64,000 bases of DNA from Aquisediminimonas profunda (lineage in GTDB: Bacteria; Pseudomonadota; Alphaproteobacteria; Sphingomonadales; Sphingomonadaceae). Location: positions 3,282,001-3,346,000 of the forward strand of contig NZ_CP080327.1 in assembly GCF_019443285.1 (NCBI RefSeq), in the 5' to 3' direction. Shown one piece after another: positions 1 through 64,000 of this stretch (position 1 is its first letter; every line of letters begins with the position of its first letter). Under the pieces are notes generated by a model. That model searched no databases. It was not told the DNA's origin and worked only from the letters and a program-made list of their open reading frames with translations. Both the position numbers and the translations under genes were made by a program.

Positions 1-1855
1 CGGCATTGATCACCGTGCCACCCGAGTAGGTGTTCGCGCCGGTCAGGGTGAAGGTGCCCGTGCCCTGCTTGGTGAGGCTGCCAGCGCCGGAGATGACGCC
101 AGCATATGTGGTGCTCGAATTGTCACCACCCGTGGTCAGGCCAGCGGCAAGAACAACAGTTCCGCCGTTGCCGGACAGGCTGCCAATCGTTTCCGCATTC
201 GTGACAAGCAAATTGCCTGCCGTTGCTGGCGAAGCCGTGGCATTGACGATGACCGCAGTCGCGTCGCCAATGGCGTTTCCGCCCTGCAGTTCAAGCGTGC
301 CATTGCTGACGGTTGCCGCACCGGCGAAGGTGTTGGTGCCCGAGAGCACCAGCGCTCCCGTGCCGATCTTTGTCAGGCCATTCGCGCCGGAAATCGCACC
401 GGAAAATGCGCCTGAACCAACGGTCAGGTTACCACCCGAAAGCGTAATGGACCCGTCTCCGTTGATCGAACCAACAGTTTCCGCAGCCGCGACATCAAGG
501 ATGCCCGGGGTCGTCACAACAACGTTACCCGTATCCGCGATAGCGGCACCGCCAAGAAGCTGAAGCGTGCCCTGAGTGATCGTGGTATCGCCGGTATAGG
601 TGTTCGTGCCCGAGAAGGTCGTGACGCCTGTTCCGCCGCCGCCGACATTGACAACGCCGGTGCCCGACATGGAACCGGAATAGGTGCCGCTCGCGGCATT
701 GGTCAGGTTCAGCGTCGCATTGTTGACGATCGTGTTCGCACCAATGAAGTCCGCATCGCTGGCAATGAGCGTGCCGGCATTGATGTTGATCCGGTCAGCC
801 AGCGAAACCGCCTGGCTCAAGGCCCAGCTGCCGGTTCCATCCTTGTTCATCACATCGAAGTTGGTGACCGCGATGTTGAGCGTATCTGCGCCCGATCCGA
901 ACAGGTTGATCGTGTTGAGACCCGCCGCGTCTGCCGTCAGCGTGCCTGTGGGCAGTGCCGCCGTCGATCCAAAGCCGATCGTGTTGGTGCCGGCACCCAT
1001 ATCGATGTTGCCGGTGATCGTGCCCGTCGTGGTAATCGTATCATTGCCGGCACCCAGCAGGATGTCACCCGTGATCGATCCGGTATTGCCGATCGTGGTG
1101 TTGCCCGAAGAGCTGATGTTGCCCGTCAGCGATCCCGCATTGGTCAGGCTGAACGCACCGCCTGCAGAAGAGACGTTGCCGGTGATCGTCGACGCGCCGA
1201 GATTGTTCAGCGTATTCGTCTGGTTTGTGCCTGCAGCACCGAAAGCAATGTCTGCAGCGATCGAACCGGGACCGCTGGCCAGATTGTTGATCGTGCTGCC
1301 GCCGCCGACCGATACCGTCGTGCCCGTAATCGAGCCGGTATTGTTGATCGTCGTTACGCCGACGGATGTAAGATTGCCGGCGATTGTTCCGTCATTGGTG
1401 ACGAGAAACGCGCCGCCTGCGGAAAAGATATCTCCGGTAATCGTCGCAGGCGCCAAGCCCCTGAAATTCTCGAGCGTGTTGGTCTGATTGGTGCCAGCCG
1501 CCGCAAAGTTGATATTGCCGGTGATGACGCCGGGCGCGTTGGCCGCATTCGAGACGCGGCTGCCGCTGCCCACAAAGATGTCGGCACCGTTCAAAGTACC
1601 TTCATTGTTAACGGCGCTTAAAGCACCAGCTTGAAGAGATCCGCCGTCAACTGAAGCGCCCGGTCCGACGTTGATCGTCAGCCCCGAAACCGCCGAGCCA
1701 TCATAGCCGTCGGGATCAGTCGTCTGACAGGTAACGATCGTTCCGCCTGCGTTTGGAAGGCAGTCTGCAAGGGCGACGCCGGGAAACGCAAGCAAGGGCG
1801 CTGGAAGCAGCGCAGTTGAGCGGAGAAGCCGGTTGGCAAAAGACTGTTTTTTCAT
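1..1855 (-). CDS. Autotransporter-type repeat protein, N-terminal part (runs off window)
   Basis: The minus strand is open from an ATG at 1855 to the left edge (about 618 codons) with no stop, so the C-terminus, where a beta-barrel would sit, is not visible. The protein begins with a Lys-containing signal peptide (MKKQSFANRLL then a hydrophobic stretch ending near ALA-D). After it come Gly/Thr/Asn/Ser-rich beta-helix repeats. Around 1360-1510 and 1090-1240 are two similar copies containing NQTNTL...ATITG or STITG...SAGGAF. Further in, typical autotransporter-associated strand repeats appear (GTGTFTLTGANTYSGGT near 25-60; related units near 283-385 and 535-630). Such passengers are exported by a type V barrel and act at the cell surface, often in adhesion. 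Function here is inferred only from the fold. Confidence 0.85.
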   Translation of the reverse strand, partial: MKKQSFANRLLRSTALLPAPLLAFPGVALADCLPNAGGTIVTCQTTDPDGYDGSAVSGLTINVGPGASVDGGSLQAGALSAVNNEGTLNGADIFVGSGSRVSNAANAPGVITGNINFAAAGTNQTNTLENFRGLAPATITGDIFSAGGAFLVTNDGTIAGNLTSVGVTTINNTGSITGTTVSVGGGSTINNLASGPGSIAADIAFGAAGTNQTNTLNNLGASTITGNVSSAGGAFSLTNAGSLTGNISSSGNTTIGNTGSITGDILLGAGNDTITTTGTITGNIDMGAGTNTIGFGSTAALPTGTLTADAAGLNTINLFGSGADTLNIAVTNFDVMNKDGTGSWALSQAVSLADRININAGTLIASDADFIGANTIVNNATLNLTNAASGTYSGSMSGTGVVNVGGGGTGVTTFSGTNTYTGDTTITQGTLQLLGGAAIADTGNVVVTTPGILDVAAAETVGSINGDGSITLSGGNLTVGSGAFSGAISGANGLTKIGTGALVLSGTNTFAGAATVSNGTLELQGGNAIGDATAVIVNATASPATAGNLLVTNAETIGSLSGNGGTVVLAAGLTTGGDNSSTTYAGVISGAGSLTKQGTGTFTLTGANTYSGGTVINA

Positions 1856-2266
1856 GGATGGGGGTTCCCTGGATCACTGACGATAATTGTTGCTTTACTT
1901 TGTATTCGGAGCACAGCCTTCGCGACGTCTGTCCCATTTGGGCCAAACTCGAAGAACTACGCTACCTACACAAACACGAAACGACCCTGATTGGCGGGTT
2001 TCACGGCCCGCATTGCTCAAGTAGAGTCAATTATCGGGGAGTGCAAGATCAAGTTAGTTTCCCATTATTATTTTGTTAACCATGATCTTGGGAAGCAACG
2101 CCAATCCGCTCTGGGTGCAGTGGAGAGGGCTTTACTGTTCGCCCAACTTGCAGGTGCAACTCAAACGTGCGTTTTCAGCATGGCCCTGGCCGCCTGAGCG
2201 AATTGCCTGTTGCCAACACCAAACCCAATTGCGAGAGCGGAATCCGGGATCGAGCAGGAGCTTAAA
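1856..2266. other. Intergenic region between divergent genes
   Basis: About 410 bases separate the autotransporter start from the first dehydrogenase start. Short open frames occur here on both strands but none has a convincing ribosome site or recognisable protein. It should hold the promoters of both divergent genes; I cannot name a specific element. Confidence 0.5.
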
Positions 2267-3049
2267 ATGATTTTTGATTCTTCGACCGCAGCAATCGTGA
2301 CAGGCGGAGCCTCGGGGCTGGGACAGGCAACCGCGCGCGCATTGGCCGCAGCGGGAATAAAGGTGGCGATCTTCGACGTGAACGCGACGACCGGCCAGTC
2401 TGTCGCCGAAGATATCGGAGGACTGTTCTGCGACGTGGACATTACCAGCGAAGACTCCGTTGTAGCCGGATTTGCAAAAGCACGCGCCGCACACGGTCAG
2501 GAACGCATCCTGGTGCACTGTGCCATGACCTCCCGTCGCGGCAAGACCCTTGCTTATGACAAGGAAGCCGGGCGGCTGAAGCGCCTTTCCACTGAAGACT
2601 ATATCTATGGCGTGAATGGCATTCTGGTCGCATCCTACAGGATTGCTTCGCTTGCTGCGGAAGGCATGGCCACGCTCGAACCGCTTGAAGACGGCGAACG
2701 GGGCTGCATTACATTGACGGCCTCCGTTGCTGCTCAAGACGGGCAGATTGGTCAGGTCATCTATGGCTCGGCAAAGGCAGGGGTCAACGGGCTCGTCTTG
2801 CCGATGGCCCGCGATCTTTCCGATCTTGGCATAAGGGTCAACTCCATCATGCCCGGCATCTTCGCGACACCCCTGATGCTGGGTGCCAAGCCGCAGGTAC
2901 TGGAAAGCCTGGCAGCATCGGTGCCCTTTCCAAAGCGTCTCGGCAAACCGGAAGAGTTCGCCAGCCTCGCGATGGAACTGGCGCGCAATTCCTACTTCAA
3001 TGGCCAATGCATCCGGCTCGACGGTGCAATCCGCATGGCCCCTCGATAG
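2267..3049 (+). CDS. SDR family oxidoreductase, 3-hydroxyacyl-CoA dehydrogenase type II-like
   Basis: This 260-residue classical short-chain dehydrogenase has the NAD-binding glycine motif TGGASGLG near residue 13 and the catalytic YGSAKAG (YxxxK) with an upstream Ser in TASVAAQDG. The order and spacing fit the HSD17B10-like 3-hydroxyacyl-CoA / 2-methyl-3-hydroxybutyryl-CoA dehydrogenases, which oxidise a hydroxyacyl-CoA in fatty-acid or branched-chain breakdown. The ATG at 2267 is preceded at good distance by AGGAG (2256-2260); an upstream in-frame ATG at 2210 would add 19 residues that do not look like the family. A second SDR follows 100 bases downstream on the same strand. Substrate is inferred. 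Confidence 0.85.
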   Translation: MIFDSSTAAIVTGGASGLGQATARALAAAGIKVAIFDVNATTGQSVAEDIGGLFCDVDITSEDSVVAGFAKARAAHGQERILVHCAMTSRRGKTLAYDKEAGRLKRLSTEDYIYGVNGILVASYRIASLAAEGMATLEPLEDGERGCITLTASVAAQDGQIGQVIYGSAKAGVNGLVLPMARDLSDLGIRVNSIMPGIFATPLMLGAKPQVLESLAASVPFPKRLGKPEEFASLAMELARNSYFNGQCIRLDGAIRMAPR

Positions 3050-3152
3050 CGGAGTACAGTGTTTGCCCTGACAGCTTTGATAGCGGCAGGGTTCAACACG
3101 AGCTGCATAGTAGGGCAGCGAGAAATCAAGCAATTGCGAAGGACTTGCAGAA

Positions 3153-3911
3153 ATGGACGTAACAGGGCGCACAGTATTGATCACCGGGGCCTCGTCCGGC
3201 CTCGGGGCCCATTTTGCTCGGCTGTTTGCGTCCCGAAAGGCAAACGTCATCGTCGGGGCAAGGCGCATAGACCGGGTCGAAAAGCTGGCCAGCGAATTGC
3301 AGGGCGCAGGGCACAGCGCTCTTGCTGTGGCGCTTGATGTCACGGATGAATCGTCTGTCAGTCGCGCTTTTGACGCGGGAGAGGCGCGCTTCGGCCTGAT
3401 TGATACGATCATTGCCAATGCGGGCCTGTCCGTGCCCGGTCGGGCCACCGAAGTGGCGATCGACGACATCAGGATGCTTTCTGATACGAACTTTACCGGG
3501 GCCTATCTGACGGCTCGGGAAGGTGCCAAGCGGCTTATCGCGGCAGGAAGCCGTGAAACCGGCAAGGGCCGCGTTGTGCTGTTGGGTTCGATTACCTCGC
3601 ACATGACGGGTGGAGGCGACAGTGCCTATGCGGCGCTCAAGGCTGGCGTCGCGCATCTGGGCCGCAACCTTGCCCGCGAATGGGTGCGGCAAGGCATCAA
3701 CGTCAATACGATCCAGCCAGGCTATATCCAGACGGAGATCGCAGGCGACTGGTTCCAGACCGAGGGCGGCCGAGCCCATATTGCCAGTTTCCCGAGACGG
3801 CGCCTGCAGCCCATTGAATCCCTTGACGGCATGATGCTCTATTTTGCTTCCGACGCATCAGCTTGCACGACCGGTGCTGTCATTGACGTGGACGACGGGC
3901 AGTCGCTCTAG
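3153..3911 (+). CDS. SDR family oxidoreductase
   Basis: A 252-residue classical short-chain dehydrogenase. It starts MDVTGRTVLITGASSGLG (TGxxxGxG nucleotide-binding motif), has the NAG motif (IIANAGLS) and a catalytic Ser...YAALKAG pair (GSITSHMTGGGDSAYAALK). The C-terminal GAVIDVDDGQSL is typical of FabG-like enzymes. It probably reduces or oxidises a carbonyl/hydroxyl group with NAD(P)H. Together with the upstream SDR it may form a small catabolic pair, possibly co-transcribed across the 100-base gap. The substrate cannot be read from the sequence. Confidence 0.85.
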   Translation: MDVTGRTVLITGASSGLGAHFARLFASRKANVIVGARRIDRVEKLASELQGAGHSALAVALDVTDESSVSRAFDAGEARFGLIDTIIANAGLSVPGRATEVAIDDIRMLSDTNFTGAYLTAREGAKRLIAAGSRETGKGRVVLLGSITSHMTGGGDSAYAALKAGVAHLGRNLAREWVRQGINVNTIQPGYIQTEIAGDWFQTEGGRAHIASFPRRRLQPIESLDGMMLYFASDASACTTGAVIDVDDGQSL

Positions 3912-3999
3912 TTTCAGGGCGCACGCAGACACTGGTTCAATCGCGAACCCACTCAACGCCGAACGCTGCAGAGCCTGGCAAATCAAGCCAACGTCATTG

Positions 4000-4017
4000 C
4001 GGGTTCCTTTGAACCCG
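4000..4017 (-). terminator. Possible hairpin downstream of the dab operon
   Basis: A perfect 7-bp stem (CGGGTTC / GAACCCG) with a 4-base loop lies 6 bases after the stop of the PII-like gene. There is no T-run on either side, so it is only a weak candidate for an intrinsic terminator. Confidence 0.3.
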
Positions 4018-4022
4018 ACCGG

Positions 4023-4379
4023 CTATTGGGCCGTTTGCGTTGCGGCAAAATAGTCCGACCTCAAGACTTCCACGTCAGAGAGGAACGTCACGCCTGGCCG
4101 CTTTTCAAACAGCCGCGCAAGTCCGCGCGCGACGTCAATGATCGCCTTTTCGTCAGCGACTCCGACGAACATGACCAGACCGCTCTGGTCGTTGAAGATT
4201 GTCTTGCCCTGATGAAAACCACTGTGCCCCATGCCCGCCACATCGCGGATAATGGTCCAGCCCCCGATACCCGCCGCTTTGAGCAAATCCTCAACCAGAC
4301 CATGGTCTTCGGCGTTCATCACGATCTCGATCTTCTTCAGGCGATGCAGGCTAAGTTCACCATACCGAGTGTTGTTCAT
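4023..4379 (-). CDS. PII-like (cPII-type) signalling protein of the DAB operon
   Basis: This 118-residue protein has the PII signalling fold: LKKIEIVMNAEDHGLVEDLLKAAGIGGWTI matches the start of GlnB/GlnK. The T-loop region instead reads DVAGMGHSGFHQGK and lacks the RGAEY uridylylation motif of true nitrogen PII proteins. PII-like proteins next to carboxysome or bicarbonate-transport genes (cPII family) bind adenine nucleotides and bicarbonate. The gene is the last in dabB-dabA-PII, 17 bases after dabA, with a GAGGA ribosome site before its ATG. I infer that it senses energy or bicarbonate status and modulates DabAB. A plain nitrogen-regulatory role is less likely given the T-loop and context. 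Confidence 0.8.
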   Translation of the reverse strand: MNNTRYGELSLHRLKKIEIVMNAEDHGLVEDLLKAAGIGGWTIIRDVAGMGHSGFHQGKTIFNDQSGLVMFVGVADEKAIIDVARGLARLFEKRPGVTFLSDVEVLRSDYFAATQTAQ

Positions 4380-4396
4380 AACTATTCCTCTTGAGT

Positions 4397-6934
4397 TTAT
4401 AATGATTGATGAGTGGCAGCGGATTCAGAAAGTTCGCAATTCCGGCGCCACCGCAGGGCCTTCCCGGTCTCGGGATCGATCACCACGAGTGAAACCCAAC
4501 CATTTCCGAAAAGTCGTTCAAGGATGTCGTTCGATGCAACAACCGACTCCACCAGATCAAATGGTGCGAGGACAACCGTCAACAGGCGCTGCGGCACGTG
4601 AAATGCGGTGCCATCGTCACCAAACAACGACTGCATCGGCAGGCCAACCTTCAAGTCGCCCCCATTGCCCTGAAGGACGCCAATCCCTCCGACGACATTC
4701 TGCGTGATCTTGTTGCCCGATCCATAACGATCATTGTCGATTGTCGAGAACAGATATTGGCAATTGATCCATTGGGCGACGACCATCGGTGCAGTCAGAA
4801 TTGTGGTCAAGGCTGACCCGTCGGTATCGCTCTGCCAGTCGTAACTATGCAGGAAGGCCCGGCCTTCAAGATCGATGGAGCGCGTCAAGGACCGCGGGCC
4901 GACAATGAAAGCTGCATTTCGTGCGAGCCCCCATTCCGGCCTGACCTCGCCCCAGTGCACCGCACCGGTCAGCACGTCGCTGGCGCTTCGTCCGAGCAGG
5001 ACTGAACGACGCTCCCGATTGGCCGATCCCGCCCTGGCAAGGCTGGTCATCAACGCACTCAGGTCTGGGCGATGACTTTCCGGGATGGTGGCCTGATCGA
5101 ATATGAAAACCTCGTCCGTCGTCGTATTGTGCTCTGCGGCGATGAAGCGGGTGGTGTCAGGAATATTCATCCCCCTTTTCGCCAGTTCGGCGCGCACGTC
5201 CAGATCATTGAGGATGGCCGTCAGGATCCGGGCGTTGGAACCCCCGGCATGGCCACCGCATGCACCGCAATCCAGGGCGGCTGCATAGGGATTATTGACC
5301 GCGCTCCCGCCGTGGCCGACCAGAGCTACAAGTCGCGCCGTGGGCGTCTTCATGCCTGTCAGCTTAAACAGCGCCGTTGCATAGCCGACCTTTTCCTCGA
5401 AGGTAAAAGCAGGGTGCACGCCATGGTCTGCATGTTTCTCGAGAGAAGGCGCGAATGCGTCTTCACGGGGTGGCCTGAGCCGGGACACTGCACGTTCGAC
5501 AAATTTCGGTGCGATCGTATTTGCCGCCATCAGCAGGCCGGCCAACGGGCCGGTAACTTCTGCCGTGGTGAAGGCAGTCGCTGAACCCTGCTTGGCAATA
5601 TCGAACAGGTTTGCGGTGTGCTGTGTCCGCTCCGCATTTTGCTCGACCATTTCCGCCTCACGCTCGCGTCCGACAGCCGGCCCTTCGTCCACATCATGCT
5701 GCGGCGACAACAAAACTGGAAGGAGACGGGTCCGACGGCTCTTGCCGACCTTGTGGAGTGCGATCGGCAAGCCAAAGAAGCCAGCGTAGCCGAACGTCTC
5801 ATAGCGCCCCTCAGCTTCCAGCGCTCGCCGAAATGATTCCGAACGCACGTCGATACAGAAGACCAGCTGGGCCTCCGCAACCTCATCTGAACCCGGTGCG
5901 TCCGCTGCAGCCCGAAGCTGCGGCACGACCGCGTTGCGGTATGATGTTTCAGCTGCAAGCATGAACATCCTGCCAAGCTTGCCTTCATCAAGATTTGCAA
6001 TCTCGTTGAAATGGCGGCGTCCAGCTTCGTGCGCATTTTCAAGAATGTCACTCGTCAGGTTGAACCGCTCCGCCAGTTGGGCCGAGACATCGGAAGGCGC
6101 AGTGCGAGCCTCGCCTGTCGAGATGGCACCACTGCGGTCCAGAAGCATCCACAGGGCCAACAGGTCAGCCATGCCTGCAGGTGCACCCGCCGCATATTCT
6201 GGGTCGGCATGTTCGTTGCGCCAACGGATGTGCCCCGCCCAACCGGGCAGCCGGGCCACATATCCTGCAAGCAGATCCTCCTCCTCGCCATGGCAGATGC
6301 CAAGGGCTGCGAAACCTTCGGCAATGGCCTCAAGCGGATCCCGCGGGATGCTGAGAAGAAGCTTCTGACCGACATCTCCCGTCAATCTGCGGAATTCGGA
6401 GTCATGCCCAGCTATCGCCAGTACCGACCGATAGAATCCCAACCCGCGATTGGGCATCGGGCTCGCCGCCCGACCCTGATCGAAAAAGGCGGCACACCAT
6501 TTGGCAATGAAGTCCGCATCGGGAGACAACATCGCTGGCCTTGTCACACCCGCACCGACCGGCAAATCAAGCAGACGCGCCATCAACAAATCCAGCCGCG
6601 AGACGTCTGGGCCGATCAATTCAAAAGCAGAATTCAAGCCGCCCAATTCCTGGATTGCAACGTCGCGCAGAACCTTTTGATCAATGCTGCCGGCCCGAAG
6701 AAGCGTGCGCCATTGATCAACGGGCAAGTTCTCGCGCGCAGAGAAGCGCTGCGCGGCCGCACTGACCGCCTGTTCGAACGGCAACTCTTCGAACCCGGCA
6801 AGGGGATTGACCGCAATGGCGCTTTCCAATGGCCAGATTGGCGGGACCGTTCGAGCAGCGAGAGAAACCAGACCTGCAACTTCTGTTCGCGTCAGAACCG
6901 GCTCAACGATCGCTATAGGTGCCATCATGTTCAT
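4397..6934 (-). CDS. dabA: DabA, inorganic carbon accumulation subunit (DUF2309)
   Basis: An 845-residue DabA, the beta-carbonic-anhydrase-like cytoplasmic subunit of the DAB complex, which hydrates CO2 to bicarbonate vectorially. Expected zinc and active-site residues are visible: C360 and D362 in LVFCIDVRSE, H541 in LVGHGG and C556 in LDCGACGGH. The C-x-D pair and the 15-residue H-to-C spacing match characterised DabA. The longer frame open back to 8356 reads through dabB in the wrong frame; the real start is the ATG at 6934, which overlaps the dabB stop by 4 bases (ATGA), indicating translational coupling. Partners are DabB upstream and a PII-like protein downstream. The family is best known from autotrophs but also occurs in heterotrophs, where it supplies bicarbonate for anaplerotic carboxylation. 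Confidence 0.93.
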   Translation of the reverse strand: MNMMAPIAIVEPVLTRTEVAGLVSLAARTVPPIWPLESAIAVNPLAGFEELPFEQAVSAAAQRFSARENLPVDQWRTLLRAGSIDQKVLRDVAIQELGGLNSAFELIGPDVSRLDLLMARLLDLPVGAGVTRPAMLSPDADFIAKWCAAFFDQGRAASPMPNRGLGFYRSVLAIAGHDSEFRRLTGDVGQKLLLSIPRDPLEAIAEGFAALGICHGEEEDLLAGYVARLPGWAGHIRWRNEHADPEYAAGAPAGMADLLALWMLLDRSGAISTGEARTAPSDVSAQLAERFNLTSDILENAHEAGRRHFNEIANLDEGKLGRMFMLAAETSYRNAVVPQLRAAADAPGSDEVAEAQLVFCIDVRSESFRRALEAEGRYETFGYAGFFGLPIALHKVGKSRRTRLLPVLLSPQHDVDEGPAVGREREAEMVEQNAERTQHTANLFDIAKQGSATAFTTAEVTGPLAGLLMAANTIAPKFVERAVSRLRPPREDAFAPSLEKHADHGVHPAFTFEEKVGYATALFKLTGMKTPTARLVALVGHGGSAVNNPYAAALDCGACGGHAGGSNARILTAILNDLDVRAELAKRGMNIPDTTRFIAAEHNTTTDEVFIFDQATIPESHRPDLSALMTSLARAGSANRERRSVLLGRSASDVLTGAVHWGEVRPEWGLARNAAFIVGPRSLTRSIDLEGRAFLHSYDWQSDTDGSALTTILTAPMVVAQWINCQYLFSTIDNDRYGSGNKITQNVVGGIGVLQGNGGDLKVGLPMQSLFGDDGTAFHVPQRLLTVVLAPFDLVESVVASNDILERLFGNGWVSLVVIDPETGKALRWRRNCELSESAATHQSL

Positions 6935-8313
6935 GCTGCTTCTCCCTTTCTGGTCGCCTTCAAGGCGCCGGCATTGATGAGGTGGACGAAGAGGCGCGCA
7001 GGAAGGCCCGCCCCGGACAAGAGGCGATGTTGCTGCCAGACCCAGCAACCGAGAAACGTTGCCAGCAAGGCAAGCAGAGCCCAGTTTGGTACCAGCGCCT
7101 GCGCGTCGGCGCCGACCGCCGAATGGGCAATGGAAAGTCCGACGGTATGGAATGCGGCCAAGGCGGCCATGAGCAGCAGGAACGACAGCTTTGTCCTCAA
7201 TGAGGACACGCTGCCCAGGCAGGCAATCATCGTCGCCATGGCAGTTGCCATGCCAAGCAGCAGGGGCACCAGGCTTGCACTGCCATTCCCGACGACCAGG
7301 TATGAGACGGCAATGCAAAGTGTGCCAATTGCGATTGCGGCCGTCGCTGCGTTCGACAGGGACCCACGCTGGCTTTCGCTCTTCATGCCGATTGCCGAAC
7401 CGGATCCAAGGAACAGCCAGGCCTTGAACAGACCGTGCGCAACTATGTGCCATAGCGCGGCCGCATAGGCGCCCAGGCCGCAACTCATGATCATGAAGCC
7501 CATCTGAGATACCGTCGAACCCGCGAGTGTCCGCTTGATGTCTGTCCGGACCATCATGATTCCGAGCCCGTAGATCGCTGCGAAAAGGCCAATCGCGATC
7601 GTGACAATTCGGGCAGACGGTGCAGCTTCCAGCAGAGGGGCAAAGCGGATCAACAGGAAGCCGCCCGCATTCACCAGCCCTGCATGCATGAGGGCGGAGA
7701 CCGGTGTCGGCGCACTCATCGAGGAGAGCAGCCAGCCGGAGAACGGAGGCAAGGCGCAGCGGGCAGCAGCCGCGATGACGAGCAAGAGCGCTGCCGCTGT
7801 CGCCAGCGGCGCAGGGATCTCGGAAACGGTGGACAGCACCACCTCGAGCTGCAGCGTGCCTGCTTGCCAGCCAAGAATGGACAGCGCCGCAACAAGTGAA
7901 ACGTCGCCTATCGCGAAAGCGAGCTGGGTGCGCCGCTTTGCCGCCAAGGCTTCGTCCCAGTCTGCGCAATGGCCAACCAGTTTTGCAAGCAGCACGCTGC
8001 TGGTGCACCAGGCCAACGCGAGGATCAAAAGATTGGCGCTGAATACAGTGATCAAGACGCTCGCGACCAACAACCCAAGCATAAGGAAAAACCGCGTCGA
8101 GCGCTGATCGGAACGCATGTACCTCGAGGAGAAGGACGAGACGATCGCGCCTACAAAGAGCGTGAGCATTCCGATCGACAATGAAACGCCGATTTCTTTT
8201 CCGAGCGACGGAAAAGCGAACATCCAAGCCACAGAGGCTGCCAAACCTGCCCAAAGCACGCACGAAATCATGAGGCCTGTCGAGACTGTTTGCTGAAATC
8301 TTGAATGCTGCAT
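6931..8313 (-). CDS. dabB: DabB, NuoL/MrpA-like membrane subunit of the DAB complex
   Basis: A 460-residue polytopic membrane protein of the proton-conducting antiporter family (NADH dehydrogenase subunit 5 / Mrp-like). The most conserved region is visible: APTPVSALMHAGLVNAGG followed later by MMVRTDIKRTLAGSTVSQMGFM, with HIVAHGLFKAWLFL carrying the usual His/Lys of the family. In DAB systems DabB is thought to couple cation flow to CO2 hydration by DabA. It is the first gene of the minus-strand operon, has a strong AAGGGGA ribosome site, and its TGA overlaps the dabA ATG. There are no other respiratory complex I genes nearby, which argues against a nuo role. Confidence 0.92.
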   Translation of the reverse strand: MQHSRFQQTVSTGLMISCVLWAGLAASVAWMFAFPSLGKEIGVSLSIGMLTLFVGAIVSSFSSRYMRSDQRSTRFFLMLGLLVASVLITVFSANLLILALAWCTSSVLLAKLVGHCADWDEALAAKRRTQLAFAIGDVSLVAALSILGWQAGTLQLEVVLSTVSEIPAPLATAAALLLVIAAAARCALPPFSGWLLSSMSAPTPVSALMHAGLVNAGGFLLIRFAPLLEAAPSARIVTIAIGLFAAIYGLGIMMVRTDIKRTLAGSTVSQMGFMIMSCGLGAYAAALWHIVAHGLFKAWLFLGSGSAIGMKSESQRGSLSNAATAAIAIGTLCIAVSYLVVGNGSASLVPLLLGMATAMATMIACLGSVSSLRTKLSFLLLMAALAAFHTVGLSIAHSAVGADAQALVPNWALLALLATFLGCWVWQQHRLLSGAGLPARLFVHLINAGALKATRKGEAA

Positions 8314-8421
8314 GGGGATCCCCTTTCGGGAATCGCACTAGCGGCAGCAGTATCATTGATAAAACGAGTTATTCAAATATCAAACATTGACAAATGAAAT
8401 GACTAATGCTGGAATGACAGG
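8314..8421. promoter_or_regulatory. Divergent dabB/lysR intergenic region with candidate LysR operator
   Basis: This 108-base spacer separates dabB from the divergent LysR gene. It holds an 11-base palindrome TATCATTGATA (8351-8361) and a further half-site TATCAA (8378-8383) that pairs with TTGATA (8356-8361). Such AT-rich dyads between a LysR gene and its divergent target are the usual place for the regulator to bind. A TTGACA lies at 8387-8392 but I see no convincing -10 partner. Confidence 0.5.
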
Positions 8422-9288
8422 ATGCCAACAATCAAGACACTGGATCTCGACCTTCTTCGCTCCTTTGTTTCCATTGTCGAAACCGGAAGTTTTACGCGTG
8501 CGGGGGATCGTTTGGGGAGAACGCAATCGACGATCAGTTTGCAGGTCAAGCGGCTTGAAGACCAGATTGGGCGTGCCGTCTTCCTTCGAACGCCGAGATC
8601 ATTGAGCCTCACTCCCGAAGGGGAACGCTTGCTTGGGCCCGCCCGGCAGATGCTTCGCGTCAACGATGCAGCGATCGCAGAGCTCTTCGAGCCAACCATG
8701 ACCGGGCAGGTTCGGCTTGGCGTGCCGGAGGATTTTGCCACGGCCCACCTGCCCTCCGTGCTTGCCGCCTTTGCGGAAGCGCACCCCTTGGTTGAACTCG
8801 CTGTCACATGCGACCTTACACTCAATCTGCTCGACAGTTTTCACGACGGCGCATTCGATCTTGTGCTGATAAAGCGGGAACCTTCAGCCCCCCTTGAAGG
8901 CGTGCGGGTCTGGCGGGAGCCGCTGGTCTGGGTGGCACGCGATCCGCTGGCGGCAGAGGGGCTCGAGACAGTGCCGCTGATTGTCTCACCCGAGCCGTGC
9001 GTTTATCGCAAGAGGGCAATTGCTGCGCTCGATGCCATCGGTCGAAAATGGCGCGTGGCCTATACTTCGACCAGCCTTGCGGGCAGTCAATCGGCCGTCA
9101 ATGCTGGCCTCGGGATCACGGTGCTACCGCGCGAAATGGTGCCGCCCTATCTGACGCCGATTGTCGACAACCCCGGATTGCCCTCCCTGTATGATACGGA
9201 AATCGCGCTGATCGAAGCGCCCGGACTTTCTCAGACTGCCCATCGCCTTGCCCAACATATCGTCGCGGCGCTTGAGCGGGGCGCATGA
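8422..9288 (+). CDS. LysR-family regulator divergent from the DAB operon
   Basis: A 288-residue LysR-type regulator. The N-terminal winged helix-turn-helix is clear (LDLDLLRSFVSIVETGSFTRAGDRLGRTQSTISLQVKRLE, read in two halves around residue 20), followed by a substrate-binding domain from about residue 90. Divergent placement from dabB with a palindromic spacer suggests that it controls the DAB operon in response to carbon supply or metabolism, as LysR regulators do next to other DAB loci. It was chosen to start at 8422 because the HTH begins normally from there and a weak GGAATGACAGGA site precedes it. The effector is unknown. Confidence 0.85.
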   Translation: MPTIKTLDLDLLRSFVSIVETGSFTRAGDRLGRTQSTISLQVKRLEDQIGRAVFLRTPRSLSLTPEGERLLGPARQMLRVNDAAIAELFEPTMTGQVRLGVPEDFATAHLPSVLAAFAEAHPLVELAVTCDLTLNLLDSFHDGAFDLVLIKREPSAPLEGVRVWREPLVWVARDPLAAEGLETVPLIVSPEPCVYRKRAIAALDAIGRKWRVAYTSTSLAGSQSAVNAGLGITVLPREMVPPYLTPIVDNPGLPSLYDTEIALIEAPGLSQTAHRLAQHIVAALERGA

Positions 9289-9345
9289 GACATGCGCTCG
9301 CCGATAACTGTTCGAAGCACTGTGTCCGAGATTCCCGCAGCGATA

Positions 9346-9372
9346 CCTTGATCCGTCCAAGAGAGATCAAGG
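9346..9372. terminator. Hairpin between convergent genes
   Basis: A perfect 8-bp stem CCTTGATC / GATCAAGG with an 11-base loop lies between the 3' ends of the LysR gene and the nitronate monooxygenase gene. It could act as a bidirectional terminator, though there is no long T-run. A direct repeat of TGACGTC follows at 9374-9388. Confidence 0.45.
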
Positions 9373-9386
9373 GTGACGTCGTGACG

Positions 9387-10349
9387 TCATAGCCTTGCGC
9401 GCACTGACTCCGCCTGCTTCATGATGTTGGCCACAAGATCCTTGCAGGTCGGAATATCGTGGATCAGCGCCTGGCTTTGCCCGCTGGTCCAGATCCCGCC
9501 GTCGATATCACCCTCGCCAAGAACATTGGCCCGGGCTCTTTGGCCCGCCATCAATTCCTTCACATCGTCGAATGTCTTTGTAGGATCCTGCTGAATTCGG
9601 GCGACTTCTTCGGAGACAGCATTTCGCGCAACGCGCGCAGTGTTCCGAAGTGTCCTGCCGACAAGCACAGTATCCAGCTCGGTATTTTCAACGATGCGAC
9701 GCTTCACATTGTCGTGAATCTTTGCTTCGACCGTCGCGCAAAAGCGCGTGCCCATATTGATCCCGTCGGCACCCAACGCGAGCGCTGCGACGAGACTGCG
9801 CCCGTCCGCCATTCCGCCCGATGCAATGATCGGTGTGTCTGGCAAGGCATCGACCGTCGCCGGCAGGAGGACGACCAATCCGACATCGTCTTCGCCGGGG
9901 TGGCCGGCGCATTCGAAACCGTCAATCGAGATGACGTCCACGCCTTTCTTCACAGCGGAAACCGAATGGCGGACCGACGTGCATTTGTGGATGACCTTCA
10001 CGCCATTGTCCTTGAATCGTGGCAAGTGATCCGTCGGGGCGCGTCCGGCGGTTTCGACAATCTTGATCCCGGAGGCGATGATGGCCTCACGATAATCGTC
10101 ATAAGGTATGGGATTGATCGACGGGAGCAGCGTGAGGTTTACGCCAAAAGGCTTGGACGTCATTTTTCTGGTTCGCTCGATTTCGTCAAACAGTGCCTGA
10201 CCTGACGGAAACATGTGGGCGGTGATGAACCCGAGCGCCCCTGCCTCTGCCACGGCCGCAACAAGATCGCCATATCCGACGCCCGTCATGCCGCCCATGC
10301 AGATCGGCGTTTCGACGCCAAACATTTCGGTCAACCGTGTCTTGAACAT
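9387..10349 (-). CDS. Nitronate monooxygenase (2-nitropropane dioxygenase family)
   Basis: A 320-residue FMN-dependent TIM-barrel protein. The N-terminus (LTEMFGVETPICMGGMTGVGYGDLVAAVAEAG) and the phosphate-binding segment (PIIASGGMADGRSLVAALALGADGINMGTRF) are diagnostic; IDGFECAGHPG carries the family's Gly/His region. The enzyme oxidises alkyl nitronates; some relatives are enoyl-ACP reductases or hydrolyse other substrates. The start at 10349 follows a GGGAGGGA ribosome site; the frame is open 69 codons further upstream but without family similarity. It is divergent from an enoyl-CoA hydratase gene, so a role in fatty-acid-like catabolism is possible. Confidence 0.88.
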   Translation of the reverse strand: MFKTRLTEMFGVETPICMGGMTGVGYGDLVAAVAEAGALGFITAHMFPSGQALFDEIERTRKMTSKPFGVNLTLLPSINPIPYDDYREAIIASGIKIVETAGRAPTDHLPRFKDNGVKVIHKCTSVRHSVSAVKKGVDVISIDGFECAGHPGEDDVGLVVLLPATVDALPDTPIIASGGMADGRSLVAALALGADGINMGTRFCATVEAKIHDNVKRRIVENTELDTVLVGRTLRNTARVARNAVSEEVARIQQDPTKTFDDVKELMAGQRARANVLGEGDIDGGIWTSGQSQALIHDIPTCKDLVANIMKQAESVRARL

Positions 10350-10709
10350 GTTCCCTCCCGTCGTTTCGATATCGTGCCAGCGCCCGAATCGTCGCTGTGT
10401 TATGCCTTCTGTTGGTCCAATGCGAACATGTTTCTCAACTGCCAAGCTTCCTCTTTGATCTGTCCACAGGAGTCTCGCGATCAATAGGGGATTCATTTGC
10501 TCACTTTGGATGACCCTCGGAAATATGCACAGGTTCGAGCTGCAGCGCACATCCAAACAGGAGCGAGGCGCTTATGGCAATTTCTTTAGGAGATGCTTTG
10601 CACCGATTGCAGTTCCGCGCATTTGCCCTCATCGCGATCTCGAAGCGACCGAGCTTGCCCATCAAGCGGGTCCTATGCTGACACCAATCCACTCGAATGG
10701 AGTATCGCC
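10350..10709. other. Intergenic region between divergent NMO and enoyl-CoA hydratase genes
   Basis: About 360 bases that must contain the promoters of two divergent genes. I see no strong palindrome or small gene in it. Confidence 0.45.
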
Positions 10710-11501
10710 ATGTCCCAGACACTCGTTACGACCGACATTGACGGCGCAGTCGCGATTCTGACCCTCAATCGCCCGGAAGCCATGAATGCCTTGTCTGCGG
10801 CGCTGCGTGTGCAACTGGCAAGCGCAATGCGTGCCGTCGATGCGGACGAAAAGGTGCGGGCGGTGATCCTGACCGGCGCGGGCAATCGCGCCTTTACGGC
10901 CGGGCTGGACCTGAAGGAACTTGGCTCCGACACCAGCAATCTGGGCGCCGCCAATGCAGAACGCGCAGAGGAAAATCCAGTCAAGGCCATTGAGGCATGT
11001 CGCAAGCCCGTTATTGGCGCGATCAACGGTGTTGCGATCACGGGCGGCTTCGAGGTGGCACTGGCCTGTGACATATTGATTGCTTCAACCAACGCACGCT
11101 TTGCAGATACGCATGCGCGGGTCGGAATCCTGCCGGGCTGGGGCCTGTCGCAAAAGCTGTCGCGCATTATCGGCATTTCCCGCGCCAAGGAACTCTCGCT
11201 TACGGGCAATTTCCTTGATGCCGAAACGGCCTGTGCCTGGGGACTGGTCAACCGTGTCGTCGCGCCGGAAGCGCTGTTGCCGACAGCCATTGCACTGGCC
11301 GAAGATATTGCGTCCATTGCTCCAGAAATGGTGCAATCCTACAAGCATCTCATCAATGAAGGCTACGACCGGTCCTTTGGTGAAGCCCTTTCCTTTGAAC
11401 ACGACTATTCGACAGCCGCCAACAGCAAGGTTGAGGCAAAAGACGTAGAGGCGCAACGTGCAGCTGTTCTGGCAAGGGGCCGCACACAGCGCGATTCCTG
11501 A
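10710..11501 (+). CDS. Enoyl-CoA hydratase/isomerase family protein
   Basis: A 263-residue crotonase-fold protein. Typical segments are LTLNRPEAMNALS, the oxyanion-hole region AFTAGLDLKELG, INGVAITGGFEVALACDILIAS and the Glu/Gly-rich HARVGILPGWGLSQKLSRIIG. It adds water to an enoyl-CoA or isomerises the double bond in beta-oxidation-like pathways. The start is the ATG at 10710, just after GGAG at 10699-10702; the open frame extends 39 codons upstream without similarity. The position normally holding the second catalytic Glu reads GILPG, where classical hydratases have a Glu-Pro or similar segment nearby, so the exact reaction is uncertain. Confidence 0.88.
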   Translation: MSQTLVTTDIDGAVAILTLNRPEAMNALSAALRVQLASAMRAVDADEKVRAVILTGAGNRAFTAGLDLKELGSDTSNLGAANAERAEENPVKAIEACRKPVIGAINGVAITGGFEVALACDILIASTNARFADTHARVGILPGWGLSQKLSRIIGISRAKELSLTGNFLDAETACAWGLVNRVVAPEALLPTAIALAEDIASIAPEMVQSYKHLINEGYDRSFGEALSFEHDYSTAANSKVEAKDVEAQRAAVLARGRTQRDS

Positions 11502-11531
11502 TTCAGTTCCTCAAGTCTTTTGGGCGAACGA

Positions 11532-13664
11532 TCATTGCATCTGCTCGACAGAAATCAGCACGGCAGTTTCCGGCTGCAACAGCGGGAGCAGCAAGCCGGA
11601 TTCACAGAGGAAACGCCCTGAAAGCACCATTCCATCCGGACTTGCCAGTGGCCCGCCAAGAGCGGCCATCGACCGTCGGGAAAGTGGTTGCAAGAGTTGG
11701 ATGCGATAGGAACTGTCTGGATCCAGCCCTGTCAGCCGCACGGCGGGTGCGTTGAATTCTGCGTGCAACCGGGTTTGCGCAACCAACGCCAGGCCCTTGT
11801 CGCCCGCCCAGGCCAGCCAACCGAACATCCCCGGCGCCAGCAAATCGATCTTCCTCAATTCTCCGCCATGCACAACCTCTCGCCACAGTTTGTAGAGTGA
11901 AACATGAGCAGCAAGTATTGCACGCTCTCGCTCACCCATTTCTGCCGGATTGGCTTCGACCCCCATGTGGCCAAACACGGCAACCTTGGCTCGAAAGTCC
12001 ATGGACAGGCGTCGGCCGGTAATCGGATTTGGCGACGGACCGACATGATTGCCGACAATCCTGAGTGGCAGGAAATCAAACCAGCCCGCATTGATGCCCA
12101 ATCGTTCCAATGCATCGTTATTGTCGCTGGCCCAGAAGCGAGCACAGCGTTTCAGGATTTCGAAATCGACCCTGCCACCGCCGCTGGCACATGTTTCAAT
12201 CTCGACCTGTGGGTGGGCTGATCGCAACCGGTCCAACAGCGCATAGAGGGCGAGCACCTGCGCATATCCCTTGCCGGCAGATGGAAAAAGATCGCGGTTG
12301 TGATCCCATTTCAAATAGGCGATTGAATTGTTCGCGAGTAGATGGTCGAGCCGTTCAAAGAGATACTCGCACACATCGCTTCGTGTCAGGTCGAGCACCA
12401 GCTGGTTTCGCTGTGTTGGCCTCGGCTGCCCCGGCACATGCAGGCACCAATCCGGATTCTCCCGGTAAAGGTCGCTGTGCGGGCTGACCATTTCAGGTTC
12501 CACCCAAAGCCCGAAATCCATGCCACGGTCATGCACATGGGCAATGAGCGGAGCCAACCCATCCGGGAAGATTTCCGGATCCGGTTCCCAATCGCCAAGG
12601 CTTGAGCTGTCATCACGCCGACCCCTGAACCATCCGTCATCAAGGACGAAACGCTCTACCCCAACGGCTGCCGCTGCATCGGCAAGCGCGAGCAGCTTCG
12701 GCAGATCGAGATCGAAGCCGAGGGCCTCCCAACTGTTGAGATGGACTTTTCGCTGTGTCATCGCCGCTGATGGGACGATGGTTTGGGTCAGGGCATAGCG
12801 GTGAAAGGCGTGCCGGGTCGGGCCGATTCCGCTGCCGCTCACTGCAAACAGGGCTGCAGGCGCAGACCAGCGCTCGCCGGGAGCCAAACGAACTTCGCCC
12901 GGTTCCAGCCGGGCGCCCATAAGCAGGTTCGCATCGCTATCGACAGTGCGTTCCACGAACAGATAATGATCGCCGCTCCAGGCCAGATGGGCGGCGATCG
13001 CATGGCCCCGGTCCTCGCGCGCGTCGGATGACTCAATTCGTATCCAGTTCCCGCCGCCGAATCCCGGTCGACCGCCATAGGAGGTGCTTGCGATGTCACC
13101 TTGCCGGATTGCGACACGCTGCTGTTGCATTTCTCCTGCCCATCGTCCCGAGTACCGGTTTACATCACTTGCCCAGCCGGGCAGCGGCAGAGCCAGCGAG
13201 GCCAGCCCGATGACCTCAAGCGGCAATTTTCCGATGTTTCTCAAAGAAGTCTCGGATCGCACTATGCCGGATTGCGTCAAAACCCAGATCGTTTCCACAA
13301 CAATGCCCTGGTCCTCATCGCGGTGTACGAACCTTGCACAATCGCGCGTCGCGCTGGCTTCCTGCAATGTATAGCATGTGTCGATTGCAATGCCGGCGCG
13401 CGAGAGCCTCACCGCCGGCGTCAATCCATAACCCCACCCGCCCTGCGGAAGAAGCGAACGGGGTGGCGCGCAATCTGGCTGAGCCGGTCGCTTCCCCCGC
13501 CGCTGCAGGTCGGCAAGGACCATCAGGTTCTCGTCTTGTGGGAGACTATCCCCAATGTAAAATGGCTCTGCATCGCCACGCCGCAGGTCGAAAGCAATCG
13601 TCGTTCCGGAGTGATCGCAGCGAATTATGTCAGGGCGCACGGGCATTCCCAAGTCTTTGGCCAT
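11532..13664 (-). CDS. Alpha-galactosidase, glycoside hydrolase family 36
   Basis: A 710-residue GH36 enzyme with an N-terminal beta-sandwich, a central TIM barrel and a C-terminal beta domain. It has no signal peptide, so it should be cytoplasmic. Catalytic residues are seen: the nucleophile Asp in LKWDHNRD (about residue 454) and the acid/base Asp in WASDNND (about 514); VLDDGWF, DFGLWVEPEMV and CASGGGRVD are also family landmarks. It releases terminal alpha-galactose from oligosaccharides such as melibiose or raffinose. I chose the ATG at 13664, preceded by GGAA; a TTG six codons upstream is the alternative. No sugar transporter or regulator lies beside it, so it appears to be an orphan. 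Confidence 0.92.
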   Translation of the reverse strand: MAKDLGMPVRPDIIRCDHSGTTIAFDLRRGDAEPFYIGDSLPQDENLMVLADLQRRGKRPAQPDCAPPRSLLPQGGWGYGLTPAVRLSRAGIAIDTCYTLQEASATRDCARFVHRDEDQGIVVETIWVLTQSGIVRSETSLRNIGKLPLEVIGLASLALPLPGWASDVNRYSGRWAGEMQQQRVAIRQGDIASTSYGGRPGFGGGNWIRIESSDAREDRGHAIAAHLAWSGDHYLFVERTVDSDANLLMGARLEPGEVRLAPGERWSAPAALFAVSGSGIGPTRHAFHRYALTQTIVPSAAMTQRKVHLNSWEALGFDLDLPKLLALADAAAAVGVERFVLDDGWFRGRRDDSSSLGDWEPDPEIFPDGLAPLIAHVHDRGMDFGLWVEPEMVSPHSDLYRENPDWCLHVPGQPRPTQRNQLVLDLTRSDVCEYLFERLDHLLANNSIAYLKWDHNRDLFPSAGKGYAQVLALYALLDRLRSAHPQVEIETCASGGGRVDFEILKRCARFWASDNNDALERLGINAGWFDFLPLRIVGNHVGPSPNPITGRRLSMDFRAKVAVFGHMGVEANPAEMGERERAILAAHVSLYKLWREVVHGGELRKIDLLAPGMFGWLAWAGDKGLALVAQTRLHAEFNAPAVRLTGLDPDSSYRIQLLQPLSRRSMAALGGPLASPDGMVLSGRFLCESGLLLPLLQPETAVLISVEQMQ

Positions 13665-13998
13665 TATTGAATTTTCCGTCAATAAAATCGCATTCCAGAA
13701 TGGTCTTGCCTTGGCTCCGCAGCTTCAGTCGCCAAGGCACGCGCAGCATTGCCGGCAGGCCGACAATCTCCACAAACTCTCTGAAGGATTTAGCCCGCCT
13801 AGGCAGCATAGTCCAAATTTGTCGGCGACATCCCCCTGCAACCGTGCTCGCCAACGATTGCAACGCACTATCAGAGCAAGAGTCACCGAAGTTGCACAGA
13901 GCGACTGCGCCGCCAGACGCTGAATAGCGATCCTGTGCAGTTGCTTTGACGATGCTTCCCTGCTCAATGCGGAACGAAAGTGTAATGGAGGATTTGCC
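13665..13998. other. Intergenic region between divergent genes
   Basis: About 334 bases between the alpha-galactosidase start and the flavin monooxygenase start. Open frames here on both strands have atypical composition and no recognisable product; GGAGGA at 13987-13992 is the ribosome site of the next gene. Confidence 0.45.
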
Positions 13999-15726
13999 TT
14001 GACTGACGTCGCCAGCTGGCTGGCCAGCTTCAACGAAGCACTCTTGGCCGGAAACGAAGCTGCAATTGCCGAAAAGTTCCTGCCGACCGGATTTTGGCGA
14101 GACTTTCTTGCGTTTGAATGGACACTGGCTACGCATGAGGGTGCCGAGGCGATTGGCGCATTCGCGGTTGCTCACGCTGGTCGCGCCGCACCGCGCAACT
14201 GGACGACCGAGGCGGAAGCTGGCGCAAGCGAGGGCTTCATTGCGTTCGAAACGTCAACAGGCAGCTGCCAGGGTTACCTCCGTCTCGTTGAGGGCAAGGC
14301 GTTGACCTTGTTCACCATGCTTGGTGATCTGAGAGGCCATGAATTCCCGCTTCGCTACCGCCGTGAAAACGGCATTTTCGATGATCCGTCAGGCCGCAAC
14401 TGGCGGGATTTGCTGCTAAATGAACAGGCAACGATGGGCATTACCAAGCAACCCTATGTGCTTGTGGTCGGTGCCGGACAGGCGGGACTAGCCATTGGCG
14501 CGACACTGCGGCTACTGGGCGTGCCGCATCTGCTGATCGACAAACATCCCCGGGTTGGAGACCAGTGGCGTTCGCGGTACAAGTCTCTGACGCTGCATGA
14601 TCCGGTGTGGTACGATCACATGCCGTACCTGCCCTTCCCCGATCACTGGCCAGTCTATACGCCGAAGGACAAGATGGGCGACTGGCTGGAACATTATGCT
14701 GGTGTGATGGAATTGAACGTGTGGACCGAGACGGAACTTGTCTCCGCCAGGCACGATTCCGCAACGGGCACGTGGCAGGCATGCGTGCGCCGAGGTAGCG
14801 AGACAATGGATTTGCAACCTGCCCATCTGGTCATGGCGCTTGGCAATGCAGGCTTTCCGATCGTGCCCGAAATTGAAGGGCAGGAGCATTTCAGGGGACC
14901 ACAATATCACTCCAGCGCCCACCCAGGCGGAGATGACCTTGAAGGCAAGCGCGTTGTCGTGATTGGCGCCAACAACAGTGCTCATGACATTTGTGCGGAT
15001 CTTGTCGTCCATGGTGCGAAAGCCACGATGGTCCAGCGATCGTCCACCCATATCGTTCGTCAGCACTCAATGACCGATGTCATGCTCAAGCCAATCTATT
15101 CGCAGGAAGCCGTGGATGCCGGCATCACCACCGATCGTGCGGATCTGCTCGGCGCCTCGGCACCGATACGCCTGCAGGAAATTGGCGCGCGCCGGACATG
15201 GGCCGCGATCCGCGAAGCGGAGGCACCGTTCTACGAACGTCTTGAAAAGGCTGGCTTTCGCCTCGACTTCGCGGAAGATGGCGCCGGGATAAGCGGCAAG
15301 TATCTGCGTTCAGCATCGGGCTATTATATCGATGTCGGCGCGTCCGACATGATCGCTGACGGACGCATCGCGCTTAAGTCAGGGACTGAAATCTCCCATC
15401 TCACCGAAACCGGCATCGCCTTTGCCGATGGCAGCCACATCGAGGCAGACCTGATTGTCTATGCCACCGGCTTCGGGTCGATGGAGCAATGGGTCGCGCG
15501 GCTGATTGGTGAAGATGTTGCTGCAAAGATCGGAAGATGTTGGGGCTATGGCTCGGGCTTCAAGGGCGACCCCGGACCTTGGGAGGGTGAATTGCGCAAC
15601 ATGTGGAAGCCGACTGCTCAGCAAGGCTTGTGGTTCATGGGCGGCAACCTGGCGCAGGCGCGGTTTTACTGTCGCCTGCTTGGCCTCCAGCTCAAGGCGC
15701 GACTGGAAGGCATTGTGACGGACTGA
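13999..15726 (+). CDS. Flavin-containing monooxygenase with N-terminal NTF2-like domain
   Basis: A 575-residue protein. Residues 1-125 look like a SnoaL/NTF2-like domain; the FAD site GAGQAG begins at 158; HFRGPQYHSS matches the FMO/BVMO fingerprint (FxGxxxH); a second Rossmann motif VVVIGANNSAHD lies near 318 for NADPH; YATGF near the C-terminus is the usual FMO ATG-type motif. The family uses O2 and NADPH to oxygenate small nucleophilic or carbonyl compounds. The start is a TTG supported by GGAGGA seven bases upstream. It stands alone, divergent from the galactosidase, so the substrate is unknown. Confidence 0.88.
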   Translation: MTDVASWLASFNEALLAGNEAAIAEKFLPTGFWRDFLAFEWTLATHEGAEAIGAFAVAHAGRAAPRNWTTEAEAGASEGFIAFETSTGSCQGYLRLVEGKALTLFTMLGDLRGHEFPLRYRRENGIFDDPSGRNWRDLLLNEQATMGITKQPYVLVVGAGQAGLAIGATLRLLGVPHLLIDKHPRVGDQWRSRYKSLTLHDPVWYDHMPYLPFPDHWPVYTPKDKMGDWLEHYAGVMELNVWTETELVSARHDSATGTWQACVRRGSETMDLQPAHLVMALGNAGFPIVPEIEGQEHFRGPQYHSSAHPGGDDLEGKRVVVIGANNSAHDICADLVVHGAKATMVQRSSTHIVRQHSMTDVMLKPIYSQEAVDAGITTDRADLLGASAPIRLQEIGARRTWAAIREAEAPFYERLEKAGFRLDFAEDGAGISGKYLRSASGYYIDVGASDMIADGRIALKSGTEISHLTETGIAFADGSHIEADLIVYATGFGSMEQWVARLIGEDVAAKIGRCWGYGSGFKGDPGPWEGELRNMWKPTAQQGLWFMGGNLAQARFYCRLLGLQLKARLEGIVTD

Positions 15727-15848
15727 TCGCCGCTCGGGCGACGCCGGCGCAATAGCGTGGCACCCTGCCCTTCCGCCTACTGAGCCAGATGCACTGTCAA
15801 GCCGGGGTGGCATCCCTTCAGCGCATCACAAATTCTTTTGCACCTACG

Positions 15849-15873
15849 GGAACATTTATCCACATATCTTGTT
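15849..15873 (+). promoter_or_regulatory. EcfG-type general stress promoter of the PilZ gene
   Basis: GGAAC (15849-15853), 17 bases, GTT (15871-15873), about 40 bases before the PilZ ATG. This matches the sigma-EcfG consensus used in the alphaproteobacterial general stress response (GGAAC, 16-17 bases, then nGTT). Confidence 0.7.
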
Positions 15874-15913
15874 TTGGAGGCATTTGGTGCTTGCGCCAAA
15901 CGAGGATTCATAA

Positions 15914-16222
15914 ATGAATACCCAGCCATCCGACGGACGTGCAGAGCCTCGCGTGTTACTGATGGTCGACGGCGCAACATTGCGCGTGCCGGGAGGCAGC
16001 GCCGCGAAAGTCACCCTGCGCGATTTGTCGCGTCAAGGCTTCTGCACGGAATGGCCATACATCCTGCACAGGGGGCAGCGCGTATGGCTCAAATTTCCTG
16101 ATTTCGAGATTTTTGCCGCCAAGGTCGCTTGGGATCATCGGTACATCATCGGATGTGAATTCGACACCCCGCTGCATCAGGCCGTATTCTCCCGCATGAT
16201 AGCCTTGATGACGCCGGATTGA
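15914..16222 (+). CDS. PilZ domain protein (c-di-GMP receptor candidate)
   Basis: A 102-residue single PilZ domain. Both parts of the c-di-GMP signature are present: RAEPR (RxxxR) near residue 9 and DLSRQG (DxSxxG) near residue 37, followed by beta-strands containing VWLKFPDFEIFAAKVAW and a conserved Gly-Cys-Glu-Phe. Proteins of this kind bind cyclic di-GMP and change motility, polysaccharide export or attachment. A GAGGA site precedes the ATG. An EcfG promoter lies just upstream, so I infer expression in stress or stationary phase. A diguanylate cyclase is encoded at 42.3 kb. Confidence 0.88.
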   Translation: MNTQPSDGRAEPRVLLMVDGATLRVPGGSAAKVTLRDLSRQGFCTEWPYILHRGQRVWLKFPDFEIFAAKVAWDHRYIIGCEFDTPLHQAVFSRMIALMTPD

Positions 16223-16290
16223 TGGACATGCCGATGGGTATCGGCCGAAGTTGCAAGACTCTTTACCCGTCCGCTGTTCTGCCCGACGTC

Positions 16291-16785
16291 TTAAAGCGAA
16301 TCGCGATCTCCACTCAGCTTGATTTCCATATCGTCGGCTAGCGACGCTGTAGCCATCATGACCGCCTGGAGTTGCGCAGTCGTCAACGTATCGGGCAGTT
16401 TGACCACGAGATACAGGTTCGCGCCTTCAATCTCCCATGAGCCAAGTTTGTTGGTGCGACTTTCCCGCAGAAGCTCGAGCGCCCTGTTGCCGGTGATGCC
16501 ATCGGTCGCGATAATTGCGGCAGGCGAGAAAATCCGCCTTATGGTCATACCTCCCAGCGTCTCGGTTGAGCCGGACACGAACACCATTTGGGTTCGCTTC
16601 TCTCTCCCGAAGCTGATGGTCACCTTATAGTCGCCATCCTTGTCCACCTCATATTTCATGCCTGCCTGGTCGAGACGACGCTTCAAGAGAAGATCCTCGG
16701 CATTTGCGGCATGTGGAACAGCAAGACAGCCAAAGCCTATCGCGGCACACAGTCCGTATATCCGGCGCTTCGCGGCCAATCTCAT
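16291..16785 (-). CDS. Exported protein with YbjN-like domain
   Basis: A 164-residue protein with an N-terminal signal peptide (MRLAAKRRIYGLCAAIGFGCLAVPHAANA-, cleavage after ANA). The rest, from EDLLLKRRLDQAGMKYEVDKDGDYKVTI on, has the alternating pattern of the YbjN / type III chaperone-like fold: helix, then strands, then LDxLxxATxxxAD-type C-terminal helix. The start at 16785 is supported by a strong GGAGGAG. YbjN proteins are implicated in stress and regulatory functions, but the exported versions are poorly characterised. It is convergent with the PilZ gene. Domain assignment is moderate and based on pattern only. Confidence 0.65.
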   Translation of the reverse strand: MRLAAKRRIYGLCAAIGFGCLAVPHAANAEDLLLKRRLDQAGMKYEVDKDGDYKVTISFGREKRTQMVFVSGSTETLGGMTIRRIFSPAAIIATDGITGNRALELLRESRTNKLGSWEIEGANLYLVVKLPDTLTTAQLQAVMMATASLADDMEIKLSGDRDSL

Positions 16786-16980
16786 GTCTTCTCTCCTCCG
16801 AAACTGGCCGAGCACCAGGTTCGCGTAAGCAACTTCCGTTTCAAGCCCATATCCGAACGCACATGGCGCGCACAAGCCGATCAAGACGCTGCCTGACGGT
16901 GACCGCTAGCGCCCGCCACGATGCTGTGCCAAACTGGCGCCTTGTGCAGGAATGTTCGCAAAACGTCTTGGGAGAGCCGA

Positions 16981-17205
16981 GTGAAACCGTCCAAACGCAT
17001 TCTCATTCTTTGTGGCGTCTTCGAAACACTGCTTGCAGCCCTGGGTCTCTATCTGCTGGCACAAATCTCCAGCGGTGCAATGACGACCACCACGAGTCCC
17101 GCTGAAGCAGCGAAGACCATCACATCGGTGCTTGGGGCGGCAATGGGGGGGCTGGGTGGACTGATGCTGGTGATGTATTTCGTCCTCAAAAGGCGCGGGT
17201 CATGA
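16981..17205 (+). CDS. Small two-helix membrane protein
   Basis: A 74-residue protein starting from GTG, with GGGAGA about 10 bases upstream. It has two hydrophobic helices (ILILCGVFETLLAALGLYLLA near residue 7 and a Gly-rich LGAAMGGLGGLMLVMYFVL near 48), a short basic C-terminus and no recognised motif. Its TGA overlaps the ATG of the next gene (ATGA at 17202-17205), so the two are translationally coupled. Function unknown. Confidence 0.6.
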   Translation: MKPSKRILILCGVFETLLAALGLYLLAQISSGAMTTTTSPAEAAKTITSVLGAAMGGLGGLMLVMYFVLKRRGS

Positions 17206-17819
17206 AATCGAAGGTCTGTTTCTTGGTGTTAGGCGCGCTCCTTGCGTCGTCCGCAGCAGGTCAGAGGTCAGCGACCGTGACACCCAAGCGGGTCTTTCGG
17301 GTTGAACTGTTTGGCCCGACATTGTCGTTCATGCTGCCGGAAAAGATGCAGCTCGTGACCAACCAGCGCAACACGGTAAATCTTTTGATGGAATTTATCC
17401 CGCAGGGCCAAAGCCTCGCCACATGGACCCGGATGGTGACAATCCAGGCCTATCGCGGCCTTGGTCGATCGCCAGAGCCCACGGCAGCGATTGCGCGCCG
17501 CGCATTCTATCCGGCGGCATGCAGAAATGGCCCAATATACCGTGACGACGGAGAGCGCACCCTGGCCGGCGACCTCAAGCGATCCATCGTCGCCAATGGC
17601 TGCGGGTCGCTTCCTGCAGGTGCTTATCCACTCGCCATGAAAGGTGCAGGCGAGCAGGATTTCATTTATGTCTTTCGCGACAGGGAAACGATCTACACCC
17701 TGAATTACGCCGAACGTGGCGCGCCGTTTGCAGGCAAGGCGCCACCGCGCAGCGTGGACTCAGGCGATGCACTCTTGCGCGAAATGTTCGGCGAGGTGAC
17801 GCTCACCTACAAGCATTAG
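17202..17819 (+). CDS. Secreted protein of unknown function
   Basis: A 205-residue protein with a signal peptide (MKSKVCFLVLGALLASSAAG-). The mature part carries VFRVELFGPTLSFMLPEKMQLV, three widely spaced cysteines and a C-terminal Tyr/Phe-rich half. I do not recognise the family; the layout (lipid-like amphipathic strands, no enzymatic motif) suggests a periplasmic protein. It is coupled by a 4-base overlap to a small membrane protein, so the pair probably acts together. Confidence 0.6.
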   Translation: MKSKVCFLVLGALLASSAAGQRSATVTPKRVFRVELFGPTLSFMLPEKMQLVTNQRNTVNLLMEFIPQGQSLATWTRMVTIQAYRGLGRSPEPTAAIARRAFYPAACRNGPIYRDDGERTLAGDLKRSIVANGCGSLPAGAYPLAMKGAGEQDFIYVFRDRETIYTLNYAERGAPFAGKAPPRSVDSGDALLREMFGEVTLTYKH

Positions 17820-17853
17820 CAATCGACGAATGTCCGAACCGATCGCATGAGGC

Positions 17854-17873
17854 TCAGCCAGTCGCCTGGCTGA
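17854..17873 (+). terminator. Hairpin after the secreted protein gene
   Basis: A perfect 8-bp stem TCAGCCAG / CTGGCTGA with a 4-base loop lies 34 bases after the stop codon, followed by the pyrimidine-rich TCTTCTCATT. It is a fair intrinsic-terminator candidate. Confidence 0.5.
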
Positions 17874-17958
17874 TCTTCTCATTCTGCCCCTGCGCCATTC
17901 CCGTCTCCGAGTCCCAATGGCGCATCCTGTTTCAAGATGCCGCGCCGGAACTTCGCTT

Positions 17959-17983
17959 GGAACATATGCGACCGACGTTTGTT
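17959..17983 (+). promoter_or_regulatory. EcfG-type promoter of the hemerythrin gene
   Basis: GGAAC (17959-17963), 17 bases, GTT (17981-17983), 23 bases before the ATG at 18007. Spacing is identical to the PilZ and entericidin sites. Confidence 0.65.
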
Positions 17984-18006
17984 TTTGGCAGACTAAGGAG
18001 ACCAAC

Positions 18007-18510
18007 ATGACCAAGAAATCCGAGAACGCCGTCACTCTTCTGGTTGCAGACCACCTCAAGGTGGCTGATCTCTTCAGCAAATTCGAAGGGACGACGGCAC
18101 CTGCCGCACAAGCCAAGCTGGTCGCCCAAATTTGCGATGAATTGACCATTCATGCGATGATCGAAGAGGAAATCCTCTATCCAGCGCTCCGTGGCAACGC
18201 CGACGATGATCTGATCGATGAAGCCTATGTCGAGCACGACGGCGCAAAGGCGCTTATCCTGCAGCTGCGCGATGCCGATCCCTCCGATCCATTCTACAAG
18301 GCGAAAGTGTCTGTGCTCAGCGAAGAGATACAACACCACGTGAAGGAAGAGGAAATGCCGCGCGACGGGATGTTTGCGCAGGCAAAGAAGAGTGACATCG
18401 ATCTTGAAGAAATTGGAGGCCAACTCGCCGCGCGCAAGGCTGAATTGCTGGCGCTCGCGAAGGCCGGAAATTTACCCAGACCGGAGCTTGCCACAACCTT
18501 GGCTTGCTAG
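18007..18510 (+). CDS. Hemerythrin HHE domain protein
   Basis: A 167-residue four-helix protein with the HHE cation-binding pattern: DHLKVADLFSKFE (His 16), HAMIEEEILYPALR, VEHDGAK and IQHHVKEEEM. These His and Glu/Asp residues bind a di-iron centre that senses or stores O2, NO or reactive oxygen. The ATG at 18007 has an AAGGAG ribosome site. The gene lies upstream of a stress-26-like protein (gap 31 bases, probably one operon) and behind an EcfG promoter, which fits a general stress role. Confidence 0.9.
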   Translation: MTKKSENAVTLLVADHLKVADLFSKFEGTTAPAAQAKLVAQICDELTIHAMIEEEILYPALRGNADDDLIDEAYVEHDGAKALILQLRDADPSDPFYKAKVSVLSEEIQHHVKEEEMPRDGMFAQAKKSDIDLEEIGGQLAARKAELLALAKAGNLPRPELATTLAC

Positions 18511-18541
18511 ATGTTTGTACTTCGAAATTGAGGAAACTGTG

Positions 18542-19021
18542 ATGAATGACTCTGCGTCTGCCGATCTTGAGCAGCGGTTATGGAACGAGCTCGCGCCTTC
18601 TGCTTTTGCCTTTGTTGGTTTGTTGAATGATGATGCGAGCGATGTGCCCATGACAGTGCACAGAGACGGCCAGGACCATACGTCTCTGTGGATCTTCACG
18701 ACTCCCCACTGTCGCCTGAGTGATGAAGGCTTGGCGGTTGCACATTATATGAACAAGTCTCAAGACTTGTTTGCGCGCATCTTGGGCACAATCCGGGCCG
18801 AGCACGACGAAGCCTTGATCGACCGTCTTTGGTCACCACACATTGCAGCCTGGTATGATGGCGGCCGGGACGATCGGGATCTTGCCGTTCTTCGGCTGGA
18901 TATTGATCACAGTGAAATCTGGAATGCAGCGACCTCGCCGCTTACGATGATCAACAGGCCAGCCGCAGCGAAGGCTGAAGATGCCAGGCAGGGTCATCAC
19001 GCCATTGTATCGACCCGCTGA
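18542..19021 (+). CDS. Pyridoxamine 5'-phosphate oxidase-fold protein (general stress protein 26-like)
   Basis: A 159-residue split-barrel flavin-binding protein. Landmarks are LWNELAPSAFAFVGLL, SLWIFTTPHC near residue 55 and a conserved RLWSPHIAAWYDGGRDDRDLAVLRLD. Members of the stress-26 branch bind FMN or F420-like cofactors and are induced by stress, although their substrates are unknown. The ATG at 18542 is preceded by GAGGAAA. Co-transcription with the hemerythrin gene is likely. Confidence 0.8.
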   Translation: MNDSASADLEQRLWNELAPSAFAFVGLLNDDASDVPMTVHRDGQDHTSLWIFTTPHCRLSDEGLAVAHYMNKSQDLFARILGTIRAEHDEALIDRLWSPHIAAWYDGGRDDRDLAVLRLDIDHSEIWNAATSPLTMINRPAAAKAEDARQGHHAIVSTR

Positions 19022-19210
19022 ATCGATAGGTGCGTCATCGCGGCAAAATAGAAAATCCCACGTAAGGCGAGTGAGATCAGGACCTTCTGCGGATCGGTAT
19101 CATGCTCCCGCGAGTGCCTATAAACTGCAGTGGATGAACGTGGTTGGCGGCCGACCTGTCAAGGCAGGAGCAACGCTCCAGAGCGACGGCCGCCAACAGT
19201 CACAAGCAGA

Positions 19211-19345
19211 TCAGCAATTGCCCTTCTTGCCGTCGGCGCAATCACCAACCGATTTAACATCAGCAGCTGCGCCATGCATCGTATTGCAAGCTGTGAGAAG
19301 AAATCCGCTCGTCAACGCAAGTGCTATAAGTAGCCGTTTCATCAT
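19211..19345 (-). CDS. Entericidin-like small lipoprotein
   Basis: A 44-residue lipoprotein: MMKRLLIALALTSGFLLTAC ends at the lipobox cysteine (LTAC), and the short mature part has the entericidin pattern DVKSVGDCADG. Entericidins are tiny membrane lipoproteins linked to stationary-phase stress and lysis control. The start at 19345 (or 19342) sits behind GGAGGA. An EcfG-type promoter lies about 60 bases upstream on the same strand. Confidence 0.75.
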   Translation of the reverse strand: MMKRLLIALALTSGFLLTACNTMHGAAADVKSVGDCADGKKGNC

Positions 19346-19402
19346 CCATGTCCTCCGCTTCCTCCCGAAACGCACATCGCGTCGGGCACAAGGCAATGAT
19401 AA

Positions 19403-19427
19403 AACCTCTGATGTCTGCATTGGTTCC
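19403..19427 (-). promoter_or_regulatory. EcfG-type promoter of the entericidin gene
   Basis: On the minus strand GGAAC (19427-19423), 17 bases, GTT (19405-19403), about 57 bases upstream of the start codon. It has the same spacing as the other two exact sites in this region. Confidence 0.65.
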
Positions 19428-19559
19428 ATGCCGGATCGCGCAGATCAGGGCGTTCGGCTCGGGCTTGGAACACCGTTGCGGACCGCCAAAGCAGACGACA
19501 GGAAATGCAAGGCACCGGCCTTCCAAATCCTTCCCCTCAGCGCAACCTTTTGCACCGGC

Positions 19560-19584
19560 AGAACAATTCGTCATCTGGCGTGTT
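19560..19584 (+). promoter_or_regulatory. Near-consensus EcfG promoter of the DUF2383-like gene
   Basis: AGAAC (19560-19564), 17 bases, GTT (19582-19584), 28 bases before the ATG. One mismatch in the -35 box, but spacing and neighbourhood are the same as for the three exact sites. Confidence 0.45.
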
Positions 19585-19612
19585 TAGTGCATTCCACATG
19601 AGGAGTAGAGTA

Positions 19613-20059
19613 ATGGAAAACAATCACGACATCGGCATATTGAACAACCTGATCAAAACGACATTGGACAGTCAAAAGGGCTTTGCCGAAGCCGGCGTTG
19701 ATACACAGAACCCGCAGTTCAATACATTCTTTGCCGAGTTTGCCAGCGATCGCAGTCGTGTCGCGAGCCTGATGCAAGCAGAAGTCGAACGCCTGGGCGG
19801 CGATCCTGAACATGACAGCAGCTTTCTCGGTGCGGCCCATCGCACGTTCATGAACCTGAGGGAAATGCTCGTTGCGCGTGACGATGTTGCAATCATCGCG
19901 GAAGTTGAACGCGGTGAAGACCACATCAAGGAAAAATTCGAAGAGGCGCTCAGGGACAACAAGATCTCTGGTGGCACACGCAGAATCATCGAGGAAGCGT
20001 TCGCTTCAGTCGAGTCAGGCCACGACCGGGCAAGCCAGCTGAAACACATGACAGTCTAG
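19613..20059 (+). CDS. PA2169-family four-helix-bundle protein (DUF2383-like)
   Basis: A 148-residue all-helical protein: ILNNLIKTTLDSQKGFAEAG, then FFAEFASDRSRVASLMQAEVERLGG, GAAHRTFMNLREMLV and VERGEDHIKEKFEEAL. This is the typical pattern of the ferritin-like PA2169/DUF2383 family, which is common in stress regulons. The ATG at 19613 has an AGGAG site 8 bases upstream. Function is unproven; the Glu-rich helices could bind metal. Confidence 0.82.
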   Translation: MENNHDIGILNNLIKTTLDSQKGFAEAGVDTQNPQFNTFFAEFASDRSRVASLMQAEVERLGGDPEHDSSFLGAAHRTFMNLREMLVARDDVAIIAEVERGEDHIKEKFEEALRDNKISGGTRRIIEEAFASVESGHDRASQLKHMTV

Positions 20060-20069
20060 ACGCAAATTG

Positions 20070-20100
20070 GTCCGCCGCCGCAGCAATCGCAGCGGCGGAC
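20070..20100. terminator. Hairpin between convergent genes
   Basis: A 9-bp GC-rich stem (GTCCGCCGC / GCGGCGGAC) extended by two more pairs after one mismatch, followed on plus by GTTATTTC. It lies between the 3' ends of the DUF2383-like gene and the amidohydrolase gene and probably terminates at least the plus transcript. Confidence 0.6.
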
Positions 20101-20117
20101 GTTATTTCAGTATCGGC

Positions 20118-21842
20118 TCAGCCGCGAAAAACCTCTTTGCCGCCGGTATAGGTCGCAGCAACCTTGATCTGACGAATGCGGTCCTGGGCGACCTCGTGCG
20201 GGTCTTCCTCAAGCAGGACAAAATCAGCAAGTTTGCCAGGCGTGATCGACCCCTTCAGATGGCCTTCGTCCGAGGCCATCGCGCCGTGCAGCGTGTAGAT
20301 CCGGATCGCCTCTGCGACAGTGACGCGCTGGTTTGCGCCCCAGGTCTTGCCATCCCAGCCCGTGCGCGTGACCATGCCCTGAATGCCGAGCAGCGGAGCG
20401 AAGGGCCCGGGGGAGAAATCCGAACCCGCCGCGACCGGAATGCCCGCATCGAGGAAGTCCCGGAATGCGAGGCAACTGCGCATCATCTCTTCGCCATAAA
20501 AAGCGAACTTGTCGGAATTGTAGTAGAGATAGCTGGTAAACGGCTGCGGCGTGGCGCCGATCGCCTTGATCCGGCGTATCAGGTCGGGATTGACGTATGT
20601 GCAATGCGTGATCTTGGGCCTGAGACCGGTCTGCGCAATCAGCGCAGCGGAACGCTCATAGGCCTTGAGTGCCCGATCGATCCCCACATCGCCATTGGCA
20701 TGGATGTTGGGACGCATGCCAGATTTGAGCATGCGCTCCACCCAGGCATCGGCTGCATCCTGGCTTTCAGCAATATTACCCGAGTAAGGCGGCTTGGAGC
20801 CACGATAGGGGTGGCTCAAGGCCATGGTGCGCTCAGAGAAGGATCCGTCAGCCATGTGTTCGGCGGTGGTACCGATGCGCAGCCATTCGTCGCCGAAACC
20901 GGTACCGATGCCGGCCGCGATCAGGCTGTCGACCATGGCGGGTTCGCTCTCATAATTGGCCCGGTGGACCAGCTTTCCCTGCGCGCGGATTGCCCGGAGA
21001 GCGGCAAAGCTGCCGCCCGAATGGTGCACGCTGGTCAGGCCGTAGCGCACGAACTGCTGCGACATGAAGGCGGCTGCCTCAATCGCGCATTCAAGGCTTG
21101 GAGCCACTTCGATCGGTGGTCTGACGCTGTCCCTGTAGAACAGGTCCATCGCATTATCGGTCACACGCCCGTCAGGCTCCCCCTTGGCATTGCGCCCGAT
21201 GGTCCCGCCTGCCGGATCGGGCGTGTCTCGGGTTATCCCGGCAAGAGCAAAGGCAGCGGAGTTGAAGAACATCGAATGTCCGCCACGATGCTGGACAAAC
21301 ACGGGATGCCGGGTCGACACCCGGTCAAGGTCTGCGCGGGTCAGGCTGCGCTTGTCAGTGACTTTGGTATCATCAAAGAAATAGCCGCGGATCCATTCCC
21401 CCGGGGGCGTACGACTGGCGCGCTCGCGCAGACGCGCGACAATCGTGTCGATCGAAACAAATTCGACGTCGTAGGGATTGCCCACAAGAACGTCGTTGAG
21501 CAGGACTTCGCCAACGGGGTGGAGGTGGCAGTCGATAAAGCCCGGCAACAGGGCCATTCCCCTGGCATCGAGCAGTCTCGTCCGCGGGGTCGCAAGGGCC
21601 CGGATTTCGGCATCGGTGCCGACGGCAAGAATTCGGTCGCCCGCGATTGCGACGGCCTGGGCCTCCGGCAGACCCGGATCGACTGTGTGGACCTTGGCGT
21701 TAAAGACCAGCAGGTCCGGTTCTGCATGGGACGCGGCAAGGGCTCGACCAGCGGAAGTGAAGGCAAGCGCGCCCAAGGTCCCCGCCCGCAATATGCTTCG
21801 ACGTTGAAAATTGAATGCAGGGCGAGAGTCGCGATAAGCCAT
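20118..21842 (-). CDS. Exported amidohydrolase, YtcJ-like
   Basis: A 574-residue metal-dependent amidohydrolase with a twin-arginine signal (FNFQRRSILRAGTLGALAF...GRALA). Metal ligands are visible in GFIDCHLHPVG (HxH), a central HANGDVGIDRAL and AAGSDFSPGPF (final Asp). The YtcJ/LAF branch usually hydrolyses N-acyl or cyclic amide substrates in an export-competent, folded state. It has a GGAGG site before the ATG and is divergent from a phytase gene. The substrate is unknown. Confidence 0.87.
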   Translation of the reverse strand: MAYRDSRPAFNFQRRSILRAGTLGALAFTSAGRALAASHAEPDLLVFNAKVHTVDPGLPEAQAVAIAGDRILAVGTDAEIRALATPRTRLLDARGMALLPGFIDCHLHPVGEVLLNDVLVGNPYDVEFVSIDTIVARLRERASRTPPGEWIRGYFFDDTKVTDKRSLTRADLDRVSTRHPVFVQHRGGHSMFFNSAAFALAGITRDTPDPAGGTIGRNAKGEPDGRVTDNAMDLFYRDSVRPPIEVAPSLECAIEAAAFMSQQFVRYGLTSVHHSGGSFAALRAIRAQGKLVHRANYESEPAMVDSLIAAGIGTGFGDEWLRIGTTAEHMADGSFSERTMALSHPYRGSKPPYSGNIAESQDAADAWVERMLKSGMRPNIHANGDVGIDRALKAYERSAALIAQTGLRPKITHCTYVNPDLIRRIKAIGATPQPFTSYLYYNSDKFAFYGEEMMRSCLAFRDFLDAGIPVAAGSDFSPGPFAPLLGIQGMVTRTGWDGKTWGANQRVTVAEAIRIYTLHGAMASDEGHLKGSITPGKLADFVLLEEDPHEVAQDRIRQIKVAATYTGGKEVFRG

Positions 21843-21931
21843 GGTTCGCCTCCTGGAGGACCGATGCAGGAGGGTCTAGGGGGCGGGGTAGCGCAAGACA
21901 AGAGGAACGCCGCGCGTCCTGCCATCTGGGG

Positions 21932-21950
21932 ATGGCACTGACAGTGCCAT
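21932..21950. promoter_or_regulatory. 19-base perfect palindrome in the amidohydrolase/phytase intergenic region
   Basis: ATGGCACTG, one central base, CAGTGCCAT. It lies about 90 bases upstream of the amidohydrolase and 164 bases upstream of the phytase start. Its size and symmetry suit an operator for a dimeric regulator. No matching regulator gene is next to it. Confidence 0.5.
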
Positions 21951-22113
21951 GCGAAGTCGCCTCGTGTTCGCGTACATGGTCCTTCTTTGCACTTTAGGGC
22001 AATGCCGCATGTGCGCGCGCACGAGCCTCCGCTGGATTACGTATAGCGGCCATGACGAGAGTCATGTTCTCGTCCACACAATTCGCAGCAAAATGGTTCG
22101 GAGCAAGGCCAGG

Positions 22114-23208
22114 ATGGTTTCATTGGCACGCACACTGCTGACGCCTGCCTTCTGCGCAGCAATGGCGGGCGCGGCTGCCCCAAAAGCAAGTTCGGATGGC
22201 ACAATCGCCGAAGTATTTGCGCGGCGAGAAACGGAAACCCTGAGCCGCAGCCATGGTGACGATGCCGACGACATAGCAATCTGGATTGACCACCAAGACC
22301 CTTCAAGAAGCTTGATCGTGGGGACGAACAAGAAGTTGGGCCTCACTTTGTTCGACCTCGAGGGTCATATCCGCGCATTTGTCGAAGCAGGAAAAATCAA
22401 CAACGTGGATTTGCGCAATGACATCATTGTGGATGGCGAACGACGAACAGTGGTTGCGGCGTCGGACGGCAATGACAAGGCTGCAATGATTTCACTTTAT
22501 TTGCTCGATACGAGCACGCCTAATCTCATACCAATTGGCCGGGTTCCGGGTGGAGACGAGAGAGCATATGGCTTTTGCCTCTATCAACATGAGGGCAAGC
22601 TTTGGGCATTCAATGTGTTCCGAAACGGAGCCATCGAACAGGTTTCACTGGACCTTGCAACCAAAGAAATCCGAGCCAAAGCGGTTCGAACGCTGAAGCT
22701 GAAAAGCAATGCCGAAGGTTGCGTTGCTGATGACCGGACGAAGAGTATCTATGTAGCCGAACGGGATACCGCAATCTGGCGCTGGGGCGCGGACCCCGAT
22801 GCTTCGAGCACGCCGACCCTGATTGCAAGCGCCGACAAGTCCCGCCTCGTACCCGATATCGAGGGGCTGGCCATCGCAGCTTATGGAAATGATGGAGGAT
22901 ATCTGGTCGCCTCCAGTCAGGGGTCGGATAGCTATGTGCTTTATCGACTGGATGACAACAGTTTCGCGGGCAGGTTCCGAATCGCAGACGGAGGACTTGA
23001 TGGTACCAGTCACACAGATGGTATCGAACTGGTGATAGGCGACTTCGGTCCAAACTTTCCAGGCGGGCTTTTTGTTGCGCAGGATAACGATAACCGTCCC
23101 AATCCGCAGAATTTCAAGCTTCTGGCTTGGACTGATATTGCCAATGCGCTCCACATCTCCCCGAACGCAAATGCAAGGGGTGATCCTGCCGAACCCGGCG
23201 CTCATTGA
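22114..23208 (+). CDS. Beta-propeller phytase, exported
   Basis: A 364-residue protein with a signal peptide (MVSLARTLLTPAFCAAMAGAAA) and a six-bladed beta-propeller. Typical BPP segments are DDADDIAIWID, GTNKKLGL, INNVDLRND, AEGCVADD, IYVAERD, PDIEGLAI and SHTDGIEL. These Asp/Glu clusters bind calcium and phosphate. The enzyme releases phosphate from phytate outside the cytoplasm. The start is uncertain: an in-frame ATG at 22093 and a long upstream extension to 21949 exist, but 22114 gives a normal signal peptide and follows GGAGCAAGG. It stands alone, 329 bases before Hsp20. Confidence 0.87.
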   Translation: MVSLARTLLTPAFCAAMAGAAAPKASSDGTIAEVFARRETETLSRSHGDDADDIAIWIDHQDPSRSLIVGTNKKLGLTLFDLEGHIRAFVEAGKINNVDLRNDIIVDGERRTVVAASDGNDKAAMISLYLLDTSTPNLIPIGRVPGGDERAYGFCLYQHEGKLWAFNVFRNGAIEQVSLDLATKEIRAKAVRTLKLKSNAEGCVADDRTKSIYVAERDTAIWRWGADPDASSTPTLIASADKSRLVPDIEGLAIAAYGNDGGYLVASSQGSDSYVLYRLDDNSFAGRFRIADGGLDGTSHTDGIELVIGDFGPNFPGGLFVAQDNDNRPNPQNFKLLAWTDIANALHISPNANARGDPAEPGAH

Positions 23209-23537
23209 TTGCGTCAGGCAGGGTCGTCGGCTTTACGAAACCGCCAGCCGTGATCGAGACATGTCATCGCAGGCGCATCTTGATCGACTAAGTAGCTTTA
23301 CCGATTTTGCATTCGCCTGCCGCAAAATAGTCTTGCCAATGACTCAGGCGTGATGCGCTGTTCATGATTGCGGTCATCCAAGTCTCGGTTGGTATTTTTG
23401 TCAGAAGGTCGGTGTCCTCCCCCCCCCGCTGCCGGCCTGCTCAATGATCAACTGGATGTGAGAGCAGTCTTGAGCCCGCGAGACATGGAGGCGCAGTTTC
23501 AGGTCTGAGTTCCATATTTGTGGAAAGGAGATCAGTC
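23209..23537. other. Intergenic region before Hsp20
   Basis: About 329 bases. It holds a run of nine C (23419-23427) and AAGGAG (23525-23530), the ribosome site of Hsp20. I could not recognise a ROSE-type thermometer or a heat-shock promoter with confidence, nor a gene. Confidence 0.4.
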
Positions 23538-24032
23538 ATGAATGATGCAACCAAGGCTGTTGCGAAGCCAACAACCGCAGCAAGAATGCCTGCCTTTGAT
23601 GTTGGCCCCGTCGGTTGGCTGCGAAGCGAAATCGACCGACTTTTTGAGGATTTCGGTCGTCCTTCGCGAAGTGCATTCAATTTCGCGATGCCCAAGGCTA
23701 TGCCGGTACCTGCCCTTGAAATGGCCGACGATGGAAAGGCATACAAGCTTACTGCCGAACTTCCCGGTTTAACTGAAAAGGACGTCGAAATCAGTATAGC
23801 GGATGGCGTGCTCTCCATCACCGGCGAAAAAAAGGAAGAAACCGAGCGAAAGGAAGAGGGCTATCTGCTGAGCGAGCGGCGCTATGGCTCATTCAGTCGT
23901 CAAGTGGCGCTGCCCCAAGATGCAGATGAAGGCGCAATCTCTGCGAAGTTCAAGAATGGCATACTCTCCATAGCGATAGGCAAGAATGAAGCTGCCAAGC
24001 CGCAGAGCAGGAAGATCGCCATCGAAGCCTAA
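23538..24032 (+). CDS. Small heat-shock protein Hsp20
   Basis: A 164-residue alpha-crystallin-domain chaperone. The N-terminal arm contains WLRSEIDRLFEDFGRP; the core has YKLTAELPGLTEKDVEISI, DGVLSITGEKKEE, SERRYGSFSRQVALP and the conserved FKNGILSIAIGK; the C-terminal IAIEA has the I-x-I element used in oligomers. It holds unfolding proteins during heat or other stress. Strong AAGGAG before the ATG. Followed by a cupin gene on the same strand after 136 bases. Confidence 0.93.
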   Translation: MNDATKAVAKPTTAARMPAFDVGPVGWLRSEIDRLFEDFGRPSRSAFNFAMPKAMPVPALEMADDGKAYKLTAELPGLTEKDVEISIADGVLSITGEKKEETERKEEGYLLSERRYGSFSRQVALPQDADEGAISAKFKNGILSIAIGKNEAAKPQSRKIAIEA

Positions 24033-24168
24033 GAGAGCACGGGCTGCGCGGTTCAAATGCTTTGCATAGGTAACGTGTCAGAAAGGCATTGTTCGCCGCG
24101 CAGCACCCGCGTTCCGTGCCTGAATACGTCGCGCAAGTTATGATTCTAACGGAACGGAGTAAGATGCT

Positions 24169-24558
24169 GTGAAGGGTTTTATCGATGACATTGAGGCCCA
24201 AACCGAGGGCAATCATGATTTTCGCCGGGTTCTCTATACGGGAAAACATATTCAGCTTGTGCTGATGACGCTGGCCCCTGGCGAGGAGATTGGCGAAGAG
24301 GTCCACGACGGTCATGACCAGTTCTTTCGTCTGGAAAAAGGCAAAGGCGTCATCATCATCGATGGCACTCCAAGCAAGATCAAGGCGGGAACCGGCATCA
24401 TTGTCCCTGCAGGCGCGAGGCACAATCTGAAAAATACCGGAAAGAAGTTCCTCAGGCTCTACACAATCTATGGGCCGCCTGAGCATCGCGACAGGGTGAT
24501 CCACACGACCATCGCCGATGTTGCGGAGGAACATTTCGATGGGAAGACCTCGGAATAG
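24169..24558 (+). CDS. Cupin domain protein
   Basis: A 129-residue single cupin barrel starting from GTG (a nearer ATG is closed by a stop). The metal-site motif is partly visible: GEEIGEEVHDGHDQFFRLEKGKG (H..H..E) and the second motif GAGIIVPAGARHNL-like (VPAGARHN). Cupins of this size bind a metal and are of diverse function. Its last 20 bases overlap the start of the CYTH-CHAD gene, so the two are translationally linked. The exact role is unknown. Confidence 0.8.
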   Translation: MKGFIDDIEAQTEGNHDFRRVLYTGKHIQLVLMTLAPGEEIGEEVHDGHDQFFRLEKGKGVIIIDGTPSKIKAGTGIIVPAGARHNLKNTGKKFLRLYTIYGPPEHRDRVIHTTIADVAEEHFDGKTSE

Positions 24559-26119
24559 TGCAAGGACCGTCAAGGAAACCGAAATCAAGTTGATAACGGA
24601 TTCGGATTCGCTCGCTGAATTGAAACGGAATCCGAATCTGAGAGGGCGGGAGGCTTCCCAATCTCTGGTTACGACCTACTTCGACACTCGCGACAGGCGT
24701 CTGGCCAAGGCCGGTGTCAGACTGAGGCTGCGCACCGGACACGGGAAGGTTGAGCAGACCATCAAAACCAATGCCAGGGACGGCCCATCATTTGCTGTCC
24801 AGCTTGAAAAGACCTGCCTCCTCGACCGACCAAAGTTGGACATCAAGGCGTTTCCAAAAAGCAACCGCGAGAGCCTGGAAACTTTGGCAGGAGGTGAAGA
24901 TCTAAGAGAGATTGCGACCACAAAGGTCGAGCGTCTCCAACGTACCTTGGAACGCAATGGTGCAAGAATTGAGTTGGCATTTGATTTCGGGACAATCGAG
25001 GCAGCAGGCCATTCCAAAAATATTTCTGAACTGGAACTTGAGCTCAAGCGGGGAAACCTGGCCACGCTGCTCCAGTTTATCCGGGACCTGCCCCCGGGTT
25101 TCAAGCTGGCCTGGTCGTCGAGCAGCAAGTGCGCGCGGGCATTCGATCTTGCTGACGGACTCGAAATGGCCGCGTCGAAGGCAGTACCCGTATCGCTGAA
25201 AAGTGACATGCTGGTCAGGACCGCATTTCAGGCTATTGCATGGAATTGTCTGGGCCACCTTATAAACAACTATCTTGTGGTCATCGATCAACGCGATGCA
25301 GAAGCCGTGCATCAATGTCGCGTCGCGCTACGGCGACTGCGCGTTGCGGCTTCAATTTTTGGTCGTGTCATCAATGAAAGACCGGGGGCCACCTTGCGTG
25401 CTCAGTGGAAGGCCGTCGCAGAGTCCCTCGGCCAGGCCCGGATCATTGACGTCTTGTTGGAGACCATAACGTCTGGGACCCCCAAAGAATCCGGTGACGC
25501 CAATCTGGTGCTCTCGCTCCTCAAGCGCGTGCGTGACCAGCGTTATGGCGAGATAGGAGCCTTATTGGGCAGCCGCTCCTTTCAGGATATGCTCTTGTGC
25601 ACTGGCATCTGGATCGAGACCAACGGCGTGGCCGGCTCGGCTGCGACGGAAAAGGAACGCGCGCTCTCAAAATTTGCTGCAGAATCATTGCAGACATTGC
25701 GCAGCCGAGTGGAAAAAGATTGCCGGCGCGTCTCGAAACTCGGCAACCGCCGGCGGCATCGTTTGCGAATTCGCCTGAAGAGCTACCGATATGGCACCGA
25801 GTTCTTCTCTTCGCTCTTCCAGACTCCTCAGAGCAGACGTCATCTGGAAACACTTCTGGACGCGCAGGAAAAACTGCAGGATCGACTGGGCGAACTCAAC
25901 GATCTCTCTGTCTTTGGACGTTGCAAGCACATCGACTTGTCGCCGTTGAACGCAATCGATCAGGCAACCGTGCGCTCATATTTGAAACGCATGAATCGAT
26001 CGCAGCGCAGCAGCGTGGATAATCTGCGCGCGCGCACGGTTCACGCGGGCCGCAAGCTTACAAGGCTCGAACAATTCAAATGGCATGATCTCGCCCAGCT
26101 TCGGAAAAAGAATCAATGA
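24539..26119 (+). CDS. CYTH-CHAD protein (inorganic triphosphatase-like)
   Basis: A 526-residue two-domain protein. Residues 10-200 are a CYTH domain with the ExExK signature ETEIKL, an RLRTGHGK-like strand and alternating charged strands of the triphosphate tunnel. From about 215 to the end is a CHAD domain of His/Arg-rich helices (AVHQCRVALRRLRVAAS, RHRLRIRLKSYRYGTEFF) that bind polyphosphate. YgiF-like relatives hydrolyse inorganic triphosphate or associate with polyphosphate granules. The ATG at 24539 sits behind GGAGGA. The stop overlaps the next ATG (ATGA), coupling it to a Cys-rich membrane protein. Confidence 0.9.
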   Translation: MGRPRNSARTVKETEIKLITDSDSLAELKRNPNLRGREASQSLVTTYFDTRDRRLAKAGVRLRLRTGHGKVEQTIKTNARDGPSFAVQLEKTCLLDRPKLDIKAFPKSNRESLETLAGGEDLREIATTKVERLQRTLERNGARIELAFDFGTIEAAGHSKNISELELELKRGNLATLLQFIRDLPPGFKLAWSSSSKCARAFDLADGLEMAASKAVPVSLKSDMLVRTAFQAIAWNCLGHLINNYLVVIDQRDAEAVHQCRVALRRLRVAASIFGRVINERPGATLRAQWKAVAESLGQARIIDVLLETITSGTPKESGDANLVLSLLKRVRDQRYGEIGALLGSRSFQDMLLCTGIWIETNGVAGSAATEKERALSKFAAESLQTLRSRVEKDCRRVSKLGNRRRHRLRIRLKSYRYGTEFFSSLFQTPQSRRHLETLLDAQEKLQDRLGELNDLSVFGRCKHIDLSPLNAIDQATVRSYLKRMNRSQRSSVDNLRARTVHAGRKLTRLEQFKWHDLAQLRKKNQ

Positions 26120-26730
26120 CACATCGAATGCGCGATCTCGCCAACGAGATTGTAAGGCTTCAGGGCGAACTTGATCGCGAGATAGAACAGCGCCGGAAGG
26201 CGCTGGGCTGGAATCTGCAGAACCGGCTCGTCGAGTTCGAACATGGAATTGTGGCGCAACATCGGCGCCTGCGCCTGAGCGCGGCGGCACTTGTCGCACG
26301 CGCTCCAATAACAACCTTGCTGACCGCCCCCGTCATCTATTCGCTGATCTTGCCCCTCGTCCTTATCGATATCTGGGCCAGCATCTACCAACGCATCTGC
26401 TTCCCGGTTTACAAGATACCTTTGGTGCAACGTTCGGACTTTATCGCCTTCGACCGACAGCACCTGGCCTATCTCAACTGGATTGAAGCCTTGAACTGTG
26501 GCTTTTGCGGCTATGCCAATGGTCTGGTCGCATATCTCCGCGAAATCAGCAGCCGCACTGAACAATATTGGTGTCCCATCAAGCACGCGATCCGCATCAG
26601 TGACCCGCACAGCCGCTATCGCGACTTTCTGGAATATGGCGATGCCGCAGGATATCGCGAACGTCTCGAGCGATTTCGGGAAGCGCTCCGCGAACCGAAG
26701 GATGGCAATCAAACGACAGGCAGTGGCTGA
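26116..26730 (+). CDS. Conserved Cys-rich membrane-associated protein of unknown function
   Basis: A 204-residue protein with an N-terminal charged helix, a hydrophobic segment (APVIYSLILPLVLIDIWASI, about 71-90) and a conserved C-terminal half with QRICFPVY, FDRQHLAYLNWIEALNCGFCGYANG and EQYWCPIKHA. Cysteines 128, 131 and 153 plus His 157 could form a metal or disulfide site. I have seen this arrangement as a conserved but uncharacterised protein family; I can name no activity. It is translationally coupled to the CYTH-CHAD gene by a 4-base overlap, which suggests a shared role in polyphosphate or phosphate metabolism. Confidence 0.72.
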   Translation: MTHRMRDLANEIVRLQGELDREIEQRRKALGWNLQNRLVEFEHGIVAQHRRLRLSAAALVARAPITTLLTAPVIYSLILPLVLIDIWASIYQRICFPVYKIPLVQRSDFIAFDRQHLAYLNWIEALNCGFCGYANGLVAYLREISSRTEQYWCPIKHAIRISDPHSRYRDFLEYGDAAGYRERLERFREALREPKDGNQTTGSG

Positions 26731-26741
26731 AGCCTCAAACC

Positions 26742-27182
26742 CTAACTCCGCACCAGAAGTTCCTCTATGTCCGCTGAGGGCCGATCGGCATAATCTTTTG
26801 CAATTTCAGCAATGATCCGGCTTCGTACCGCGTCACCAAATGCCTTTCTGAGCGCGCTCATTGATTTTGGAGCAGCGACGATGACGAGGGTAGCATCCGG
26901 CGCTTTGCCCAATCTCTCGGTGACCATGGCTGCAGCCTTTTTCATGAACTCATCTTCTGCGCGCTGATGATAATCCGGCACCTGATAATTGCTTCGGCGC
27001 GAACCGCTGCTCGAAAAGGAGCGTCCGGGGCGGTCCGTCCCCAAGTCAGCCGTATCCGGAACTTTCTGGTTCTCGGTAACAAGCGTTTCCAATTCGACCG
27101 CAAGTCCATGACCGCGATTCCGGTACAGGGTGTAAGAGCCGCCATCGGCCACGAGAACGAGGCAGTTGTGAGCAACGAGCAT
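26742..27182 (-). CDS. Host attachment family protein
   Basis: A 146-residue soluble protein of the Host_attach (PF10116-like) family: HNCLVLVADGGSYTLYRNRG at the N-terminus and LVIVAAPKSMSALRKAF in the middle, with IAEIAKDYADRPSADIEELL at the end. The family name comes from plant-associated bacteria; the molecular role is not established. It is convergent with the Cys-rich protein gene (11-base gap) and divergent from the ABC exporter genes. Confidence 0.82.
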   Translation of the reverse strand: MLVAHNCLVLVADGGSYTLYRNRGHGLAVELETLVTENQKVPDTADLGTDRPGRSFSSSGSRRSNYQVPDYHQRAEDEFMKKAAAMVTERLGKAPDATLVIVAAPKSMSALRKAFGDAVRSRIIAEIAKDYADRPSADIEELLVRS

Positions 27183-27280
27183 TGGCCATCTCCATTTCGA
27201 TGCTGTTCAGGGGCCATCTGTTCCCGAAGCAGAACATGGCCGCTTGAGACGAGGTTAGGCCGTTCGACTTGTTTGCCGCA

Positions 27281-27315
27281 TTCGGGAATTCTACCTAGAA
27301 CCAAACTTTCCCGAA
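27281..27315. promoter_or_regulatory. Inverted repeat between host-attachment and ABC genes
   Basis: TTCGGGAA (27281-27288) and its perfect complement TTCCCGAA (27308-27315), 19 bases apart, in the 227-base spacer of two divergent transcription units. It could be an operator with half-sites in register (27-base centre spacing) or a weak hairpin. Confidence 0.4.
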
Positions 27316-27409
27316 CGGGACGATGCCGAGACGATAGGTAGTCCCCCGTATTGCAGGTAAGGTGCTTCTGGCGCCATCAATCACCTTCCACCAATACAGG
27401 AATTACCCA

Positions 27410-28162
27410 ATGCCGGCTCCTGAAATTGGGCAAGCGGCGAATGAACAGAATGTAGCCTCAGAACCGATCTATCGCATTGAAGATCTGGCCAAGCGCTATG
27501 GTGAAGGGGACAACGCTGTCCATGCGTTGCGTGGCGTGACTCTGGACATCGCGCGCGGATCAATGATCGTCCTGTTGGGACCCTCTGGCTCTGGAAAGTC
27601 GACATTCCTCAACATCGTCGGCGGTCTCGATCGCCCGAGCGACGGTCATGTCTGGTTCGACAATTCAGACCTCGCCGCTTGCAGTGATCGGGAACTTACA
27701 GAATATCGCCGAAAGAATATCGGCTTTGTTTTCCAGTTCTACAATCTCATTCCTTCGCTGACAGCGCGAGAAAACGTGGCTCTGATCACGGAAATTGCTG
27801 AAAACCCCATGGATCCCGCAGAAGCGCTTTCACTGGTCGGACTGGAGTCACGGATCGACCATTTTCCCTCTCAGCTTTCAGGCGGGGAACAGCAACGTGT
27901 TGCGATTGCCCGTGCGATCGCGAAGCGACCTGATGTCCTTTTGTGCGATGAGCCGACCGGAGCGCTTGACAGCCTCACGGGGAAGCTGGTGCTTTCTGCG
28001 CTGGACACCATCAATCGTTCACTTGGAACGACAACGATGGTCATCACCCACAATGCCGTGATCGCAGGCATGGCAGACGAAGTGCTGGCCTTTGCCGATG
28101 GCCGGCTTTCCGAAGCTCACAAGAATCCCTTGCGCAAACTCCCTGCCGAGCTTTGGTGGTGA
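27410..28162 (+). CDS. ABC transporter ATP-binding protein (MacB/LolD type)
   Basis: A 250-residue ATPase with Walker [11 protein letters not shown]-loop [18 protein letters not shown], signature [16 protein letters not shown], Walker [13 protein letters not shown] and the H-loop VITHN. The sequence around [11 protein letters not shown] and EPTGALD is characteristic of the MacB/LolD/DevA group that pairs with FtsX-type permeases. First gene of a three-gene exporter; its stop overlaps the permease GTG by 4 bases. The start at 27410 follows AGGAATT. Confidence 0.92.
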
Positions 28163-30531
28163 CGGCCGTGCGGATGCTTGACAGGAAATTGTTGAGGGAT
28201 CTGTGGCGATTGCGCGCTCAATCGCTGGCAATCGCGCTCATCATTGCCGCAGGCATCGGTATGGTCATCATGTCGATGGGCATGATCCGATCACTCGATG
28301 AAACGCGTCTCGCCTATTATGACCGTTATCGGTTCGCGGATGTGTTTGCACCGGTAAGCCGTGCTCCAGAGGCCCTTGCCGATCAGGCCCGCGCAATTTC
28401 GGGCGTTTCTGTGGTGGAAAGCCGGCTGACAACAATTGCCACGATCAATATCCCCGGGGTTGCAGAGCCTGTCGCTGCGCGCGTGCACTCTGTCCCGATG
28501 CAGGGGCAACCGGGCCTGAACAGACTCGTGCTCCGTTCGGGGCGGTGGCTCAACCCGCTGCGATCGAACGAAGTGCTGGTAAGTGAACAGTTCTTCAAGG
28601 CCGCCAGACTGAAACTGGGCAATGTCCTTTTGACGCAGATACGGGGAAAACGCATTCCGCTGCGCATCGTGGGGACCGTGCTTTCGCCTGAATATGTCTA
28701 TTCGATTGCGCCAGGCCAGATCTTTCCCGACAACAGCCGCTTCGGTGTCATGTGGATGGCGCGGGAGCCGCTGGCTGCAGCACTCGACATGCACGGTGCC
28801 TTTAACGATCTGCTCTTGAAACTGCAGCGCGGCGCCGATCAGGGCGAAGTCATCCGCCGGCTCGATCTACTGTTGGGACGTTTTGGCGGCGTTGCAGCTT
28901 ATGGTCGGGAACAGCACATCTCTGACCGGTTCGTTCTCAATGAACTTGACCAATTGCGGACGATGACGGGTTTTCTGCCGCCCGTATTCCTGGGCGTCGC
29001 GGTCTTCCTGCTCAACATTGTCTTGGGGCGGCTGGTTGAAACAGAGCGGGAAGTGATCGGGCTGTTGAAGGCATTCGGCTACCGAAACTGGACGATTGCC
29101 GCACACTATATGGAACTTGCCTGCCTCCTATCGCTTCTGGGGTTGGTATTGGGGGCTGGTCTTGGAACCTGGCTCGGCCATGGCACAGCGACCATGTATC
29201 AGGAATTCTTTGTCTTTCCGTTCCTTCAGTTCAGCAGCGGCCTGGATGTCTATGCCATTGCACTGTTTGCTGCGGTCGGCGCTGTGTTGCTTGGGTCTGC
29301 AACTGCCGTCAGACGAGCAATCAGACTTTCCCCTGCCGAAGCCATGCGACCGCCAAAACCGCAATCCTATGGCGGTTTCGTCGCAAACTGGCTTGCCAAG
29401 GCGCGGCGGCTTGACGAACCGACACGCATCATCCTGCGAGATCTGGCACGCCAACCCGTTCGGTCCGGACTGACGGTTGTCGGAATCGCGTTCGCACTTG
29501 CGCTGTACATCACGTCTGCCGGATCGACGGACAATGTCGAAAAGATGATCGATCTCGCCTTTGGACAGGCCGAGCGGCAGGATTTGACTGTAACGTTTGC
29601 CGAACCTCGCGATCGAAGGGTCCTCTTTGAGCTCGCTGCCATTCCGGGCGTCCGCAGAGTAGAAGCAGGTCGATCAACCGCTGCTCGATTGCGCATTGGC
29701 AAGTCCGTTGAAAGGCAGGCGATTTCGGGCGTACCTGCAGAAACGGATCTAAGCCGCATGATCGATCTTCGCGGCAGGCCCGTCGCTCCCCCCGAGTTTG
29801 GCATGCTGATCGCCTCATCACTTGCGGACAAGCTCGGGGTCGGACGCGGTGCCATGCTCGATATCCAGGTTTCCGAAGGTCGGCAGGCTCGTTTTCCGAT
29901 TGAAGTCACGGGCGTCGTCGAAAGTCCGGTTGGTTCTCCTGCCTATATGTCGCTCGCTGCGCTGAACCGTCTTCTCCACGAAGGCCAGACTGTTTCGTCC
30001 GCTGCACTGGCAGTTGACCCTGAGCAGCTGGAACAGGTCTATGCGCGACTGAAGGCCAGTCCGATGGTCGCAGGAGTTGCATCGCGCAATGCAGCACTCT
30101 CCGGGATCAGAATCACGATTTCGCGCAACATGGGCTTGGTCTCTCTCTTCATCTCCGGCTTTGCGATGATGCTGGTTTTTGGTGTCGTATATAATGCCGG
30201 GCGGATCATGCTTTCAGAGCGTGCCCGCGATTTGGCCTCACTGCGCGTCCTTGGATATCGGCAGAGCGAAGTGTCTTATGTGTTGCTCGGCGCACTTGCC
30301 ATACTCATGCTGTTGGCATTGCCAATCGGGTCGGCGATGGGCGTCGCTCTTTCGCGTGCGCTGATGCAGAGCTTTAGCAACGATCTCTTTACGATCCCGT
30401 TCGGAATGCGAGCGGCAACGATCGCAAAAGGCTGGCTAGTCGTGCTTGCGGCAACGGTTGCGACAATGATGTTGATCAAGGTCCGTGTGGATCGCCTCGA
30501 CCTTGTCGAGGTGCTCAAGACGAGGGAGTAA
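28159..30531 (+). CDS. FtsX-type ABC transporter permease
   Basis: A 790-residue permease with an N-terminal helix, a large periplasmic domain (about 50-250), three membrane helices, a second periplasmic part and three more helices at the end. FtsX-family features include [26 protein letters not shown] and [20 protein letters not shown], the two duplicated halves. GTG at 28159 overlaps the stop of the ATPase gene (GTGA). In MacB/DevC-like systems such permeases do not translocate substrate across the inner membrane alone but act mechanically with an HlyD-type adaptor, which is encoded next. Cargo unknown. Confidence 0.9.
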
Positions 30532-30534
30532 GTG

Positions 30535-31746
30535 ATGGCAGGGAAGCACCGAATCGGTCCATTTATCATCGCCGGCCTGGTCCTGCTTGCATTGGCGGGT
30601 GCCGCCTTTGTGGCGTTGCGCAATCCAGCGGTTCCGGTCGATCTGGGTATGGTTGCACGACGCCCGATGCAGGTCACGATTGACGATGAAGCCGAAGCCC
30701 GGGCCCATGATCTCTACGTCGTATCGGCCCCAATCAATGGGCGCCTCTTGCGTGTCGATCTTGAACCCGGAGACAGGCTGATTGCCGGGAAAACGGTTGT
30801 GGCCCGGCTGATGCCCGCCAACCCTGACTTTCTCAATGCTAGAACGGGAGGGGAAGCCCGCGCGCGCGTCCGATCCCTTGAAGCGATGGCGGCCGCAACG
30901 GCAGCCCGCATCCCACAGGCGATTGCTGAGCGAGACCTCGCGCAGCGCAATCTCGCGCGTGACGAGGCCTTGCTCAAGCGCGGTTTCCTGCCGCAAGCAG
31001 ACCTCGATCGTGCACGGATGGCGCGCGACCATGCCGATGCACTTGTCCTGGAAGTCCGGCGCGCGGCTGATGCGGCGCGCTATGACCTTGCTGCTGCGCG
31101 CGCGGCATTGACCGATCCGGCCACCATTGACCCTGGAAAAGGAGGCGTGTTTACGCTCCTCTCTCCTGTCAGTGGTCGGGTGCTCCGCATACCGCAGAAG
31201 AGCGAGGCGGTGGTTGCAGCAGGAACGCCGCTCGTCGAAATCGGCGATCCTTCCAAACTGGAACTGGTCACTGACTTGCTGTCTGCAGATGCGGTGCGCA
31301 TCAAGCCCGGGTTCGCAGCGACGCTGGAGCAATGGGGTGGAAACCATCCGATCCACGCACGGGTGCGGCTTGTCGAACCCTATGGCTTCACGAAGATTTC
31401 TGCGCTCGGCGTAGAAGAGCAGCGCGTCAATGTCGTGCTCGATTTCGCAGGTCCTGCGACGGAACGCCAAGGACTCGGCCATGGCTATCGCGGGGTGGTT
31501 CGCATTGTCACATGGTCCGCACCCGATGTGTTGACGGTACCAGCCAGCGCCTTGTTTCGCGACGGAAATGACTGGGCCCTTTTCGTCACACAGGAGGGAC
31601 GAGCCAGGCTTACGCACGTGAAGATTGGAAAGGTCAACGCCGACCTGGCCGAACTGCTGACACCGTTACGTCCCGGCCTCATGGTTGTCCTCCATCCAGG
31701 CGACCGTGTTGCCGACGGCGTGCGCATAAACCGGCGCGGAAATTGA
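30535..31746 (+). CDS. HlyD/DevB-type periplasmic adaptor
   Basis: A 403-residue membrane fusion protein: N-terminal anchor (FIIAGLVLLALAGAAFVAL), lipoyl-like halves (VSAPINGRLLRVDLEPGDRL and LLSPVSGRVLRIPQKSEAVV), an Ala/Arg-rich coiled-coil hairpin (about 105-190) and a beta-barrel with EIGDPSKLELVTDLLSAD. It joins the ABC permease to an outer-membrane channel. Start at the ATG 30535 (a GTG at 30532 directly precedes it). Last gene of the operon; no TolC-like gene is in the window, so the outer-membrane partner must be elsewhere. Confidence 0.9.
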   Translation: MAGKHRIGPFIIAGLVLLALAGAAFVALRNPAVPVDLGMVARRPMQVTIDDEAEARAHDLYVVSAPINGRLLRVDLEPGDRLIAGKTVVARLMPANPDFLNARTGGEARARVRSLEAMAAATAARIPQAIAERDLAQRNLARDEALLKRGFLPQADLDRARMARDHADALVLEVRRAADAARYDLAAARAALTDPATIDPGKGGVFTLLSPVSGRVLRIPQKSEAVVAAGTPLVEIGDPSKLELVTDLLSADAVRIKPGFAATLEQWGGNHPIHARVRLVEPYGFTKISALGVEEQRVNVVLDFAGPATERQGLGHGYRGVVRIVTWSAPDVLTVPASALFRDGNDWALFVTQEGRARLTHVKIGKVNADLAELLTPLRPGLMVVLHPGDRVADGVRINRRGN

Positions 31747-31819
31747 TCCAAGTCGAGTGCTGTCAACCTCGCCGAACTTTTCCACGTCATCATCATTTAC
31801 ATCGGAGCACAATACGCCC

Positions 31820-32713
31820 CTAAGACAGTCGATCCGTAACGGCCTGAAGCATCCATGAGCGCGCTGGTCCGGGCAAGCAATCCTTGCGCCACAGCGCATT
31901 GAGGCCGTAGGCCATGCCGGGGGCTTCCGGGATCGACAGCCTGACAAGGCGCCCGGCGGCCAGATCATCAGCGACGACATGGCGCGGCATGTTGCCCCAA
32001 CCGATCCCTTCGAGCAGCAATGCGTGTTTTGCGCCAAGGTCTGCGAGGCGCCATGTCCGGGCGCTCAGCACCGAGAAATCCCGGCCGGCGGTAAGCGGCG
32101 ACCGATCGGTCAGGACAAGCTGGCGGTACTGCCTGCTGACACCGGGCTGGATGACTGGCATTCGCGCAAGCGCGTGCGAAGGCGCGGCGACCGGCACGAG
32201 TTCCACTTCTCCAATCGCCATTCTTTCGAGTGCGGGGTCCTCAATGATCACCGGTCCACCGATACCGAGATTGGCGCGGCCATCAAGGACGAGTGCGGCA
32301 ATAGCGCCCAAAGCCTCGACATGCAGCCGCAGTTCGACCGTCGGGAAGTTCCGTTCGAATTCGCGAAGGATGCTCGCTACTTCCATGGTCGGATACATGA
32401 CGTCGACAGCAAGGGTCAGTTCTGACTCCAACCCCTGATTGTAGCTCCGCACCCCGGCAATCAGGGCATCGATATCATCGGTTACGGCTCGGGCATTCGC
32501 CAGCATTGCCTTGCCCGCATCGGTCAGGACGGGCCGGCGTGAGCCTTCGCGATCGAACAGCGTGATCCCAAGCTGGGCCTCCATGCTGGCGATCCCGTAG
32601 CTGACGACCGAGATCGCCCGTCCCATCCGGCGGGCGGCGGCATTGAAGCTGCCTTCGTCCACCACGGCCAGGAACAGGCGGATCTGGTCCAACGTCGGCT
32701 GACCTACATCCAT
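31820..32713 (-). CDS. LysR-family regulator divergent from the pirin operon
   Basis: A 297-residue LysR-type regulator. HTH region: LDQIRLFLAVVDEGSFNAAARRMGRAISVVSYGIASMEAQLG. The effector domain spans about 90-290. It is divergent from pirin-DoxX-nitroreductase, an arrangement common for LysR proteins that respond to quinones, nitroaromatics or similar electrophiles, with a 16-base palindrome in the spacer. I infer that it controls those genes; effector unknown. Confidence 0.85.
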   Translation of the reverse strand: MDVGQPTLDQIRLFLAVVDEGSFNAAARRMGRAISVVSYGIASMEAQLGITLFDREGSRRPVLTDAGKAMLANARAVTDDIDALIAGVRSYNQGLESELTLAVDVMYPTMEVASILREFERNFPTVELRLHVEALGAIAALVLDGRANLGIGGPVIIEDPALERMAIGEVELVPVAAPSHALARMPVIQPGVSRQYRQLVLTDRSPLTAGRDFSVLSARTWRLADLGAKHALLLEGIGWGNMPRHVVADDLAAGRLVRLSIPEAPGMAYGLNALWRKDCLPGPARSWMLQAVTDRLS

Positions 32714-32746
32714 TGTTCAACTTTCTCGAACATCATGGTTAGTTTT

Positions 32747-32762
32747 ATCAGAATTTTCTGAT
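32747..32762. promoter_or_regulatory. 16-base palindrome between LysR gene and pirin operon
   Basis: ATCAGAA, two central T, TTCTGAT: perfect 7-2-7 symmetry in the 106-base spacer. It is a good candidate operator for the divergent LysR regulator. Confidence 0.6.
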
Positions 32763-32819
32763 CACATTACAAGGCCTAGTTTCCCCCCAATCCCGGAACA
32801 AAAAGGATTGGAAAAAACC

Positions 32820-33518
32820 ATGATCGAACTTCGCTCTTTCGCCAGCCTCGGTGCAGCTCACCACGGATGGCTCGACGCCAAGCATCATTTCTCGTTTGCC
32901 GAATATCACGATCCCGAGCGGACCAATTGGGGCAGCCTCAGAGTCTGGAACGATGATACCATTGCGGCCCAGACCGGCTTTCCGCCGCATCCTCACCGCG
33001 ACATGGAAATCATCACCTATGTTCGCAAGGGTGCGATTTCCCACCGCGACAACCTTGGCAATTCTGGGCGAACGGTGGCCGGGGATGTTCAGGTGATGTC
33101 TGCAGGCACCGGTATTCAGCACTCCGAATATAACCTTGAGGATGTCGAGACCCAAATCTTTCAGATCTGGATCATCCCCGATACGCGGGGTCATGCGCCA
33201 CGCTGGGGGACCCGTCCGTTTCCCAAGAACGACCGCGCGGGAAAGTTTGTCGCCTTGGCCTCCGGCTTTGCCAATGATGGCGAGGCCCTGCCTATCCATG
33301 CCAATGCCCGGGTGCTGGGTGCATCGGTCAAAGCGGGCGAAACGATCCGCTACGAACTGAACCGCGACCGGCACGCCTACCTGGTGCCAGCAACCGGCCG
33401 CATCCGCGTCGGCGCAGTCGAAGCCGGTGCGCGCGACGGCGTGGCCATCACCGATGTCGAAGCCATCGAGATCACTGCACTTGAGGACAGCGAACTGGTC
33501 CTCGTCGACGCAAACTGA
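32820..33518 (+). CDS. Pirin family protein (YhaK/quercetinase-like)
   Basis: A 232-residue bicupin of the pirin family. Metal ligands lie in GFPPHPHRDMEIITYV (HxH) and the later GTGIQHSE (His and Glu); GQIWI-like FQIWIIP and the conserved HPH are family hallmarks. Some relatives cleave flavonols, others bind NF1-like or redox partners. Start chosen at the ATG 32820 with AAGGA upstream; a TTG 12 bases before is a less likely choice. First gene after the divergent LysR and followed by DoxX. Confidence 0.88.
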   Translation: MIELRSFASLGAAHHGWLDAKHHFSFAEYHDPERTNWGSLRVWNDDTIAAQTGFPPHPHRDMEIITYVRKGAISHRDNLGNSGRTVAGDVQVMSAGTGIQHSEYNLEDVETQIFQIWIIPDTRGHAPRWGTRPFPKNDRAGKFVALASGFANDGEALPIHANARVLGASVKAGETIRYELNRDRHAYLVPATGRIRVGAVEAGARDGVAITDVEAIEITALEDSELVLVDAN

Positions 33519-33548
33519 CCATCAACCCATTCATAAAGGAACTGAAAC

Positions 33549-33974
33549 ATGAACACGATCACAACCCATAACACCCCTTCCGAGGCGACCACGGTCACGG
33601 GCGCTTCACTCTTGGCTGTCTCCGGCCGCATCATGCTGGCGACGATCTTCCTCCTGAGCGGGGTCAGCAAGATTGCTGATCCTGGTTACACGTTGGGCTA
33701 CATCAACAGCGTTGGCCTCCCGTTGCCCTATCTGGCCCTTGCAGGCGCCATCGCAGTTGAAGTGCTCGGCGGAGTAGCGCTGATTGCTGGCTATCGCACC
33801 CGGCTGGTAGCCATCGTCCTTGCCCTGTTCAGCGTGGTCACGGCACTGGTGTTTCATGCGGCGCTGGGCGACCAGAACCAGTTCATCCACTTCTTCAAGA
33901 ACATCGCCATGGCCGGCGGCCTGTTGCAGGTCGCTGCGTTCGGCCCCGGTCGCATCAGTATCGACCGCAAGTGA
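33549..33974 (+). CDS. DoxX family membrane protein
   Basis: A 141-residue four-helix membrane protein: GRIMLATIFLLSGVSKI, LALAGAIAVEVLGGVALIAG, LVAIVLALFSVVTALVFH and a last helix near IAMAGGLLQVAAFG. The DoxX/DoxD family participates in electron or thiol-redox reactions in the membrane; many members sit beside pirins and flavoproteins, as here. Its ribosome site is AAAGGA upstream of the ATG at 33549. Confidence 0.86.
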   Translation: MNTITTHNTPSEATTVTGASLLAVSGRIMLATIFLLSGVSKIADPGYTLGYINSVGLPLPYLALAGAIAVEVLGGVALIAGYRTRLVAIVLALFSVVTALVFHAALGDQNQFIHFFKNIAMAGGLLQVAAFGPGRISIDRK

Positions 33975-34043
33975 CCCTTTGACATCAGAACCCGGGAGGC
34001 GGGCAGCCTGTTGCTGCCCCCTTTTCATCAAGAGGAAAATACC

Positions 34044-34637
34044 ATGGACATTCGTACCGCAAGTCCCCGCGTCCTGCCCTTGTTCGTAGAGCGCTGGTCC
34101 CCGCGCGCCTTCGATGGCTCGGCAATCCCGCAAGAAGATCTCGACGTGATCCTGCAAGCTGCTGCCCTTGCCCCATCGGCATTCAACTATCAGCCTTGGC
34201 GCTTTCTCTATTCCCACCGCCAGGATGCCAACTGGGAGCTGTTCCTCTCGCTTCTTGTACCCTCAAACGCGAGTTGGGCGAAGGAGGCCGGGGTTCTTCT
34301 GTTCATCGTCTCCGACAGCGTCATGCAGCAAGGCGAAGTCTCGAATCCGTTACACAGCCACAGTTTCGATGCCGGTGCGGCGTGGGCGCAGATGGCACTG
34401 CAGGCAACGGCGATAGGCTATCACGCCCACGGCATGACCGGCATCGACTTTGGCCGCATCAGGACGGAATTGGCCGTGCCCGAGAGTTTTCGCATCGAAG
34501 CTGCTGTCGCAATCGGTCGTCGGGGTTCCCCGGATGTGCTGCCCGAAGGCCTCCGGACCCGCGAAGGGCCGAGTGGCCGAAAGCCGGTCTCGGCGATGGC
34601 TGCTGCCGGTTCGTTTGCGTCACTTCCAAGCGCCTGA
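34044..34637 (+). CDS. Nitroreductase family protein
   Basis: A 197-residue flavoprotein of the nitroreductase fold: RWSPRAFDG at the N-terminus, LAPSAFNYQPWRFLYS (FMN-phosphate contacts) and GYHAHGMTGID in the second half. Enzymes of this family reduce nitroaromatics and quinones with NAD(P)H. Ribosome site AGAGGAAAA at 34031-34039 region precedes the ATG. Last clear member of the pirin-DoxX-nitroreductase run. Confidence 0.88.
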   Translation: MDIRTASPRVLPLFVERWSPRAFDGSAIPQEDLDVILQAAALAPSAFNYQPWRFLYSHRQDANWELFLSLLVPSNASWAKEAGVLLFIVSDSVMQQGEVSNPLHSHSFDAGAAWAQMALQATAIGYHAHGMTGIDFGRIRTELAVPESFRIEAAVAIGRRGSPDVLPEGLRTREGPSGRKPVSAMAAAGSFASLPSA

Positions 34638-34764
34638 CGACGATACAGGCACAGGCTGTTGTGAGAGAGCGAAACTTCCGTTGTCACGTTTGGCCCCAAC
34701 CTTCCCGGCAAAGCAATCGCCTGCATTCCGGTCGTATTGTGATACGTTGTGACCACATCAAAGA

Positions 34765-34790
34765 GCTCTCTCGCTGAGGAACGAGAGAGC
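34765..34790 (+). other. Hairpin in the leader of the GNAT gene
   Basis: A perfect 9-bp stem GCTCTCTCG / CGAGAGAGC with an 8-base loop, 27 bases before the ATG at 34818. No T-run follows, so it may be an mRNA leader structure rather than a terminator. Confidence 0.4.
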
Positions 34791-34817
34791 CCCATCCATG
34801 AAAGGACACGTTTTGTC

Positions 34818-35156
34818 ATGAGCACCATTACAATCACCAAGGAGGATGATGGCCAACATGGTCGCTACGTGGCCCGGGTCGATGGCATTGACGCGGAGGC
34901 CGAACTGACATTCACGCATCGGGGCCCCCTTTTGATCAGCGCCGACCATACAGGCGCGCCCGAAGCATTGAGGGGCACGGGGGCTGCATCCGCCCTGGTT
35001 GAGTATCTTGTTGCCGATGCACGAGGCTCAGGCTTTCGCATCATCCCGATCTGCCCCTATGTTCGTGCCCGATACGCCGTGCATCCCGAATGGCAGGACG
35101 TTATGACCGTGGCTCCGGGCGTAGAGCCCACCGTTTCGAAAGGGCACGAGCAGTGA
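34818..35156 (+). CDS. YidJ/GNAT-type N-acetyltransferase
   Basis: A 112-residue minimal GNAT fold of the PF14542-like type. Typical features are the central strand pair (AEAELTFTHRGPLLISADHTGAPEALRGTGAASALVEYL) with the coenzyme-binding RGTGAA, and FRIIPICPYVRARYAVHPEWQDV at the end, where Pro/Tyr residues stack on the acyl donor. Substrates of this small branch are not known. Ends with TGA overlapping the next GTG (GTGA at 35153-35156). Confidence 0.82.
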   Translation: MSTITITKEDDGQHGRYVARVDGIDAEAELTFTHRGPLLISADHTGAPEALRGTGAASALVEYLVADARGSGFRIIPICPYVRARYAVHPEWQDVMTVAPGVEPTVSKGHEQ

Positions 35157-35713
35157 TCAGACTCGTCGGCATATCAGGCAGTTTGCGACGGGCGTCATTC
35201 AATACGGCCCTGCTCAACAATGCGGCACAGCTTCTTCCTGACGGCGTCACGTTCGAGGTGCGCACCCTTCACGGAATACCGTTGTACGATGGCGATGAGG
35301 AGGAGGCGACCGGGATTCCCGCGGCCGTCACAGCGCTCAAGGACGCCATCATGGCGGCCGATGGGGTCATCCTCGCAACGCCCGAATATAACAATGGCAT
35401 CCCGGGCGTATTCAAGAATGCAATCGATTGGGCTTCGCGCCCGCCAAGCGATGGCGGTCGTGTTTTCAGGGGGCGTCACTTTGCCATAATGGGCGCCTCT
35501 CCGGGAGGTTTCGGCACAATCCTGTCCCAGAACCATTGGCTTCCCGTGATGCGCACCTTGGGTGTGCAGCTCTGGACAGGCGGACGCCTGATGGTTTCGC
35601 GTGCTGGCAAGGTCTTTGATGTTGACGGGACGATCAGCGATCCGGAAATGCGCGAGCAGATCCGTGTGTATCTTGAGGGGTTCGTCGACTACCTGGCGAC
35701 ACGCGCACGGTGA
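35153..35713 (+). CDS. NADPH-dependent FMN reductase (ChrR/YieF-like)
   Basis: A 186-residue flavodoxin-like reductase: VGISGSLRRASFNTALL is the FMN-phosphate loop, VILATPEYNNGIPGVFKNAIDW is the family signature. Relatives reduce quinones, azo compounds or chromate. The start is a GTG at 35153 overlapping the stop of the GNAT gene; an upstream ATG at 35090 would overlap more and lacks similarity. Fits the redox theme of this cluster. Confidence 0.88.
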   Translation: MIRLVGISGSLRRASFNTALLNNAAQLLPDGVTFEVRTLHGIPLYDGDEEEATGIPAAVTALKDAIMAADGVILATPEYNNGIPGVFKNAIDWASRPPSDGGRVFRGRHFAIMGASPGGFGTILSQNHWLPVMRTLGVQLWTGGRLMVSRAGKVFDVDGTISDPEMREQIRVYLEGFVDYLATRAR

Positions 35714-35754
35714 CCATATATTCGGGGCCATTGGCCACATGGTCGGCGGAGTAA

Positions 35755-36144
35755 CTAAGGTCGCTCGATGCCTTCGATGATCGGGCAGTCGGGCCGTTCA
35801 TCGCCATGGCAGAGTTTCGCCAATGCAAGCAGTGATGCCCGCATTTGCTCGAGTCGTTCTGCCTTGCGGTGCAATTCCTCTGCCCGGGCAAGTGCGAGGG
35901 CCTTAACATCTGCACTGGACCGGTTTCGGTCGCCCCAGAGCGAGAGCAATTCCCGTATTTCCTCGATCGGAAATCCCAGGTCGCGAGCATTGGCAATGAA
36001 TCTCAGCCGATGCACGTCGTCGGGCGAGTAGTCTCGAAATGTGCCGTTGCGTCGTGGAGGGGACGGGACCAGGCCAATCTTCTCGTAGTGGCGTATCATG
36101 CGCTGGGTTACGCCGGTTTCATCAGCAACGTGTCCAATGTTCAT
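35755..36144 (-). CDS. cueR: CueR-type Cu(I)-responsive MerR regulator
   Basis: A 129-residue MerR-family regulator: NIGHVADETGVTQRMIRHYEKIGL is the DNA-binding domain, followed by a dimerisation helix (ALALARAEELHRKAERLEQMRASLLALAKL) and the metal loop CHGDERPDC, a C-x7-C motif typical of CueR-like sensors. Located directly downstream of copA on the same strand (56-base gap), so it is likely co-transcribed and autoregulated. Start chosen at 36144, where the MerR domain begins. Confidence 0.9.
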   Translation of the reverse strand: MNIGHVADETGVTQRMIRHYEKIGLVPSPPRRNGTFRDYSPDDVHRLRFIANARDLGFPIEEIRELLSLWGDRNRSSADVKALALARAEELHRKAERLEQMRASLLALAKLCHGDERPDCPIIEGIERP

Positions 36145-36200
36145 TGCGCTGTTCCTTCCTTCTGCTGCCGCAATCGCTGCGAAACGAAGAGGCACTTCCG

Positions 36201-38561
36201 TTACAGCCGTACCATCCGCAAGCGTAACGCGTTGGTGATGACACTCACGGATGATAACGCCATGGCTGCCGCGGCAATGGCAGGTGAGAGCATCCAGCCA
36301 AATGCCGGATAGAGCGCCCCTGCCGCAATCGGGATGCCGGCGACGTTGTAGACAAAAGCAAAAACCAGATTCTGGCGAATGTTGCGCATGACCGCTCGGG
36401 ACAGGCGCCGCGCACGCAAGATGCCGTTGAGGTCGCCTTGCAGCAAGGTCACTCCGGCGCTCTCGATAGCAACATCAGCACCGGCACCCATCGCAATGCC
36501 GACTTCAGCGGCCGCAAGGGCTGGCGCATCGTTGACACCGTCCCCTGCCATAGCCACGCTCTGCCCCTCTGCGCGAAGCTTTTGGACGACACTGGCCTTG
36601 TCCTCGGGAAGCACCTCAGCTTCAACAGCATCGATACCGAGGCGAGCCGCGACCGCCAGTGCCGTGGTGCGGTTGTCGCCGGTCATCATAACGATGCGGA
36701 TACCATCCGCTTTCAGCTCGCGGATTGCCTGAGCCGATGTTTCCTTGATCGGATCGGAGATGCCCAGAAGTCCTGCGATTTTGCCATCGACGCTGGCGAA
36801 AATCGCAGTCGCGCCTTCCGCACGCATTGCCTCGGCTGCTTCATTGAGATCGGCAGTATCAATCTTCTGCTCAGCCATGAAGCGCGGCCCGCCGAGTAGC
36901 ACCTTCTTGCCGGAAACCCTGCCGGTCACACCACGCCCGACCGGCGAATCGAAGTCTTCCACCGTTTCCAGTTCAAGCTTGCGCTCCTGCCCGGCGCGAA
37001 CGATGGCTTCACCCAACGGGTGCTCACTGCCACGCTCAAGGCTGGCGGCGAGGCGAAGGACCTCGTTCTCTTCCCATCCATTTGCAGTGCGGATACCTGT
37101 GACCGCCGGGCGTCCCTCGGTCAGCGTTCCCGTCTTGTCGACAACAAGCGTGTCGATCTTTTCAAAGCGCTCAAGCGCTTCGGCATTCTTGATCAGCACG
37201 CCAGCTTGCGCGCCGCGCCCAACCCCGACCATGATTGACATCGGCGTCGCAAGGCCGAGCGCACAGGGGCAGGCGACAATCAGCACCGAAACGGCCGCGA
37301 CCAGAGCGTAGGTCAGACGCGGGTCGGGGCCAAGCACGACCCAGAACGCAGCGGCAACCAATGCGACAGCAATTACTGCCGGGACAAACCAGCCCGAAAC
37401 CTGATCGGCCATGCGCTGGATCGGGGCACGACTGCGCTGCGCCTCGGCGACCATCTGGACAATTCGAGAGAGCAGGGTTTCGGTCCCGACTTTCTCGGCA
37501 ATCATGACGAAACTGCCAGTCTTGTTGAGCGAGCCGGCGATAACCTTGGCGCCTACCTCCTTGGTGACTGGCATGGATTCGCCCGTGACCAAAGATTCAT
37601 CAATCGAGACCCGACCCTCAGTGATCATACCATCAACAGGGATTTTTTCGCCGGGACGAACCCGCAGATGATCGCCCACAACCACCGCATCGAGATTAAC
37701 GTCCTCGTCATGGCCATGACTGGTAACCCGGCGCGCGGTCCTGGGTGCCAGATCGAGCAGAGCCCTGATCGCCCCGGACGTGCGTTCACGTGCGCGCAGC
37801 TCCAGCACTTGTCCCAGAAGGGCCAAAACCGTGATCACAGCTGCCGCCTCGAAATAGACCGGCACGGTACCCATCCGATCACGGACGGCAGGCGGGAAGA
37901 GCGATGGCCCAAAATGCGCGACGAGACTGTAGAAATAAGCGACGCCGACACCCATGGAGATCAGCGTAAACATGTTCAGGCGGCGCGACTTGAGAGAGGC
38001 CCATCCTCGATCAAAAAATGGCCAGCCTGCCCACAGGACAACAGGAGTCGCCAGTACAAACTGGATCCAGTTTGATGTTTGCTGGCCCACAAACAACATG
38101 TGTCCCGTCAGATGTCCGCCCATCTCCAGCGTGAAAACCGGCAGCGTCAGCACGAGTGCAATCCAGAAGCGGCGCGCCATGTCGGCCAGTTCAGCACTTG
38201 GACCCGTGTCCAGCGAGACCGTTGCCGGCTCCAGTGCCATGCCGCAAATCGGGCAGGAGCCGGGGCCAAGTTGTCGCACCTCGGGATGCATAGGGCAGGT
38301 GTAGATGACGTCACCGGCGACGGCTGACACCGGGACTTCGACCTTGCCGCCAAGGTAATGATCGGGATGGGTTACAAACTTCGTCTGGCAGCCTGCGCTG
38401 CAGAAATGATATTCCTGGCTCGCATGGGTCGCGTGGTGCTTCGTGACAGCTGGATCCACGCTCATGCCGCATACCGGATCAGTCGCGTATTTCGCCTCCA
38501 TTGTCGCGTCAGTGCCATGCGCAACGCCATGATGGTGCGCCTTATGATCAGTCGATGTCAT
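36201..38561 (-). CDS. copA: Copper-exporting P1B-type ATPase
   Basis: A 786-residue heavy-metal ATPase. The N-terminus has a His-rich leader, a YHS domain (DPVCGMSV...YHFCSAGC, about 28-70) and a Cys-Met metal-binding segment (YTCPMHPEV...GSCPICGMALEP, about 87-112), instead of a classical HMA domain. TM6 carries the CPC motif (IVACPCALGLATPMS). The phosphorylation site is VDKTGTLTEG and the hinge GDGVNDAPAL. It exports Cu(I). Strong AAGGAG before the ATG, and a MerR-type operator upstream. CueR gene follows. Confidence 0.94.
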   Translation of the reverse strand: MTSTDHKAHHHGVAHGTDATMEAKYATDPVCGMSVDPAVTKHHATHASQEYHFCSAGCQTKFVTHPDHYLGGKVEVPVSAVAGDVIYTCPMHPEVRQLGPGSCPICGMALEPATVSLDTGPSAELADMARRFWIALVLTLPVFTLEMGGHLTGHMLFVGQQTSNWIQFVLATPVVLWAGWPFFDRGWASLKSRRLNMFTLISMGVGVAYFYSLVAHFGPSLFPPAVRDRMGTVPVYFEAAAVITVLALLGQVLELRARERTSGAIRALLDLAPRTARRVTSHGHDEDVNLDAVVVGDHLRVRPGEKIPVDGMITEGRVSIDESLVTGESMPVTKEVGAKVIAGSLNKTGSFVMIAEKVGTETLLSRIVQMVAEAQRSRAPIQRMADQVSGWFVPAVIAVALVAAAFWVVLGPDPRLTYALVAAVSVLIVACPCALGLATPMSIMVGVGRGAQAGVLIKNAEALERFEKIDTLVVDKTGTLTEGRPAVTGIRTANGWEENEVLRLAASLERGSEHPLGEAIVRAGQERKLELETVEDFDSPVGRGVTGRVSGKKVLLGGPRFMAEQKIDTADLNEAAEAMRAEGATAIFASVDGKIAGLLGISDPIKETSAQAIRELKADGIRIVMMTGDNRTTALAVAARLGIDAVEAEVLPEDKASVVQKLRAEGQSVAMAGDGVNDAPALAAAEVGIAMGAGADVAIESAGVTLLQGDLNGILRARRLSRAVMRNIRQNLVFAFVYNVAGIPIAAGALYPAFGWMLSPAIAAAAMALSSVSVITNALRLRMVRL

Positions 38562-38595
38562 ATCGATTCTCCTTCAACGCATCATCATGTGCAGT

Positions 38596-38616
38596 CTGAC
38601 ATCATGTCAGAGTCAA
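38596..38616 (-). promoter_or_regulatory. CueR/MerR-type operator-promoter of copA
   Basis: On the minus strand TTGACT (38616-38611) as -35 box, directly followed by a perfect 15-base palindrome CTGACAT-G-ATGTCAG (38610-38596). MerR proteins bind exactly such a dyad between the -35 and -10 boxes. The -10 box is less clear (CACATG/CATGAT). The remaining spacer up to 38869 shows nothing else I can name. Confidence 0.75.
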
Positions 38617-38869
38617 GCGAATAAATTGTGTGATCCGAACTTTGGACAAAAGATTTCCCATTGAGCGGGTTTCCATGTCTGGCAGCACACACATAGCCGC
38701 AATTTCCGGTTCCAATCCGCCTCCTCGCCAGCCGCTGTTCAACTCGGGGCGTTTGGCCGAAAGGAGACCAAATACGTCCTGCCCAATGTCGGAAAACTAG
38801 CCAAAAAAGGGATCTCACAAACAATGCGAAAAGCCGGACCTCAATGAGGAAGAGCAACGCTCCGGCAAG

Positions 38870-40183
38870 CTAAGCTGAGATCTCCGTTGGAGACTGATCT
38901 GGGGGCATGCCCAATCTGAGCCGATGCAATGCAGTTCGGATTGCAAGACCTATGGCGAGGAGCACAAGCGACCACAAGCAGGCCTCAAGCCCGATCCCGT
39001 ATGTCGCGAAGGCCAGGAACAGGATACCAATGGCAATGATTGCGCGCGCTGCGGAGGTGGGGCTGAGCTTCCAGGCTGCCAATGCGCTTGTGAGGTAAAG
39101 GACAACAACAGCCGCGGTAGAAAGCAGGATAGTGAAGGTGAACAGGTTTGCGGTCGCGCGGCTGGCATTGGCGATTATCAGAAGAATGGTCAGCCCCGAT
39201 GCCACCAACTGCGCCACTACCGGGGTGTTGACGCCGCGTGTTTTGGCCATGACGGCGGGCAGATCGCCCCTCAAAGCCATGGCATAGCCCAGTTCACCCG
39301 TCGCAAGTATGAGTCCGTTCAGGCATCCTATTGCGGCGATCGCGATCGTGAGTGAAGCAAGGCTTGCGACGCCGTGCCCCCAGCGGGATACAAGCGCATC
39401 GGCAAACGGCGCGGGCGACGTCGCGACTGTATCGGCGGGCAAAAGCATCTGGATACTTGTCCCGGCAACTAGATAAAGGACGACGACGAAGGCGGTGCCA
39501 CCCAGCAACGCGCGCGGAATCGTGCGCCCGGGATTGCGAACCTTGCCAACCGGCGTGGTCGCACATTCAAAGCCTGTGAATGCGAAAAAGGTCAAAGCGG
39601 TAGCGCTGGCTATATTGCCAATATTGATCGGCATCTCCGGCAGCGGCTCAAGGCGACCACCCGTCAAGCCGTGTTCGAGGAACAACCAGATGACCGCGAG
39701 AAGCGGCAAGAGCTTTATCGCCACGGTGACGAGCGAGAGCCCACCAACCGCCCGCACCCCGATCATGTTGACGCCTGTCAGCAGGATCACCCAGCCGATT
39801 GAGACCGGAATGATAAGATCTGGTCGGACAAATTGCGGTTCGGCAAAGGACAACGCGGACGCTACGCCAATCGCAACTGACGCTTGGGCCGTCCAGTTCG
39901 AAACCCAGAATGCCCATGCAACGAGGAAAGCGACAGTGGGACCAAACTCCCGCTCCACATTGGCCTGGATCCCGTCGCCGCTCAATCGCGATAGCCGTGA
40001 CAGCGCGAAAACAACGCATAGTACGCCAACGCCACTGATGAGCCATCCGATCAGCACATTGCGGCCCAAGGGTGCAAGGCTGACCGGCAGCATGAAAATA
40101 CCTGATCCAATGATCGTCCCGACCACCAGTGCAGTGGTCATCCAGATGCCGATCGTTGGCGGCTCGTTTGCTTCGCCGTCCAT
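38870..40183 (-). CDS. APC family amino-acid/polyamine permease
   Basis: A 437-residue permease with about 12 membrane helices. Family features: TTALVVGTIIGSGIFMLPVSLAPLG (helix 1 with GSGIF unwound segment), FFAFTGFECATTPVGKVRNPGRTIPRA and GELGYAMALRGDLPAVM. The closest functional group is the AdiC/PotE-type exchangers, but the substrate cannot be assigned. The start is the ATG at 40183 behind GGGGGG; the longer open frame to 40360 adds a soluble tail without similarity. Confidence 0.87.
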   Translation of the reverse strand: MDGEANEPPTIGIWMTTALVVGTIIGSGIFMLPVSLAPLGRNVLIGWLISGVGVLCVVFALSRLSRLSGDGIQANVEREFGPTVAFLVAWAFWVSNWTAQASVAIGVASALSFAEPQFVRPDLIIPVSIGWVILLTGVNMIGVRAVGGLSLVTVAIKLLPLLAVIWLFLEHGLTGGRLEPLPEMPINIGNIASATALTFFAFTGFECATTPVGKVRNPGRTIPRALLGGTAFVVVLYLVAGTSIQMLLPADTVATSPAPFADALVSRWGHGVASLASLTIAIAAIGCLNGLILATGELGYAMALRGDLPAVMAKTRGVNTPVVAQLVASGLTILLIIANASRATANLFTFTILLSTAAVVVLYLTSALAAWKLSPTSAARAIIAIGILFLAFATYGIGLEACLWSLVLLAIGLAIRTALHRLRLGMPPDQSPTEISA

Positions 40184-40401
40184 ATGCCCCCCAATTCCCG
40201 GCAAGCGCTGCCGGATCGGGTCAGGTTGCTCAAGGCGATGTACATGAAACTCGTCAAAGGTCCGCACACTTAATTTTCTGGCAGCAGAGCCGGTCGATGC
40301 CGGAGACTTTGTGGACATCCAACTGCCACTTATTGCACTCCGAAAGCGCAGATCATCCAACGCCCGGAAGATGCTCCCTTGTAATGCTCATCAGAACCGC
40401 A

Positions 40402-41388
40402 TCACTGCCTCGAATCGTCTTTGCGCAAAATGGCAACCACGAGCTTACCGCTTGCATGCCCGGATTCGAGATGCCGGATAGCCTCGGGCACTTCGCTCAG
40501 CGGGTAGCTGCGCTCGATGACAGGCTGCACTTTGCCGGCTTCAACAAGCTCCTTCAACACCAGCAGGTCCGTCTGGTTGGGCCTCGCGAGCAGGTTTCCC
40601 AGCGTCTGTCGGGCGATCGAAAGCAGCGGACCGAGCAGCAGCGCTTCATGAAATTGGCGGTTCGATCCACCGCTCATCACGTACCGACCGGCGGGGGCCA
40701 ACGTGCGTCTATAGTCCCAGATTGACCGGTCGCCATTCGCTGCCAAAATGAGATCGAACTTTTGGCCGGAGTTCGCAAAATCGACTTTTGTGTAGTCGAG
40801 CACGTGTTCGGCACCAAGCGCCCGGATCATATCGATGTTTTTCGTGCTACAGACGGCCGTCACATCCGCTCCAAACGCCTTGGCAATCTGCAGCGCGAAT
40901 GTGCCCACACCGCCGGAAGCGCCATGGATCAACACCTTCTGCGAAGGTTCAATCTTGCCCTTCCGCAGCGCCTGCAGCGCCGTGCAGCCGGCTGTGGGGA
41001 CGCAGGCAGCTTCTTCGAACGAGAGGTTTGCCGGCTTCGCCGCCAATGCACTCTCATGCGCCGTTACGTACTCGGCGTACGCACCATACCCACAGCGAGA
41101 GACCTCTCCGTACACTTCATCGCCGCGCTTGAATTGGGTGACGCTGCGGCCGACGACTTCGACGTTTCCGGCAATGTCGCAACCAATAATCCTGAATTTT
41201 GGCTTGATCAGGCCAGCCACCAGCCGAAACGCGAACGGCGTTCCACGAAGGAGATGCCAGTCGCCAGCGTTGGCAGACGCTGCATGGACGCGCACCAGCA
41301 CATCATTGTCGCCAACAGCAGGCATGGGAACGTCATCGAGTCGCAATACGCTCGGTGGGCCATATGTTTCGCGAACAATCGCTTTCAC
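40402..41388 (-). CDS. MDR family NAD(P)-dependent oxidoreductase (quinone reductase-like)
   Basis: A 328-residue medium-chain dehydrogenase/reductase without the catalytic zinc cysteine set. MKAIVRETYGPPSVLRLDDVP starts the GroES-like domain and VLIHGASGGVGTFALQIAKAFGADV is the Rossmann motif; DEVYGEVSRCGYGAYAEYV is the usual QOR-like segment. Probably reduces a quinone or enone with NADPH. The start overlaps the stop of the upstream DUF6010-like gene by 4 bases (41385-41388). Confidence 0.88.
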   Translation of the reverse strand: MKAIVRETYGPPSVLRLDDVPMPAVGDNDVLVRVHAASANAGDWHLLRGTPFAFRLVAGLIKPKFRIIGCDIAGNVEVVGRSVTQFKRGDEVYGEVSRCGYGAYAEYVTAHESALAAKPANLSFEEAACVPTAGCTALQALRKGKIEPSQKVLIHGASGGVGTFALQIAKAFGADVTAVCSTKNIDMIRALGAEHVLDYTKVDFANSGQKFDLILAANGDRSIWDYRRTLAPAGRYVMSGGSNRQFHEALLLGPLLSIARQTLGNLLARPNQTDLLVLKELVEAGKVQPVIERSYPLSEVPEAIRHLESGHASGKLVVAILRKDDSRQ

Positions 41389-41807
41389 GGCGATGGCTCC
41401 TCACGGCGAATTGTCTTCCGCGCCAAGTAAAGTTGGCTCGCCAGCCAACCACCCACCACGATATCAATTGTGCCGCAAAAGCCAGGCCACCACACTGGCA
41501 TTCCGGGGTTCGTGACAAGCGTGGGATGAAGGAAAAAGTCAAAGAATCCATGTCCGGCGAGACCGGCTGCCGTCAACCACATGCTCTTCTTGAAGCCAAG
41601 CAAGGCAAAGACTGAAAATACCAGCCCAACTGCAATCTCAATCTCCAACGTCGAGTTCCCCGACGCGCCCATCACTGCAAACAGCGAGTAGTATGACGCA
41701 ATCACGATCAGGACCGTCGGGTAAAAGGCGCGGTCGCGGTCGAAGCCACTCGCGGCAGCAAAGCCAGAGACTGCCAAGCCCAGGATCAAGCCGACGGCGT
41801 ATTCCAT
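41385..41807 (-). CDS. Small membrane protein (DUF6010-like)
   Basis: A 140-residue protein with four predicted helices: YAVGLILGLAVSGFAAASG, FYPTVLIVIASYYSLFAVMG, IEIAVGLVFSVFALLGF and AAGLAGHGFFDFF, plus conserved NPGMPVWWPGFCGTIDIVVGGWLAS. I recall this as an uncharacterised family (DUF6010), assignment moderate. Stop and start overlap the MDR gene (ATGA), indicating a two-gene operon. Confidence 0.7.
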   Translation of the reverse strand: MEYAVGLILGLAVSGFAAASGFDRDRAFYPTVLIVIASYYSLFAVMGASGNSTLEIEIAVGLVFSVFALLGFKKSMWLTAAGLAGHGFFDFFLHPTLVTNPGMPVWWPGFCGTIDIVVGGWLASQLYLARKTIRREEPSP

Positions 41808-42329
41808 AAGATATTCTTCCCCCAGGCTGCGCTTCCAATGTTTTGTCCACGCCCCAATTTGGATCTTTGCCCCTTGCCCCCTCGTACTCAGCTGCCCTTT
41901 CCAAGGCCATAGCCAACCCGAATTTTACCTTCCATTCATGCGGGCTCCAGAGAACAATCAGCCGTGGCGAAATGGCCGGAATTGGGCGTGAAGTCACCAT
42001 CAGCGCATTCGCTCAATGCATGTCCGCTAGGCGGCCTAGTGGCCTGGTTTCCGAATTCGCGATCAGTCCGAAGTTCCGGACAATCAGACATTTGGTATGC
42101 TCAAAGAGAGGCTGACTTGAGCGAACCATATAATGTGAACAATGGGGTCATTCGCGGACTTCACCCCTTGAAGCTGCGGAAGGGCAGATCGTGCTTGCAG
42201 TGTCTAGGCGTCTGATCCGCCTCATCAGCAATTCTCTTCGGATTATGCACTTTAGCGGGCGCGCCAGCACCGTGTGACCGGAGCCGCGCCGCTGACCTTC
42301 AGATCATGTTTGCCGAACCCTTGAAGGCG
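41808..42329. other. Intergenic region without a recognisable gene
   Basis: About 520 bases between the DUF6010-like start and the diguanylate cyclase stop. Short open frames exist on both strands, for instance near 41843-42115 on plus, but they have no ribosome site or similarity that I recognise. A partial dyad around GTCCG-AAGTT-CCGGAC lies near 42066-42083. Confidence 0.4.
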
Positions 42330-43424
42330 TCAGCCTTGCGGGGCCATGACGACACAATTCCGGCCGTCGGCCTTTGCCTTGTAGAGTGATCGGTCGGCGC
42401 TGCGCAGCAGATGGCCGACGTCTCCAGTGCCGCCGAGAACGGCAACGCCAGCGGAAAACGAGATATTGCCGATGGATTCGTCAGTGTCCTTGTTTACAAA
42501 ATTGCGTTCACAAAGATCGCGCCGGGCCGCATCAATGATCTCATAGGCCATTTCGGGAGTCGTCTCCTCAAAAATGACCACAAACTCCTCGCCTCCGTGG
42601 CGCGAAACAGCCCCACGGCGACCGCAGTTTTCAAGCAGGACGCTGGACACAAAACGCAGGACGCGATCGCCGACGTCGTGACCATAAGTGTCATTGAACT
42701 TCTTGAAGTGATCAATGTCGCATATTGCGAGCGACATAGGCTTGCCGCTCATCATTGCGCGAGCGCCCCCGGCCCCGAGCATGCGTTCAAAGGCACGGCG
42801 ATTTGAGAGCCCTGTGAGCGCGTCGGTATCAGCCTGCACCTGCGCCTCATTCAAGGACATCTTCAGGTCCGTCATGGCCTTCGACCGAAGCCGCAATTCA
42901 TTTTCGGCAGCCCGGGTCTTTTCAATCATCGCCTTGGTAACGCTGATGAGCGACTGGAGCGATGAATCTGGATCATTGTTCGAGAACTTGGCTGCGCTAC
43001 CTTCCAAAGCGTCGCCAAATCCTTTTGCGTCCGTCGTGGATTTCTTGATCATCGCTTCGATGGCGACAAGGTGCTTCTGTGCGTCTTCGACTATGTTGTC
43101 GATGGCAGATTCCGAAACGCCTCCCTGAGCGCTCGAAAAACTGAGAGTCCCAGACGCATAGCCGGAGCGAATGAGCCGCTCCATTGCTTCTTCGAGACGG
43201 GGTTCATGCGCAATGACATGGCGATAGACCAGGTCATAATTGGCGGGATTGGGCTCGATGACGTGACGAAGCATAACCTCGCGAACGGTTTGGATCGTTT
43301 CATTATAGCGCGCCAGTTCACCTGTAGGCTGCGACGGAACGGTCGAGTTGGAGCGCCCGAACAGGCGCTCGACAACTTTGGTTACAGTATTGCCTCCAGG
43401 CGCCGCTTGCTTTTCTTCAATCAT
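42330..43424 (-). CDS. Diguanylate cyclase (GGDEF domain)
   Basis: A 364-residue protein. The C-terminal GGDEF domain is active-looking: DALTGLSNRRAFE, ICDIDHFKKFNDTYGHDVGD and SRHGGEEF (GGEEF variant). The usual RxxD inhibitory site just before it reads RRGA, so the Asp is missing. The N-terminal half contains a helical region (PANYDLVYRHVIAHEPRLEEAMERL) typical of Caulobacterales/Sphingomonadales cyclases and a coiled segment before the domain. It makes cyclic di-GMP. The start at 43424 is the best-supported Met; more upstream Mets exist in frame to 43601. Confidence 0.9.
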   Translation of the reverse strand: MIEEKQAAPGGNTVTKVVERLFGRSNSTVPSQPTGELARYNETIQTVREVMLRHVIEPNPANYDLVYRHVIAHEPRLEEAMERLIRSGYASGTLSFSSAQGGVSESAIDNIVEDAQKHLVAIEAMIKKSTTDAKGFGDALEGSAAKFSNNDPDSSLQSLISVTKAMIEKTRAAENELRLRSKAMTDLKMSLNEAQVQADTDALTGLSNRRAFERMLGAGGARAMMSGKPMSLAICDIDHFKKFNDTYGHDVGDRVLRFVSSVLLENCGRRGAVSRHGGEEFVVIFEETTPEMAYEIIDAARRDLCERNFVNKDTDESIGNISFSAGVAVLGGTGDVGHLLRSADRSLYKAKADGRNCVVMAPQG

Positions 43425-43530
43425 CTCAATCTGTTTCCCCAAATTGGTCTCAGATAGGAATAACGACACGAGCCGTGCCGATTTTACTCCTTGCGCGATC
43501 TGCATCGGAATTGCTGCGGTTTGGAGCGAT

Positions 43531-43567
43531 CCAAAAAGAAGTGGCCCGACGAATCTCGCCGGGCCAC
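43531..43567 (-). terminator. Intrinsic terminator downstream of the VOC gene
   Basis: On the minus strand, stem GTGGCCCG / CGGGCCAC (43541-43548 with 43560-43567) followed by TTCTTTTTGG. This is a classic hairpin with T-run, about 120 bases after the VOC stop and before the diguanylate cyclase start. Confidence 0.7.
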
Positions 43568-43685
43568 AGGAAGGATTGCAGGACAATCCCTTGGGTCGCA
43601 ATTCGATGAGTAGCCTATGCGGATTGCAGTTCAGTGACGCAGATCACTGAATCTCGTATTTGGCAAAATAATTTGCGGCCGGATC

Positions 43686-44378
43686 TCAGGCGTTCACAGG
43701 CGGCCTGGAGAAGGATTGCGCATTTGCTATAACCTCGTCCGGCGCGCGCAGGATCGCCTGATACATGTCCGCTGGATAAGACATGTGCGGTTTTGCTGGA
43801 TCATAGGGGGGCTGAGGAATGCCTGACGGACCGTCATATGCCTCTGGCGACCGATAGCGAGCCGATTCCTCTGCAGAAATTCCAGCCTTGGCAAGGACAG
43901 CCGGATCGATCCAGAGGTCCGGATCAACTTGAGAGACAGGCGCTGCCACTTCCAGAGTCAATTGGTCAGGCCCTGCAAAATAGATGGATTTGCAAAAGCC
44001 ATGATCAATAGGGCCAATGACATTGACCCCGTGGCTCCTGATCCGATCCCGCATCGACAGCAGACCGACCTCATCATCTGCCCGAAAAGCCAGATGCTGC
44101 ATGGTCCCGGCTGCACTGGGAAGCGCCCCATTGCCCGCGTGCGTAACGCCGAGCGTCACGGGTATCTGGTCCACACCCGGCAGCTGGACAATCGAAAAAT
44201 AGCTGCGTTCATTCATGCGCAAAAAGGCATGCAGGCCGCCGGGTACGCCATGCATATCGAACAGGGCCACCAACGGACATCCCATCACTTCGGAAAAAAA
44301 GGCGATATGCGTCTTTATGTCAGCCGCCATGATGGCGATGTGATGGATGCCGCTTGGCTGTTGCTGCTTTGTTGTCAT
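43686..44378 (-). CDS. VOC superfamily protein (glyoxalase/dioxygenase fold)
   Basis: A 230-residue protein. GIHHIAIMAADIKTHIAFFSEVMGCPL and QHLAFRADDEVGLLSMRDRIRSHG are the beta-alpha-beta units of the vicinal oxygen chelate fold; metal ligands are His (GIHHIA), His (TMQHLAF) and a Glu near QLTLEVAA. Ring-cleavage dioxygenases and glyoxalases share this fold. It is divergent from an alpha/beta hydrolase across 75 bases, an arrangement seen in meta-cleavage pathways, but no other such genes are here. Start at 44378. Confidence 0.8.
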   Translation of the reverse strand: MTTKQQQPSGIHHIAIMAADIKTHIAFFSEVMGCPLVALFDMHGVPGGLHAFLRMNERSYFSIVQLPGVDQIPVTLGVTHAGNGALPSAAGTMQHLAFRADDEVGLLSMRDRIRSHGVNVIGPIDHGFCKSIYFAGPDQLTLEVAAPVSQVDPDLWIDPAVLAKAGISAEESARYRSPEAYDGPSGIPQPPYDPAKPHMSYPADMYQAILRAPDEVIANAQSFSRPPVNA

Positions 44379-44453
44379 TGAAGTCTTCCGTATCTTACTC
44401 TGGTCAGTGACTGGTGTTAGGTCGCTCCAGGTGCTTGGAGCTTGGAGTCGGCA

Positions 44454-45605
44454 ATGGATATCATCCGCGAACCCTATGGCTTTGTCCACGCAGATGCGGG
44501 GCGCCTGAAGGAAACTTACGGGGGGCCCTCCGGGCAGGTGTTTGTCGAATGCATGCGTATCAGGCCATCCGACAAGGACTGTCGAACTGTTATCCTGTTC
44601 AGCCATCCCATTGGCGGGGGCAGTTTTCTTCCTCTCGTCACAGCACTTGCCCATGCCGGTTACCACATAATCTATTGCAACCCCCGTTACCGGGGAAATG
44701 ACACCGCGCTGATCATGGAAAAATGCGTGCTCGATCTCGGCGCATGCATTGCAGACGCAAAGAAGCGCTTTGGTTATGACAAGATCGTGCTTGGGGGGTG
44801 GTCCGGTGGTGGTTCTCTCTCACTCTTCTACCAGGATCAGGCAGAGCATCCGTCAATCACCGAAACGCCGGCAGGAGATCCCGTCGACCTCAAGGGCGCC
44901 GGCCTCGTTCCTGCAGACGCGATCCTGCTTCTTGCGGCCCATGTCAGCCGGTCCGTGACAATGACCGAATGGCTCGATCCTTCGATCCTTGATGAAGGAA
45001 AGCCTTTCGAACGCGACCGGGAGTTGAACATCTATGCGCCGGACTGTCCGAATACGCCTCCCTATTCCGACGCATTTGTGAAGCGCTTCAGGGCAGCTCA
45101 AATTGCGCGTAATCGCCGCATTACACACTGGGTCAAGTCCCAGCTGGCTGATATCCGGGCGAGTTCTGACCCCGATGCAGAACGCTGCTTTGTCGTTCAG
45201 GGCACAATGTGCGATGTGCGTTGGCTCGATCCAAGCCAGGATCCTTCCGATCGCAAGCCTGGCACATGTTATCTGGGTGATCCGCGGATCGCCAACGACG
45301 GCCCCGTGGGATTGGGCCGGTTCACCACCTTGCGCTCATGGCTCTCGCAATGGAGCTATGATGAAAGCCGCGCAGACGGGCTTGGCAATGCGTCCCGGAT
45401 TTCCTGCCCCACCTTGGTCATCAGCAACTCGGCCGACCTCGCCTGCACGCCGAGCCACGCACAGCGCCTGTTCGACGCTGTGGCCTCGTCCGACAAGGAG
45501 CTGCGCACTATCGCGGGCGCCGACCATTACTACATCGAGCGCCGCGAGCTTCTACCGATCGCCGTGACCGAAATCAGCACCTGGCTGGGCCGACATGGCT
45601 TCTGA
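44454..45605 (+). CDS. Alpha/beta hydrolase
   Basis: A 383-residue hydrolase. ILFSHPIGGGSFLPLV holds the oxyanion HPxGGG region; LGGWSGGGSLSLFY contains the nucleophile Ser in GWSGG; a conserved Asp and His close the triad (ISNSADLACTPSHAQ and GADHYYIE). There is an Ala-rich insertion between strands (about 150-280) that forms a cap. Possible roles are ester or C-C bond hydrolysis. The 3' end overlaps the 3' end of the convergent TolB-amidohydrolase gene by 54 bases. Start at ATG 44454, with GGAG upstream. Confidence 0.85.
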   Translation: MDIIREPYGFVHADAGRLKETYGGPSGQVFVECMRIRPSDKDCRTVILFSHPIGGGSFLPLVTALAHAGYHIIYCNPRYRGNDTALIMEKCVLDLGACIADAKKRFGYDKIVLGGWSGGGSLSLFYQDQAEHPSITETPAGDPVDLKGAGLVPADAILLLAAHVSRSVTMTEWLDPSILDEGKPFERDRELNIYAPDCPNTPPYSDAFVKRFRAAQIARNRRITHWVKSQLADIRASSDPDAERCFVVQGTMCDVRWLDPSQDPSDRKPGTCYLGDPRIANDGPVGLGRFTTLRSWLSQWSYDESRADGLGNASRISCPTLVISNSADLACTPSHAQRLFDAVASSDKELRTIAGADHYYIERRELLPIAVTEISTWLGRHGF

Positions 45606-48600
45606 TCCTGCCGATTGCTCCCAGAAATAGGGCTTCCGCTTCCGAGTGCCTGTGATTTCCTCGTTGAGTGTGGCCGCGTCATAGAGCCTGCCGCCAATCA
45701 TGACCTTGGAAATCTTGTCACTGTTGCGAATATCGGCACTTGGGTCAGCATCCAGAATGACAAGGTCAGCCAGCTTGCCGGCCTCCAGCGATCCGACGTC
45801 ACGGTCATAGCCGAGCGAACGGGCGGCATTGATTGTGCCAGCGGCCAGCGCTTCGATGGGTGACATCCCGCCGCGCACGAAAGACCAAAGCTCCCAATGC
45901 GCCGCAATGCCGGGTTCCTGCCCATGCGCGCCGATCGAGACCGGCACCCCGAGTTTCGCCAACTTGTGCGCTTCACGGGCATTGTCGTCGTCCACATAAT
46001 CTTCTTCGGGCGCGATCTGGCGCCTTGCATTGGCGGCATTCAAAATGCTCGGCGGTTCATGTTTTTGCAGCAGCGGATTGCGCCAGACATCGGTATGGGC
46101 GCGCCAATAGGGATCACCCGCCGGCCCGCCATAAGTGACGACCAGAGTTGGTGTGTAACCTGTCTTCGACTTTGAAAAGAACTGCAGAACATCATCGTAG
46201 AAGGTCGAAAGCGGGATATTGTGCTCGACCGTCGTATTGCCGTCAGCGATGAGGGTCATGTCAAATCCGAACAGAGAGCCGCCTTCGGCAACAGATCGCA
46301 TATTCTCCTCAAGCGCTGCAGCAATGACTTGCTGACGCTGCTCTCGGCGCGGCTGGTTGTAGTTCTTGATGCTGTGCGCTCCCTGGGCCTTCAGGCGCCG
46401 AACATGGGCACGGGCATCATCCAGGCTGTCGATCTGGGCATAGACCTCCGGTTGCTTGGCCCCATAGATGATTTCCCCGGTTGAAAAGGTGCGCGGTCCG
46501 ACGATCAGTCCAGCCCGCTCCATTTCAAGTGCTGGAAAGACCGTCGCTGCGCGGCTTGAAGGATCATGGCGGGTCGTCACGCCGAGCGCGAGATTGACCA
46601 TGTCCGTCCAATTCTGCTGTGGCGTCAGCTCATCGATGCCGTAGGGACCATGTGCATGCGCATCGACCAGCCCCGGCATGATCGTCTTGCCTTTGACATC
46701 AAGAGTGGGGGTTCCGGGGGGCACATTGACCTCGCCGCGCTTCCCGATTGCCTTGATCCTGTCGTGTTCGACAAGGATCACGCCATCATCGATCATGCCG
46801 CCCTCTGCATTGGCCATCGACACGATCCGCGCGCCGACAAGGGCAATACTGCCCTTCGGGATATCCCTGTCGATCGTCATCGACAGGGATACGCCTGTTT
46901 TTGGCGGTTCGAACTTTGCAGGCTTTGCGCCGTCGGCAGCCGGTGCGCTGGCAAAGAGAGCAGACAGACCGGCTGAAAAGACCGTCGGTCCCAACGACCA
47001 ATGGATTTCCCTGCCGCCGTTGCTCCACTGGATATAGTCGGCACCATCCCCGCTCACGCGGGTTACGGGGAGTGGTCCGCCAGACGGAGAGACACTCACA
47101 TCCTGAGTGCCGGGCAGCATGGGCATCACAAATGCTTCATAATTCTGCCGGAACGCGAAATACTGCCCGTCGGGCGAGACTTCGAACGCATTGACCAACT
47201 CGCCTTCGGCGTGAACCCTCTTGGCTTGGCCATTGAGGTCCGTGCTCACAAGCCGCTGCTTCCCGTCCGTGCTTTCCATCATGAAAACGCGGTCATTGAC
47301 GTCAGCGAATGCGGGGTTGCTGAAGTCCTTGGCGATACGGACCGGATCCCCTCCGGACGAGGCCACGCGATAGACTCCAGGTTGATCAGAATTGCGCGCT
47401 GAACTGAGGAAGCCGCCCTGCCCTTTTTCAAAAACGATCGTGCGACCGTCGGGCGAGAAGCGGGGCCGCGAATAAAGCCCGCCCAAACGCGTTACGGTCC
47501 GCGCGACGCCGCCATTTTGTCCGATGACCCGGATCTGCCCCAGATCAGAATCTGTCCAGGAGACATAGACAATGGACTTCCCATCCCGCGACCAGGAGGG
47601 ATAGGCTTCCATGGCGTCCGCAACCTTGGTCAGCCTTTTCGGCGCGCCACCGGCCATTGGCTTGATCCACAGTTTCCCAAGCGTTTCAAAAACGACGCTG
47701 CGGCCATCGGGCGACACGGCTACCCCTCGGGGCATCTTGGTCTGAAACTGCGCAGGAGCCACATCAATAGGGGGCCGTGGCGGATCAATCACGTCCCTCG
47801 TGTCAGCAATGTGGAAGGGAATATCGCTCAATCTGCCGGCAGCAACATCAAGCTTCCGGATCTTGCCCCCTGCCCAGAAGACAATGCTGGCAGAATCCGG
47901 AGTCCAATCCATATTGGGATAGACACCTGTAACGGCCCATGTCTCCTGAACGTCCTGATCGAGCGCGTCATAGACTTTACGCTCTTCGCCAGTCGCCAGA
48001 TTCTTGATATAGAGTTTTGACTTGGTTCGCTCCCTGCGGACAAATGCAATCATCTTGCCATCGGGCGACGGCGATGGCCTGACTGAACCGCCTGCGCCAG
48101 TAATAATCGGCTCGATTTCCCCGGTATCGAGGTCGTAGCGTTCAATATCGAACAACTGCGTGTTGGAGTCCTGCGCATATTGGAAGATGGGCCCGGGCGT
48201 TACATTGCGCGTGAAGTAGATATGCTTCCCATCGGGTGCATAGATCGGCTCTCCCAATTCCTTCTGGTGCTGCTCGTTTGGTTTTTTGACCAGCGCCACG
48301 CCATTTCCGCCCGAAACGTGATAGAGCCAGACCTCCCCGGTTCCCAAAGAGCGGCCAGTGGTGAAATGCTTTTTCGCGACAATGAACCGTCCATCCGGGC
48401 TCCAGCTTGGCTGGTTGAGGAGGCGGAAATCCTCCTTCGTCACTTGCCGCTTATCGGAACCGTCAGCGTTCATGATCCAGATATTGTCGCCACCGCCGCG
48501 ATCCGATGTGAAAGCAATGCGTTTGCCGTCAGGAGAAAAGCGCGGCTGTGTTTCATAAGGCAGCCCTTCCGCAATCCGTTTCGGTATGCCGCCGGAAATC

Positions 48601-48848
48601 GACATTGTGTAAATGTCGCCCAAGAGATCGAAGGCTATTGTCTTGCCATCCGGGCTCACATCAATGTTCATCCATGACCCTTCGGTCACATCGATGCTGA
48701 CCTGGCGCACCTTCAAGCCCGGAGGCGCAGAAACGTCCCATTTCAATTTTTCTTCAGCAGGCGGTGCGGCGATTGCAGGTCCGATTGCAAAGGGCAGCGC
48801 AGCACATCCCGCAAAAACTATGCTACAAATGAACTTGATGTGACGCAT
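45552..48848 (-). CDS. TolB-like propeller fused to amidohydrolase, exported
   Basis: A 1098-residue protein with a signal peptide (MRHIKFICSIVFAGCAALPFAIGPAIAA). Residues 55-660 hold repeated WD40-like TolB blades (SPDGKTIAFDLLG, FSPDGKRIAFTSDRGGG, SPDGRFIVAKKHF, SPDGRTIVFEKGQGG). Residues from about 700 to the end form an amidohydrolase: IMPGLVDAHAHGPYG supplies the HxH metal motif, then VEHNIPLSTFYDDV and VSIGAHGQEPG, ending with GKLADLVILDADP. Such fusions cleave peptides or cyclic amides outside the cytoplasm. It overlaps the alpha/beta hydrolase gene at the 3' end (54 bases). GGAG before the ATG. Confidence 0.92.
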   Translation of the reverse strand: MRHIKFICSIVFAGCAALPFAIGPAIAAPPAEEKLKWDVSAPPGLKVRQVSIDVTEGSWMNIDVSPDGKTIAFDLLGDIYTMSISGGIPKRIAEGLPYETQPRFSPDGKRIAFTSDRGGGDNIWIMNADGSDKRQVTKEDFRLLNQPSWSPDGRFIVAKKHFTTGRSLGTGEVWLYHVSGGNGVALVKKPNEQHQKELGEPIYAPDGKHIYFTRNVTPGPIFQYAQDSNTQLFDIERYDLDTGEIEPIITGAGGSVRPSPSPDGKMIAFVRRERTKSKLYIKNLATGEERKVYDALDQDVQETWAVTGVYPNMDWTPDSASIVFWAGGKIRKLDVAAGRLSDIPFHIADTRDVIDPPRPPIDVAPAQFQTKMPRGVAVSPDGRSVVFETLGKLWIKPMAGGAPKRLTKVADAMEAYPSWSRDGKSIVYVSWTDSDLGQIRVIGQNGGVARTVTRLGGLYSRPRFSPDGRTIVFEKGQGGFLSSARNSDQPGVYRVASSGGDPVRIAKDFSNPAFADVNDRVFMMESTDGKQRLVSTDLNGQAKRVHAEGELVNAFEVSPDGQYFAFRQNYEAFVMPMLPGTQDVSVSPSGGPLPVTRVSGDGADYIQWSNGGREIHWSLGPTVFSAGLSALFASAPAADGAKPAKFEPPKTGVSLSMTIDRDIPKGSIALVGARIVSMANAEGGMIDDGVILVEHDRIKAIGKRGEVNVPPGTPTLDVKGKTIMPGLVDAHAHGPYGIDELTPQQNWTDMVNLALGVTTRHDPSSRAATVFPALEMERAGLIVGPRTFSTGEIIYGAKQPEVYAQIDSLDDARAHVRRLKAQGAHSIKNYNQPRREQRQQVIAAALEENMRSVAEGGSLFGFDMTLIADGNTTVEHNIPLSTFYDDVLQFFSKSKTGYTPTLVVTYGGPAGDPYWRAHTDVWRNPLLQKHEPPSILNAANARRQIAPEEDYVDDDNAREAHKLAKLGVPVSIGAHGQEPGIAAHWELWSFVRGGMSPIEALAAGTINAARSLGYDRDVGSLEAGKLADLVILDADPSADIRNSDKISKVMIGGRLYDAATLNEEITGTRKRKPYFWEQSAGSEAMSAQPGADFGHGDR

Positions 48849-49263
48849 TAGTTTCTCTCCCCGGATGCGATCCCATATTATTCCGGCCGCAACCCCGGCT
48901 CAATGGCTGTATCACCTGCCCGATTGAACACTCGATCGACCGCCTGTCGGATAATATCGACAAGCGTTGAACTTTGCCCAGCTAACGAACTTGGGATCAT
49001 TGGAAGCAATAGTGCATTGATTACAATATCAATCTTCGGCGATTTAAACGTCCATGCTTGGCAGATTTGTTCGCTGTGCCAACTTCGCGGTCCCGCAACG
49101 GGATGCGACAAACCGTTCAATTCATTGCAATGACGGCGGCACTTCGTTAAACTTTTTGCTCCAAAGGTCAGGCCGCCTCCTTCAAGGGTCGCATTTCGCC
49201 ATTGGGTGGGAGGAATTTTGTGACGGCAATGGTTTGGGCTGAAACGCCTTTGAGGACCTGTTA
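48849..49263. other. Intergenic region upstream of the exosortase gene
   Basis: About 415 bases between divergent genes. It must carry promoters of the exosortase operon and of the amidohydrolase. Open frames such as that at 48903-49133 on plus have no similarity I recognise. Confidence 0.4.
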
Positions 49264-50145
49264 GTGCAGATTGCCCAAAAATCTTCTTTCCTGAATTTTG
49301 TGAAGACCAATTGGCTGTTGTCGATTGGTCTGGCCGCGATCCTTGTTCCAACAATGCTCCTTGTGGCCCAGCTCAGCTGGGGAACCGAACAGGGTGCTCA
49401 TGGCCCAATCGTTGTCGCAACCGGACTCTGGCTTTTGGCACGGCAGTGGGGGCGGATTGAAACGGTGATCGAGCCGCCGCCTGCCTATAAGGTTGCCCTG
49501 CTCTTTATACCGCTCCTGGGCCTCTACTTTCTCTCGAGCGTGACCCAAATCATCGAAATTCAGGGATTTCTGATGTATGGCCTGCTTGTCACGACGCTCT
49601 ACAGCTTTGTTGGGGCGCGTGCGATCCGTCGCTTGGCCTTCCCGCTATTCTATCTTTTGTTTGCTTTCCCACCACCAGACACAGTTGTCGCCATTATCAC
49701 CCAACCCTTGAAGATCGGTATTTCAAAGGCCGCTATCGAGCTGCTTTACGCGCTCGGCTATCCCATTGCAGGTGCAGGTGTGACAATCCAGATCGGGCAG
49801 TATCAGTTACTCGTCGCCGCTGCGTGCTCCGGCCTGAATTCGCTCATATCACTCTCGGCCATATCGCTGTTTTACGTTTATGTGAGACATGAGCTGGATT
49901 GGGAATACGCTGCCTTGCTGATCCTTGCGATCGTGCCGGTCGCGATTTTTGCAAATCTGGTTCGTGTCCTCATTTTGATATTGCTGACATATCATGCAGG
50001 AGAAGCGGCTGCGCAGGGCTTCCTTCATAATTTTGCTGGCATGACGATGTTTGTTACCGCACTTTTGTCAATATTTGCGCTTGATGTCGTGGCAGAGCCC
50101 CTTTGGCGGCGCTACGTAAAGAAAGAGACACGTGATGCCGCGTGA
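49264..50145 (+). CDS. xrtV: Exosortase, XrtV-like
   Basis: A 293-residue eight-helix membrane protein with the exosortase catalytic triad in order: Cys 188 in AAACSGLNSLIS, Arg 234 in NLVRVLILIL and His 255 in LHNFAGM. FPLFYLLFAFPPPDT and GVTIQIGQYQLLVAAACSG are further family signatures. It starts from GTG at 49264, behind GAGGA. Exosortases cleave and anchor C-terminal sorting signals and belong with exopolysaccharide genes. XrtV type is inferred from the sphingomonad context, the adjacent EpsI and the accessory gene; no sorting-signal substrate is visible here. Confidence 0.85.
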   Translation: MQIAQKSSFLNFVKTNWLLSIGLAAILVPTMLLVAQLSWGTEQGAHGPIVVATGLWLLARQWGRIETVIEPPPAYKVALLFIPLLGLYFLSSVTQIIEIQGFLMYGLLVTTLYSFVGARAIRRLAFPLFYLLFAFPPPDTVVAIITQPLKIGISKAAIELLYALGYPIAGAGVTIQIGQYQLLVAAACSGLNSLISLSAISLFYVYVRHELDWEYAALLILAIVPVAIFANLVRVLILILLTYHAGEAAAQGFLHNFAGMTMFVTALLSIFALDVVAEPLWRRYVKKETRDAA

Positions 50146-50839
50146 GACGGGGACCGAGTCCGCAATGACTTCGCAACTTACGCGTAGACATTTGCTGATG
50201 GGAGCGGCGCTGACGGCAACGGCCGTGGTCGCTTTTGCGCGTGAACCCCGCGAAACAATGCGTCGCTTGAAGCCAGGCGAATTGGAAAGCATGATCCCTA
50301 CGCAGATTGGCCAATGGAGCTTCGAGACCAGAAGCGGATTGGTGCTTCCGCCCGACGACCCGTTGGTCAAGAGCCTGTATAGCGATGTACTGACAAGAGT
50401 TTATGTGTCAGATGACCGCCCGCCGGTGATGCTGCTTATTGCCTACAGCAATACGCAAAATGGAATGCTCCAGCTTCACCGGCCAGAGGTCTGTTATCCG
50501 GCAGGCGGCTATTCCCTGACCGAAACCAAGACCAAATCACTCAACCTTGGCCCTGGAATCCAAATTCCGGCGCGCTTCTTCAGCGCGGAAAGTCCATCCC
50601 GCACCGAACAAGTCATGTACTGGACACGGATCGGATCTGAATCACCAACCAGCTGGATCGAGCAGCGGACTGCAGTCATACGGGCCAACCTCAATGAAAT
50701 CATTCCTGATGGCATATTGGTCAGGGTTTCGACCGTGCTTCCGGATTATGGCAGTGCAGAGCCCGTGCTTCGCGAGTTTGCTTCGGCAATGATCCAGGAA
50801 TTGCAACCAAATGGTCGCAAACTGTTGATCACAGGCTGA
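50135..50839 (+). CDS. epsI: EpsI family protein paired with exosortase
   Basis: A 234-residue protein with an N-terminal twin-arginine-like or membrane-anchor signal (TRRHLLMGAALTATAVVAFA) and the EpsI core, including the conserved HRPEVCYPAGGYSL segment with its Cys. EpsI proteins almost always accompany exosortases, sometimes fused to them, and may take part in polysaccharide transfer. The ATG at 50135 overlaps the exosortase stop by 11 bases; a second start at 50165 would remove ten residues. Confidence 0.86.
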   Translation: MPRETGTESAMTSQLTRRHLLMGAALTATAVVAFAREPRETMRRLKPGELESMIPTQIGQWSFETRSGLVLPPDDPLVKSLYSDVLTRVYVSDDRPPVMLLIAYSNTQNGMLQLHRPEVCYPAGGYSLTETKTKSLNLGPGIQIPARFFSAESPSRTEQVMYWTRIGSESPTSWIEQRTAVIRANLNEIIPDGILVRVSTVLPDYGSAEPVLREFASAMIQELQPNGRKLLITG

Positions 50840-50840
50840 A

Positions 50841-51131
50841 TCAGTCCTTTTTCCAGCCTTCGTATGGACGCAGGACAATCCAGACAAAGACAAGCACGAA
50901 TGTTAATGTGAGGCCCGCCCAGACCTCATACCCTTCGTTCCCAAGGTAATTGCCAACGGCACACCCCACAGAAGCGGCAAGATACTGCCAGAGATGGTCC
51001 CTTGGTTCGGCTTCGGACGAACGCTGGAGGAAAAGCACGATCAGCCCGGCAAATATGGCAACCGAAACCCAGTCAAAGATGGTTTCCAACGCATTCCCCC
51101 ATTGCAAATCTGAAAAATTGTAGCCTATCAC
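50841..51131 (-). CDS. Small membrane protein, XrtV system accessory candidate
   Basis: A 96-residue protein with three predicted helices: VSVAIFAGLIVLFLQ, YLAASVGCAVGNYLG and WAGLTLTFVLVFVWIVL, ending in RPYEGWKKD. It is on the opposite strand, between epsI and the EpsD-type gene, almost touching the epsI stop (1-base gap). I recall similar small proteins annotated as XrtV sorting-system accessory proteins; that is knowledge-based and of moderate confidence. No motif to support an enzymatic function. Confidence 0.65.
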   Translation of the reverse strand: MIGYNFSDLQWGNALETIFDWVSVAIFAGLIVLFLQRSSEAEPRDHLWQYLAASVGCAVGNYLGNEGYEVWAGLTLTFVLVFVWIVLRPYEGWKKD

Positions 51132-51212
51132 CAGCTACCACATGAAGGCCGGTCCGGGCAACAGAGGGCAAAATGCCCTTCTGTCCTGAGGGGGTTAAGC
51201 TGGAGATTTGTC

Positions 51213-52064
51213 GTGAAATCGAGTTTGAGAACTGCAACATATATTGGACTTGTCGCTGCCCTGCTGGCGACAACAGGCTGCGGAAAGAAGGCGACTGGTC
51301 AGGTTGTCGCGGTCGTCAATGGCGAAGAAATTACGCTGGACGAGCTTAATTCCGAACTGAACGGTGTGAACTTGCCACCAAACGCAGACAAGAAGCTGGC
51401 CATGCGCCAGTTGCTGCAACAAGTGATTGACCGCCGATTGCTGGCCCAATCTGCAAAAGAACAGGGGTTGGACAAAGATCCGGCGTTCATCACCCAGCAG
51501 CGCCGCATGACTGAAGACCTGCTGGTGAGGATGTATGCAAAGAAGTCGGCAGATACGATTCCCGTTCCGACAGCTGCCGAAATTGACAAATATATCGCCA
51601 GCCACCCGATGGCCTTCGCCTCGCGCACACGGTACAAGCTGGACCAGATCCGGTTTGAACTTCCTGCGGATCCCGGGCCATTGCTCAAGGCGCTTGAAGC
51701 GGATCATTCCATGGATGCGATCATGGCCCGGCTCACGTCCATGGGGATCAAGTACCAGCGCGGGAGCAGCGCACTTGACTCCGGCACTGTAGCACCGGCG
51801 GCGCTTAAGCAGGTCACGTCTTTGCCCCCAGGCGAACCGTTCATTACGCCGACTGGTCGCGTTGTGGCCGTCAGCGTCATTACTGGCACAGAGCCGATTA
51901 CAGTCCCTGCCGAACAGGCGCGTCCCCTCGCAGTTCAGGCCATTCGCAATGAAGCTTTGAACAATATCGGGGAAAAGCGCCTGAAAGAAGCGCGAGCCAG
52001 CGGAAAAATCGAATATCAGCCAGGCTATGAAGCGCCTGAGGGCAAGGCTGCTGCCGCGAAATAA
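51213..52064 (+). CDS. epsD: EpsD family peptidyl-prolyl cis-trans isomerase, lipoprotein
   Basis: A 283-residue SurA/EpsD-like protein with a lipobox (LLATTGC). The early region VVAVVNGEEITLDELNSEL and QLLQQVIDRRLLAQSAKEQGLDKDP are the conserved chaperone segments of SurA-like proteins. The parvulin domain is poorly conserved in the middle (about 120-210). EpsD-type isomerases accompany exosortase-linked sugar loci and help fold outer-membrane or export components. Starts from GTG behind GGAGA. Ends 40 bases before the convergent polymerase. Confidence 0.8.
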   Translation: MKSSLRTATYIGLVAALLATTGCGKKATGQVVAVVNGEEITLDELNSELNGVNLPPNADKKLAMRQLLQQVIDRRLLAQSAKEQGLDKDPAFITQQRRMTEDLLVRMYAKKSADTIPVPTAAEIDKYIASHPMAFASRTRYKLDQIRFELPADPGPLLKALEADHSMDAIMARLTSMGIKYQRGSSALDSGTVAPAALKQVTSLPPGEPFITPTGRVVAVSVITGTEPITVPAEQARPLAVQAIRNEALNNIGEKRLKEARASGKIEYQPGYEAPEGKAAAAK

Positions 52065-52087
52065 GGATTGACGATAGTCCCGGGAAT

Positions 52088-52115
52088 GAAGTGGCTTGAG
52101 CGATCAAGCCACTTC
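52088..52115. terminator. Long hairpin between epsD-type and polymerase genes
   Basis: A perfect 12-bp stem GAAGTGGCTTGA / TCAAGCCACTTC with a 4-base loop, covering the TCA (reverse TGA stop) of the convergent polymerase gene. It has no T-run, but its strength and place between convergent ends suggest a bidirectional terminator. Confidence 0.6.
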
Positions 52116-53450
52116 GACTCCGTTCGCAACAGCAGGCTGCAGCTCATTCTGCCTTGCAGACTTTGCAAGCAGGCCTTTCTCAACCGAAATCTGGCGTGCC
52201 AAGCCCGCTATCATTCCAGCATCCATGGCAAACATCACTTGCACCGGGTACACCACAAAAATCCATTCGTAAAAGCAATGGGTGACCACGACGACCAGAC
52301 AGACACCAAGGCCAAGAAGCAGATCGCCGCGCGGGTCCCTTCTGTTTTGCCATGCGGTTCGAAATGCTATTCTGATTGGCGTCAGCAAAAGCAGGACAAA
52401 GACGGCCAAGCCCATAAAACCGGTTTCAGCCCATACGAGCAGATAGGCATTGTGGACATTGGCCCCCCTACTCCCATAATTCCAAACCACACCGGCCCGA
52501 TCGGAATAGCCTTGCGTGTTGGCAACCACGACATATTGGTTCGATCCAACGCCCATCGGATGGTCGGCTATCATCATTCTGGCTGCACGCTCGAAAGCTG
52601 CCCTTTCATCGTAGTCGGTTGAGATTGGAGCAACCGCAAACCGCTCTTGCAGTGAAGACAACGCCAATGGTGCCGCGACGGCCAAGCCAACCAGACCAAG
52701 CCCGACGATCATCGATTTTCGAGGCGTTGGTTTGCGCGCAATCGAAAGAACAAGCAGAGTCACGAATCCAAACGCTGCAAGACCCAAGGTAGCACGTGAC
52801 GCGCCAAAAATAACGACGATGGCTCCTGCGATGACGCCGTAAAGCGGCGCACGCTGTTTACCGTCAACCATAAGCATTGCGAGAGCTGGAAATACAACAA
52901 AATGGGAGATCATGCCCAAAAGATTCTGGTGACCAAATGTGCCGCTTGCTTGCGTGACTCCCGACAGCTTTTGGTCGATTGAAAAGCCCGCCTGAAAGCA
53001 GATCCCCAGAACCATGCCCCGAATGAGAGCCGAAGCGCCTCGCGGATCCTGACAGATTTTTGAAACAGCCGCAAAAATCAGCAGGACACGTGCCAATTGC
53101 CATGCATAGAAAAACGCAGCCATCGGGACCGCCGAATAGATCATCGTTGTCAAAACAACGCCGATGTAAATGGGGAGTATTTTCAGTATGGGCGACGGAA
53201 CACGGACGTTTTGATAGCGAAGAAAAACAGCCAAGGCGACAAAATCGAGGAGTGAAAGCTCAAGGCCCTTCACATAGCCCGGCCACATTGCCCATGAGAT
53301 TGGGCCAATAATCAGATGCCAGGGATCCATAACAAATGGCAGAAAGCCCATCGCCGTCCATACGATAGGCGCGCGTTGCGGGTTCGCTCGCAACCAACCA
53401 ATAAGGATTGGCACGGATGCCATAAACAAGAGGAGGGCAACCCATTTCAT
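52104..53450 (-). CDS. O-antigen ligase / Wzy-like polymerase
   Basis: A 448-residue membrane protein with about 12 helices. The large loop with VGSNQYVVVANTQGY and NVHNAYLLVWAETGFMG is characteristic of O-antigen ligases and polymerases. Such proteins join sugar repeats or transfer them to an acceptor in the outer leaflet. Start at the ATG 53450, behind GAGGAGCT. Ligase versus polymerase cannot be separated by sequence alone; the exosortase context suggests an exopolysaccharide polymerase. Confidence 0.84.
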   Translation of the reverse strand: MKWVALLLFMASVPILIGWLRANPQRAPIVWTAMGFLPFVMDPWHLIIGPISWAMWPGYVKGLELSLLDFVALAVFLRYQNVRVPSPILKILPIYIGVVLTTMIYSAVPMAAFFYAWQLARVLLIFAAVSKICQDPRGASALIRGMVLGICFQAGFSIDQKLSGVTQASGTFGHQNLLGMISHFVVFPALAMLMVDGKQRAPLYGVIAGAIVVIFGASRATLGLAAFGFVTLLVLSIARKPTPRKSMIVGLGLVGLAVAAPLALSSLQERFAVAPISTDYDERAAFERAARMMIADHPMGVGSNQYVVVANTQGYSDRAGVVWNYGSRGANVHNAYLLVWAETGFMGLAVFVLLLLTPIRIAFRTAWQNRRDPRGDLLLGLGVCLVVVVTHCFYEWIFVVYPVQVMFAMDAGMIAGLARQISVEKGLLAKSARQNELQPAVANGVEVA

Positions 53451-53573
53451 GCTGGTCTTAGCTCCTCGCCTGAACACGCCTTGGTTCTGCAGATGGATCG
53501 ATGCTTAATCGACAAGGCACCGGTCGCAAAGTTCAAATTGCAAACCCAGTTGGCGTTTTGCATGTGTCTACAA

Positions 53574-54293
53574 TCAGTTTGCGAGAGTTGGCCGAAAGAG
53601 ATTCTTTATCGATCTCTTCACTGCACGGCCAGCTGACGCACCTTGCCTGAAAACAGGCAGCCTGTCGTAAAAACGCAGTTCGGCAATATCGCTGCGAGAC
53701 GGTCGCTGGTGACCAAGCGGTGGCCGCGCAAACAGGGTTGGGACATCAGGGTGTGCCCGCCTGAACCAGACGTACGCTCCATCAATCGGGGGATGAATAC
53801 CTTCAAAGGAGATCGAGCGAAGATAATCCGCAACAATGGGAACAATTGGAGCACTAAATCCCATCAAATGCGCGCCAATGATATCGCTCTCCAGCAGGTT
53901 GTCAGGATCTTTTGCATAATAACCGCCGTAGAAAATCGCCCAATCTTCATCCGGTACAAATTTCTCGGCACCTTCAACAAAATCGACATCGTCTTCGACT
54001 ATCAGGACACTGTGTCCCCGTTTCGCAGCCTGATCGAGTATCGCCAGCTGGCTGTAAAAAACACCCCGAGCACCGGGTGAGGAAAATGGACCCGCGTCGG
54101 AAAAAGAAAGTGCATCAAAAAACACAACGCGCGGGTCATCTGCAAGTCCGACCCTTCGCAATTCGTCGATCATCTTCGCACGCCGATCTTTTCGCGAGGC
54201 GAGATTAATGATCCTGATTTCGTCGAAATTACTGAAAACCACTTCAAATCCCTGACGCAATTCCGTCTGCCGGACATGCCAATGCAAACTCAT
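53574..54293 (-). CDS. Glycosyltransferase family 25-like protein
   Basis: A 239-residue protein. EIRIINLASRKDRRAKMIDELRRVGL, then LGxRGVFYSQLAILDQA and VLIVEDDVDFVEGAE, are diagnostic of GT25 LPS-type transferases; the Asp-Asp pair binds metal. The C-terminal half is less like the reference family (PIVPIVADYL...HPPIDGAYVWF). It probably adds one sugar to the growing polymer, or may be a specialised member. Divergent from a GT4 gene. Confidence 0.72.
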   Translation of the reverse strand: MSLHWHVRQTELRQGFEVVFSNFDEIRIINLASRKDRRAKMIDELRRVGLADDPRVVFFDALSFSDAGPFSSPGARGVFYSQLAILDQAAKRGHSVLIVEDDVDFVEGAEKFVPDEDWAIFYGGYYAKDPDNLLESDIIGAHLMGFSAPIVPIVADYLRSISFEGIHPPIDGAYVWFRRAHPDVPTLFARPPLGHQRPSRSDIAELRFYDRLPVFRQGASAGRAVKRSIKNLFRPTLAN

Positions 54294-54467
54294 TTATGCT
54301 GCAGCTCATAATGCAGAAACCCAACTGAACCGTTACCGTCTGAATTGGGCAACGGGGTTGACTTCCGCAGTTTCGAATATCAAGCGAAGTCGAGTTAACG
54401 GGTCCTTAAACATAAAGCAGAAAGATCGCATTCTTAAAGCATTCCGGAAGGCGAGAGAAACCAGAAA

Positions 54468-55736
54468 ATGCACGTCGCCTATCTCATGACGCACTATCCT
54501 AGAGTGGCGCTGACATTCATTTCAGGCGAAATTGATGCGATGGAACGCATGGGGCAACCCATAAGTCCCGTTGCGTTGAACCTGCCAGAAACTGCCGACT
54601 TGGCGTCGGAAGAAGCGCATCAGCGCCAGGCTGCGACATTTTACCTCAAAGGATCAAGATCGCGTTTGGCTGTCACAGTGGCGATTATGGCCGCCCTGCA
54701 TCCGCTCGCAATGATTGCCACGCTGCTGATTGCGATCCGATCTGCGCGACTGGATCTGAACCTGATCCTTCGACGTATTGCGCACTTCTGCTATGCTTCG
54801 CTGACGGCAAAGTATTGCCGTGCCAATAACATCCGCCATTTGCACGCACATTTCGGGCAGACGCCGGCGACAATAGCGTGGCTGGCCTGTGAAATTCTGA
54901 ACCGCACTTCTGACAAAGAGACAAGTTGGAGCTTCACAATTCACGGATTCCAGGACTTCGTGGATGATGCTGTAGCCCGGCTCGACCTCAAGGCAGCCTC
55001 TGCAGCTTTCATCATCTGCATCAGCGACTACACCAAATCCCAACTTTGCCGAGTGACGGATCCTCAATTCTGGAATCGCTATCGCGTGATTCGGTGCGGG
55101 ATCGACCTGACGGCCTTCCCGATGCGCACCGAGATGCCTGATCGCGCTGTTCCCCGCATTGTCTCCGTTGCCCGACTATCCCCCGAAAAAGGTCATCTGA
55201 TCCTCTTGAACGCCCTGAAATCTTTGGCCGATGAGGGCACACATGCAGAACTTCAGATCATCGGGGCAGGCCCCTTCGAACCAGCAATTCGGCGCGAGGG
55301 CGAACGGCTGGGGCTGGAAGACAGAATAATATATTCAGGCGAGCTTCTCCCGGCTGACGTGGCGCGAGAGCTTGGAGATGCCGATGTCTTCTGTTTGCCT
55401 TCATTTTCCGAAGGGCTTCCGGTCTCGGTGATGGAAGCCATGGCGATTGGTGTACCTGTGGTCAGCACATGGATCAGCGGCATTCCGGAGCTCGCAATCA
55501 ACGAAACAAACGCCTTGATCGTTCCCGCCAGTAATACCGAAGCTCTCGCCGGCGCGCTCAAGAGGGTGATCACTAATGGCCAACTTCGCGAAACTCTGGC
55601 ACGGAATGCGAGAACCGCTGTCGAGCGCATGCATGACATCACCACCAATTCGGAAATGCTTTTTCGGGAATTTCAGTCAGTTCTTAACACGAACGAGGCC
55701 ATGGGCGTGCGCGACAATGCCAGTTCAGTTCGATAG
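54468..55736 (+). CDS. Glycosyltransferase family 4
   Basis: A 422-residue retaining transferase, two Rossmann domains. N-terminal MHVAYLMTHYPRVALTFI is the acceptor side; VARLSPEKGHLILLNAL and PSFSEGLPVSVMEAMAIGVPVVSTWISGIPELAI (E-x7-E region, read in two parts) are GT4 hallmarks. HLHAHFGQTPA is also typical of capsule-type members. It adds a sugar from a nucleotide donor in the cytoplasm. It is followed after 3 bases by a dehydrogenase gene on the same strand, so the run to 57805 is probably one operon. Confidence 0.9.
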   Translation: MHVAYLMTHYPRVALTFISGEIDAMERMGQPISPVALNLPETADLASEEAHQRQAATFYLKGSRSRLAVTVAIMAALHPLAMIATLLIAIRSARLDLNLILRRIAHFCYASLTAKYCRANNIRHLHAHFGQTPATIAWLACEILNRTSDKETSWSFTIHGFQDFVDDAVARLDLKAASAAFIICISDYTKSQLCRVTDPQFWNRYRVIRCGIDLTAFPMRTEMPDRAVPRIVSVARLSPEKGHLILLNALKSLADEGTHAELQIIGAGPFEPAIRREGERLGLEDRIIYSGELLPADVARELGDADVFCLPSFSEGLPVSVMEAMAIGVPVVSTWISGIPELAINETNALIVPASNTEALAGALKRVITNGQLRETLARNARTAVERMHDITTNSEMLFREFQSVLNTNEAMGVRDNASSVR

Positions 55737-55739
55737 GTC

Positions 55740-56810
55740 GTGAGTGTGGGTGGTCCTGAGAAATCCTTCAAAGTTGCGGTTATCGGCTGTGGTGGCATCG
55801 CAAACGAGCATTTGCCATTTTTGGCCAGCTCGTCGCGCGTGCATCTTGTGGGCGTTTGCGACACGGCCAAGGCAACAGCAAGATTTGCGCAAGCGCGCTT
55901 CGGAGCGGAAGGCTGCTATTTCGACGCCAACGAGATGTTGCAATCTGCCCGGCCGGATGTGGTTCATGTCCTGACGCCACCGCAGAGCCACGGCGCACTT
56001 GTATCCATGTGCCTGAAGGCCGGAACACATGTGATTTGCGAAAAGCCGATGTCCGCGACCGGTTCGGAAACGGCAGAGCTGCTCGCGCTGGCGGAATCGT
56101 GCGGTAAATGGCTCGTCGAGAGCCGCAACCTGCTGTTCAATGACAATGTTCGGCAAATAGACTCGCTGTTGCAAGCGGGCACTTTGGGCGCCGTTCGCGA
56201 GATCGATCTGCTGCTCTCGCTTGACCTGAATGCAGGGCCGTTTGGGGATCTTAACCTCGAGGGTCCTGGTGTGCAGTTGCCGGGCGGCGCTGTGCACGAC
56301 TTTCTGCCTCACCTCGCCTATATGTTCCTGCATTACGCAGGGGAGCAGACATCGGGAGGGACTGTTTCAGGCACTCTTGATAACCTGAGCGGCAACAGCC
56401 GCGTTGGTTTTGATCACCTCGACGCGCTTGTCGCATATGGGACGTGCCGCGGCCGGCTGCGGATTGCCTCAGACCTGAAGCCGGACATGTTCCGGCTGAT
56501 CGTGAGAGGCACCAAGGCAATAGTGGAATCGGATTTCTACAACCCCTATCTGCGGCTCCAGCGCGCCAGTGATTCCGGCAAGTGGGCACCCTTTGAGCAG
56601 GTGCGCTCAGGATATCGGTTGGCCAAGTCAGGCATGGCCAATCTTCGGGACAAGGTCCTTCAGCATGGGACTTACCATGGCATGCCAAGAATGCTTGATG
56701 CGATCTATGCGGCGCTTGCCAACGACGAGAAACCACCCATTTCGTCATCCGACATTGCTGCGACAGCTCGTCTTGTCGACCAACTGGTTGCCTTGGGGAC
56801 TGCGCAATGA
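55740..56810 (+). CDS. Gfo/Idh/MocA family oxidoreductase
   Basis: A 356-residue two-domain protein. KVAVIGCGGIANEHLPFLASS is the N-terminal Rossmann fold, VHVLTPPQSHGALVSMCLKAGTHVICEKPMS the consensus EKP motif, and the C-terminal alpha/beta domain carries GGAVHDFLPHLAYM, a His pair at the catalytic place. These enzymes reduce or oxidise sugars, often making rare sugars for polymers. Starts from GTG. Stop overlaps the next ATG (ATGA), indicating coupling to an epimerase. Confidence 0.87.
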   Translation: MSVGGPEKSFKVAVIGCGGIANEHLPFLASSSRVHLVGVCDTAKATARFAQARFGAEGCYFDANEMLQSARPDVVHVLTPPQSHGALVSMCLKAGTHVICEKPMSATGSETAELLALAESCGKWLVESRNLLFNDNVRQIDSLLQAGTLGAVREIDLLLSLDLNAGPFGDLNLEGPGVQLPGGAVHDFLPHLAYMFLHYAGEQTSGGTVSGTLDNLSGNSRVGFDHLDALVAYGTCRGRLRIASDLKPDMFRLIVRGTKAIVESDFYNPYLRLQRASDSGKWAPFEQVRSGYRLAKSGMANLRDKVLQHGTYHGMPRMLDAIYAALANDEKPPISSSDIAATARLVDQLVALGTAQ

Positions 56811-57805
56811 AGGTATTGGTTACCGGCGCATCGGGCTTCCTTGGAAATTCCGTCGTTCGCGCAGCCGCCGCAGCTGGCCATCAGGTGATTGCTCTTGTTC
56901 GTCCCACTGCGAATGTCGGGCGCCTGGCCTGGCCCGAGGTCGTCGAGGTCATTAAAGGCGATTTGCGTCAAAAGGGCGCGTGGCGCGACCACCTTGATAT
57001 CGATGTTGTCGTGCATCTTGCTGCTGCCCCGTCAGGCGATCTTGCAACTCAATTCGCGGGCACTGTGCAAGCGACTGAGAACCTTGTGGACTGTCTGCCC
57101 CTCAAGGCACTGCGCCGATTTGTCCACATCAGTTCATTTTCGGTTTATGATTATTCATCCCGACCAAGGCGGAGAACCATTGACGAAACGGCCGCCCTTG
57201 AACCGAAGCCCGAGGCTCGGGATGCCTATACGATCACAAAAATGTTGCAGGAACGCCTTGTTGCCGAGAGATGCGAGGACGCTGGACTCGAGTGCATCAT
57301 CATCCGTCCGGGGGCAATATACGGGCCGGGCAAGGACTGGGATTACGGCACAGCCGTAAGCTTCAAATCCCTTGACCTTCTTTTCGGACCTTTTGGCGCA
57401 TTCAGACTGACGTATGTGGACAATTGCGCAGATGCGATTGTGAAAGCGATTGACGCGGATGTTGGTACAGCACGCGTCTTCAATATTGTTGACGATGACT
57501 GTCCATCGCTCTGGAAATTCCACAATGCCTGCCGACGCGCGGGAGCTCACACGGGCTATGTGGTGCCCATTCCTTGGGTCTTTGTCGCAGCCCTCGGTCG
57601 ATCGGTCAGGCTCCTGAATCGGCTGGCTTTTCGAAACCGCGCGAAGCTTCCTGAATTGCTTGAATATCGGCGCCAGCAGGCCAGGTGGAGGCCCCTGCGT
57701 TACTCAAATGCACTGGCCAGAAAGGTGCTGGGCTGGACCCCCTCCATCGGGCTTGCAGAAGGTATCGCTCGCATAGTGGCACTGAAAAAAGACCCTGCAG
57801 ACTGA
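56807..57805 (+). CDS. NAD-dependent epimerase/dehydratase
   Basis: A 332-residue extended SDR. VLVTGASGFLGNSVV is the nucleotide motif, HISSFSVYD and DAYTITKMLQERL give the catalytic Ser/YxxxK pair, and IIRPGAIYGPGKDWDY is a sugar-binding segment. Coupled to the Gfo/Idh gene by a 4-base overlap. Together they may produce an unusual activated sugar; exact substrate unknown. Confidence 0.87.
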   Translation: MKVLVTGASGFLGNSVVRAAAAAGHQVIALVRPTANVGRLAWPEVVEVIKGDLRQKGAWRDHLDIDVVVHLAAAPSGDLATQFAGTVQATENLVDCLPLKALRRFVHISSFSVYDYSSRPRRRTIDETAALEPKPEARDAYTITKMLQERLVAERCEDAGLECIIIRPGAIYGPGKDWDYGTAVSFKSLDLLFGPFGAFRLTYVDNCADAIVKAIDADVGTARVFNIVDDDCPSLWKFHNACRRAGAHTGYVVPIPWVFVAALGRSVRLLNRLAFRNRAKLPELLEYRRQQARWRPLRYSNALARKVLGWTPSIGLAEGIARIVALKKDPAD

Positions 57806-57815
57806 AAGCGTCAGG

Positions 57816-58829
57816 TCATTTGTACAGGATGGCTGATCGCTGTCCGCCCCTGCTTGCCATCAAGACGTACCTCGCAACGCCTTGCAGTTCCGGGAACTTT
57901 GCCAGCATTGCAAAAAATGCATAGGACCAAGCTGTGGTGTGCATAATCCCATGTCGCAGTGCGATCCGAGTGACCTGCAGGGCATAGATTCCAAACAGAC
58001 CAAGAATGAACCGCAGGTCATGAAGCGCTGCAACGAAAGTTATTGCTGGCAGAATGCCAGCCCAGATGACGGCCCGCCGGATTTGTTGGCCGTAAAGGGC
58101 AGTGCCCTCCCCTTTTCGTGTTGCCGACCAGACCTGCGCATAGCCGAATCCGCTTCGCACCCCGCGCATCCACCATTGGGACAGCCGATACATCGCCGCG
58201 TCGTGAAATGTCATGTCCGCGTCCAGACGCCAAATCTTCCAGCCATCCGCCCGAAGCCGATGGCAGAGTTCGGGTTCCTCTCCGGCAATCAGGACATCGC
58301 TGAATCCGTTGACGTGACGAAACGGGCCAACACGGACCAGGGCATCACCACCACAAGCGTCGGCTTCGCCAACAGGCGTATTCCATTCAATGTCACAGAG
58401 CTTGTTATACTGGGACGCGTCAGGATGCTTCTCTTGCCGTCGACCGCACACAATCGCGACCTTCGCATGGCGATCCAGAAAGTCCTGGGCTTTGGAAAGC
58501 CAGTTCGGCGCCAGTTCGCAGTCGCCATCAACAAACTGTACAAAGCCAATATCCGGGCATTGATGGACAAGTAGTTCAAATCCTTCATTGCGCGCCCTGC
58601 CTGCCGTAAATGGCCTCGTCAGATCAAGTTTGACAATGCTGGCACCGCGCTTTTCGGCCTCCCGCACACTATCGTCAGTCGAACCGGAGTCGACATAGAC
58701 GATGGCCGCCACCCCAGCGAGCTTAAGAGAATCCAGGCACCGAATGAGCCTGTCCCCTTCATTCCTGCCGATCACGACGACACCAACGCGGGCCACATTC
58801 TCGACATTGACAGACCCATCGAGAGTCAT
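57816..58829 (-). CDS. Glycosyltransferase family 2
   Basis: A 337-residue GT-A enzyme with C-terminal helices. VGVVVIGRNEGDRLIRCLDSLK, VYVDSGSTDDSV and VDGDCELAPNWLSKA (DxD-like) are family hallmarks; FSDVLIAGEEPELCHRLRADGW follows. Two to three hydrophobic segments (ITFVAALHDLRFILGLFGIYAL) near the end. The ATG overlaps the stop of the flippase gene by 4 bases (58826-58829). Confidence 0.9.
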   Translation of the reverse strand: MTLDGSVNVENVARVGVVVIGRNEGDRLIRCLDSLKLAGVAAIVYVDSGSTDDSVREAEKRGASIVKLDLTRPFTAGRARNEGFELLVHQCPDIGFVQFVDGDCELAPNWLSKAQDFLDRHAKVAIVCGRRQEKHPDASQYNKLCDIEWNTPVGEADACGGDALVRVGPFRHVNGFSDVLIAGEEPELCHRLRADGWKIWRLDADMTFHDAAMYRLSQWWMRGVRSGFGYAQVWSATRKGEGTALYGQQIRRAVIWAGILPAITFVAALHDLRFILGLFGIYALQVTRIALRHGIMHTTAWSYAFFAMLAKFPELQGVARYVLMASRGGQRSAILYK

Positions 58830-60178
58830 AGCCGGTCAAGACCCCAAAGGCTCATCAAGCCGTCCGACAATCCAACAGACCACAGCAAAGTCCGCCAGAC
58901 TATAATCATTCCGCACATTGCGAGAGTAATCAGCATGTCTTGCCGCATGAACGAAATATGTTCGCGCTTCTGTGCAGCCAGCAACGGAATATATTTCACA
59001 AGATCCGAAGAGGCCATGACCCCGATCGCGCCGGCGACACCAAAATATACGACCCCGATCGGCAGGCCGACCGCAAGCCAGACGAGCTTCACCAGGTTTG
59101 CCATCGCCCCATAGGACGGACGGCCAACGCCTAGCAGCACGGATTCGCTAAGCGTGCACAGGATCGAAAACCAGACGCCAAGAGCGAGCACTGGCAGCAT
59201 AAGCGCTGCAGTCTTGTATCGATCATCATAGAGCAAAAACACGATAAGATCCGACGAAGCCACAAACAACGAAACAAGCGCAGCCCCTCCGAACAACATC
59301 GTCGTGCGACCCCGCGCAAGCTTTTCTCTGAGCACACCCTCCGAATGCCCGGCAGCAGCCACCATCGGAAAGATGATGAGGCTGCCAATGCGCGCCATGA
59401 GCAGGCTGATGACATCAGCGAGCGATCGCGCGACGCCGTAGATACCGAGAATTTGGAATGGTAGGCTTCTTGCAAGATAGAGCCGGTCGAAGTTCATCGA
59501 GAGAAAATAAACTATGGTTGAAAGGAGTATCCATTTCCCAAAATGTATAATCTCCTTGGCATAAGGAATTGAAAAAACAAACTTGTGCTTTACGCCTTTT
59601 ACTATAAAAAAACTTCCTGCCATTGCCACAGAACTTGATATGATACCACCGTATACCAATGCCCATATAGTTGGTGTTATAACTGCGCATATTATGTGAA
59701 TGATCATCGTTGATACAGCAACGAAAATATCGTATATGCTAACAGCCCTGAGATTTAACCTCTTCTGGGCGATAAATCTGCTTATAGATTGGAACCCAGT
59801 AAAAATAAATATCGATGATATAACCGGAACTATTTTGTATATTGTCTGACTATTGTAAAATTGCGAAATTGGATAGGTGAATGATATACATATTATAGCA
59901 AGTATAATTCCTCTTAATATTTGCAATATCCATGCAGTATTATAAAATGCCGGATCTTCACCATTTTTGTTGCTGATAATGTTCTGGCCAATTCCGATAT
60001 CCGACAAAAGCTCAACACCAGTCCGCAAGGTGTTAACGATGAGCATGATTCCAAAAAGTTCTGGAGCCAGCAAACGAGCCAGCACCACATTGTTGACCAG
60101 CCTGAAGGCTTGTGCGACGGCATAGGAACCGGTTGTCCAGCCAAGACGCTCAGTGACGGAACGCGACAGAATTTTCAT
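58826..60178 (-). CDS. Wzx-type oligosaccharide flippase
   Basis: A 450-residue membrane protein of the polysaccharide-flippase family. N-terminal GSYAVAQAFRLVNNVVLARLLAPELFGIMLIV and the later VARSLADVISLLMARIGSLIIFPMVAA show the paired-helix architecture; about 12 helices are expected. It flips lipid-linked repeats across the inner membrane. The segment 59521-59940 is much more AT-rich (141 G/C out of 420, about 34 percent) than the 3' half, suggesting recombination inside the gene. Confidence 0.87.
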   Translation of the reverse strand: MKILSRSVTERLGWTTGSYAVAQAFRLVNNVVLARLLAPELFGIMLIVNTLRTGVELLSDIGIGQNIISNKNGEDPAFYNTAWILQILRGIILAIICISFTYPISQFYNSQTIYKIVPVISSIFIFTGFQSISRFIAQKRLNLRAVSIYDIFVAVSTMIIHIICAVITPTIWALVYGGIISSSVAMAGSFFIVKGVKHKFVFSIPYAKEIIHFGKWILLSTIVYFLSMNFDRLYLARSLPFQILGIYGVARSLADVISLLMARIGSLIIFPMVAAAGHSEGVLREKLARGRTTMLFGGAALVSLFVASSDLIVFLLYDDRYKTAALMLPVLALGVWFSILCTLSESVLLGVGRPSYGAMANLVKLVWLAVGLPIGVVYFGVAGAIGVMASSDLVKYIPLLAAQKREHISFMRQDMLITLAMCGMIIVWRTLLWSVGLSDGLMSLWGLDRL

Positions 60179-60292
60179 GAGTCAAAGAGATCTCGAACAG
60201 GTTCGCCAACACGGTTCTTTTCAACACCGTAAACTTCCGTCGAACAACGGTAATTTGGCAAGCATTGCTGACGCGTGCCGCGAGGAGACACA

Positions 60293-61387
60293 ATGAGGAT
60301 CTTGTTCGCGCTGCCCGGTCTACACAAATATGAACGAGGCGCGGAAGTCGCGCTGAATGCGCTGGCAACCGAACTTGCAGTTGGCGGAGATGATGTGACC
60401 CTCATTGGTTCAGGCGATCCAAAGCCGTCGCAACCATATCGATTTCTCCGTGCACGGTCGCTCCAGCGCGAGGGTTTCGAACATTTTCCGTCCTTACCCG
60501 TTTTCCGTAGCGAAACTGTTTATGAGGAAGCAAGTTTTGTGCCCGGATTGTTGCGTCGGTACCGGCCTCGGGACTTTGATATCACTGCAACCTGTTCCTA
60601 TCCGTTCACGAATTGGGCCTTGCGGCGTCCATCCTTCCATGGGAGCCGACCCCCGCATGTTTTCATTACGCAAAATGGCGATTGGCCGGCCCAATCCGAC
60701 AAGTCCGAATATCGCCTCTTTGGCTGTGAAGGACTCGTCTGTACCAATCCCGACTATTACGAACGCAACCAAATGCAATGGACTTGCGCATTAATTCCCA
60801 ACGGTATTGATGTAAATCTGTTTCGCCCGGGGCCGTCAGCGCGGGAGAAATTTGGACTGCCGCAGACAGGGCAGGTCATCCTCATGGTCAGCGCCTTGAT
60901 CCCATCCAAGAGGGTCGCTGACGGTATCCGAGCGGTCAGCCAATTGCCTGAAGCCCATCTCGTTGTTGCAGGCGACGGCCCATTGCGCGACGAGATACGA
61001 CAGCTTGCTGAAGAGTTGTTGCCAAATCGATTTACGCGTGTGTCGGTTGCGGGGCATGAAATGCCCCTGCTCTATGGATCCGCAGACGTATTCCTGCATC
61101 TGTCCAAGGAAGAGTCGTTCGGGAATGTCTATATCGAGGCGATGGCCTGCGGACTGCCTATTGTGGGCCATGATACGGCACGTCTGAGATGGATTGTAGG
61201 AGATAACGAATTTCTGACTGACACGACGGATATCGCGGCTGTCTCAAAGCAATTGACGGAAGCCCGCTCAAGTTCCGCAGAACAAAAGAAGGCGCGCCTC
61301 GCTCGTTCATCCGACTTTTCGTGGTCAAAGGTCGCGGCCAAATACCGGACCTTTTTTGAGCAAGTCATCGAAAGCCGGAAACAGTAG
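60293..61387 (+). CDS. Glycosyltransferase family 4
   Basis: A 364-residue retaining transferase. MRILFALPGLHKYERGAEVAL is the N-terminus, VICTNPDYYERNQMQW-like acceptor segment (LVCTNPDYYER), IPNGIDVNLFRPG and MVSALIPSKRVADGIRAV give the donor site, and FLHLSKEESFGNVYIEAMACGLPIVGHD is the E-x7-E motif. Start at ATG 60293 behind GAGGAGA. Divergent from the flippase; convergent with a small secreted protein. Confidence 0.9.
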   Translation: MRILFALPGLHKYERGAEVALNALATELAVGGDDVTLIGSGDPKPSQPYRFLRARSLQREGFEHFPSLPVFRSETVYEEASFVPGLLRRYRPRDFDITATCSYPFTNWALRRPSFHGSRPPHVFITQNGDWPAQSDKSEYRLFGCEGLVCTNPDYYERNQMQWTCALIPNGIDVNLFRPGPSAREKFGLPQTGQVILMVSALIPSKRVADGIRAVSQLPEAHLVVAGDGPLRDEIRQLAEELLPNRFTRVSVAGHEMPLLYGSADVFLHLSKEESFGNVYIEAMACGLPIVGHDTARLRWIVGDNEFLTDTTDIAAVSKQLTEARSSSAEQKKARLARSSDFSWSKVAAKYRTFFEQVIESRKQ

Positions 61388-61413
61388 ATTCGATTTTCTA
61401 CCGATGCCCTTGC

Positions 61414-61662
61414 CTATTTTGAGGCCGTTGCAGCCTGATGCCTTTTCATCAGTTCGACCTCGACTTGAGTTTCCCTGAGGCTCTGGATCGCATTCATCCT
61501 CTGCACACTGTCCTCGACGGGCTTGTCGCTGCACACGGGAGCTTCGGCACCCAAGGAGTGATCATGGCCTGAGCGAGTCGCATGTGTATCCTGAGACGTC
61601 GCGAAAAAAAACGTTCCCAATGCCGATGCGAGGGCAACTTTTCTCATGTCTCCCATCATCAT
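61414..61662 (-). CDS. Small exported protein of unknown function
   Basis: An 82-residue protein: short basic start, hydrophobic KVALASALGTFFFAT, then a hydrophilic mature part with SGHDHSLGAEAPVCSDKPVEDS and a helical tail QSLRETQVEVELMKRHQAA. Possible starts are consecutive ATGs (61662, 61659, 61656) or 61647, each with purine-rich sites upstream; I chose 61662. I do not recognise it. It sits in the sugar locus between a GT4 gene and the decarboxylase gene, 53 bases from the latter. Confidence 0.5.
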   Translation of the reverse strand: MMMGDMRKVALASALGTFFFATSQDTHATRSGHDHSLGAEAPVCSDKPVEDSVQRMNAIQSLRETQVEVELMKRHQAATASK

Positions 61663-61715
61663 TGATGCTTCCTTCCTTGCTTCGAAAGCGGCCTCAAAAA
61701 AAAGAGGCGGCACCC

Positions 61716-62678
61716 CTAATCGAGAAAATCCCCGCTGCTGAAATACTCGATTGTCTTCTGCAGGCCTTCCCGCAATTGTACTTGCGGTTCCCAGTCCAGA
61801 TTTGCCTTTGCCAGACTGATGTCGGGGCAACGCTGCAAAGGATCATCTTGCGGCAATGGCCGATAATCTATTTTGGATTTGGATCCCGTCAATTCAATGA
61901 CCAATTCGGCCAGTTCCCGGATCGTGAACTCGTTAGGATTGCCCAAATTCATTGGCCCCGTAAAACCGGCAGGGCTGTCCATGAAGCGCAGGAACCCTTC
62001 TACCAGATCACTCGCAAAGCAGAAACTGCGGGTCTGGGATCCGTCGCCGTAAACAGTAATCGGTTCCCCCTTCAAAGCCTGCATGATGAAGTTAGACACG
62101 ACGCGGCCGTCCGATGGATGCATACGGGGACCGTAGGTATTGAAAATCCGGACGACCTTGATGTCGAGGCCAAGCTGACGATGATAATCGAAGAACAAGG
62201 TTTCAGCGCAGCGCTTGCCTTCATCATAGCACGACCGGATACCGATCGGATTGACGTTTCCCCAATAGGATTCGACCTGCGGATGAATTGAAGGATCGCC
62301 ATAAACCTCGCTCGTCGACGCTTGAAAAATTCTGCATTTCAGGCGCTTGGCGAGGCCCAGCATATTGATTGCACCATGGACGGACGTCTTTGTCGTCTGC
62401 ACGGGGTCATGCTGATAGTGAACCGGTGATGCCGGGCAGGCCAGGTTGTAGATCTCGTCCACCTCGACAAAAAGCGGAAAGCAGACGTCATGACGAAGGA
62501 ATTCGAACCGCGGATGCTGATGCAGATGTTCGATATTGCGTTTGGAACCGGTGAACAAGTTGTCGACACACAGGACGTCATGCCCCTGCTCGAGAAGCCG
62601 GTCGATCAAATGAGAGCCAAGAAACCCGGCACCGCCTGTTACAAGCACCCGCTTCTGAGAAAAATAGTTACGTCCCAC
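61716..62678 (-). CDS. UDP-glucuronate decarboxylase (UDP-xylose synthase)
   Basis: A 320-residue extended [34 protein letters not shown] is the NAD motif, [19 protein letters not shown] is a UXS signature, STSEVYGDP and YDEGKRCAE hold the Ser/Tyr-Lys catalytic set, and [10 protein letters not shown] follows. It converts UDP-glucuronate to UDP-xylose. I chose the GTG at 62678, which has AAGGA eight bases upstream; a TTG nine codons further (62705) is the alternative. It likely supplies pentose for the locus. Confidence 0.9.
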
Positions 62679-62807
62679 GCAAAAATCCTTGTCTGATGTG
62701 TTCAAAAAATGCGCTTTACGCTTCCTAAACGGAAAAGCAGAACGGAATGGTTAACAAGACTTGCAGTAACCACAAGATTTCATGCCACTGCTTTAGCCAG
62801 GTCGCCT

Positions 62808-63833
62808 TCAGGCTGCGATCGAAGCCATGTAGCTGGATGGCGTACGCAGGTGAAGCTTGGTAGTCACTTGCACGAGAACGAACGTCGCCGTCGCGTAAAT
62901 GTGGTAGCACCAGTGCATCGCCATAGCCACAGCGAGCCCGGGAAATGGGAGGCGCTTGGCAAGAAAGCTAAAAAACTTCCGGTTTCGGAATCCGTAGGCC
63001 AGGCAGAAGCAAAGCATTGCGATGCCGGCCGCCGATCCGAAAAATGGGACTGCCAAAAGGCAGAGCAGCGATGCGACGGCCATGAATGCTGTAATCCGCT
63101 CACCCGTCGCAACATTGAGATCAAGGCCCTGCGTTCGGCCGTCGGCAATCAGTTCGGACCAGGGATAGGCCCTTCGCACTACGTCGGTATGCCAGACGCG
63201 CCAGAGGCTCCAATCCTTGCAGTGGGTGCCAAAGGCACCATGAACCAACCGAATTCTGTAGCCTTTTGATTTGAGGCGGACACCGAGCTCGACGTCTTCA
63301 ATGCTCGGGTGCGAGAACAGGTCCGTATCGTACCCCCCGAACTTCAGGAACGTCTGACGGTCAATCATTCCGATGCCCGACCAGAATGTCGTTGCTTCGC
63401 TTGGGCCATTCTGATGCACGAAATGGTGCCGCAGGTTTGCATAGAGACTGGTGTAACGGTCTGAACGCGGATGATCGTCGTAGGAGCCAAAAGCGGCAAT
63501 CGCCCCAGTTTCGGAGATTTCCTGCGCAAGTAGATCGAGGACATCCGGAGCAATGACGACATCCGCATCGACAAACAGCAGCAAATCCGCCGTCGCCGCC
63601 TTTGCTGCAGCATTGCGACCATAGCCGGGCCCCTTGGGCCGACCTTCATTTCGCAAGATCTTGGCACCCGCCGCCTTGGCCATGGCATTGGTATCGTCGG
63701 TGGCGCCGTCATCATAGACAATCAGTTCATCCCCCGGCTGCAGCGCTACGCGAATAGCGTCGAGGCAAGGTCCGATTGTCGCCTGGGCATTGTAGGCCGG
63801 CACAATCACTGTCACGGATCGACGCTTGCCCAT
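62808..63833 (-). CDS. Glycosyltransferase family 2 (membrane-associated)
   Basis: A 341-residue GT-A protein. VTVIVPAYNAQATIGPCLDAIR, LIVYDDGATDDT and LLLFVDADVVIAPDVLDLL (DxD) are clear; FSHPSIEDVELGVRLKSKGY is the usual acceptor-loop ED motif. About 230-320 contains two to three helices (ITAFMAVASLLCLLAVPFF, AAGIAMLCFCLAYGF). It begins 10 bases after the stop of the next gene, so these genes are probably one unit. Confidence 0.9.
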   Translation of the reverse strand: MGKRRSVTVIVPAYNAQATIGPCLDAIRVALQPGDELIVYDDGATDDTNAMAKAAGAKILRNEGRPKGPGYGRNAAAKAATADLLLFVDADVVIAPDVLDLLAQEISETGAIAAFGSYDDHPRSDRYTSLYANLRHHFVHQNGPSEATTFWSGIGMIDRQTFLKFGGYDTDLFSHPSIEDVELGVRLKSKGYRIRLVHGAFGTHCKDWSLWRVWHTDVVRRAYPWSELIADGRTQGLDLNVATGERITAFMAVASLLCLLAVPFFGSAAGIAMLCFCLAYGFRNRKFFSFLAKRLPFPGLAVAMAMHWCYHIYATATFVLVQVTTKLHLRTPSSYMASIAA

Positions 63834-63843
63834 TTGCAGCCCG

Positions 63844-64000
63844 TCAGAATGCGCGAGACCGGGTCAGGTCCGGCGCAGCCTCAATGTCTTCATGGTATTC
63901 CTTTTCCACGTTGACACTCCAAAGGTCATTGGATGCACCGAGAACGTTCTTGACCGCCAGCATCGCCGTCAACATCGAGTGATCCTGATTGTTGTAACGA
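63844..64000 (-). CDS. C-terminus of FAD-dependent oxidoreductase (runs off window)
   Basis: An open frame enters from the right edge on the minus strand and stops at 63844. The 52 visible residues (RYNNQDHSMLTAMLAVKNVL, then NDLWSVNVEKEYHEDIE) match the C-terminus of NAD(P)/FAD-dependent oxidoreductases of the protoporphyrinogen-oxidase/UDP-galactopyranose-mutase-like type found in sugar loci. Partial, so the assignment rests on this short conserved tail. Confidence 0.6.
   Translation of the reverse strand, partial: RYNNQDHSMLTAMLAVKNVLGASNDLWSVNVEKEYHEDIEAAPDLTRSRAF

Follow-up and report, generated by a model that had tools for sequence, protein, structure and literature searches.

A DAB locus is located at positions 4023-9288 of the window, by which we mean the whole stretch of 64,000 nucleotides of Aquisediminimonas profunda DNA that was analyzed. 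Gene calls and Pfam matches bore out the layout described in an earlier note on this DNA, with dabB, dabA and a gene for a PII-like protein on the minus strand and a LysR gene divergent to them:

6931-8313, minus strand: dabB, 460 aa; membrane subunit, NuoL/MrpA-like proton channel (Pfam PF00361 Proton_antipo_M, E 3.4e-37)
4397-6934, minus strand: dabA, 845 aa; beta-CA-like zinc subunit (PF10070, 762 bits, profile 2-747)
4023-4379, minus strand: PII-like gene, predicted CPII type, 118 aa (PF00543, 59 bits)
8422-9288, plus strand: lysR, divergent regulator, 288 aa; HTH_1 and LysR_substrate domains
8314-8421, no strand: dabB-lysR intergenic region; a block at about 8355-8401 is conserved and may hold a LysR operator and promoters

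The dabB and dabA genes overlap by 4 nt (dabA starts at 6934 and the dabB stop ends at 6931), and 17 nt separate the dabA stop from the start of the PII-like gene. A dabB-dabA fusion was rejected, since the 1319-aa ORF found here is the dabA frame staying open through dabB. When the intergenic region of the window was aligned with that of eight close relatives, the mean identity was 71% and the blocks AAAC.A.TT and CATTGAC were invariant. Judged from this alignment, the block at about 8355-8401 is a candidate LysR operator that would overlap both promoters. Elsewhere in the window, a big repetitive ORF on the minus strand (2-1855) reaches the window edge and carries PATR autotransporter repeats (PF12951).

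The DabA and DabB subunits

The two-subunit DAB2 of Halothiobacillus neapolitanus (PDB 9rd0) was used for comparison. DabA is homologous to DabA2 (9rd0_A) over its full length (phmmer E 2e-107, residues 3-805 of the 829-residue query aligned), and the catalytic residues are identical. The zinc and active-site residues pointed out earlier, C360, D362, H541 and C556, proved exact with the dabA start at 6934, including the H-to-C spacing of 15. DabA therewith has the Cys2His zinc site (C360, H541, C556) and, with R364, the Asp-Arg dyad (D362, R364). It also keeps the water-binding His/Asp pair H602/D607 and L670, the Leu that replaces the Gln/His of beta-CA. The finger-motif residue E459 aligns with E444 of DabA2, and a Glu is found at this position in 96 of 100 aligned DabA rows. 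C360, D362, R364, H541, C556 and H602 were identical in all 100 rows and are therefore a mark of the family that does not distinguish the present locus. The three actinobacterial rows inspected read CIDTRSE where the pattern is CIDVRSE, the C, D and R being present in 100 of 100 rows.

DabB matched DabB2 (9rd0_B) with an E of 3e-38, query residues 41-447 aligning with residues 89-511 of the chain. Seven proton-path residues of DabB2, S256, H260, K310, S316, H339, H343 and K347, correspond to S206, H210, K260, S266, H289, H293 and K297 of the present protein (hand count from the alignment), and all seven positions were invariant across 32 aligned DabB sequences. These are the DabB2 residues that were mutated in PMC13144422. 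Unlike the proton path, two ion-pair positions differ, with A134 facing R182 of DabB2 and R185 facing K235; an R182 to A mutant of DabB2 lost yield (PMC13144422). In the predicted structure (pLDDT 87.8), 14 helices of membrane length were counted by hand, compared to 15 in DabB2 (PMC13144422). DabB is shorter than DabB2 at the N terminus, probably by one helix. Among the 50 matches listed in the fold search, most were NuoL-type subunits of complex I.

The PII-like protein and the gene neighborhoods of relatives

Canonical PII proteins (GlnB/GlnK) are marked by a long T-loop with a modified tyrosine and by a GxGKIF stretch. The PII-like protein shares the PF00543 fold family with GlnB/GlnK and is the third PII of its genome, two canonical PII genes being located elsewhere. 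Aligned with these two, which keep both features, it was found to lack the T-loop, GRQKGHTELYRGAEY, as well as a GxGKIF-type stretch. A short loop, GMGHSGFHQGK, is found where the T-loop would be, and the C terminus carries RSDYF. With the motifs missing and two canonical PII genes present, the possibility that the protein is an ordinary nitrogen regulator was rejected.

A search of PDB sequences at E<=0.1 returned two matches only, both CPII (5d4l and 5d4n, E 3e-16). Foldseek with the predicted model placed CPII structures at ranks 1-14, several of them with ADP, AMP or bicarbonate, while a Thermus PII-like protein and SbtB ranked below CPII. The pLDDT of the model was 82.7, falling to about 60-67 in the loop region. 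The NCBIfam PG0541-family model gave 26.4 bits, which is below its 45-bit cut-off. By sequence and predicted fold the protein is of the CPII type, closer to CPII than to GlnB/GlnK.

The CPII of Thiomonas intermedia, which Wheatley reportedly described in 2016 as a carboxysome-associated PII-like protein, also has a short loop in place of the T-loop, and its residues at G49, G51, G54, G58, F62, N63 and R107 are kept. It differs in having S and Y opposite H52 and H56, and the present genome is without RuBisCO. The suggestion in the earlier note that the PII-like protein ties DAB to the energy state of the cell would fit this resemblance to CPII.

Invariant positions in 38 aligned PII-like proteins were E18, G40, G49, G51, G54, F62, L68, V74, G96, V97, F99, V105, R107 and F111. 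All 21 sphingomonad proteins carry the motif GxGHxGxH[QE], as do 27 of the 35 actinobacterial ones, with R for the second H in the remaining eight; C-terminal RxxYF was found in all 21 and all 35. Neither motif was complete in the PII-like protein of L192, a locus from a genome with RuBisCO (G461).

Relatives of the locus were picked by likeness to its DabA, so the following shares are not population figures. Within this DAB clade, 35 named sphingomonad loci were compared. A close LysR relative diverged from dabB in 33 of them, and contig ends cut the remaining two. A PII gene lay directly 3' of dabA in 19 of the 35; it was missing from 15, and one locus was cut by a contig end. The corresponding number for the named actinobacterial loci was 36 of 40, with one locus lacking the gene and three cut (one with a partial PII). 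L063 yielded no more than part of a PII gene, at the end of its contig, and was left out of the count. The LysR of the present locus had no match in the 40 named actinobacterial loci, several of which were cut upstream.

In a panel of 396 genomes from the order, 10 of 49 DABs belonged to the same clade and six of these had PII. The other 39 (L114-L152) belonged to a second, more distant DAB type, which is thus commoner than the present one, and no PII was found at these 39 loci, one of which was cut 0.5 kb downstream. Twelve of the 39 had a different divergent LysR that matched the present LysR weakly (about 42-46 bits). In the phylum panel 68 genomes were examined for PII near DabA, with 4 kb taken per locus, and two had it, the present one and G461; several loci were cut by contig ends, and a PII gene past a downstream dabB could fall outside. 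In L192 of G461 the PII gene starts about 50 nt past the end of the dabA frame.

A DabA tree was built from 100 chosen rows by a quick method (LG+G4 without mixture), and L031 was excluded since its dabA sits in two frames. The sphingomonad clade had a support of 100 and comprised 36 rows, 21 with PII, 14 without and one for which this is unknown; the deep split between sphingomonad and actinobacterial PII-carrying DABs was not resolved. Accounting for the PII label takes four changes over the whole tree. Together with the 15 clade loci that lack the gene, these changes indicate that PII is not required for DAB. DabA and PII distances correlated with an r of 0.90 in the sphingomonad group and likewise in the actinobacterial group, an agreement that speaks for shared descent only.

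RuBisCO and carbonic anhydrase in DAB-carrying genomes

The genome is a single contig of 3,406,525 bases with a completeness of 100. The absence of RuBisCO that the earlier note had reported for the window holds genome-wide: PF00016 gave 0 matches to the RuBisCO large subunit, the sole Calvin cycle marker covered by this search for rbcL. The term non-autotroph is therefore valid for the Calvin cycle, and the association of CPII-type proteins with carboxysomes and RuBisCO was not seen in this genome. A complete DAB in a non-autotroph, as claimed, was thereby found; the rarity which that claim implied was not. Of 69 DabA carriers in the phylum panel (398 genomes), 63 lacked a RuBisCO match and six had one; in the order panel (396 genomes) the numbers were 47 and two of 49 carriers. 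The 69 include G647, which fell below the cut-off; 67 of them were covered by one RuBisCO search and the present genome and G065 by another, without a match in either of the two. All these counts come from one Pfam model, PF00016, which also matches the Bacillus subtilis control; RuBisCO-like proteins are therefore counted, and RuBisCO can only be overstated. Since the panels share genomes (the L016 stretch is identical to that of G311, and the L029 stretch to that of G175), the tallies must not be summed. The DAB family has been found in heterotrophs before (PMC13144422; PMC10880623). DAB is accordingly no pointer to autotrophy, and in the panels searched most DAB carriers had no RuBisCO match.

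The same was found for PII-linked DABs. Genomes for 50 of the 55 named PII-positive loci were searched, and 44 had no RuBisCO match; the completeness of these genomes is not given, and RuBisCO could have been missed in the MAGs among them. A match was found in one of 19 sphingomonad and five of 31 actinobacterial genomes. We considered whether the locus could be part of another autotrophic programme, either a different CO2-fixation pathway or a Calvin cycle recently lost, as might be imagined for a CPII-type PII, a type reportedly found first in the setting of carboxysomes. Judged by RuBisCO, the one fixation marker searched, which is missing from this complete genome and gave no match in 18 of the 19 PII-carrying sphingomonad relatives searched, we find this highly improbable.

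The earlier note had also proposed a search for carbonic anhydrases. A profile search covering the beta and alpha classes identified one beta-CA and no alpha-CA in the genome. The beta-CA contains CxDxR and HxxC (by eye) and looks intact. DAB is therefore not the only bicarbonate route of the genome, and DAB as sole bicarbonate source was rejected. For PEP carboxylase the match was weak and partial (54.9 bits, profile 373-623) and fell in a 926-aa ORF (L162, 331-3111, minus strand), which by its sequence may be a divergent PEPC or a PEPC-like protein.

The presence of beta-CA raises the possibility that DAB is redundant, with beta-CA doing the work and DAB kept as a backup for high pH, biofilm or low CO2, or as a laterally acquired spare. 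Of the 396 genomes from the order, 380 have a beta-CA, as do 47 of the 49 that carry DabA. DabA itself is patchy (49 of 396) and missing from G059, the only other genome of the same genus in the panel. Within the family code of the present genome, on the other hand, beta-CA was missing in only two of 313 genomes (hand count). These are G175 and G276; each of them carries DabA, which is found in 45 of the 313 (Fisher one-sided p 0.020, n=2). No enrichment was seen over the whole order, where DabA was present in two of 16 genomes without beta-CA and 47 of 380 with it (p 0.61). We regard the backup role as a possibility of some weight that falls short of being likely.

G175 has a PII-linked DAB (L161), in a stretch identical to part of the named locus L029 of Erythrobacteraceae bacterium CFH 75059, while the DAB of G276 (L120) is of the second type. 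These two genomes hint at an ability of DAB to take the place of beta-CA, and in exchange experiments the Staphylococcus aureus homologue MpsAB was able to replace carbonic anhydrase (PMC6689103). Clade-wide replacement of beta-CA by DAB was rejected, as it would rest on n=2 and the whole order is without enrichment.

Proposed function and relation to earlier reports

The locus is a real, complete and ordinary DAB operon with a dedicated CPII-like partner. In our judgement it probably encodes a DAB (DAC/MpsAB-family) system of the ordinary kind, that is, a PMF-driven CO2 hydrator with CPII-like adenylate/bicarbonate gating in a sphingomonad that lacks RuBisCO. The likeness of DabA and DabB to DAB2 suggests that the system should work like DAB2. 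Protons would pass through the NuoL-like channel of DabB, completed by the finger helix of DabA, and their flow would drive CO2 hydration in one direction only at the zinc site of DabA. Bicarbonate in the cytosol would rise as a result and feed carboxylases that are not RuBisCO; anaplerotic bicarbonate supply in non-autotrophs is the published explanation for MpsAB (PMC6689103). The CPII-type protein probably binds adenylates, perhaps together with bicarbonate, and may tune DAB to low energy or to a plentiful supply of bicarbonate. LysR is probably the regulator of transcription from the intergenic region between its gene and dabB. For this locus we infer the activity, the ion, the PII ligand, the PII target and the role of LysR. 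The beta-CA, the weak PEPC match, the lack of PII in 15 of the 35 clade loci and the two changed ion-pair positions of DabB are points against the proposal.

Proton rather than sodium coupling is carried over from DAB2, which showed no dependence on sodium (PMC13144422). For the S. aureus homologue, a sodium-bicarbonate symporter has been put forward instead of a proton-driven CO2 hydrator (PMC6689103; PMC13144422); in such a mode the zinc site would have a part in handling bicarbonate. Sequence alone cannot tell the ions apart; the catalytic Zn, Asp-Arg and finger Glu residues are all retained here, and we consider a MpsAB-like mode of this kind unlikely. MpsAB resembles the present system in being a DAB homologue from a non-autotroph, and it complements CA-deficient Escherichia coli (PMC6689103). 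It differs in that S. aureus is listed as being without CA, whereas beta-CA is present here, and in that the present locus has PII, a term with 0 occurrences in the available text of PMC6689103. Compared to DAB2, the PMF-driven hydrator proposed here has PII and LysR attached and resides in a genome without RuBisCO.

Already in print are anaplerosis as the role of the homologue MpsAB in non-autotrophs (PMC6689103) and PII or LysR beside the gene pair (PMC5700660; PMC4633670). A PII/SbtB homologue after DUF2309 was reported in 2015 for the carboxysome region of H. neapolitanus (PMC4633670). The COGNAT paper of 2017 (PMC5700660) described the ybcC/COG3002 pair with LysR at the 5' end (clade A) or PII at the 3' end (clade B). 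Gene order and the two accessory genes are the same here, but where that text gives LysR or PII, the present locus and 19 of the 35 clade loci have PII, plus LysR where the contig reaches. In the literature searched, as far as its text was available, we found no earlier report of joint LysR and PII in one clade or of a RuBisCO-free majority among PII-linked DABs. These two observations are a modest extension of the prior reports.

It is conceivable, and we put it forward tentatively as somewhat doubtful, that the PII-like proteins linked to DAB make up a family of the CPII type (GxGHxGx[HR], C-terminal RxxYF) with its main home in RuBisCO-free bacteria. There they would sense adenylates and bicarbonate and serve as valves on a CO2 hydrator that spends PMF, and the CPII of carboxysomes would be an offshoot of this family. 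How futile cycling is avoided is a key question for the DAB family (PMC13144422). If the PII-like protein gates DAB, this bears on how a PMF-spending pump avoids such cycling; the bearing of the locus on DAB regulation is modest. The sphingomonad and mycobacterial operons would, if this is true, be handy three-gene test cases for PII gating of DAB.
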